A stretch of DNA of 43,689 bases, from the NCBI GenBank assembly GCA_001512495.1, contig LFRU01000082.1, forward strand, positions 7,049-50,737, read 5' to 3'. A model generated the notes under the pieces. The model had not been told where the DNA came from, did not search any database, and saw only the letters and a list, made by a program, of their open reading frames with translations. How positions within the stretch are numbered: position 1 is the stretch's first letter; each line of letters opens with the position of its first letter. Below are positions 1 to 43,689 of the stretch, piece after piece. Both the position numbers and the translations under genes were made by a program. Source of the stretch: Syntrophothermus sp. DTU052. GTDB lineage: Bacteria > Bacillota > Syntrophomonadia > Syntrophomonadales > DTU052.

Positions 1-1
1 T

Positions 2-139
2 GACACCTATACCCGGATTGCCGAAAGCACAGGAGCCAGCACGGCCACCATCAGCCGGGTGAAACGGTTTCTAACCGGCGGTTTTGGAGGATATCGACTG
101 GTTCTGGAGCGACTTAGAGAGAAGGGTGACCTGTTATGA
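2..139 (+). CDS. C-terminal fragment of YerC/TrpR-family DNA-binding protein (5' end outside window)
   Basis: Frame 2 reads DTYTRIAESTGASTATISRVKRFLTGGFGGYRLVLERLREKGDLL*, a TrpR/YerC-like HTH. Its stop overlaps the hisZ ATG (ATGA). Confidence 0.75.
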   Translation, partial: DTYTRIAESTGASTATISRVKRFLTGGFGGYRLVLERLREKGDLL

Positions 140-1275
140 AAAACCGGGAGATAGTAAAAGGGGCCAAGGATTTCCTGCCATTGGAGGCGGCGATGAAACG
201 AGCCTTTGAGAACCGGACTGTGGAAATCTTTACCCGCTGGGGATACCAGGAGGTTATTACCCCTACTTTTGAATACCTGGAGGTAATCGAAGCCGGTGCC
301 GGACAGGGGATCAGGGACGAATTGTTTCTCCTGCAGGACCAGGACGGGCGCCTCCTGGCGTTAAGACCGGAGATGACCATCCCCATCGCACGTATTGTGT
401 CGACCAGGTTTCGGGACTTCGAAGGAGTATTACGGCTATTCTATAATGCCAATATTTTTCGCCACGCTCAGCCACAGATGGGACGGTATCAGGAGTTTTA
501 TCAACTGGGAGTTGAGCTTATCGGGGCTTCGGGAGCAATGGCTGATGCTGAGGTTATTGCCCTGGCAGCCGAGGTTTTGAAGCAACAGGGATTGGAGTAC
601 AAGATCAGCCTGAATCATATCGGCATTTTCAATAATCTGCTGCAGCGGAGCGGGCTTAACGAGTCAACCCGGAACGGTATAAAACAGCTGGTTCTGAAGA
701 AAGATCTGGTAGGACTCAAGAACATGCTGTCCGGGCTGCCCATGGCACCGGAACTGCGGAAGGTAATGCTGGAGATGCCCCTGCTGTATGGTGCGCCCCA
801 GGTCCTGGACCGGCTGGAGACGGTACGGGAGATACCCGGTGTCAGGGAAGCCATAGACGAGCTGACGGAGGTCTGCGATCATCTGGCTGCCTATGGTATT
901 CAGGATGACGTAGTTATCGATCTGGGTATACTGCGGGGGTTTGATTACTATACCGGTATCATTTTTGAAGGGTATTCTCCCCAGTTGGGTTACCCGCTGC
1001 TGGGAGGCGGTCGTTATGATAACCTGCTCGACAAATTCGGCTGTCCCCGGGTTGCTACCGGGTTTGCCGTCGGCATCGAGAGGGTCCTCCTGGCTCTGAG
1101 GGGTCGCAACTGCACGCCCCGCGAGGTTTACGAGGTATCGGGGAAAGATGCCGGGGCGGTGCTGGCCAAAGCCCGGGAACTGCGGGAACAGGGCTTGATT
1201 GTAACCGTTGATCTGATCAACCAGGGCGGTGACGGCCAGGTAGTTGTGAAGCGCCGCGCCGGTGCTGAGGATTGA
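136..1275 (+). CDS. hisZ: ATP phosphoribosyltransferase regulatory subunit
   Basis: HisRS-like fold without anticodon domain (LRPEMTIPIARIV, GRYQEFYQLGVE, LGGGRYDNLL); followed by hisG. Confidence 0.93.
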   Translation: MKNREIVKGAKDFLPLEAAMKRAFENRTVEIFTRWGYQEVITPTFEYLEVIEAGAGQGIRDELFLLQDQDGRLLALRPEMTIPIARIVSTRFRDFEGVLRLFYNANIFRHAQPQMGRYQEFYQLGVELIGASGAMADAEVIALAAEVLKQQGLEYKISLNHIGIFNNLLQRSGLNESTRNGIKQLVLKKDLVGLKNMLSGLPMAPELRKVMLEMPLLYGAPQVLDRLETVREIPGVREAIDELTEVCDHLAAYGIQDDVVIDLGILRGFDYYTGIIFEGYSPQLGYPLLGGGRYDNLLDKFGCPRVATGFAVGIERVLLALRGRNCTPREVYEVSGKDAGAVLAKARELREQGLIVTVDLINQGGDGQVVVKRRAGAED

Positions 1276-1340
1276 CAGGTGAAAGGGCGGGTGCTAAACT
1301 TCTTTAGTATAATACTTTAATTGATTAAAGTGAGGCAAAC

Positions 1341-2036
1341 ATGAATCCCGAACAACTAACGATAGCCCTTCCCAAGGGAAAACTTCTGGAACCTGCACTT
1401 AAACTGCTTGTCCATCTGGATCTTCCTACTGCCGGGGTGAACGACGATAGTCGTAAACTGGTTTTTGATTTCCCGGATTCCAAAGTGCAGTACATAGTAT
1501 GCCGACCGACTGATGTGCCCACCTATGTTGAACACGGCGCTGCAGATATGGGTATTGTGGGTAAGGATATAATTATGGACCAGGATAAGGATGTCTACGA
1601 GATGGCGGACCTGGGTTTCGGCTACTGCCGTTTTGTGCTGGCGGTGCCGGAGGAGAAGGCGGACCGACCGCTGACCGCTTTCAACTACCAGCGGGTGGCC
1701 ACCAAGTTTCCCCGGGTAGCGGAGGCTTTCTTTCGCGAGCTGGGATTACAGGTGGAGGTCATCAAGCTGCACGGCAATATTGAACTGGCGCCGCGGGTCG
1801 GACTGGCAGAGATGATCGTGGACATTGTATCCACCGGTAAGACCTTGAAAGAGAACTACCTGGCCGAAAAAGCCGGCATCGCCGAGTGCACGGCTCGGGT
1901 AGTGGTAAATCGGGTCAGCTACCGCACCAAGTACCGGGTAATTGAGCCGATGATAAGAAGGATGAATCAAATCGTTAACGATGGGGGTGGAGAGAATGAT
2001 CAGGAGACTGACCGGAAGCGGCCGGGAATTGGATGA
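1341..2036 (+). CDS. hisG: ATP phosphoribosyltransferase catalytic subunit (short form)
   Basis: [20 protein letters not shown]..., [20 protein letters not shown]; 231 aa short HisG, consistent with HisZ partner. Confidence 0.95.
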
Positions 2037-3276
2037 TTTTCTGACCATAGTGAGTGAGGACCTGGAGGAACTGTCCCGCCAGGTGGCGGAAATAGGAGAA
2101 GAGGTCCGGAAGCGGGGAGATCAAGCCCTGCTGGAATTCACCCGGAGGTTTGACGGTCCTGTCCTGGCCGAGAACCAAATGGTGGTTCAGCCCTGGGAGG
2201 TAGAAGAAGCATATAACCAGGTTGATGAGGCCTTTATTGAAACCCTTAACGTGGCTATCGACAATATAGAAGACTTCCACTGTAAACAGCTCAAACCCGG
2301 CTGGATGGAACCCGATGAGTACGGCAACATTCTGGGTCAGATCCACCGCCCCCTGAACCGGGTAGGGATCTATGTCCCCGGAGGGACGGCGGCCTACCCC
2401 TCGTCGGTGCTGATGAATGCCATTCCGGCTATTGTGGCCGGGGTACAGGAGATTGCCATGGTTACCCCGCCGGATGCCGCTGGCAAGGTGAATCCTTACA
2501 CCCTGGTGGCCGCAGCCGAATTAGGCCTGGATGAGATATACAAAGTCGGCGGGGCGCAGGCGGTATTTGCCCTGGCTTATGGTACCGGCTTGATAAAACC
2601 GGTGGACAAGATTACCGGACCCGGCAACATCTACGTTACCCTGGCGAAAAAGATGGTATATGGTGAAGTTGACATAGATATGCTGGCCGGTCCCAGCGAG
2701 ATACTGATCGTGGCCGATGAAACGGCTGATCCCGCCTATGTGGCGGCAGATTTGATGTCACAGGCCGAGCATGATGTACGGGCCCGCTCCATATTAATAA
2801 CCAACTGTCCTGAGCTGCCCGATCAGGTGGAAGCCGAGATAGAAAGGCAGTTGGCCGACCTGTCGCGTAGCGAGATCGTCCGCGAGGCTCTGGCCAAGAA
2901 TGGTGCTTTCATCGTGGTATCTACCCTGGAAGAGGCGTTTACAATTGCCAACCGGGTGGCTCCCGAGCACCTGGAGGTTATGGTGAAGGAACCGATGAGC
3001 TGGTTGGGAGCCATCAGGAATGCCGGAGCCATCTTTCTCGGACCTTACAGCCCGGAGCCGGTGGGGGATTACCTGGCCGGACCAAACCACATCCTGCCCA
3101 CCGGGGGTACAGCCCGGTTCTATTCCCCGGTGACAGTGGATACATTCATGAAGAAATCGAGTGTAATTTATTACAGCCCGGTCGGTTTTGATAGATGCCG
3201 GGGAGATATAATAAAACTGGCGGAGGTTGAAGGTCTAACCGCCCATGCCAACTCGATAAAGGTGCGAAGGAGGTAA
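1996..3276 (+). CDS. hisD: Histidinol dehydrogenase
   Basis: [56 protein letters not shown] track opens at 1981; ATG at 1996 is the more likely start. Confidence 0.95.
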
Positions 3277-3287
3277 TGGGGCCCATG

Positions 3288-3881
3288 AATAAGGAAATCA
3301 GGTCGGCGGAGGTCCACCGGAAAACAAATGAAACCGAGATCTTTTTAAACCTGGAACTGGATGGGACCGGGAACCACCAGATCGATATTGAAGTGCCTTT
3401 CCTCGGCCATATGCTGGCTCTTTTTGCTGTTCACAGCCTGTTCAATCTCCGGGTCTGGGCTCGGGGGGATCTTCAGGTTGATGATCACCATACCGTAGAG
3501 GATATCGGCATATGCCTGGGCCGGGCCATTAAAGAGTGTCTGGGCGACAAGAGGGGGGTCAAGCGTTACGGGAGTGCCATAATTCCCATGGATGAAGCGC
3601 TGGCTCAGGTGGTGGTAGATCTTTCCGGTCGCCCCTATCTGGATTTCAATGTATGCATGCCTATGGTGACGATTGGAGGTTTCGCCACCGAACTGGTGGA
3701 AGAGTTCTTCCGGGCTCTGGTCAATAATTCCGGCATGACGGTCCACATAGACCTCATTAAGGGGAAAAATACCCATCATATAATCGAGGCCGTTTTCAAG
3801 TGCTTTGCCCGCGCACTGGGTGAGGCGGTTACCTTTGAACCCCGGGTGGAGGGTATCTGGTCCAGCAAAGGCCGGTTGTAA
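3288..3881 (+). CDS. hisB: Imidazoleglycerol-phosphate dehydratase
   Basis: IDIEVPFLGHMLALFAVHS, DDHHTVEDIGICLG, NTHHIIEAVFKCFARAL. ATG 3288 preferred over 3276 because of spacing from GGAGG. Confidence 0.94.
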   Translation, partial: NKEIRSAEVHRKTNETEIFLNLELDGTGNHQIDIEVPFLGHMLALFAVHSLFNLRVWARGDLQVDDHHTVEDIGICLGRAIKECLGDKRGVKRYGSAIIPMDEALAQVVVDLSGRPYLDFNVCMPMVTIGGFATELVEEFFRALVNNSGMTVHIDLIKGKNTHHIIEAVFKCFARALGEAVTFEPRVEGIWSSKGRL

Positions 3882-3897
3882 TCCGGGAGAATTCTCT

Positions 3898-4503
3898 GTG
3901 ATAGCAGTAATCGATTACGGGATGGGAAACCTCCGCAGTGTGCAGAAAGGATTGGAGACTGCAGGCGTAAAATCGTTTATCACCGGCAATCCCGCCGAGG
4001 TGGCTGATGCGCCCGGGGTTATCCTGCCGGGGGTGGGAGCTTTTGAGGATGCCATATTCAACCTGAGGAATACCGGGATGGTGGAAGCCGTGCAGGAGGT
4101 GGTCCGCCGGAAGCGGCCGCTGTTGGGCATCTGCCTGGGAATGCAGCTGTTGTTTACCGAGAGCGAGGAGAACGGCCGGCACCGGGGTCTGGAGCTCATC
4201 CCGGGCCGGGTGGTGAGATTTCCGCAGGCTAATAAGATTCCCCACATGGGCTGGAATCAGGTCCGTCTGGAGGGGGACAGCCCGCTGTTTTCCGGTGTAG
4301 CCGATAAGTCATACTTCTATTTTGTTCATTCCTATTACTGTGACCCCTGCGAACTGGTGACCGCAGGAATCTGCAGCTACGGGATTGATTTCGCCTGTGC
4401 CGTTCAAAAAGGAAACCTGCTGGGGTGTCAGTTCCACCCGGAGAAGTCAAGCAGCCTGGGACTGCAGATCCTCAGGAATTTCGGGGACTTGTGCCGAGAA
4501 TGA
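3898..4503 (+). CDS. hisH: Imidazole glycerol phosphate synthase, glutaminase subunit
   Basis: GTG start at 3898 gives VIAVIDYGMGNLRSV; PLLGICLGMQLLF, FHPEKSS. The ORF-track start at 3805 would overlap hisB. Confidence 0.92.
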   Translation: MIAVIDYGMGNLRSVQKGLETAGVKSFITGNPAEVADAPGVILPGVGAFEDAIFNLRNTGMVEAVQEVVRRKRPLLGICLGMQLLFTESEENGRHRGLELIPGRVVRFPQANKIPHMGWNQVRLEGDSPLFSGVADKSYFYFVHSYYCDPCELVTAGICSYGIDFACAVQKGNLLGCQFHPEKSSSLGLQILRNFGDLCRE

Positions 4504-4696
4504 AGCGGCTGTGTTCCCTGGGACTGTTGGATCAGCCGACCGGGGGACTGATCAATAGGCGGGGGACGCACTTCAGTTAACATAATAAAAACCGACAGCT
4601 ATGCGCAGTGTATTTTCAAACCACCGGTTTTATTTGGCGACTGCAGTTGATGCTGCGCATTAACCTTGAAAAGGTGGAGCAGAGGAGTTTTCTTAA

Positions 4697-5419
4697 ATGT
4701 TGATTTTTCCGGCGGTTGATATAAAAGACGGATACTGTGTTCGGCTCAAGCAGGGCAGAAAGGAAGAGATGACCGTATACAGCCCGGACCCGGTGAACGT
4801 GGCTCGGCAGTGGGAGAGGCAGGGAGCGGAATGGCTGCACGTGGTGGACCTGGACGGTGCCTTCTCCGGCGTACCCCGCAACCGGGAGATTGTCAAGGAG
4901 ATGGTTCGACGTCTTTCCATTCCCATCCAGTTGGGGGGAGGGATCCGCAGTCCCGAGGTGGCACGGGAATACCTGGAACTGGGGGTGTCCCGGATAATAA
5001 TCGGTACCAGTGCTCTGGGTGACCGCGGTTTACTGACGGGTCTTCTGGAGGAGTTCAGCCCGGAACAAGTAATTGTAGGAATTGATGCCCGGGATGGTAT
5101 GGTTGCCATTAAAGGCTGGGAGGACGTTACTGCGGTCGGAGCCCTGGATCTGGCCTTCCAGATGAAGGACCTGGGAATTATCCGCACCGTATACACCGAT
5201 ATTTCCCGGGACGGAGTTCTGCAGGGGCCCAATATACCGGCCATAAGGAATATGGCTGAGAGCACGGGACTGGCGGTTATCGCCTCGGGCGGGGTTTCAA
5301 CCGTGGAGGATATTGCCGCATTGCGGGAAATACCGGGGGTGGAGGGAGCCATCGTGGGCAAGGCTTTGTATGAAGGCAGGATTACCCTTGATGAAGCCCT
5401 GCAAGCGGTTCGTAACTGA
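4697..5419 (+). CDS. hisA: ProFAR isomerase
   Basis: MLIFPAVDIKDGYCVRLKQG, QLGGGIRS, IASGGVSTVEDI. Confidence 0.95.
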   Translation: MLIFPAVDIKDGYCVRLKQGRKEEMTVYSPDPVNVARQWERQGAEWLHVVDLDGAFSGVPRNREIVKEMVRRLSIPIQLGGGIRSPEVAREYLELGVSRIIIGTSALGDRGLLTGLLEEFSPEQVIVGIDARDGMVAIKGWEDVTAVGALDLAFQMKDLGIIRTVYTDISRDGVLQGPNIPAIRNMAESTGLAVIASGGVSTVEDIAALREIPGVEGAIVGKALYEGRITLDEALQAVRN

Positions 5420-5431
5420 GGTGAGGAGATT

Positions 5432-6190
5432 ATGCTGGCCAAGAGGATAATTCCCTGCCTGGATGTCAAAGCGGGGCGGGTGGTTAAAGGTACCAATTTT
5501 GTTGATCTGCGTGACGCGGGAGATCCCGTGGAGTTGGCGGCTTTCTATGACCGGGAAGGCGCTGACGAGTTGGTGTTCCTGGACATAACCGCTTCCGCTG
5601 AGGAGCGTTCCATTATATATGATGTGGTCCGCCGCACTGCTGAACAGGTTTTTATCCCGTTTACCGTCGGTGGAGGTTTGCGGACCATCGATGATATCCG
5701 CAACCTGCTGAAAGCGGGGGCGGATAAGATCTCTCTTAATACCGCGGCGGTGAAAAACCCCTCCCTGATTACCGATAGCGCCCGGAAATTCGGCAGCCAG
5801 TGTATAGTGGTAGCTGTTGATGCCCGCTGGAAGGGAGACGGAAGGTGGGAGGTGGTCATTAACGGTGGACGTACCCCCACCGGCCTGGATGCTGTGGAGT
5901 GGAGCCAAAAGGTGGAGGCTTTAGGCGCGGGAGAGATTCTCCTGACCAGTATGGACAAAGATGGGACTAAAGACGGGTATGATATAGATTTAACCCGCGC
6001 CGTAAGTGAATCAGTCAGGATACCGGTTATCGCCTCGGGAGGAGCGGGAACCCTGGAACACCTCTACCAGGCGATTGTTGAAGGAGCCGCCGATGCCGTT
6101 CTGGCAGCTTCGATTTTTCATTACCGGGAGTATACCATAGAGGATGCCAAAAAATATCTTAAGGACCGGGGGGTGCCGGTAAGGTTATGA
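5432..6190 (+). CDS. hisF: Imidazole glycerol phosphate synthase, cyclase subunit
   Basis: [46 protein letters not shown]. Confidence 0.96.
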
Positions 6191-6837
6191 TAACAGCAAT
6201 GGAGCAATTGAAGTTTACCGAGGGACTGATACCGGCTATCATCCAGGATGCGGGCAGTAAAGAAGTTTTGATGATGGCCTACATGAACCGGGAGGCCCTG
6301 GAACGCACCGTAGCCACCGGGGAGACCTGGTTTTATTCCCGCAGCCGCGGCCGGCTCTGGCACAAGGGAGAGACCTCCGGTCACATACAAAAGGTAGTTG
6401 AAATCCGCTATGACTGTGATAATGATACTCTCCTGGTGCTGGTGGAGGCAGCCGGACCTGCATGTCACACGGGACATAATACCTGCTTTTACCGCAACCT
6501 GCAGGGGGAGGAGAAGGAGCCCCGTCTCTTTAATCCCGATGAGGTATATGTACCCGAATCAGGCACGATTTTGAATGAGCTGCAGGAGGTAATCCGGGGC
6601 CGGTATAATGAAAGGCCGGAGGGCTCTTATACCACCTATCTCTTTGACCAGGGTATTGACAAGATCCTGAAAAAAGTCGGCGAGGAGAGCGCCGAGGTCA
6701 TTATTGCCGCCAAAAACCCGGATAAGGGCGAACTTATTTACGAGATATCGGACCTGATTTATCACCTGATGGTACTGATGATCGAGAAAAATATAAGCTT
6801 GGCCGACGTTTTCAAGGAACTCCGGGAGCGGAGGTAG
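6187..6837 (+). CDS. hisI: Bifunctional phosphoribosyl-AMP cyclohydrolase / phosphoribosyl-ATP pyrophosphohydrolase
   Basis: HisI part ([30 protein letters not shown]) fused to HisE part ([20 protein letters not shown]). Confidence 0.94.
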
Positions 6838-6932
6838 AATACTAGAATATAATAACGCGAACAGGCAGGTTGGATCCGGGCCATCAACCATGCGGTCCCA
6901 ATGAACGGATGACCTGTCCTGGGAGGTGCTTT

Positions 6933-7868
6933 ATGGCCGTAAAAACCGGATTTACGGGAACTCCTGCCTTACCCTCCATCGACTTTGACGAATGTTCCGA
7001 ATGTGGATTATGTGCCCGAGTATGCAAGAGTGAAACCCTCACCATGGTAGAAGGACAGGTACGGGTGACCCCTGATTCGGTGTTGGGATGCATTGGCTGC
7101 GGTCAGTGCATGATGGTTTGCCCTATGGGCTGCCTGACAGTTGAGGGGAGGGATGTCTCGCCCCGGGATCTTTTCAGTGTTCCCGGGCCAGACCGGCGGG
7201 CTACCCCCGACCAGTTGGAGGCATTGCTTTTTTCCCGGCGCAGCATCAGGGAGTATGATGAAAGGGAAGTCAATCGGGAGATTATAGATAAGATCGTTAA
7301 CATGGCTTCCTCCGCTCCTATGGGAATTCCTCCTTCTGATGTGGAAATCCTGATTTTTCACGGTAGGGAAAAGGTTCAGGCCTTTGCCGAGGATGTGATA
7401 CAGTCTGTTATAAAGAGCAGGAGGTATATCAATCGCTTCACACTTCCCTTAATGCGTCCTTTTATTGGCAAGGAAGCCTGTGATTTTATGCAGAGCTTTG
7501 TTATTCCTGCGTTTGATTTGATTCCCCGCTTACGAACCCAGGGGATTGATTGGCTTTTCTACAATGCGCCGCTGGCTATGCTTTTTCACAGCTCGCCTTA
7601 CGCCGATCCTCAGGACTCCGTGATTGCTGCAACTTACGCCATGATAGCCGGGCATTCGCTGGGGTTGGGCAGTTGCATGATAGGATCGGTATGTCCAGTT
7701 TTAAAGTACGACCGGAAGTTAAGAACGAAGTGGGGCATTCCCCTCAAGAACCAGCTGGGGATCGTCGTTATCTTTGGTTATCCTGATGTCGAGTATCAAT
7801 GGGCCATCCGTCGCCGTTTCCGGAAGGTGACCTTTGCCCGGGAAACGGTTCCGTCTAAACGAGAATGA
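6933..7868 (+). CDS. 4Fe-4S ferredoxin domain fused to nitroreductase-family domain
   Basis: ECSECGLCARVCKSE and CIGCGQCMMVCPMG followed by nitroreductase RRSIREYDEREV. ATG 6933 follows GGGAGG. Confidence 0.85.
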   Translation: MAVKTGFTGTPALPSIDFDECSECGLCARVCKSETLTMVEGQVRVTPDSVLGCIGCGQCMMVCPMGCLTVEGRDVSPRDLFSVPGPDRRATPDQLEALLFSRRSIREYDEREVNREIIDKIVNMASSAPMGIPPSDVEILIFHGREKVQAFAEDVIQSVIKSRRYINRFTLPLMRPFIGKEACDFMQSFVIPAFDLIPRLRTQGIDWLFYNAPLAMLFHSSPYADPQDSVIAATYAMIAGHSLGLGSCMIGSVCPVLKYDRKLRTKWGIPLKNQLGIVVIFGYPDVEYQWAIRRRFRKVTFARETVPSKRE

Positions 7869-8013
7869 ATAAGGGAGCTCACGGCTACAGAAAGCGACGG
7901 GCGGGCATCGATTTTTATGACTCGCCAGGGTCCACTATGGCGGTCGGCGAGTACATAATGGTTTTAGGTAGTATTAGTAATGATCAATAGACAATATCTA
8001 TAGGGAGACTGCT

Positions 8014-10137
8014 ATGAACATTCTTGAAAACTTGAACGGTCCACAGATTGAGGCGGTGACCCACCGTGAGGGACCATGCCTGGTTTTGGCTGGGGCCGGA
8101 AGTGGGAAGACCAGAGTATTAACCAGGCGGGTGGCTTTCCTGGTTGAGCAGGGGGTATCCCCTCATCAGATCATGGCCATAACCTTTACCAATAAGGCGG
8201 CCCAGGAGATGAAGGAGCGGGTTGTGGAACTGGTCCCCAGTTTCAACGGACACTGGATCCGGACTTTTCACTCCGCCTCTTTCCAGATCCTGCGCATGGA
8301 GATCGAGAAACTGGGGTACCGTAATGGATTTACCATCCTGGATGAGGGCGAACAGAAGACGGTTATTAAGGAATGCCTGCGCGAGCTGCAGCAGCATGAT
8401 ACCAGGCCGGAGTTGATATCATATTTAATCAAGCAGGCCAAGAACAGCCTGACTGAACCGGAACGGTTCTTTGCAGGAATCAGGGCGGCTCCTCATCACC
8501 GCGAGCTTTATACCCGGGTTTACCGGTTGTACGGCAACCGTCTACGGGAATTGAACGCCCTCGATTTTGAGGACCTCATCGGGCTCACGGTCAGGCTCTT
8601 CCAGAAATACCCGGCTGTTCTGCAGTCCTATCAGGAAAGATTCCCTTACGTGATGGTTGATGAGTACCAGGACACCAATTATGCACAGTTTATATGGACC
8701 AAACTCCTGGCTGGAGAAAACGGTAACGTGTTTGTGGTAGGAGATCCTGACCAGTCCATTTACAGCTGGCGGGGCGCCGAACCTTATAACATAGAAAGAT
8801 TTATCGATACCTACCCTCAGGCCAGAGTGATCAAGCTGGAGAAGAACTACCGCTCTACCCGGTACATCCTGGAGGCTGCCAACGCCGTCATCCATAACAA
8901 CACGGGGCGTATGAAAAAGGAGCTTTTCACCGATAATCCCGAGGGAGAGAAGCTGCTGCAGTTTGGTGCGGCCAGTCACCAGCAGGAGGCAGAGTTTATC
9001 GCCCAGTATATCAAGCAGCTGGTCAAGGAGGGGAAGTACCGGTACCAGGATTTTGCTATTTTTTACCGGGTTCACGCCCAGTCAAGGGCCATTGAGGAAG
9101 CCCTGAACCGCAATTTCATTCCCTACCGGATTGTGGGGGCCAAGAAGTTCTACCAGCGCAAGGAGATCAAGGATATCCTCGCCTATCTGAGGCTGGTTGC
9201 GAATCCCTCCGACCGGATGAGCTTCAGGAGAGCCATCAATACGCCCCGCCGCGGGATTGGGGAAGTGACCGTCAAAAAGCTGGAGGACTTGAGTACTGCC
9301 GGCATGAAACCCATTGTGATGACCCTGGAAAACATCCAGGACTTGAAAGGGTTTTCCTCCAAAATTAAGAAGGCCCTGCAGGAGTTCTACGGTCTGATAA
9401 CCTACCTGCAGGAACTCCGCTCCCGGGTTTCCCTGGCCCAACTGCTGGAAGAAACCCTGGCCTTCAATGGATACATTGAGGACCTCAGGACCAACCATGC
9501 TCTGGAAGCGGAGGAGAGAATAGAAAACCTGCAGGAGTTGAAATCCCTGATGGTGGAGTTTGAAAGAGATGGGCGGCGGGACCTGGCCGACTTCTTGACC
9601 GAGGTAGCCCTCCTGCAGGAATCTGATGATATTGACTATTCGGATGCGGTCATGATGATGACCCTGCATGGAGCCAAAGGCCTGGAATATCCAGTAGTGT
9701 TCATGACCGGCATGGAGGAAGGCATTTTCCCTTCCTACCGGGCCGAGACCCATGAGGAGATGGAAGAGGAGCGCCGGCTTTGTTATGTGGGAATAACCAG
9801 AGCCCGGGAAAGGCTTATTTTCAGCCGGGCAGTCAAACGCATCATGTATGGAATCGACCGCTCCAATATGCCTAGCCGGTTCCTGAAGGAGATACCCGGC
9901 GATCTCTTTGTCCCTTTTAGCCAGCAGGGAGGCAAAATCAACCTGGTTCCGCTGAAGGTGGATGGCCGGGCCAGCAATCTCCGCGAAGGAGATCTGGTTC
10001 AACACCAGAAATTCGGACGTGGTATGGTAACCAAGGTGATGGCAGATGATATTGCTGTGGTGGACTTTGAGGAGTCAGGAATAAAGACGCTCAACACCTA
10101 CATGGCTCCTATGGTGAAACTGGCCCAGGAGGTTTAG
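8014..10137 (+). CDS. pcrA: UvrD/PcrA-type ATP-dependent DNA helicase
   Basis: GAGSGKTRVLTRR, AITFTNKAAQEMKER, VDEYQDTN, GDPDQSIYSWRGA, MTLHGAKGLE, VGITRARE. Confidence 0.96.
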   Translation: MNILENLNGPQIEAVTHREGPCLVLAGAGSGKTRVLTRRVAFLVEQGVSPHQIMAITFTNKAAQEMKERVVELVPSFNGHWIRTFHSASFQILRMEIEKLGYRNGFTILDEGEQKTVIKECLRELQQHDTRPELISYLIKQAKNSLTEPERFFAGIRAAPHHRELYTRVYRLYGNRLRELNALDFEDLIGLTVRLFQKYPAVLQSYQERFPYVMVDEYQDTNYAQFIWTKLLAGENGNVFVVGDPDQSIYSWRGAEPYNIERFIDTYPQARVIKLEKNYRSTRYILEAANAVIHNNTGRMKKELFTDNPEGEKLLQFGAASHQQEAEFIAQYIKQLVKEGKYRYQDFAIFYRVHAQSRAIEEALNRNFIPYRIVGAKKFYQRKEIKDILAYLRLVANPSDRMSFRRAINTPRRGIGEVTVKKLEDLSTAGMKPIVMTLENIQDLKGFSSKIKKALQEFYGLITYLQELRSRVSLAQLLEETLAFNGYIEDLRTNHALEAEERIENLQELKSLMVEFERDGRRDLADFLTEVALLQESDDIDYSDAVMMMTLHGAKGLEYPVVFMTGMEEGIFPSYRAETHEEMEEERRLCYVGITRARERLIFSRAVKRIMYGIDRSNMPSRFLKEIPGDLFVPFSQQGGKINLVPLKVDGRASNLREGDLVQHQKFGRGMVTKVMADDIAVVDFEESGIKTLNTYMAPMVKLAQEV

Positions 10138-12123
<1,986 letters not shown>

Positions 12124-12247
12124 TTCACTTGCGCGGTCCGGGGATGGTGCCAGCCTAGTGCCGATGGCGTGGGCTGCGCTCACCGTCCGTCTGCTCCAGA
12201 TCCTTTCTGCGTCCCATCGATTTGTGGAATCCGATTTCATTTCCTGC

Positions 12248-12253
12248 TATAAT
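12248..12253 (+). promoter_or_regulatory. Candidate -10 (TATAAT) upstream of gatC1
   Basis: CTGCTATAATACGGTGCA, similar to CTGATATAATACTGTGCA upstream of gatC2; no strong -35 seen. Confidence 0.5.
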
Positions 12254-12289
12254 ACGGTGCACCAGGACCAAAAACAGGAGGGATAGGCT

Positions 12290-12574
12290 TTGGCTCTAAC
12301 GATTGAGGAAGTGGAACACGTGGCTCGTTTAGCCAGGCTAAGCCTTACTGCTCAAGAAAAAGAAATGTATGCCGAACAGCTCAGTTCGATCCTGCATTTG
12401 TTTGAGATGCTTGACCTCCTTCCCACTGACGGGGTGGAGCCGTTGGCCCATGTCCTCCCGCTTTTCAATGTGATACGAGCGGACGAGGCCGGACCGTCCC
12501 TCCCCCGGGATGAGGCAATGGCCAATGCCGCCCTCACCGAGGACGGGCAGTTCAAGGTGCCGAAGATAATATAA
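12290..12574 (+). CDS. gatC: Asp/Glu-tRNA amidotransferase subunit C, copy 1
   Basis: TTG start; [39 protein letters not shown]. Confidence 0.9.
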
Positions 12575-12585
12575 GGAGGACACCG

Positions 12586-14046
12586 GTGGAGCTCTACCAG
12601 CATACTGTTCAGGAAATTGGAGAAATGTTGGCGCGGCGGGAAGTTACGGCCAGGGAGGTTCTGGCGTCGTCAGCGGAGCGTATCGGCCGGGTGGAGAATA
12701 AAATTCAGGCGTTTATTACTCTTACCCTGGAGGAGGCCGAAAAGACAGCAAGAGACCTGGAGGCCCGGGATGAGATTGGCGGACTCGCAGGCATCCCCTG
12801 CGGGATCAAGGATAACCTTTGTACGCGGGGAGTCAGGACTACCTGTGCTTCGGAGATGCTGGAAAACTTCGTGCCTCCCTACGATGCAACGGCGGTTAAA
12901 AGGCTTAAATCTGCCGGAGCGGTGGTGGTCGGCAAGTTGAATATGGATGAGTTCGCTATGGGGTCATCCACTGAGAACTCCGGTTTTTTCCCTACCCACA
13001 ATCCCTGGGATCTGACCCGGGTTCCGGGAGGTTCCTCAGGCGGGGCTGCAGCAGCCGTCGCGGCCGGGGAGGTCTATTATGCACTGGCATCGGATACCGG
13101 CGGTTCTATAAGGCAGCCGGCTTCGTTCTGCGGTGTAGTGGGGATGAAGCCTACCTATGGGCTGGTATCACGGTTTGGCCTAGTAGCCTTTGCCTCTTCC
13201 CTGGACCAGGTCGGTCCGATAACCAGGACGGTAACCGACTGCGCTCTGGTTATGAACGCCATTTGCGGCCATGACAGCATGGATTCCACCAGCCTGAAGG
13301 TTCCGGTGCCGGATTATACAAAAGACATACAGGAGGGGATTAAAGGCTTAAGGATCGGTTTTCCCCGGGAGTACTTCCAGAAAGGAGTGGACCGGGGAGT
13401 CAAAGATACAATTATGGAGGCTCTCTTTAAGTTTGAAGAACTGGGGGCGGTGGTGGAAGAGACCAGCCTCCCCCACAGCGAGTATGCCCTCCCGACTTAT
13501 TACATCATTGCCCCGTCCGAAGCCAGTTCCAACCTGGCCCGCTTCGACGGGGTAAGGTACGGTTACCGTGACAGGTACGCCCAGGATACGGCAGAGATGT
13601 TCAGCAGCACCCGGGCCCGGGGATTTGGTCCTGAGGTTATACGCCGGGTAATGCTGGGGACCTATGCGCTGAGTTCCGGGTACTATGAGGCCTACTACCT
13701 GAAGGCCTTAAAGGTGCGGCGGCTTATCAAGGAAGACTTCGACCGGGCCTTTGAGCAGTATGATATTTTGATTTCTCCCACAACTACTTCAACAGCCTTC
13801 CGCATCGGTGAGAAGGCCGAGGACCTCCTGACCATGTATATGTTGGATATGCTGACCATACCGGTCAGCCTGGCAGGGATTCCTTCCATCTCGATTCCTG
13901 GAGGTTTCCTGAATAACCTGCCGGTGGGTCTGCAGCTTATGGGACCTCCACTGTCGGAAAGGACTCTCCTCAAGGCAGCCTACGCCTTCGAGCAGGCCAC
14001 CGGTTATCACCTGCGCACACCGGTATTGGAGGTATATGGCACATGA
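12586..14046 (+). CDS. gatA: Asp/Glu-tRNA amidotransferase subunit A, copy 1 (canonical active site)
   Basis: [14 protein letters not shown] (catalytic Lys), [51 protein letters not shown]. Confidence 0.96.
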
Positions 14047-15494
14047 CAACAGCCGAATATGAGGCGGTAATCGGACTGGAAGTGCATGTTGAACTCAAGA
14101 CCAGGTCCAAGGCCTTCTGCCACTGCGCCACCTCCTTCGGGGTTGAACCCAACACCCATGTATGCCCCATCTGCCTGGGAATGCCCGGGGTGCTGCCGGT
14201 TCTGAACCGGGAGATGGTGGAATATGCACTGATGACCGCTCTGGCCCTGAATTGCCGGATTGCCGGTTACTGCAAGTTTGACCGCAAAAATTACTTTTAC
14301 CCCGACCTGCCGAAGAACTACCAGATTTCCCAGTATGACCTGCCGATAGCCACCGGCGGCAGCCTGGTGATCGAAACTGAGAACGGCCCACGAACCATCG
14401 GTATTAACCGGGTGCACATGGAAGAGGATACGGGTAAACTGGTCCATAAGGGCAGCATAATGACTACTCCCTATTCCCTGGTGGATCTGAACCGGGCGGG
14501 CACCCCACTGCTGGAGATTGTATCTGAGCCGGACTTGCGTTCTCCCGGGGAAGCACGGATGTATGTAGAAAAACTACGTTTGATTCTTCTCTATCTGGGG
14601 GTATCGGACGGTAAGATGGAGGAGGGTTCACTGCGCTGTGATGCCAACATTTCTGTACGGCCGCCGGGACAGCAGAAACTTGGAACCAGGACGGAAATCA
14701 AGAACCTGAACTCCTTCCGGGCCCTGGAGCGGGCCTTGGATTATGAGATCAGGCGGCAGATAAAAACCCTGGCAAAAGGTGAGCGTATAATTCAGGAGAC
14801 CAGGACCTGGGATGAGCATGAGCAGGTCACCATGAGCATGCGCTCCAAGGAAGAAGCCCATGACTACCGTTACTTCCCGGATCCGGACCTGCCTCCGTTA
14901 CGCATAGACCCGGCCTGGGTGGAGAGGGTGTGCAGGAGCCTCCCCGAACTCCCCGATCAGGCGCGCCGCCGCCTGTCGGAGGAATACAACCTGAGACGGT
15001 ATGATGCCCTTCTGCTCACGGCATCCCGGGATATCCTGGATTTCTTTGATGATTGTGTTGCTCAATACCCCAAACCCAAGGTACTGGCCAAATGGATCAC
15101 CGGCGACCTGGCCCGGCTTCTGAACCGGAACAAGCTGGAGATCAAGGAGAGCAAGATAACGCCGGCATCGCTGGTCGGTCTCCTCCGGCTTTTGGAAGAA
15201 GGAACCATAAGCGGGACCATCGCCAAGGCGGTTTTGGCGGAGATGTTTACCACCGGTGAATCCCCGGATAAGATTGTAAGGGAGCGGGGGCTGACTCAGA
15301 TATCCGATGAACAGGAAGTGCGGGCCCTGGTCGGGGACGTCATCGCCGAGAACTCCAGAGCAGTGGCGGAGTTTCAAAAGGGGAAGGATCGTGCTCTGAG
15401 ATTCTTGATGGGTCAGGCCATGAAGGCCAGCGGGGGAAAAGCCAACCCGGAACTGGTCTACCGGCTCCTCAGGGAGGAACTTTCCGGCCGGTAG
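14043..15494 (+). CDS. gatB: Asp/Glu-tRNA amidotransferase subunit B, copy 1
   Basis: [15 protein letters not shown], CxC...[35 protein letters not shown]. Confidence 0.96.
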
Positions 15495-15759
15495 ACAAGC
15501 GTCGGTGCCTGCTCCGGGAGCCGCCGACCTGCAGGCGGGGGCGGAAAATCACGATGCGACCTTCGACCGGAATAGAAATAACAGATGAGACCCTGATGAA
15601 CAGTTGACCCTGACCGGCGCCGTACAGGGCTTACCCCACCTACCCCCTGAATGCCCGGGAACGGACATTCTCCATTTTACCAAGTCGGATTAATCACGAT
15701 TGCCACACCGCTTGTTGGCTTTTTCACAAGATTTCTGGCCGGAGGCTCGGCCTTTCTGA

Positions 15760-15765
15760 TATAAT
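15760..15765 (+). promoter_or_regulatory. Candidate -10 (TATAAT) upstream of gatC2
   Basis: CTGATATAATACTGTGCA, similar to the gatC1 upstream region; no strong -35 seen. Confidence 0.5.
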
Positions 15766-15802
15766 ACTGTGCATGAAGATTCGGGAAAGGGAGGAAAGGC
15801 CG

Positions 15803-16087
15803 TTGGCTTTAACCGAAAAAGATGTTGAACGCCTGGCCGTTTTGGCCCGGATAAACCTTACCGCAGAAGAGAAGGAAACATTCGCCCGGCAGATGAGTTC
15901 GATCTTGGATTCTGCGGCTGTGCTCGATGAGCTGTCCACCGACGGGATAGAGCCGCTCATCTATGTCCTTTCTCAACATAACGTAATGCGGGATGATAAA
16001 GTGCGTCCCTCCCTCACCAATGATGAGGCTCTGGCCAATGCCCCTCTTAAAGAGGATGCGATGTTCAAGGTGCCGAGATTGATATAA
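15803..16087 (+). CDS. gatC: Asp/Glu-tRNA amidotransferase subunit C, copy 2
   Basis: TTG start at 15803 (LALTEKDVERLAVLARINLT) aligns with copy 1 and follows GGAGGAAAGG; ORF track uses ATG 15773. Confidence 0.86.
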   Translation: MALTEKDVERLAVLARINLTAEEKETFARQMSSILDSAAVLDELSTDGIEPLIYVLSQHNVMRDDKVRPSLTNDEALANAPLKEDAMFKVPRLI

Positions 16088-16100
16088 GGAGGAACCCCTG

Positions 16101-17537
16101 GTGAATCTCTACCAGTTAACAGTTTATAAAGCAGCAGAAATGTTAGCCCGGCGGGAGATTACAGCGCAGGAAGTTTTGGAATCCATCTCCCGGCGGATTG
16201 ACCTGGTTGAAAATAAGATCAAAGCCTTCATTACTCTTACCCTGGATCAGGCAGAGAAGAAGGCAGGGGACCTTGACGGCCGTAATGAAATCACGGGTCT
16301 GGCAGGGATCCCCTGTGGTGTGCAGGATAACCTCTGTACGAGAGGAGTAACAACCACCTGTGCTTCGAAGATGCTGGAAGGCTTTATTCCCCCATACGAT
16401 GCCACGGCAGTAGGCAGGCTGAAGGCGGCGGGGGCCGTTATGGTAGGCAAGCTGAACATGGATGAGTTTGGCATAGGGGGCTCTACCGAAAAGTCCGGCT
16501 TCCACTCCACCAACAATCCCTGGGATCCCACCCGGGTTGCCGGCGGTTCTTCCGGGGGAGCAGCCGCTGCGGTGGCGGCCGGGGAGGTGTATTACGCCTT
16601 GGCTTCGGATACCGGTGGCAGCCTGAGACAGTCCGCTGCTTACTGTGGGGTAGTGGGGATGAGACCCACCTATGGCCGGGTTTCCCGTTACGGTTTGGTG
16701 GCTGTTGCTTCATCCATGGATCAGGTGGGGCTGGTGGCCAGGAACGTTACCGACTGTGCTCTGGTGCTGAACGTCATCTGTGGTTACGATGATCTTGATT
16801 CCAACAGCCTGGAGGCGGAGGTGCCTGATTACCGGAATTATCTGGGGCACAGCCTAAAAGGGATGAGGATCGGGTTCCCCCGGGAGTATTTACAGAACGA
16901 CGTTGATGGACCCGTTAGGGAGGCGGTAAAAAAAGCCCTGTTGAAGTACGAAGAGCTGGGAGCGGTGGTGGAAGAGACCAGTCTTCCCCACAGCAAGTAT
17001 GCCCTTCCCGTCTTCCGCTTGCTGGCATCAGCGGAAGCCAGTTCCAACCTGGCCCGCTTTGATGGGGTGAGGTACGGTCACCGGGACGAAGAGGCCGGAG
17101 ACATAGCGGAGATGATGAGCAGTTCCCGCGGTCGGGGCTTGGGACCGGAAGTGAAGCGTAACATCCTGCTGGGAACCTATGTCCTGAGCAAGGAGCATTA
17201 TGATGCTTATTATTTACGGGCGATGAAAGTGCGGCGGCTGATCAAGGAAGACTTTGACCGGGCTTTTGAAAAATATGATCTTCTGGTTGCGCCGACTACG
17301 GTTGCGGTTGCTTTTTCCCACGGTGAAAGGAATGAAGACCTGTCAGGCATGCTCACCGTACCGGCCAGCCTGGCGGGTATCCCGGCCATGTCCATCCCCG
17401 GCGGGATGGTAGACGGTCTGCCGGTGGGACTGCAGCTGATGGGGCCGGCGCTGGCGGAAGGAACCCTGCTTAGGGCGGCCTATGCCTTTGAGCAGGCTAC
17501 AGATTACCATTTGCGCACACCCGTACTGGAGGTATAG
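16101..17537 (+). CDS. gatA: GatA paralog, copy 2, with degenerate amidase active site
   Basis: Strong full-length similarity to copy 1 ([29 protein letters not shown]) but GVQDN replaces GIKDN and the TMYMLD segment is missing. Confidence 0.93.
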   Translation: MNLYQLTVYKAAEMLARREITAQEVLESISRRIDLVENKIKAFITLTLDQAEKKAGDLDGRNEITGLAGIPCGVQDNLCTRGVTTTCASKMLEGFIPPYDATAVGRLKAAGAVMVGKLNMDEFGIGGSTEKSGFHSTNNPWDPTRVAGGSSGGAAAAVAAGEVYYALASDTGGSLRQSAAYCGVVGMRPTYGRVSRYGLVAVASSMDQVGLVARNVTDCALVLNVICGYDDLDSNSLEAEVPDYRNYLGHSLKGMRIGFPREYLQNDVDGPVREAVKKALLKYEELGAVVEETSLPHSKYALPVFRLLASAEASSNLARFDGVRYGHRDEEAGDIAEMMSSSRGRGLGPEVKRNILLGTYVLSKEHYDAYYLRAMKVRRLIKEDFDRAFEKYDLLVAPTTVAVAFSHGERNEDLSGMLTVPASLAGIPAMSIPGGMVDGLPVGLQLMGPALAEGTLLRAAYAFEQATDYHLRTPVLEV

Positions 17538-17540
17538 ATT

Positions 17541-18989
17541 ATGACCGGTAAATATGAAGCGGTAATAGGCCTGGAAGTGCATGTGGAGCTGAAAACTAAT
17601 GCCAAAGCCTTTTGCGGCTGCGAGCTTTCCTTTGGAGCTTTACCCAACAGCCATGTATGTCCCGGCTGCCTGGGAATGCCGGGTGCCATACCGGTTCTTA
17701 ACCGGGAACTGGTGGAATACGCGATTAAAACCGGCCTGGCCTTGAACTGCCAAATAGCCGGCTACTGCAGGTTTGACCGAAAAAACTATTTTTACCCGGA
17801 TCTCCCAACAAACTACCAGATATCTCAACTCGATCTACCTATTGCCAGTGCGGGGTACCTGGAGATTGAAAACGAAGGGGTTAAGAAAAAGATCGGTATC
17901 AACCGGGTGCACATGGAAGAGGATGCAGGAAAGCTGGTGCATCAAGGCAGTATAATGACGACCCCCTATTCCCTGGTAGATCTGAACCGAGCGGGAACGC
18001 CGCTGCTGGAGATTGTTTCTGAACCCGATATCAGGTCTCCCCGGGAGGCCAGTATGTATATGGAAAAACTACGTTCGATCCTTTTGTTCCTGGGAGTTTC
18101 CGACTGCAAAATGGAAGAGGGGTCCCTGCGCTGTGATGCCAACATATCAGTGAGACCACGGGGTCGGGAAAGATTGGGTACCAGGACCGAGATAAAGAAC
18201 CTGAATTCCTTCCGGTCGCTGGAGCGGGCTGTGGAGTACGAAATCAAGCGGCAGATCGAGGTCCTGGAGGACGGTGGAGAATTGGTTCAGGAAACCCGCA
18301 CCTGGGATGAGGACCGGCAGGTCACCTTGAGCATGCGTTCCAAGGAAGAAGCTGAGGATTACCGTTATTTCCCGGATCCGGACCTGCCCCCCGTTATAAT
18401 TGACCGGGAATGGATAGAGAGGGTACGTGAGACCCTGCCGGAACTTCCGGATCAGGCCCGCGAGCGCTTGATAACCGAGCATAACCTGTCGTCGTATGAC
18501 GCCAATCTTCTTACCATGTCCAAGGAGGTTCTGGACTTCTTTGATGCCTGTGTTGCCGAGTACAATGAGCCCAAGTTGATAGCCAACTGGGTCATGGGAG
18601 AGCTGAGCAGACTGCTTAACCAGAACAACATGGAGATCAAGGATTGCAGGATCACTCCTTCGTCCCTGGCGGATATGCTTAAGCTCCTGGAACAGGGGAC
18701 CATAAGCGGTAAGATTGCCAAAGTAGTCTTTGAGGAGATGTTCAACACCGGTGATGCACCCGAGAAGATCGTAAAAGATCGGGGGCTGATACAGATCTCG
18801 GATGAATCGGCCATAAAAGCAATAGTGGATGAAGTCATTGCCGGAAATCCAAAGGTAGTGGAAGACTTCAAGAACGGCAAGGGCAAAGCCCTCGGATTCC
18901 TGGTGGGTCAGGTGATGAAAGCCAGCAAGGGTAAGGCCAACCCGGAAGTAGTCAACCGGCTCCTTAAGGAGGAGCTGTCTCGCCCCTAA
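17541..18989 (+). CDS. gatB: Asp/Glu-tRNA amidotransferase subunit B, copy 2
   Basis: [22 protein letters not shown]...[35 protein letters not shown]. Confidence 0.95.
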
Positions 18990-19251
18990 TCCTTTTCCCC
19001 TTGAATCCGGTATTTCCCGGTCGTGCCGACCCATTCAAACCCCGGCAGTTTCCGGAAATGGGAGGACTGATATGGCATGACCCGGGGTGGTATCTGCCGC
19101 AGCTGTGCGAAGCTATTAATTAATGGTATAATTCAAAAATCAGCCGGCATGGTTTTATATATTGTTGTGGAATTATTAACCATTAAATTGGATTTATCAT
19201 AATATACTGAAAATGTCAGGTTATGTTAGCGAGGGAAAGGAGTGGAATTGA

Positions 19252-20424
19252 TTGCCAATCACTCTTACTGGAAAGGAATGGTTTTTGGAGGAGGGTGCCA
19301 AAGTCTATATTGTGGACACCACTTTGCGTGACGGGGAACAGACCGCCGGGGTGGTATTTTCAAATGAGGAAAAGATTCAAATCGCCAGGTATCTTGATGA
19401 GCTGGGGGTTGATCAGATCGAGGCCGGTATTCCGGTGATGGGCGGCGATGAGAAGAAGTGCATCCGCGAGATTGTTGAGATGGGCCTGAAGGCCAGCATA
19501 ATGGCCTGGAATCGCGCGGTAATCAATGATATCAAAGAATCAATTGAATGCGGTGTTGATGCGGTTGCCATATCCATCTCGGCTTCGGATATTCATATAG
19601 AGTATAAGCTGCAGACTACCAGGGAGGATGTCCTTAAGCGCATGGCAGATGCGGTCAAGTTTGCCAAGGACCAGGGACTGTATGCATCAGTTAATGCCGA
19701 GGATGCTTCCCGGGCTCATATGGATTTTCTGGTGGAGTTTGCCCTGACTGCCAAACACTGCGGAGCTGATCGTCTCCGCTTCTGTGATACCGTGGGTATA
19801 CTTGATCCCCTGACTACCTATCACAAGATCAGCACCTTGGTTAACTCGGTGGGGCTGGATATAGAGATGCATACCCACAATGATTTTGGGCTGGCAACTG
19901 CCAACTCCCTGGCCGGGGTCTATGCCGGTGCCGGGTATGTGGGGGTAACCATAAACGGTCTGGGAGAAAGAGCCGGAAATGCCTCCCTGCAGGAGGTAGT
20001 TATGGGATTGAAACACCTTATGGGGCTGGATTTAAGATTTAAGACCGAGATGTTCCGTGAAGTGGCAGAGTACGTGGCCCGGGCTTCAGGAAGGACCCTG
20101 TCTCCGGCCCATCCCATCGTGGGGACCAACATTTTTGCTCATGAATCCGGAATCCACGGAGACGGGGTGCTTAAGAACCCCATGAACTATGAAGCCTTTT
20201 CCCCCCAGGAAGTGGGGCTGGAACGCCAGATCGTTATCGGCAAGCACTCGGGAACCAACGCATTAAAAGCCAAGTTTATCGAGTATGAGATAGACCTCAC
20301 CGACGAACAGGCCAAGGATCTGCTGGCGTTGGTCAGAGCCACGGCCATTGAGCTGAAAAGGCCGCTGTTTGATAAAGAACTGGCGGCATTATATGAAAAT
20401 TACATGAAGGGGAGAGAAAAGTAA
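19252..20424 (+). CDS. Homocitrate/isopropylmalate synthase-family enzyme, possibly Re-citrate synthase
   Basis: VYIVDTTLRDGEQTAGVVFS, IEMHTHNDFGLATANSLAG, NGLGERAGNASLQEV, ESGIHGDG; TTG start. Confidence 0.9.
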   Translation: MPITLTGKEWFLEEGAKVYIVDTTLRDGEQTAGVVFSNEEKIQIARYLDELGVDQIEAGIPVMGGDEKKCIREIVEMGLKASIMAWNRAVINDIKESIECGVDAVAISISASDIHIEYKLQTTREDVLKRMADAVKFAKDQGLYASVNAEDASRAHMDFLVEFALTAKHCGADRLRFCDTVGILDPLTTYHKISTLVNSVGLDIEMHTHNDFGLATANSLAGVYAGAGYVGVTINGLGERAGNASLQEVVMGLKHLMGLDLRFKTEMFREVAEYVARASGRTLSPAHPIVGTNIFAHESGIHGDGVLKNPMNYEAFSPQEVGLERQIVIGKHSGTNALKAKFIEYEIDLTDEQAKDLLALVRATAIELKRPLFDKELAALYENYMKGREK

Positions 20425-20425
20425 A

Positions 20426-21682
20426 TTGGGCAAAACGATCGCAGAAAAAATCCTGTCTATGAAGTCCGGTGTTGATGCCAGGGCCAATGACATTGTGATA
20501 GCCGATCTTGATTTTGTTATGGGGCAGGACGGGACCTCCCCCCTGGCTATACAGGCCTTTGCCGAGATGGGAGGCCTTCGGATTTTCGACCCCGGGCGGG
20601 TGGCCATGGTCATTGACCACAGTGCCCCCAGCCCCCTGGAAGGGGTTTCTGCTCTCCACAAGAAGATGCGCGATTTTGCAGAGCGTTATGAGGTTATGCT
20701 CTACGATATTGGGGAAGGAGTCTGTCACCAACTGGTTCCCGAAAAGGGGCATGTAGCTCCTGGAACCCTGGTCATCGGGGCTGACAGCCATACCTGCACC
20801 TACGGGGCTCTAAATGCCTTTGCGACCGGGGTCGGTTCCACCGACCTGGCTGCAGGGATGATTTCCGGGAAGCTGTGGTTCAAGGTTCCCGAAACCTTTA
20901 AGTTTGTGCTCCATGGGGAGCTGCCGCCGGGGGTATTTTCCAAGGACCTCATCCTCTATCTGATTGGGGATGTTACTGCCGATGGAGCGACTTACATGGC
21001 AGCAGAATACGTGGGAGAGGCCATCAGGGCCCTGTCGGTGGAGGCTCGGTTTACCATCAGCAATATGGCGATTGAGATGGGGGCCAAGGTGGGATTGATG
21101 GAGGCCGACGAGAAGACGGAAGCCTGGGTCAAAGAGCACTCTTCCCTCCCCTATAAACCGGTATTTGCCGATCCCGATGCGGTTTATGCTCAGGTAAAGG
21201 AGTATGATGTGAGCAAACTGGAACCTCAGGTGGCCAAGCCTCATACCGTTGATAATGTCTCCCCGATTGGAGAGGTGGCCGGCATTGAGGTCCAGCAGTG
21301 TGTGATCGGCACCTGCACCAACGGCAGGCTGGAAGACCTTCGTATCGCTGCGACAATCCTGGAGGGGAAAAAGATTCATCCCCGCACCAGGTTGATTGTA
21401 GCTCCCTCCTCCCGTAAGGTTTTCCTGGATGCCATTCGGGAAGGGATTATCAGCACCCTGGTGGAAGCGGGAGCAGCCGTAGTAACCCCGGGCTGTGGTC
21501 CCTGTGTGGGAACTCACAACGGGGTGCCGTCGGACGGGGAAAATGTGATTGCCACCTCCAACCGGAACTTCAAGGGCCGCATGGGAAATAACAAGGCTTT
21601 CATATACCTGGGGTCACCGGCCACGGTGGCGGCCTCGGCGATAGCCGGGAAAATCAGCGACCCGAGAGAATACTGGAGGTAG
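20426..21682 (+). CDS. LeuC/homoaconitase/aconitase-family large subunit
   Basis: GADSHTCTYGALNAFATGVGSTDLA, IGTCTNGRLEDL, VTPGCGPCVGTHNGVPSDGE; TTG start. Substrate not determinable from sequence alone. Confidence 0.9.
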   Translation: MGKTIAEKILSMKSGVDARANDIVIADLDFVMGQDGTSPLAIQAFAEMGGLRIFDPGRVAMVIDHSAPSPLEGVSALHKKMRDFAERYEVMLYDIGEGVCHQLVPEKGHVAPGTLVIGADSHTCTYGALNAFATGVGSTDLAAGMISGKLWFKVPETFKFVLHGELPPGVFSKDLILYLIGDVTADGATYMAAEYVGEAIRALSVEARFTISNMAIEMGAKVGLMEADEKTEAWVKEHSSLPYKPVFADPDAVYAQVKEYDVSKLEPQVAKPHTVDNVSPIGEVAGIEVQQCVIGTCTNGRLEDLRIAATILEGKKIHPRTRLIVAPSSRKVFLDAIREGIISTLVEAGAAVVTPGCGPCVGTHNGVPSDGENVIATSNRNFKGRMGNNKAFIYLGSPATVAASAIAGKISDPREYWR

Positions 21683-21692
21683 GTGGATACTA

Positions 21693-22193
21693 ATGAATTT
21701 CAGAGGTAAGGCTCACAAATTCGGCGATGACGTAAATACGGATTATATCATCTCGGGGCGATATAAGTTCAAGACCCTCGACATGAAGGAACTGGCAAAA
21801 CATGTCATGGAAGACCTGGACCCCGAGTTTTATGCCAAGCTGAACAAGGGTGACTTCATTGTCGCCGGCAAGAATTTTGGCTGCGGTTCCTCTCGGGAGC
21901 AGGCACCCCTGGCGATAATCAATGCTGATATCAGCGCGGTTATTGCCAAGTCCTTCGCCAGGATTTTTTACCGCAATGCCATCAATACCGGTTTGCCGCT
22001 CCTGGAATGCGATACGGATCTGATTAATCCGGGAGATGAACTGGAGGTTGATCTGAGCCGGGGAATCGTACGGAATCTGACCCGGAATATGGATATACAA
22101 GTAACACCGCTGCCACCCGTTATGCTGAAGATACTATCCGAGGGTGGACTGGTGGAGCACTTTAAGAAGAATGGGACATTCAATTTGGAGTAA
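21693..22193 (+). CDS. LeuD/homoaconitase/aconitase-family small subunit
   Basis: [53 protein letters not shown]. Confidence 0.9.
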
Positions 22194-22267
22194 ACAGGTT
22201 GTGGAGACAGGGCGAAGCCGGGGACTGTTCCCATGCTTCAAACATAATAAGCTGGAGGTTCTGAAAC

Positions 22268-23545
22268 TTGGTAACGACAACGCATGGACAGAGAATACAG
22301 ATTGAAAACAATCATCTCAAGGTTCCCGACCACCCGATTATTCCTTTCATTGAGGGCGACGGTACCGGGCCGGATATTTGGGCGGCGGCTTCCCGAGTTT
22401 TGGAGGCGGCCGTTGCCAAGGCTTACGGGGACAGCAGGTCAATCGTCTGGAAGGAGGTCCTGGCCGGGGAGAAGGCCTTTACAGAGACCGGCCAATGGCT
22501 GCCGGATGAGACCCTGGAAACCATCCGGCATTACCTGGTTGCCATTAAGGGTCCTCTTACCACTCCGGTGGGTGGCGGCATCCGTTCCCTCAATGTGGCC
22601 TTGCGGCAGGAGCTGGACCTATATGCCTGCGTCCGCCCTGTTCGCTGGTTTAAAGGGGTTCCTTCCCCGGTGAAAAGGCCATGGGACACGGATATGGTTA
22701 TTTTCCGGGAGAACACCGAGGATATCTATGCCGGTATCGAATACCCCGTGGGATCCGAAGAGGCCGACAAGCTGCTGAGGTTTCTGCGAGAAGAGATGAA
22801 AGTTGACAAAATCAGGTTCCCCGATACTTCCGGCTTCGGTATCAAGCCGGTTTCCGAAGAAGGTTCCAAGCGGCTGGTGCGGGCCGCCATACGGTATGCC
22901 ATCAAGGAGGGGCGAAAGAGTGTAACCCTGGTTCATAAAGGCAACATCATGAAGTATACCGAAGGAGCTTTCAAGCAGTGGGGTTATCAGGTGGCAGAAG
23001 AGGAATTCGGCAACCAGGTTTTCACCTGGAACCAGTACGATCTCATCAAGGAAGCAAAGGGTGAAGATGCTGCCAACCAGGCTCAGAGGATGGCCGAGTC
23101 CGAAGGTCGGATCATCGTCAAGGATGCCATTGCCGATATTTTCCTGCAGCAGATATTGACCCGGCCCCGGGAGTTCTCAGTGGTAGCCACCCTGAATCTA
23201 AACGGGGACTATATCTCCGATGCCCTGGCCGCTCAGGTAGGAGGCATTGGCATAGCGCCGGGTGCCAACATCAATTATGAAACCGGTCACGCCATATTTG
23301 AGGCCACTCACGGCACCGCTCCCAAATACGCCGGGCTGGACAAGGTGAATCCCTCCTCGGTAATACTCTCGGGGGAGATGATGCTCCGCTATCTGGGATG
23401 GGACGAAGCCGCTTCGCTGATAGTAACAGCCTTGGAAAGAACGATCGACAAGAAGGTTGTGACCTATGACTTTGCCCGCCTGATGGAAGGAGCCATCGAG
23501 GTCAAGTGCTCGCAGTTTGCAGATGAACTGATTAAAAATATGTGA
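22268..23545 (+). CDS. icd: Isocitrate dehydrogenase (NADP+)
   Basis: [68 protein letters not shown] (Lys-Tyr pair typical of NADP+ specificity). Confidence 0.94.
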
Positions 23546-23581
23546 GAACCGGAAGGTCCGGCAGCAACAGAAAAGATACTT

Positions 23582-23620
23582 AAAGGGGAGCCGAGGATGA
23601 TGCCCGGTTCCCCTTTAATT
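23582..23620 (+). terminator. Probable intrinsic terminator after icd
   Basis: AAAGGGGAGCCG / CGGTTCCCCTTT, 12-bp stem with one G-U pair; short U run. Confidence 0.6.
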
Positions 23621-23693
23621 ATTCTCGACGATCCTGTGCATGGCCGGGGGGATGATGTTCACCGGAGTAAGCATAAATTTATTTGGAAAATGC

Positions 23694-23722
23694 TTGACAA
23701 AACCGATGGCAGAACTTATATT
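23694..23722 (+). promoter_or_regulatory. Sigma-A-like promoter for the DtxR-FeoA gene
   Basis: TTGACA (23694-23699), 17 nt, TATATT (23717-23722). Confidence 0.75.
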
Positions 23723-23732
23723 TAACTAGAAA

Positions 23733-23748
23733 GTTAGCCTTACCTAAC
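23733..23748 (+). promoter_or_regulatory. Putative DtxR-family metalloregulator operator
   Basis: GTTAGCCTTACCTAAC just downstream of the promoter; same GTTAG...CTAAC 16-mer architecture as the site before feoB. Confidence 0.7.
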
Positions 23749-23763
23749 AATGAGGTGTATCCG

Positions 23764-24402
23764 ATGCCCAAAAAGTTGTCTCCATCAATGCAGGACTACC
23801 TGGAAACGATACTGGACCTTTCCTCAACCGATGACGAGGTTAGGATTACCGACATTGCCAACCGGCTCAATATATCCAAGGCCAGTACCAACCAGGCCAT
23901 AGGAGGGTTGGTGAAGCGGGGCATGGTGACACACCGCCATTACGGACCGGTGACCTTGACCGAAATGGGGAGGTCGGAAGCGGAGAAGATCCGTTATCGC
24001 CACGATGTGCTGAAGAAACTGTTAATTGACGTAATGAAAGTAGACCCGGAAGTGGCGGAACAGGATGCCTGCTTAATGGAACATACCATAAGCCAGGAGA
24101 CGTTAACCAAGCTGGTTAGTTTCATGGAGACTTATGTCGTTGGAAGGGAGGAGACCGAAATGCCGGAAAAGACCTATACCAGATTAAGTGATCTCATGGT
24201 GGGAACCAAAGCGATAATCAAGAAAATCGTGTCCAGCGGCAGCATTAAGAAAAGAATACTGGAAATGGGTCTCACCGTAGGGACCACGGTTGAGGTCAAG
24301 GGGGTAGCTCCCATGGGAGATCCGATTGATGTGCTGGTTAAAGGCTACCATTTGAGTCTCCGCAAAAAGGAAGCGTCGTTAGTTTTGGTGGAGGTGGTAT
24401 GA
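23764..24402 (+). CDS. DtxR/MntR-family metal-dependent regulator with C-terminal FeoA-like domain
   Basis: N-terminal winged HTH (YLETILDL...[28 protein letters not shown]) and FeoA-like [64 protein letters not shown]. Confidence 0.88.
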
Positions 24403-24420
24403 TTCTTATTTTGCAATAAA

Positions 24421-24436
24421 GTTAGGCAAACCTAAC
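24421..24436 (+). promoter_or_regulatory. Putative DtxR-family operator upstream of feoB
   Basis: GTTAGGCAAACCTAAC, perfect GTTAGG/CCTAAC inverted repeat. Confidence 0.7.
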
Positions 24437-24454
24437 ATAACCGGGAGGGTTATT

Positions 24455-26518
24455 ATGAGCATTGTGCTGGAAAAGAGACCGGAGCGTGAGAAAAGACCGG
24501 CCCCCATTACCGTGGCGGTAGCGGGGAATCCCAACAGCGGCAAAACCTCAATTTTCAATAATTTAACCGGATCCCACCAGCAGGTGGGCAACTGGCCGGG
24601 GGTTACAGTGACCAAGAAGGAAGGTCAGTTGGTGATGGGATCGACCAAGGCCCGTATTGTTGACCTGCCGGGAATTTACAGCCTAGGGGCCTACAGTGAA
24701 GACGAAATGGTAGCGCGGGATTACATCCTGAGCGGGGAGCCTGATGTAATTATTGATGTTGTGGATGCGGGAAACATAGAGCGCAACCTTTATCTTACCA
24801 CCCAAATGCTGGAAGCGGGCGGAAATATCGTCATTGCTCTAAATATGCTGGATGAGGCCAGGAGACAGAACATTCATATTGATGTACGTGCTCTGGCTGA
24901 CCGTTTGGGGATTCCGGTGGTACCGACGGTTGCCCGTTTGCAGCAGGGTATGAAGGAACTGGTGGAGGCTGTGCTGGAAGACGCCGGGCAATCCAAACCC
25001 AAGCCGTTTCGCATCTACTATGGAGAATTGATTGAATCCGAACTGGAGATCCTGGAAGAGCTGGTGAAAACGGTTCCTGAACTAACGGCCCGTCTCCATC
25101 CCCGCTATGTGGCGGTCAAACTCTTGGAGGATGAGGATTGGCTGCATAAGAAGATTGAGGCCCTGAACGGGGATACGCGGGAGCGCCTTATGATGGCCGC
25201 CGGCGACAGCATTAACCGCCTCAGGAAGCATTACGGGGAGGATCTTGATTCCGCCCTGATAGAACAGCGATACAGTTTTATTGCCGACCTCTTAAAAGGA
25301 GTTGTGACCAGGTCGGAGGACAAAAAGGAAAAAGATACCTTTACAGAAGTTGTTGACCGGGTGGTCCTCAATCGTTACCTGGGAATCCCGATATTTTTGT
25401 TGGTGATGTTCGGAATGTTCCAGACCACCTTTACTCTTGGCGCTCCATTGAGCGATATGATCGAGACCTTCTTTGCCTGGTTGGGAGGTTGGGTTGCGGG
25501 AGGAATAAGCAGTCCGCTGATGTCTTCACTTATTGTGGATGCTGTGATCGGCGGGGTGGGATCGGTCCTGGTCTTTGTGCCTCCCATCTTCCTGTTATTC
25601 CTCATAATATCCATATTGGAGGACAGTGGTTATATGGCACGAGCCGCCTATATAATGGACCGGTTCATGCAGAATCTGGGGTTGCACGGCCGCTCTTTTA
25701 TTCCTCTATTGATCGGGTTTGGCTGTAACGTGCCCGCGGTAATGGCGGCCCGTTCCCTGGAAAATAAGGGGGATCGGCTGACCACGATTCTGATAGCGCC
25801 CCTGATGTCATGTGCGGCGCGGCTCCCGGTTTATGTCTTGTTTGTCGGTATCTTTTTCACTGCCTATCAGGGGCTGGCGGTTTTCTCGCTATATCTCTTG
25901 GGCATAGTGCTGGCGATTATTGCCGCTCATTTGTTTAAGAAGTTCCTGTTCCGGGGGGAGGAGGCCCCGTTTATATTGGAGATCCCACCATACCGCATCC
26001 CAACCCTGAAAACGGCTCTGCTGCATATGTGGGAGCGGGGAAGTCAATTCCTTAAAAAGGCGGGAACCATAATCTTTGCGGCGGTGGTTCTGGTGTGGGC
26101 TATGTCCAATCTACCGTGGGGCGTGGAATATGCCAGTCAGGAGAGCCTCATGGGTATGATGGGCAGTTGGTTGGCCCCGGTTTTTGAACCGTTGGGATTC
26201 GGTACCTGGCAGGCGGCCTCGGCTCTCATATTCGGCCTTCTGGCCAAAGAGATAGTGGTGGGAACCTTGGCGGTGGTCTACGGCGCCGGCGAAGTCGGCC
26301 TGGCGGCTGCCATCTCCAGTGCTTACACCCCGTTGAGCGCTTTCAGCTTTATGGTCATGGTGCTGGTATACAGCCCGTGTGTGGCCACCATTGCCGCCAT
26401 CAGGAGGGAAACCGACTCCCGCGGGTGGACTGCTTTCGCCATCGGTTACAGTCTGGTTTTGGGATGGGTGTTAGCCCTTACGGTATACCAAGGCGGAAAA
26501 CTGCTTGGTTTAGGATAA
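24455..26518 (+). CDS. feoB: Ferrous iron transport protein B
   Basis: [49 protein letters not shown], Gate domains ([22 protein letters not shown]). Confidence 0.96.
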
Positions 26519-26538
26519 TTTGAGGGGAGGGATCTCGG

Positions 26539-26718
26539 GTGGAAACTGTTATTATCTTGATTATTGGGGCACTGGCTTTGTTTTTGATCATAAAAAGAGT
26601 CTTCTCACGGTCCGGCAGGTCCAGCGGGTGCGACGGGCCATGCAACTGCGGTTGCGGGGATTACTCATGCACATACAACACGAACCCGGATACGGATGTG
26701 ACGGGTTCGAACAAGTAG
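26539..26718 (+). CDS. FeoB-associated Cys-rich small membrane protein
   Basis: GTG-start 59-aa ORF absent from the ORF track: VETVIILIIGALALFLIIKRVFSRSGRSSGCDGPCNCGCGDYSCTYNTNPDTDVTGSNK; one TM helix then CxxxCxCxC. Confidence 0.82.
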   Translation: METVIILIIGALALFLIIKRVFSRSGRSSGCDGPCNCGCGDYSCTYNTNPDTDVTGSNK

Positions 26719-26737
26719 AACAAAACGGGGACCAGCG

Positions 26738-26763
26738 GGGGGAGCACTGTGCGGTGCTCCCCC
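26738..26763 (+). terminator. Probable intrinsic terminator after the feo operon
   Basis: GGGGGAGCAC-tgtgcg-GTGCTCCCCC perfect 10-bp stem; short T run. Confidence 0.65.
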
Positions 26764-26946
26764 TTCTCGCCCTGGAATCAGAAAAAGCTGTCTCTGCCTG
26801 ATTTTCACAACGTAAGACCGTACCTGTTTGGTTTTCCCTGAGATACCATACATATCCTGACCAGTAAACGCGATTTTCCGAGTAAAGTTGGGGCAACCAG
26901 ACAAGAATAATGAAGGAGCACTTTCTGCATATAAGGGGGTAAACAG

Positions 26947-27267
26947 GTGTCCATGGTTGAAATGGCCGGAGGCATCAAGGCCGAACCCTATCCGGCCGTA
27001 GTAGGAGATCAGGTTCATATTATCTATTCCGGCCTTCTCGCCCAATCGGGGGCTGACAAGGTTTTTGTGCATATTGGCTACGGGGACAAGTGGGAAGACA
27101 GGAACGACTATGAGATGAAGCACACCGACGAAGGCTGGGAGGCTACGATAAAAATCCATCGCGGCGGACAGTTGAACTTCTGTTTCAAGGACCGGGCCAA
27201 CAACTGGGACAATAATCGGGGCTGCAACTGGAGCTATCAGATTGATCCCAGCCGTTTCAAGCAATAG
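26947..27267 (+). CDS. Stand-alone CBM25-like (starch/glycogen-binding) protein 1
   Basis: HIIYSGLLAQSGADKVFVHIGYGDKWED...LNFCFKDRANNWDNNRGCNWSYQ matches the CBM25-type F-x-F-x-D...WDNNxGxN(Y/W) signature; no signal peptide. Confidence 0.78.
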   Translation: MSMVEMAGGIKAEPYPAVVGDQVHIIYSGLLAQSGADKVFVHIGYGDKWEDRNDYEMKHTDEGWEATIKIHRGGQLNFCFKDRANNWDNNRGCNWSYQIDPSRFKQ

Positions 27268-27285
27268 CGTGAAGGAGGTGTGACT

Positions 27286-27609
27286 TTGGCCAGAGCGGAA
27301 ATTGAGGGTGGAGTAATCGCCACTCCGGTTCCCATCACTGCCGGTGAATCCGTACACATCATTTACACCGGTCTTTTGTCAGAAAAGGGGGCGGATCGTG
27401 TTTATCTGCATGCCGGTTACGGTCCCAACCACGATTGGAGCAGGGTGCATGACTATGAAATGACTCGCAGCAAATGGGGCTGGGAAGCGGTAATTGATAT
27501 AGAGGATAAGGGCAGGTTTAATTTCTGCTTCCGCGACAGCGCCAACAACTGGGACAATAATAACGGCCGCAATTGGAGCTATCAGGTTCACAACGGACGC
27601 CTCTCCTAG
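27286..27609 (+). CDS. Stand-alone CBM25-like protein 2 (tandem paralog)
   Basis: HIIYTGLLSEKGADRVYLHAGYG...FNFCFRDSANNWDNNNGRNWSYQ, parallel to the preceding ORF. TTG start near 27286 follows GGAGG; ORF track opens at 27280. Confidence 0.76.
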   Translation: MARAEIEGGVIATPVPITAGESVHIIYTGLLSEKGADRVYLHAGYGPNHDWSRVHDYEMTRSKWGWEAVIDIEDKGRFNFCFRDSANNWDNNNGRNWSYQVHNGRLS

Positions 27610-27653
27610 CCCTGGTTAATGGCCCCGGCTTTCAGAATCATAATTTGACGGTA

Positions 27654-27681
27654 AAAAGCTCATTCTATGGAATGAGCTTTT
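27654..27681 (+). terminator. Intrinsic terminator / possible attenuator between CBM2 and GT4
   Basis: AAAAGCTCATTC-tatg-GAATGAGCTTTT perfect 12-bp stem, ending 19 nt before the next ATG. Confidence 0.7.
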
Positions 27682-27700
27682 CTGTTACAGGAGGAATGCT

Positions 27701-28951
27701 ATGAGAGTCGCCATGCTTACCTGGGAATACCCTCCTCGGATAGTAGGGGGCCTGGCCATGCACGTTTACGATCTGTCAACTGCTCTCGCCCGCAGCGGGA
27801 TGGAGGTGACGGTGATTACCGTAAATGATCAGGGCTTGGCAGAAAGGGAAGAATTGGAGGGAGTCAGGCTCATCCGGGTATACCCGTACGACCTGCCTTC
27901 CAGGGATATAGTCAACTGGGCAGTTCAGCTTAATGTGGCCATGCTGGAAAAGGCCGTTCAGGAAATCAATCGGGAGGGACCGTTTCATTTAGTCCATGCC
28001 CATGACTGGTTGGTAGCATACGCCGGCCGGGCATTAAAACACTCGCATCAGATACCCCTGATTGCTACTATTCACGCTACCGAGCACGGTCGTAATAACG
28101 GGCTTCATAACGATGTCCAGCGCGACATCAGCAACATCGAGTGGTGGTTAACCTATGAGGCCTGGAAAGTCATCTGCTGCTCCAGGTACATGGTAGATGA
28201 ATTGAGCCGGGTCTTTAACCTTCCCCGGGACAAGATTGTGCACATTCCCAATGGTGTTCACGCAGCCCGGTTCAGGGAGCGCCAGGTTCTGGCCGATTTC
28301 AAAAACCGATTCGCTCTCCCCCACGAGAAGATCATCTATTACATCGGTCGGCTGGTGCGGGAAAAGGGGGTTCAGGTGCTGATTGATGCGGCTTTCAAGG
28401 TGCTCGCCCATGAACCCAACGCCAAGTTCGTTATCGCCGGCACCGGCCCCTATGAGAACTACCTCCGCAACAAAGCCCGTGATATGGGATTGGGCGATAA
28501 GATGCTCTTTACCGGTTACCTCAGCAACGATGACCGGGATATGCTCTACCTGATAGCCAGCGTTGCCGTCTTTCCCAGTCTCTATGAACCTTTCGGCATA
28601 GTAGCGTTGGAAGCCATGGCCGCAGGTACACCGGTGGTAGTATCGGACAGCGGCGGTCTGGCCGAGATCGTTAAACATGAAGGGGATGGATTACACGCTA
28701 TAACCGGTTCTGCCAGTTCTCTGGCTGACCAGATATTGAGGATATTGAAGAACGATTTCCTGGCCAAAAAACTCCGAGAAAATGCTCTGCAGAAGATAAA
28801 AACCATGTATGACTGGCGGGTAATCGCTCGGAAAACCATTGATGTGTATGAGACGGTGGTCCAAGAAAACTCTGCCCGATTGCGGGGCACCGGCCATACG
28901 TCCTGGAGGCGTCACGGGCTAAAAAGTACAACTACCGGGGCAAGGGGGTGA
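27701..28951 (+). CDS. Glycosyltransferase family 4 protein
   Basis: [78 protein letters not shown]. Confidence 0.9.
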
Positions 28952-28955
28952 TCAG

Positions 28956-31397
28956 TTGAAGGCGGTAGTGATGGCTGGCGGCGAAGGGACACGCCTCAGG
29001 CCACTTACCTGTAATATGCCCAAGCCGATGATGCCGGTGTTCGACAAACCGGTGATGGAATACAGCCTGGAGTTATTGAGAAAGCACGGTATTAAGGATA
29101 TTGCGGTCACCCTGCAGTATCTGCCGGGTGCGGTTGAGGGGTATTTTCAGGACGGCCGGGATATGGGGTTGAATATCATATACTTTATTGAGGATACCCC
29201 ACTGGGAACCGCGGGCAGTGTCAAGAACGCCGAAGAATTCCTGGATGAAACCTTCATGGTTATCAGCGGAGACGCTCTGACCGATTTTCCACTCGATGAG
29301 GCCTTTGAATTTCACCGCTCCCGGGGAGCCTTGGCGACTTTGGTGCTGACCAGGGTAGAATCGCCCCTGGAGTATGGTCTGGTGCTTACCGACCAGGAGG
29401 GTCGAATACGGCGCTTTCTGGAAAAGCCTTCCTGGGGGGAGGTTTTCAGCGATACGGTTAACACCGGGATATACATCCTGGAGCCGGAAGCCCTGCAGTA
29501 TGTGAAACCGAAAACCCGGTTCGACTTTTCCCGGGACCTGTTTCCCTTTTTCCTGGCCCAGGGCAAGGCCCTGTATGGGTGTATCCTGCAGGGATACTGG
29601 TGTGATATCGGGAACTGCCGGCAGTACCGTCAGGTCCATATTGATATTTTGAACGGCATGGTGAAAGTGGATATCCCCGGTGAGCGAGAAGGCAACATCA
29701 TAATTGGGAAAGGCAGCCATATTGCTTCCCGGGTACGCATGGAAGGCCCCTTATACATTGGCGCCAATTCCTATGTTGCTTCCGGGGCCCGCATCCTGCC
29801 CTATACAGTACTGGGACAGGGAGCCCTGGTGGAGCCGAATGCCTCGATAAAGAGGTCGGTTATCGGGCAGGATTCCTTGATTGGCACCGGGGTTGAGATC
29901 AGAGGTGCCATCCTGGGGGAGAGAGTCAAGGCCAAAACCCGGAGTTCAATTTTTGAAGGCGCAGTCATCGGCGATGGAACAATTATCGAGGAAGATGTGG
30001 TAATTAAACCTGATGTCAAAATATGGCCGCAGAAGGTGATTGAAGCCGGTACGGTGGTAAGCGAGAATGTGGTCTGGACAGAAAGAGTACCCCGCAGCAT
30101 ATTTACTCGCCGGGGAATTGCCGGTGACGTTAACGGGCAGCTGGCGCCGGAACGGCTGGCGCAGTTGGGAAGGGCCGTTGGGACCCTCCTGCCCCTTGAT
30201 TCAAGAGTGGTGGTGGGATATGACTGGTCGACCCCCGGCCGGATGGCCAAGCAGTCCCTGGAAGTTGGCCTCATGGCTTCCGGCTTGGAGATTATAGACA
30301 TAGGTCGGGTCCCGGTGACTGCTCTTCGCTTTGCTGCCAGTGAGTTAAAAGGCCGGCATGGGTTTCACCTGATGTCCAGGGGGGACCAACTGCTGGTCAA
30401 GATCGTCAACCAGCAGGGAATCGATCTTACGAGATCTGAAGAACGCAAGATTGAGAACCTCCTTAACCGGGAGGAGTACCGCCCGGTGGTGGCCGAGCGG
30501 ATCCGGGAACCCAAATATGTCCCGGATATGGTGGGAGCCTATCTCAACAGTATTGTTCAGGAGCTTGACCCCCCTCTGATTGCCCGTCAACGGTTTCGAG
30601 TAGCAGTGGGTGCTGACAGCATCAGGCTCACCGATCTGGCAGTAAAGCTGCTGGACCGGATAGACTGTGATGTGGTCCGGGTGGATGTCAGCAGTCACCG
30701 GTCACCAATTGACGGGGATACAGAGGTGGCGGTCAACAATCTGGTCTCCGCGAGCTCCCGATACGGAGCAGATCTGGGCATTCATCTGAGCAGCGGCGGA
30801 CAGCAACTGTGTCTCATATCACCGAAAGGGCAGGTTATAAGGGATGAGTATCTGCTGGCGGTTACTTCTCTGCTTTTTGCTGAACGTTACGGTGCTGTTT
30901 ACCTACCATCCGATGCCCCCCTGGTTATTGAACGCTTTGCCAGGCAGATGGGGAAAGAGGTGAGGAGAACCCGGGCGGCCGCCGGTGAATTCATGAGCAA
31001 GCTGGTGGAGGGGGGTGAGTGGGAACAGCTCCGATTCTACTGGGACGGTTTTTACCTGACGGGAAAGCTGCTGGAGCTGATGGCCCGGCTGGATGCAAGT
31101 CTGGATGAACTGCTGACCGGGCTGCCCCTGTTCTTCTACGACAAAAGAGAGCTTCCTGTTTCCTGGAGGCAGAAGGGGAGGGTAATACGACGCCTGGCGG
31201 AGACCTCCACCGGTAACGGGGCCCAGGATCTTGAAGGGATCCGGCTGTGGAGTGAAGCGGGGAGCAGTCTCATCCTGCCCGATGAGGACCGTCCCATCTG
31301 CCGAATCTACTCGGAGGCTTTCTCTCAGGAAATAGCGCGCTCTCTGAGCGACTTCTGTGTTGAGGCAATAACGAAGATATGTCAGGAAGAGGAATAA
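28956..31397 (+). CDS. NDP-sugar pyrophosphorylase + left-handed beta-helix + degenerate phosphomannomutase-like domain
   Basis: [32 protein letters not shown], hexapeptide repeats ([21 protein letters not shown]), then an alpha-PGM-like region. Confidence 0.88.
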
Positions 31398-31466
31398 TCT
31401 GTGGGGGATAGATTTACACGATCTACCCATGCTATAGAATGAGTACCCAGGATAGGAGGTAGAAAT

Positions 31467-32462
31467 ATGCCGGAGTTAAGGCAGGAGCCGCTCAGCAGGC
31501 GGTGGGTCATAATATCAACCGAGCGGGCCAAAAGACCTCAGGATTTTAAGCCAAAATCGATTGAATCCCATGCTGGTGACTGTGTGTTCTGTGCCGGCAA
31601 TGAAGAAAAAACACCCCCTGAGATATGGGCTTATCGTTCATCGGGAACCGGCCGGGACCAACCGGGATGGTGGGTGCGGACCATTCCCAATAAATTCCCG
31701 GCTCTTGGTATTGAAGGGGAAATGAATGAAATAGTAGATGGTGTTTACAAAACAATCAACGGCATCGGTGCCCATGAGGTGATTGTTGAGACTCCCAAAC
31801 ACCAGGTGGAGTTCTTTCATCACCCGGTCCAGCAGATAGAAGAGATTATCAGGATGTGGCGGGATCGTTACCTGGACCTGCGTCAGGATAAAAGGTTAAA
31901 GTACATCCTGGTGTTCAAAAATGAAGGCTCGGAAGCCGGGGCTTCGCTGGAACATGCTCATAGTCAGCTTGTGGCCCTGCCTCTCCTGCCCAAGGCGATA
32001 CAGGAGGAAATAGAAGGACTCAAAATGCACCTGGAGAGCACCAACCGTTGTCTGTTCTGTGATATGGTTTTGCAGGAAAGAGAGGCCGGAACCAGACTGG
32101 TAACCGAATCCGACACTATGCTGGCCTTCTGTCCCTATGCCTCTCGCTTTCCTTTTGAGACCTGGATCGTTCCCAAACGGCACGAACCTGATTTTGGTCT
32201 GATTCCGGAGAACGAGGTTCATGATCTGGGGAAAACCCTAAGAGAAGTGTTGGTCAAGTTTTCTCTGGTCCTGGGGAGTGCCCCCTATAACCTCTTGCTG
32301 CATTCCACACCGGTTAATGTGGACATCAAGGTATCCTATCACTGGCATATAGAAATTCTTCCGCGTTTGACCAAAACCGCGGGTTTTGAGTTTGGTACAG
32401 ACATTTATATAAATCCCACCCCTCCGGAGGTGGCGGCCGAATCCCTAAAGCGTTATCACTGA
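31467..32462 (+). CDS. galT: Galactose-1-phosphate uridylyltransferase-family protein
   Basis: LRQEPLSRRWVIISTERAKRP, CVFCAGNEEKTPPE, SLEHAHSQLVALPLLP, SYHWHIEILPRL. Confidence 0.9.
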   Translation: MPELRQEPLSRRWVIISTERAKRPQDFKPKSIESHAGDCVFCAGNEEKTPPEIWAYRSSGTGRDQPGWWVRTIPNKFPALGIEGEMNEIVDGVYKTINGIGAHEVIVETPKHQVEFFHHPVQQIEEIIRMWRDRYLDLRQDKRLKYILVFKNEGSEAGASLEHAHSQLVALPLLPKAIQEEIEGLKMHLESTNRCLFCDMVLQEREAGTRLVTESDTMLAFCPYASRFPFETWIVPKRHEPDFGLIPENEVHDLGKTLREVLVKFSLVLGSAPYNLLLHSTPVNVDIKVSYHWHIEILPRLTKTAGFEFGTDIYINPTPPEVAAESLKRYH

Positions 32463-32533
32463 TTACGAAGGTTCCGGGCCTGACCCTGGAAGCTTTGATT
32501 TTTGAGGCTTGGAAAGGAGCGATTTATGAGTAG

Positions 32534-33985
32534 ATGAAGATACTGATAGCTGCATCAGAGATGACACCCTTCGCGAAGACGGGTGGGTTGGCAGATGTGG
32601 TGGGATCTCTGCCCAAGGAGTTAAAAAACCTGGGACACGATGTCCGGGTGGTCATCCCCTGCTACAAGGAGATTTTGGGGGGGGAGTACCTCACCGATCT
32701 TCCGGTTCCCATGGACGGTCATCTGGAAACTGCAATCATTCGTCATGCTGCGATAAAATCTCGTAACAGCGAAATACCGGTTTACCTGGTGAACAACTAC
32801 AAGTATTTCTACCGGGACCGGATGTATGGGTATAGTGATGAGTTCGACCGCTTCAACTTCTTCACCAAGGCCAGCCTGGCGATGCTTCCTTATATCGCTT
32901 TTCAGCCGGATGTGATCCACTGTAATGACTGGCATACAGCCCTGATTCCCCTGTTCTTAAAAGTAAAATTTATAGAGGAACCGTTCTTTCAGAAGATGGC
33001 CACCATCTTCACCATACACAACCTGCAGTACCAGGGAAAGTTTCCCCCGGGAGTCTTGAGGGCCCTGGCTCTAGATGATTCCTTCTTTACTCCCGAAGAA
33101 CTCGAGTATTACGGGGAAGTAAACTTTATGAAGGCGGGAATCCTGTACGGCGATGTCATCAACACTGTGAGCAAGAAATATGCCACCGAGATTCAAACCG
33201 CGGAACTGGGAGAAGGCCTGGACGGACTGCTGCGGAAACGAGCCCTGGATCTGTACGGCATTTTGAATGGTCTCGATTACGATGAGTTTAACCCCAGTAA
33301 AGATGAGAAAATTTATGTAAACTACGATGTTAATTCGCTGGATAAGAAGCGGGAAAACAAGTACCGCTTGCAGAAGGAACTGGGTCTCAGCATGGGTGAT
33401 ATTCCTCTGATCGGGATCATCACCCGCCTGGCATCTCAAAAGGGACTGGACCTGATTGCCGCGATTATCGACCAGATAATTGGTCTGGGCATCCAATTTG
33501 TATTGTTGGGAACCGGCGAGGATTACTATGAAAAGTTGTTTGCCGACGTCAAGATGCGTTATCCTCAGCAGACATCCATCAATCTGGGATTTGATGCGGT
33601 ATTGGCTCAGAAGATCTACGCGGGCTCCGACATCTTTCTGATGCCTTCGCGATTTGAACCATGCGGACTGGGACAGCTTATTTCCCTGCGTTACGGCACG
33701 ATCCCGGTAGTCAGGCGCACCGGCGGTCTGGAAGATACCATAAAGAATTATGATCCGGAAACCGGTTACGGTAATGGATTTGATTTCGTGGAATATGTTC
33801 CGGACAGTCTTCTTGAGGCTTTGAACCGGGCGGTTACTCTCTACAGAACCAATCCCAAAGCATGGAGAAAACTGGTTCGATCAGCAATGAATATGGACTT
33901 CTCCTGGAACCGTTCGGCGATTAAATACCTGGAACTGTACGAGAAGGCCATCAACAAACACAAAATGCATATAAGAGCGGTTTAA
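32534..33985 (+). CDS. glgA: Glycogen synthase (GT5)
   Basis: MKILIAASEMTPFAKTGGLADVVGSLPKELKNLGHDVRVVIPCY, HCNDWHTALIPLFLK, IFLMPSRFEPCGLGQLISLRYGTIPVVRRTGGLEDTI. Confidence 0.95.
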   Translation: MKILIAASEMTPFAKTGGLADVVGSLPKELKNLGHDVRVVIPCYKEILGGEYLTDLPVPMDGHLETAIIRHAAIKSRNSEIPVYLVNNYKYFYRDRMYGYSDEFDRFNFFTKASLAMLPYIAFQPDVIHCNDWHTALIPLFLKVKFIEEPFFQKMATIFTIHNLQYQGKFPPGVLRALALDDSFFTPEELEYYGEVNFMKAGILYGDVINTVSKKYATEIQTAELGEGLDGLLRKRALDLYGILNGLDYDEFNPSKDEKIYVNYDVNSLDKKRENKYRLQKELGLSMGDIPLIGIITRLASQKGLDLIAAIIDQIIGLGIQFVLLGTGEDYYEKLFADVKMRYPQQTSINLGFDAVLAQKIYAGSDIFLMPSRFEPCGLGQLISLRYGTIPVVRRTGGLEDTIKNYDPETGYGNGFDFVEYVPDSLLEALNRAVTLYRTNPKAWRKLVRSAMNMDFSWNRSAIKYLELYEKAINKHKMHIRAV

Positions 33986-34115
33986 CAACCGGCAACCAAA
34001 CCAGTTAAACAAGGGGTTGCCACTTGTTTGCTAGGGTTTGGATTTTTTGCGGTTAAGAGCAATTACCTGGTATTATAGAATTAATAACCAAAGTGGTTTG
34101 AGAGGAGGGAGGCGT

Positions 34116-34511
34116 TTGATCAGAATAAGAGAAATAATGTCCAGTCCGGTAATTACGGTCTCACCCCGCAATTCTATTCAGGAAGCTCTGGAGATAATGA
34201 GGGAAAACGACACCCGACGCCTGCCGGTGACTGATGGGGGAAAACTGGTAGGAATATTGGTTCAGCACGATATTGAAAAGGCGTTGCGCAGCCCGGGCAG
34301 GATACCACATACCCCGGTAGAATGGGTAATGACCAAAAGAGTTCATTATGTGTCCCCGAAGCAGACGGTAACAGATGCTGCCCGCCTGATGACGGTTTAT
34401 AAGATTAGTGCCCTGCCGGTAATTGATTCCGGAAATCTGGTGGGTATCATAACTGATACGGACCTGCTGCACCTGTTGATTAGATTGATGGAACAGAAGG
34501 AATCCGATTAA
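34116..34511 (+). CDS. Tandem CBS-domain protein
   Basis: IRIREIMSSPVITVSPRNSIQEALEIMRENDTRRLPVTDGGKLVGILVQHDI ... VEWVMTKRVHYVSPKQTVTDAARLM. TTG start at 34116 after AGAGGAGGGA; ORF track opens at 34038. Confidence 0.88.
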   Translation: MIRIREIMSSPVITVSPRNSIQEALEIMRENDTRRLPVTDGGKLVGILVQHDIEKALRSPGRIPHTPVEWVMTKRVHYVSPKQTVTDAARLMTVYKISALPVIDSGNLVGIITDTDLLHLLIRLMEQKESD

Positions 34512-34597
34512 CTGATTATTCCGCTACCCACCCGGGACGCCCGTACCTGCAGCCGTACTGCAGTTTGGTTATCATCATACATGATAGAAAATTAGAA

Positions 34598-34791
34598 GGC
34601 CCACAGGCAATCTATATCAAAACCGGTAAGAACCGAATCTGAAGCTCACGAATGAGCAGGAAGCCTGTGGGCCTGATGGAAGCCAGCGACAAAAACTCCT
34701 GAAAAGGAGCGATCAGGATTTATTCCACCTGAAGTGGAGACCTGACCTGCTGTCCGAAGACCAGTCGCTGGCTTCTGGGTATATTATGACC
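34598..34791 (+). ncRNA. Structured RNA element, copy 1 (family not identified; orientation inferred)
   Basis: Perfect 11-bp stem GGCCCACAGGC/GCCTGTGGGCC and perfect 12-bp stem GAAGCCAGCGAC/GTCGCTGGCTTC enclosing further hairpins; base-pair covariation with copy 2. Confidence 0.75.
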
Positions 34792-34886
34792 ACTGCTCCA
34801 GGATTCTATGCAGAAAAAATAGCTGTTTTGCAAGAGTATTGGGCTGGGGTTGGACCGGACCGTGGGGCGATTAAACGGCAGTAGAA

Positions 34887-35082
34887 GACCCGCAGATTCC
34901 CGAATCAAATCGATATACTGAAATCGAAATTGAAGCTCTGGGAAGAGCTGGGACATCTGCGGGTCAGCTGGAGACCAGCGGCTGATACTCCACGAAGGAG
35001 TGTCCAGGAATTACTCCACAAGGGGAAACCTGGGCTTTGGGTCCGAAGACCAGAGCCGCCGGACTCTACCGGTATTATGACC
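34887..35082 (+). ncRNA. Structured RNA element, copy 2 (family not identified; orientation inferred)
   Basis: Same architecture: GACCCGCAGAT/ATCTGCGGGTC (11 bp), CCAGCGGCT/AGCCGCCGG, conserved GTCCGAAGACCAG, same 3' end TATTATGACC. Confidence 0.75.
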
Positions 35083-35220
35083 AAGGGATTGCAAGTATAT
35101 ACGATATTAAAATGGAATTTTATGTATAGAATAATGATTTGCAAAATAATGAGGGGTCAGAGAAGGCCCGATTTGCTTCTGAAGCCGCGAGCCCGATTGC
35201 GATTCTGCAGGGATTGACCA

Positions 35221-35270
35221 GGCTCAATTCTCTCAGCATTATTTTCGAGAATTGAGCCTTCAATTTTTGC
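35221..35270 (+). terminator. Intrinsic terminator downstream of the tandem RNA elements
   Basis: GGCTCAATTCTC / GAGAATTGAGCC 12-bp stem followed by TTCAATTTTT. Confidence 0.75.
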
Positions 35271-35340
35271 AAACGTTTTATCGGCCGGGAAGTTGAAAGC
35301 GGAGCAAGCCCAATTATTTCTTAATTTTTGTTAATCGCAA

Positions 35341-35398
35341 AATATTTATCGAAAAACAATAAATATTTATTGATTAATGAGCGATGAGCGGCTACAAT
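35341..35398 (+). promoter_or_regulatory. Candidate promoter with overlapping inverted-repeat operator for the DUF2975/XRE operon
   Basis: AATATTTAT (35341-35349) / ATAAATATT (35359-35367) perfect 9-bp inverted repeat abutting TTGATT (35370-35375), 17 nt, TACAAT (35393-35398). Confidence 0.55.
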
Positions 35399-35430
35399 AT
35401 TTATAGGCTTAACATCAGGGAGGCTGTTGC

Positions 35431-35883
35431 ATGTACAAAACCAGTTTTGTTCACTATCTCACCAAACTGCTGGTAGACATAATGTTTTACGGTGGGATCG
35501 TCTGCTGTATACTGGTGCCGTTTTTGGTCAAATGGGGCAGCAGCTATTTTGGTTATGAAAAGAGCATCGTATTTCCATTTAGCATTATTCTGTTAGGTTC
35601 AGGCATTGCTGCGGTTTACATCATGTATAACCTCAAGTCGATGTTTAAAACCCTCCTGGGGGGTAATCCGTTTGTTTGGGAGAATGTCAACTGTTTTCGG
35701 AAACTGGCTGTAGCCAGCTTTGTAATCGCGATACTTTTTTTGGTCAAGTGTTTCTTCTGGTTTACGATAGCCACGGCGTTAATCGTTCTGGTCTTCGTCA
35801 TCGCCGGCCTCTTCTGCCTGACCCTGAAAGATGTTTTTAAGCAGGCCGTTCATTACAAAGAAGAAAACGATTATACCGTGTGA
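35431..35883 (+). CDS. DUF2975-like multi-pass membrane protein
   Basis: 150 aa, about four TM helices, immediately followed by a small XRE regulator, as in DUF2975/YozG pairs. Confidence 0.7.
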   Translation: MYKTSFVHYLTKLLVDIMFYGGIVCCILVPFLVKWGSSYFGYEKSIVFPFSIILLGSGIAAVYIMYNLKSMFKTLLGGNPFVWENVNCFRKLAVASFVIAILFLVKCFFWFTIATALIVLVFVIAGLFCLTLKDVFKQAVHYKEENDYTV

Positions 35884-35898
35884 GGAAGTGAAGCAGAG

Positions 35899-36129
35899 AT
35901 GCCGATAAAAGTTAATCTCGATGTAATGATGGCCAAACGAAAAATCGGCCTTATGGAACTGGCCGAAAAGATTGACATATCCCCCGCCAACCTCTCAATA
36001 CTGAAAAACAACAAGGCCAGGGCTATCCGGTTCTCAACCCTGGAGGCAATATGCAGAGCACTGTCCTGCCAACCGGCTGATATTCTGGAATATGAGGAGG
36101 ATGAAGATGGAAAAGACCTTACAGAATAA
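35899..36129 (+). CDS. XRE-family (YozG-like) HTH regulator
   Basis: MPIKVNLDVMMAKRKIGLMELAEKIDISPANLSILKNNKARAIRFSTLEAICRALSCQPADILEYEED. Confidence 0.88.
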   Translation: MPIKVNLDVMMAKRKIGLMELAEKIDISPANLSILKNNKARAIRFSTLEAICRALSCQPADILEYEEDEDGKDLTE

Positions 36130-37522
36130 GCTGTTGTTGTACGCCCTGATCTCGGCTGTGAGTATTATATTTCTGATCATGCCCGACTACGCAGCGGTAA
36201 GTGTGCCATTGTTTTTTATCCTGCAGTTTGCCTGCTGGTTCTGGTTGGCTCCAAAGAAAAAGCCATTGTGGCTTTTTGTTCCCATATTCATTCTTTCCCT
36301 GAACCCATTTATCAGTGCCAGCCCCATCTGGCAGGTTTCCAATGTGTTCGTCATCATCGCTCTCTACAGCGTTATGGTACTGGTGATGATTGACCAGTTC
36401 CCCATCAAGGAGGATTCGTTCAGGTTTATTTACAACGTGATCGTAAATGTTTTTCGACCGATAAAACACGTATTGCTCCCCTTCAAATGGTGGAGCAGGG
36501 ACGATCAGAAAAAGACCGAGCTCATCAAGAGAGTGGCAAAGGGGATTGCGGTCACCGTTCCCTGCCTGTTTATTCTGATAGTCATGCTGTCGTCTGCAGA
36601 CCTGGTCTTCCTGGAGGGGACCAAAAACTTTTTTAATAATATATGGCATTTGCTGGATTCGGAAATGGTTTATAAGTTAATCTATGGGATAGCAATCGGC
36701 CTGTACTTGTTTGGCTTCATGTACATCGCCTACAACCCCGAGGATGGAGCGCAGACACATGAAACGAAGGCCTCCACTAAGGATCTGGCAATTCTAAATG
36801 CCCTGCTCATCTCGGTTTTGGTGGTCTACACCCTGTTTGTATTCATCCAGTTCCGCTACCTTTTTGCCGGGGCCCAGCTCCCCTATGGATTGAGCTACGC
36901 CGAATATGCCCGGAGAGGGTTTTTTGAGCTCTTGTTCTTAAGCGGGTTTAACATCATGCTTATCCTGGTCGCCGTACGCCTGACCAGATTAAGAGACGGC
37001 TTGGGGCCGAAGATCGCCGAGTACCTGTGCCACTATCTCTGCGTGGTCACCATAATACTGCTGACCTCTTCCTTCTACCGTTTGTGGCTGTACAGCGCGG
37101 ATTTCGGGTTGACCAGATTACGACTGCTGGTTTTTGGGTTCCTGATCTTTGAAGCCGTGGGCCTGCTTATTACATTTTTATATATCCAAAAACCGAAGTT
37201 CAATATCGTCGCGGTTTACCTTTCCCTGGGTCTGGTTTACTACCTGCTGCTGAACCTGGTACCGATCGACGCGGTCATCGCCAAGAACCAGGTGGACAGA
37301 TACTTTGCCGATCACAAACAGGGCATTAGTTATATAATGACCCTTTCGCCGGATGCAGCGCCACAGATCGCCCGGCTGCTTGAAAGCGAAAAAGTGGATG
37401 ACCAGACTCAGCAGATGGCCCGTAAGTATTTTTCCGACCTCAATGCCAGATACTCGGTTGAGGAGAGGGGCTGGCAGGGATATAATCTGTCTATTGCCCG
37501 GAGCGTCAAGATACGATATTGA
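36107..37522 (+). CDS. DUF4173/DUF4153-like polytopic membrane protein
   Basis: Many TM segments; QFRYLFAGAQLPYGLSYAEYARRGFFELLFLSGFN resembles the DUF4173 core. ATG 36107 overlaps the XRE gene end. Confidence 0.72.
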   Translation: MEKTLQNKLLLYALISAVSIIFLIMPDYAAVSVPLFFILQFACWFWLAPKKKPLWLFVPIFILSLNPFISASPIWQVSNVFVIIALYSVMVLVMIDQFPIKEDSFRFIYNVIVNVFRPIKHVLLPFKWWSRDDQKKTELIKRVAKGIAVTVPCLFILIVMLSSADLVFLEGTKNFFNNIWHLLDSEMVYKLIYGIAIGLYLFGFMYIAYNPEDGAQTHETKASTKDLAILNALLISVLVVYTLFVFIQFRYLFAGAQLPYGLSYAEYARRGFFELLFLSGFNIMLILVAVRLTRLRDGLGPKIAEYLCHYLCVVTIILLTSSFYRLWLYSADFGLTRLRLLVFGFLIFEAVGLLITFLYIQKPKFNIVAVYLSLGLVYYLLLNLVPIDAVIAKNQVDRYFADHKQGISYIMTLSPDAAPQIARLLESEKVDDQTQQMARKYFSDLNARYSVEERGWQGYNLSIARSVKIRY

Positions 37523-37573
37523 TATTGAGTCCACCGGTACGGGGTCGCGGTCCGAAGTGAAATGGCATAGGGG

Positions 37574-37801
37574 TCATTCTTCTACCGCGATTCCGTTCTC
37601 ACTTTCGGTGCTATTTAATTCACTTAATATCTCGCCAAAGAATCTTTCCATAAAATCCGCCAGTTCAAAACCAAATTTGTTAATTAAGTTCTGGTATTTA
37701 TCTTGTGCCCTGCTGACTTTCTCATCAGTAGTCACCCTATCGACCACCGGGTACAACGAATTTACCGCTTCCCGTGCCCTGTATATTCTAATGCGGTCCA
37801 A
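37574..37801 (-). CDS. Small hypothetical protein (75 aa)
   Basis: Only minus-strand ORF that does not overlap a plus-strand gene in this interval; plausible soluble helical composition. Confidence 0.4.
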   Translation of the reverse strand: MDRIRIYRAREAVNSLYPVVDRVTTDEKVSRAQDKYQNLINKFGFELADFMERFFGEILSELNSTESENGIAVEE

Positions 37802-38098
37802 AATATGTTGAATGTGCTAACTATTTGCTTATTATGTTACATTATACCACTGCCGTGCCTGCAAGCAGGACCCCAAAATGCTGATGTTGCTATAAATTGG
37901 GTCAACACTTTACATACATTTAACACCACTGATTGACATGATTAGTTATAATAAAGTAATAGTCACTTGGCGTTACCGGGAATTGTTGCTTGCAATTGTG
38001 ATTAGCCTGATTAGTATGCTCAAATTGCAGGGATCCGCGGCCGGATTCTGTTTCATACTTGATGACCGGTATCAGATTTGACGAAAGGAGAGGAGTTA

Positions 38099-38665
38099 AT
38101 GGGAGAAGTTGTCTTGTCCGCCCACCGAGAATCTCGGGAATTGGTTAAAGCCATTGAATCGGCCAGCAGGACCAAGACCAGCCTCTGTTACCAGTGCGGA
38201 AAGTGCTCGGCAGGCTGTCCAGTCGGTTTTGCCATGGATTACACGCCGCGCCAGATAATCCGCCTGTTGCAGTTGGGCTTGATTAAAGAGGCTTTACAGG
38301 CGAAAAGCATATGGATCTGTGCGACCTGTGATACCTGCAGTACCCGGTGTCCACGAGGGGTGGATATCGCCTCCATCATGGATGCTCTGCGCCGGGAGGC
38401 CTTAAAGCAGGGCAAAGTAGTGAAAGAAGTATCGGCTTTTAATCAGGCTTTTCTTAACTCGGTGAAACGCTATGGTCGGAATCACGAGGCCTCATTGGTT
38501 CTTGAATACAACGCCCGCATCATGAACCCCTTCAAGAATGCGGAACAGGGACCGATGATGATGGCCAAAGGGAAGCTCAAGATCCTCCCCGAGTTCATCA
38601 AGGGCAAGGGCGAAGTCAGCCGCATCTTCGAAAAAGTCAAAGCAATGGGAGGTGATCACGAGTGA
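38099..38665 (+). CDS. hdrC: Heterodisulfide reductase subunit C-like iron-sulfur protein
   Basis: CYQCGKCSAGCPVGFAMDYTPRQIIRLLQLG, CATCDTCSTRCPRGVDIA. ATG 38099 after GGAGAGGAG; ORF track opens at 38078. Confidence 0.92.
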   Translation: MGEVVLSAHRESRELVKAIESASRTKTSLCYQCGKCSAGCPVGFAMDYTPRQIIRLLQLGLIKEALQAKSIWICATCDTCSTRCPRGVDIASIMDALRREALKQGKVVKEVSAFNQAFLNSVKRYGRNHEASLVLEYNARIMNPFKNAEQGPMMMAKGKLKILPEFIKGKGEVSRIFEKVKAMGGDHE

Positions 38666-39852
38666 GATTGGCATATTACCCCGGATGCTCCCTGGACGCC
38701 ACCGCCATTGAGTATGGGATGTCAACCCAGAAGATGGCCAAACTTCTGGATATCGATCTCTGGGAGATCCCCGACTGGAGCTGCTGCGGGGCCAGCTCTG
38801 CTCACCAGACCGACCACCTCCTGGCAATATCCCTGCCGGCGAGGAACCTGGCAATAGCTGAAAGAGAGGGCCTTGATGTTCTGGCTCCTTGCGCCGCCTG
38901 CTATAACCGCATGCGGGCTACGGAATATGAGGTAAGGGCCAGCGCCAAAACCCGCAGTCAGGTGGAGGAAGCCCTGGGTATACCCTATGAGGCCGCCCAG
39001 AGCACCATATCCGTCCTGGAACTCCTGGCTGAACGCTATGGACTGGATAACCTGGCGACCAGGGTTACCAACCCCTTGAAGGGCATGACACCGGCCTGCT
39101 ACTATGGGTGTCTTTTAGTGCGGCCGGTTGCGGTAACGGGGTTTGATGATCCCGAGGACCCCCAGAGTATGGACCGGATTATGAAGACACTGGGTGCTTC
39201 CCCAGTGGATTGGGCTTTTAAGACTGAGTGCTGTGGAGCGGGCCTGGGAGTGACCCAGACCGATATCTGCCTGGAAATGACCTACCAGATATTGAGGAAC
39301 GCCAAGGAAATGGGAGCGGATAGCATTGTTACGGCCTGCCCGGTCTGTCACCTTAACCTGGACATGCGGCAGAAGGCCATCGAGAAGAAGTACCAAACGG
39401 AATTCAACCTGCCGGTATTTTATGTGACGGAACTGGTGGCCATAGCCTGTGGTGCTGAGCCGCCCACGGTAGGTACTAACCGCCACTTTGTCGAGGCCAA
39501 CACCATCTTCCGCCAGCTTCCGGCCAAGGCCAAGGCCATGGAGGAAGCAGCGGCTCAAGCCGGCAAGAAGGGTAAAGGTGCGGCCAAGGCGAAGGCGGCC
39601 AAACCTGCAGCAGCAGAGAGTGAAAAACCCGCAACTGATGAGGATGCCGGCTTAATCCTGGCCCAGAAGGTTTATGATGATGAGAGCAAGGCGGCTCAAT
39701 TGGCGGAAATCCTGACGCAGGAACCGGCCCGGGCCGCCAAGCTAGCGGAGATACTGGAACAGGATAAAGGCAAGGCCCTTAAGGTGGCCGATGCCCTGCT
39801 GGCCAAAAAGGCCAAAGAGAAATCTGCGGGAGAGGAGGGGAATAAAGCATGA
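38662..39852 (+). CDS. hdrB: Heterodisulfide reductase subunit B-like protein with ~110-aa Ala/Lys/Glu-rich C-terminal extension
   Basis: LAYYPGCSLDATAIEYGMS, two CCG motifs (WSCCGASSAHQTDH, TECCGAGLGVTQTD), CPVCHLNLDMRQ. GTG start. Confidence 0.92.
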   Translation: MRLAYYPGCSLDATAIEYGMSTQKMAKLLDIDLWEIPDWSCCGASSAHQTDHLLAISLPARNLAIAEREGLDVLAPCAACYNRMRATEYEVRASAKTRSQVEEALGIPYEAAQSTISVLELLAERYGLDNLATRVTNPLKGMTPACYYGCLLVRPVAVTGFDDPEDPQSMDRIMKTLGASPVDWAFKTECCGAGLGVTQTDICLEMTYQILRNAKEMGADSIVTACPVCHLNLDMRQKAIEKKYQTEFNLPVFYVTELVAIACGAEPPTVGTNRHFVEANTIFRQLPAKAKAMEEAAAQAGKKGKGAAKAKAAKPAAAESEKPATDEDAGLILAQKVYDDESKAAQLAEILTQEPARAAKLAEILEQDKGKALKVADALLAKKAKEKSAGEEGNKA

Positions 39853-41828
39853 AACGAGTAGGAGTATTTGTTTGTGAATGCGGCACCAACATCGGGTCAG
39901 TAGTCGATGCACCCAAAGTGGCTGAAACAGCTTTGAACATGCCCGGGGTAGCGTTTGCTACCAGCTATAAATATATGTGTTCCGATCCGGGGCAGGACTT
40001 GATAATAAAGGCCGCCGAAGATCACAATCTGGAACAAGTGGTTGTGGCTTCTTGTTCGCCGCGTATGCATGAGAATACTTTCCGCAAGGCCATGTCCGCG
40101 GCTGGGTTGAACCCATACCAGTTTGAGATGGTCAATATCCGGGAACATGTTTCCTGGGTTCACAGCGACAAGGATGAGGCAACGCAAAAGGCTATTGACC
40201 TGGTGCGGATGGCGGTCGCCAAGGTTGTGCGCAACAAGCCGCTGCAGGTTTCTTATATACCGGTAACCAAGAAGGCTCTGGTAATCGGAGGCGGGATTGC
40301 CGGTATGCAGGCAGCGCTTGACATAGCGGAGACCGGACACCAGGTAATTTTGGTGGAGAGGGAGCCGACCATTGGGGGGAAAATGGCACAACTGGACAAG
40401 ACCTTCCCCACTATGGACTGCTCGGCCTGAATTAGCACCCCCAAGATGGTTGCTGTGGCACAGCATCCTAATATAAAACTCTATAGCTACTCGGAAGTGG
40501 TTGGGCTCTCCGGATACATCGGTAACTTTACCGTGACTATCAAGGAGAAAGCCAAATATGTTGATTACGATAAGTGTACCGGTTGCGGACTCTGTGAAAC
40601 CAAGTGTCCCAGCAGGGTCAAGAGCGAGTTTGATCTGGGGTTGGGAGAACGTCGTGCCATCTACAAAGCCTTCCCCCAGGCGGTACCCAATAAACCGGTA
40701 ATTGATGCTGATAACTGCCGTAAACTGCAGAGCGGAAAATGCGGGATCTGTGAAAAGCTCTGTCCTACAAAAGCCATCAACTTCGAGGACCAGGACAGGT
40801 TGGTTACCGAAGAGGTAGGGGCCATTGTTATGGCCACCGGCTATGACCTCTTTGAGTGGGAAAAGGCATACGGGGAGTACGGTTACGGCAAGTACCCCGA
40901 TGTTATCAGCGGGCTTCATTTTGAACGACTGGTCAACGCCTCCGGACCTACCGGCGGCAAGATTCAACGTCCTTCTGACGGGAAGATACCGCAGGCGGTG
41001 GCCTTCATCAAGTGTGTCGGCTCTCGTGATGATACCAAGGGCAAGAGCTACTGTTCACGGGCCTGCTGCATGTATACGGCCAAGCATGCCATGCAGGTGG
41101 TGGAGAAGATCCCCGACGGCGATGCCTATGTATTCTACATGGATGTACGTACAGCGGGGAAAGGGTACGAGGAATTCTACCAGCGTTCAGTCGAGCAGGG
41201 CGCCCAGTACATCAGGGGCCGGGTCAGTAAGATCTACCCGCGGGGCGACCGGCTGGTGGTCAAAAGCGAGGACACCCTTATGGGCAAACCGATTGAGGTA
41301 GAAGTGGATATGGTGGTCCTGGCCACTGCTATGGTTCCGGCAGCCGGTTCGGCTGAAGTGGCGAAACTGATAGGTTTTTCCACCGATAAGGATGGGTTCT
41401 TCCAGGAGGCTCACCCCAAACTGCAGCCGGTTGAAACTTTTACCGGCGGGGTTTACCTGGCGGGCTCATGCCAGGGACCCAAGGATATCCCGGATACCGT
41501 GGCTCAGGCCAGTGCCGCGGCGGTCAAGGTGGCGGCTTTGTTCTCCAAGGACAAACTGGCTACCGAGCCCATGATAGCTTATGTGGATGAAACCAAGTGC
41601 ACCGGGTGTGAATTCTGTGTACCGGTTTGTCCTTATCAAGCCATAAGCATGAAACCGGTCAAGTCAAGAGTTCATGGCCAGACGGTAGAGCGCCAGGTGG
41701 CAGAGGTTAACAAGGGCCTGTGTCAGGGCTGCGGCGCCTGTGTGGCGGCCTGTCGCCCCTGTGCTCTAAACCATAACGGTTTTACCAGTGATCAAATAGT
41801 ATCGGAGGTGGATGCACTGTGTCTGTAG
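39849..41828 (+). CDS. hdrA: Heterodisulfide reductase subunit A-like flavoprotein, predicted selenoprotein (in-frame UGA at 40428-40430)
   Basis: Two ORF-track pieces (39849-40430 and 40446-41828) share one frame. Junction MDCSA-UGA-ISTPKMV corresponds to HdrA (M/L)DCSxCILTPKMV. FAD motif [13 protein letters not shown] and several 4Fe-4S motifs. Confidence 0.93.
40451..40465 (+). promoter_or_regulatory. Candidate bacterial SECIS hairpin in hdrA
   Basis: TGCTGT-GGC-ACAGCA perfect 6-bp stem, apical loop GGC, loop 26 nt downstream of the TGA. Confidence 0.65.
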
Positions 41829-42256
41829 AGACAAGTAAAGGCTGGGAGCCCAAAATTGTGGCCTTTGCCTGCAACTGGTGTTCCTACGCCGGGGGCGATC
41901 TGGCTGGGCTTAACCGGCTGCAATATCCCTCCAATGTAAGGATTATCAGAGTGCCCTGTTCAGGGAGGATAGACCCCCAGTTTATCCTGCGGGCCTTTAT
42001 GATGGGAGCCGACGGTGTTCTGGTTTCCGGGTGACACCCCGGTGACTGCCACTATGGTAGTGGCAATTATTTCGCCCGCCGGAGGCACACATTGATGAAG
42101 AGTTTCCTGCAGTACCTGGGGATTGAACCCGAGCGCTACCAGTTGGCCTGGATTTCAGGTTCTGAGGGTCAGAAGTTCGCTGACGTCATGACCCATGTGG
42201 TAGCAGAGGTAAAAAAGGTTGGTCCCAACAGAAAGCTGAGGGAAGAGCATGAGTGA
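41819..42256 (+). CDS. mvhD: MvhD/FlxD-like iron-sulfur protein, predicted selenoprotein (in-frame UGA at 42032-42034)
   Basis: GTG start; [136 protein letters not shown]. MvhD family has GCHPGDCHY. Confidence 0.93.
42047..42065 (+). promoter_or_regulatory. Candidate bacterial SECIS hairpin in mvhD/flxD
   Basis: TGCCACTA-TGG-TAGTGGCA perfect 8-bp stem, loop TGG, loop about 20 nt downstream of the TGA. Confidence 0.75.
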
Positions 42257-43148
42257 TAATACAGCAAAAGCCAGAGAAATAGCGAAAAAACTCTTACAGG
42301 ATGGGACCGTGGCTATGGTCCTGGGGTGGGAGAAAGGCGACGAGCCTTATGTCAGCGCTCCTACTGTGATAACAGACGCCGCCGATGTGGATCGGCTGGT
42401 GCTTGATGAGTACTGTATTCATGACCTGGCGGCTTTACTGCCGGACTACCGCGACCGCAGCGAAAAGATTGCGGTATTTGCCAAGGGCTGCGATTCTCGT
42501 GGTATTGTCAGGCTGATTCAAGACCGGGTGATGCCCAGGGACCGTCTTTATATCATCGGGATTAACTGTCCCGGGATGAAGGATCCCAACGAATTCTTCC
42601 GGGCGGCCTCGGGACTGAGTAAGACCAAGCCGGCCGAAAAAGCGGCCAAGTGCTTGAGCTGTCAGTACCCTAATCCGGTAATCTATGATGAGATAATCGG
42701 GGAACCCCAGCAGCCCGGGGATGATAAGCGTTTTGCAGAAGTAGACAAGATCGAAAGCATGTCGGCTGATGAGCGTTATGATTTTTTCATCAAGGAGTTC
42801 AGCAGGTGTATCAGGTGCTATGCCTGCCGTAATGCCTGTGTGGCCTGCAACTGCCGGACCTGCATTTTCGACGAGACCAAACCCCAATGGGTAAGAAGGT
42901 CCACCGATCCGGTCAATAACCTGCTCTACCAAATTGTGCGGACCATGCATGTGGCTGGACGGTGTGTCGAATGCGGCGAGTGCGAAAGGGCATGCCCGGT
43001 GGGCATACCTCTGATGCTCTTGAACCGTAAACTGATAAAAGAAGTGGACCAACTCTTCGGGCCCTATCAAGCCGGGTTGAGCCTGGACGATGATGCGATT
43101 CCTCCGCTCAGCCGCTACCGGGTTGAAGATCCCGACGAGTTTATGTAG
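42249..43148 (+). CDS. 4Fe-4S dicluster iron-sulfur protein, probable Flx-type (FlxB/FlxC-like) electron-transfer subunit
   Basis: CIRCYACRNACVACNCRTC and CVECGECERACPVGIPLMLLNRKLI; sits directly after mvhD/flxD. Confidence 0.78.
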   Translation: MSDNTAKAREIAKKLLQDGTVAMVLGWEKGDEPYVSAPTVITDAADVDRLVLDEYCIHDLAALLPDYRDRSEKIAVFAKGCDSRGIVRLIQDRVMPRDRLYIIGINCPGMKDPNEFFRAASGLSKTKPAEKAAKCLSCQYPNPVIYDEIIGEPQQPGDDKRFAEVDKIESMSADERYDFFIKEFSRCIRCYACRNACVACNCRTCIFDETKPQWVRRSTDPVNNLLYQIVRTMHVAGRCVECGECERACPVGIPLMLLNRKLIKEVDQLFGPYQAGLSLDDDAIPPLSRYRVEDPDEFM

Positions 43149-43159
43149 GGGGTGAGGCT

Positions 43160-43689
43160 GTGAAAGTACTACCATCCGATAAGATTAAAGAGGCCTTGAA
43201 TATCCTGGCTCGGGAGGCCAAGGTTTACGCCCCCATGGTGCAAGGGGATGTCAGCGGTTATTTCAGGTGGACCGATAACCCGATTGGGGAGTTGGCCCTG
43301 GACATCCTGAACACCTATATGTCTCCCAAGAATATAGTAATGCCGCAGACTGAAGAGATGTACAAATTTCTCGCCCCGGGCAAAGAGGCCCAGGTGACCG
43401 ATATCGCTATTGCTGAAGGCCCAAGGGTCATCTTTGGCATCAGGAGCTGTGATCTGCAGGCCCTGCATGCACTGGACCTGGTGTTTTTAACCAAAGGATA
43501 TGAAGACGAGTTCTATAAGGCCCGCCGCCAGGAACTGGCGGTTATAGCCCGGGCCTGCTATCAACCTGGTCCGGCCTGTTTCTGCGAGTCCATGGGTGTG
43601 GATCGTCTTAATCCCCAGGCCGATGTGGTTATGCACGACCTGGGTCGGCAGGATTTTGCCTGGGAGCCCAAGACTCCCAAGGGTGAGGA
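43160..43689 (+). CDS. AsrA/hydrogenase-beta-like iron-sulfur protein, Flx-type subunit (3' end outside window)
   Basis: Open frame from GTG 43160: VKVLPSDKIKEALNILAREAKVYAPMVQGDVSGYFRWTDNP...IIFGIRSCDLQALHALDLVFL; RSCD motif typical of AsrA/HydB-like proteins. Confidence 0.72.
   Translation, partial: MKVLPSDKIKEALNILAREAKVYAPMVQGDVSGYFRWTDNPIGELALDILNTYMSPKNIVMPQTEEMYKFLAPGKEAQVTDIAIAEGPRVIFGIRSCDLQALHALDLVFLTKGYEDEFYKARRQELAVIARACYQPGPACFCESMGVDRLNPQADVVMHDLGRQDFAWEPKTPKGE

Follow-up and report, generated by a model that had tools for sequence, protein, structure and literature searches.

A heterodisulfide reductase subunit A gene with an in-frame UGA, predicted to encode a selenoprotein, in the flx-hdr operon of Syntrophothermus sp. 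DTU052

The DNA analyzed here, the window, is a stretch of 43,689 nucleotides from Syntrophothermus sp. DTU052 (assembly GCA_001512495.1, contig LFRU01000082.1). It harbours a hdrA gene, coding for heterodisulfide reductase subunit A (39849-41828, forward strand), that starts with ATG at 39849, ends with TAG at 41826-41828 and contains a single internal stop codon, the TGA at 40428-40430. This raises the question whether the TGA ends the protein, marks a damaged or misread gene, or is read as selenocysteine (Sec), in which case ordinary gene calling would split a selenoprotein gene. The preliminary description had claimed a full-length HdrA with one in-frame TGA, and this was borne out. With TGA translated as Sec a single ORF of 659 codons is obtained, of which residues 3-656 match the HdrA of PDB entry 5odc end to end (chain residues 5-648, 757 bits). 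Full-length matches were found to the HdrA chains of 5odc, 8rvu and 7bkb, and the product has the full HdrA architecture of an N-terminal domain, an FAD/TrxR domain, and inserted and C-terminal ferredoxin domains. The HdrA2 model of NCBIfam (NF040770) scores 837 bits over residues 3-657 and its curated cut-off of 1100 bits is not reached, because this model of 777 positions takes in a fused MvhD domain; its positions 642-774 match the separate next gene, mvhD/flxD, with 180 bits. The hdrA product is not classed here as an HdrA2 in the strict sense.

The TGA codon (40428-40430, forward strand) specifies residue 194 and aligns with Cys197 of the 5odc HdrA, the invariant second Cys of the DCSxC motif. 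Relatives were drawn from 80 contig loci and from 101 genomes including that of the host, 66 of which gave a strong HdrA match. At the UGA site, 40 distinct homologous sequences, almost all from Bacillota, were found to have TGA and 59 distinct sequences a Cys codon (TGC or TGT), in agreement with the earlier claim that the UGA replaces a conserved Cys. Nearly every full-length HdrA match in the host's order has exactly one TGA; the match in one genome (G055) has none. We considered whether the TGA could stem from faulty sequencing or assembly, or from a recent nonsense mutation that left a pseudogene in two halves, as a point error would indeed appear as one lone stop within an open frame. 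The same TGA is present, however, in 40 distinct sequences that come from independent assemblies, among which those of the isolates Syntrophomonas wolfei and Thermosyntropha lipolytica, and this explanation, refuted by the orthologues, has a practically negligible probability. Selection on the gene also speaks against it. Compared with copies from the same genus, dN/dS was approximately 0.1 both before and after the TGA (0.030/0.277 upstream and 0.027/0.352 downstream, the latter leaving out locus L113, in which an indel breaks the register), ratios that indicate equally strong purifying selection on both sides. In another genome of the genus (G001:C23:3628-5532) the HdrA match is split into residues 1-204 and 339-659 and the part in between is absent, which is probably an assembly problem.

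Downstream of the TGA lies a 6-bp stem-loop, TGCTGT-GGC-ACAGCA, at 40451-40465. The addition of GG/CC after a 1-nt mismatch extends it to 40448-40468 (forward strand; GG-U-UGCUGU-GGC-ACAGCA-U-CC, loop at 40457-40459). The TGA is separated from the 6-bp stem by 20 nt and from the loop by 26 nt. Published criteria for a bacterial SECIS comprise a loop of 3-9 nt with G in its first two positions, a stem of 4-16 bp, a UGA-loop distance of 16-37 nt and a minimum free energy of -7.5 kcal/mol or lower (PMC13188914). The hairpin lies within all of these, with its 3-nt loop GGC, its stem of 6 bp plus GG/CC, its distance of 26 nt and a folding energy of -8.5 kcal/mol for the 21-nt core and -10.3 kcal/mol for 46 nt. 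Compared with shuffled sequences the 46-nt stretch folds no better (z -0.15) and the core moderately better (z -1.78). Folding energy by itself is weak evidence for a SECIS in hdrA, and the comparative evidence carries the case. A scan of the region with Rfam gave one weak match below threshold and none for the hdrA hairpin.

In the comparison of homologues all six stem pairs were found in the same register in 37 of the 40 Sec sequences and in none of the 59 Cys sequences (Fisher p 5e-24, which is no true probability as the sequences are related). The claim in the preliminary description that the perfect hairpin is a bacterial SECIS is thereby upheld. Two of the Sec sequences without the full stem miss the outermost pair only, and the third is a distant sequence from Chloroflexota (L089). 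The latter, a Dehalococcoidia MAG, harbours two nearby HdrA genes (at 1097 and 4992), one with Sec and one with Cys; the hairpin of its Sec-HdrA, TGGCCTC-GGT-GAGGTCA, is placed differently. Sec in this HdrA appears to have had a separate origin. Within the common hairpin the loop-closing pair varies between U-A, U-G and C-G, with nine cells showing a change on both sides. The other stem pairs hardly vary, six of them never, and are silent on covariation, so that compensatory change is seen at one pair only.

Synonymous sites gave a further indication. In the 41 Sec genes compared, codons +8 (GCT) and +11 (CAG) never change and codon +7 (GTT) hardly does, despite the availability of usable synonyms. 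The five-codon windows +4 to +8 and +7 to +11 after the TGA ranked first and third of 260 in synonymous conservation, with values of 0.95 and 0.90 compared to a mean of 0.58 for the hdrA gene, and no such peak was observed at the hairpin position in the Cys homologues. These data bear on the idea that translation stops at the UGA and restarts at the ATG at 40446 to yield two separate subunits. That ATG, 15 nt past the TGA, opens an ORF (40446-41828), and split hdrA genes are known from other bacteria (PMC1794560). However, no Shine-Dalgarno sequence is found ahead of it (AATTAGCACCCCCAAG), unlike the start of hdrA at 39849, which is preceded by GAGAGGAGGGG. The break would furthermore halve the FAD-binding domain and remove the conserved Cys, and a restart leaves the hairpin, the synonymous constraint and the Cys in the homologues unexplained; we regard it as highly improbable. 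Because the TGA and the hairpin occur together, synonymous sites are constrained and dN/dS is low on both sides, recoding of the UGA is the only reasonable reading. The hdrA gene thus read very probably encodes a selenoprotein, with the UGA predicted to specify Sec at residue 194.

The preliminary description had proposed to search the genome for selA, selB, selC and selD, and all were found, on contig C87. A compact selenium locus (G000:C87:24000-35500) harbours selA, selB, tRNA-Sec, selD and yedF, with unrelated genes in between. Profile scores were 579 bits for SelA, 380 for SelB, 388 for SelD and 217 for YedF, and the tRNA-Sec (UCA), scoring 72.7 bits, was also called by ARAGORN. The selD gene has an in-frame TGA of its own (VRASGU), and three fdhA homologues, found on contigs C3, C36 and C99 (L144-L146) by searches for individual protein families, have one in-frame TGA each and likely code for further selenoproteins. 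Judged by all the sequence criteria, the host uses Sec. The presence of tRNA-Sec(UCA) and SelB also argues against a genome-wide reassignment of UGA to another amino acid, for example Trp or Gly. The hdrA frame is open if TGA is a sense codon of any kind, but the homologues have Cys at the site rather than Trp or Gly, and reassignment is refuted by the neighbouring genes hdrC and mvhD, which stop at TGA (ending at 38665 and 42259); its probability is vanishingly small. A last alternative accepts the machinery and supposes that decoding of the UGA yields mainly Cys or relies on near-cognate read-through, or that Sec insertion is so inefficient that a truncated protein dominates. Even where the machinery is complete, UGA recoding remains partial, at 30-40% in vivo according to PMC4513850. 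The conserved SECIS and the synonymous constraint nevertheless imply selection for dedicated recoding, and we consider this alternative very unlikely.

For recoding of hdrA by Sec the following course is proposed. The ribosome would reach the UGA at 40428-40430, where SelB, docked on the hairpin (40448-40468), would bring Sec-tRNA(Sec), made by SelA with selenophosphate from SelD. Sec would enter at residue 194 and translation would continue to 41828. Both the actual insertion of Sec in HdrA and its efficiency we infer from the sequence.

The hdrA gene is part of an operon, hdrCBA-flxDCBA, that it shares with mvhD/flxD, its genes within the window lying on the forward strand. Upstream are hdrC (38078-38665; TIGR03290, E 1.4e-25, below the curated cut-off) and hdrB (38662-39852; TIGR03288, E 2e-55, below cut-off, and PF02754), and hdrB overlaps both hdrC and hdrA by 4 nt. 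Downstream, mvhD/flxD of the FlpD family (41819-42259; PF02662, E 7e-55) is a second predicted selenoprotein gene, its ORF being complete with TGA read as Sec. Its Sec codon (42032-42034) lies in the motif SGUHPGDCHY; this site has TGA in Sec relatives and TGC or TGT in others. A SECIS-like hairpin follows at 42047-42065, a perfect 8-bp inverted repeat (UGCCACUA-UGG-UAGUGGCA) with loop UGG, a UGA-loop distance of 20 nt and a core folding energy of -11.1 kcal/mol (z -2.97). The Syntrophomonas motif reads GUHPGECHY instead of GDCHY and has Sec too (11 loci read directly). The preliminary description was silent on this second Sec codon. Next come a flxC-like gene for an iron-sulfur protein (42249-43148; Fer4_17 and related ferredoxin domains, and operon position) and a flxB-like gene for a sulfhydrogenase/AsrA-like beta subunit (43160-43687; NF040829, E 6e-21) that runs past the end of the window. 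Beyond it the contig holds a 4Fe-4S dicluster stretch and then a NAD-binding flxA-like gene (L141 7709-9498). The flxB-like frame is broken by ambiguous bases at L141 8200-8250, probably an assembly gap. The gene content expected for FlxABCD-HdrABC is present: hdrCBA, a MvhD-like flxD, iron-sulfur flxC and flxB, and a NAD/FAD-binding flxA. No DsrC-type partner was found in the host genome.

A tree of 99 HdrA sequences, made by a quick method, requires four changes of the Sec/Cys label, at least three of which are forced by well-supported branches. The sequences of the host's order are all Sec in this tree, and relatives from Lachnospiraceae, Coriobacteriia and some Peptococcaceae are Cys; the host HdrA shares ~74% identity with that of Syntrophomonas. 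Three loci from Desulforudis and Peptococcaceae (L048, L050 and L072) have Cys in HdrA, yet Sec (TGA) in mvhD, and Sec has therefore been exchanged independently in the two partners. Sec in both HdrA and MvhD/FlxD comes close to a fixed trait of the syntrophic Bacillota order to which the host belongs.

What Sec might do in HdrA can be considered from known structures. In the structure from M. wolfeii the N-terminal [4Fe-4S] cluster of each HdrA, which lies on the proposed route to ferredoxin, has its ligand set completed by Cys197 of the partner HdrA (PMC9012536). By homology Sec194 would replace Cys197 as trans-dimer ligand of this cluster; if true, Sec would have the unusual role of providing a selenolate ligand to a bifurcation-pathway cluster. 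In FlxABCD-HdrABC, NADH oxidation has been proposed to be coupled to the reduction of ferredoxin and of a disulfide (Ramos et al. 2015, as cited in PMC6687939). HdrA would be the flavin-bifurcating core of such a NADH-linked complex, joined to it through the selenoprotein MvhD/FlxD. The physiological direction of the Flx-Hdr complex is likewise one that we infer. It may tentatively be speculated, with doubt prevailing, that the Flx-Hdr of the host's order employs its two Sec residues, the trans-dimer ligand in HdrA and the one in MvhD/FlxD, either for tuning the low-potential branch to ferredoxin or for gating the passage of electrons from subunit to subunit in syntrophs without DsrC.

Several known systems resemble that of the host. 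The Sec-HdrA and VhuD of the methanogens Methanocaldococcus, Methanococcus and Methanopyrus belong to the same families and have Sec in a CxxU motif (PMC13188914). Their SECIS is of another, archaeal, type and lies outside the coding region, whereas that of the host is bacterial and lies inside it; furthermore, the methanogens have CoM-S-S-CoB as acceptor and a hydrogenase or formate dehydrogenase as partner, where the host has Flx partners. The FlxABCD-HdrABC system has its hdrCBA-flxD-flxC-flxB-flxA content and domains in common with the host (Ramos et al. 2015, cited in PMC6687939). The Desulfovibrio Flx-Hdr has been proposed to use DsrC, unlike that of the host; Syntrophomonas BUT1, like the host, has the same flx-hdr cluster without DsrC (PMC6687939). 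In Desulfococcus multivorans, of a different phylum, hdrA and mvhD are both annotated with UGA and SECIS, as in the host (PMC5109826). Closest are the bacterial Sec-HdrA proteins, which Zhang et al. (2006, PMC1794560) reported together with Sec-FrhD in S. wolfei, Carboxydothermus hydrogenoformans, Desulfotomaculum reducens, Moorella thermoacetica, Syntrophobacter fumaroxidans and further bacteria. These share with the host the family, the CxxU site, the SECIS just past the UGA and the Sec-FrhD/MvhD alongside. The novelty implied in the preliminary description for a bacterial Sec-HdrA finds no support: the kind has been known since 2006, in close relatives of the host including Syntrophomonas wolfei, and is not a new one. 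An Hdr is among the proteins that proteomics has revealed in S. wolfei (PMC4324140), and S. wolfei subsp. methylbutyratica (L051) has the same hdrA TGA and hairpin as the host. Compared to the bacteria of Zhang et al. (2006) the host represents an uncultured genus in the same order as Syntrophomonas wolfei, and its hdrA adds one more gene to a selenoprotein family that is already known, a well-supported but ordinary case.
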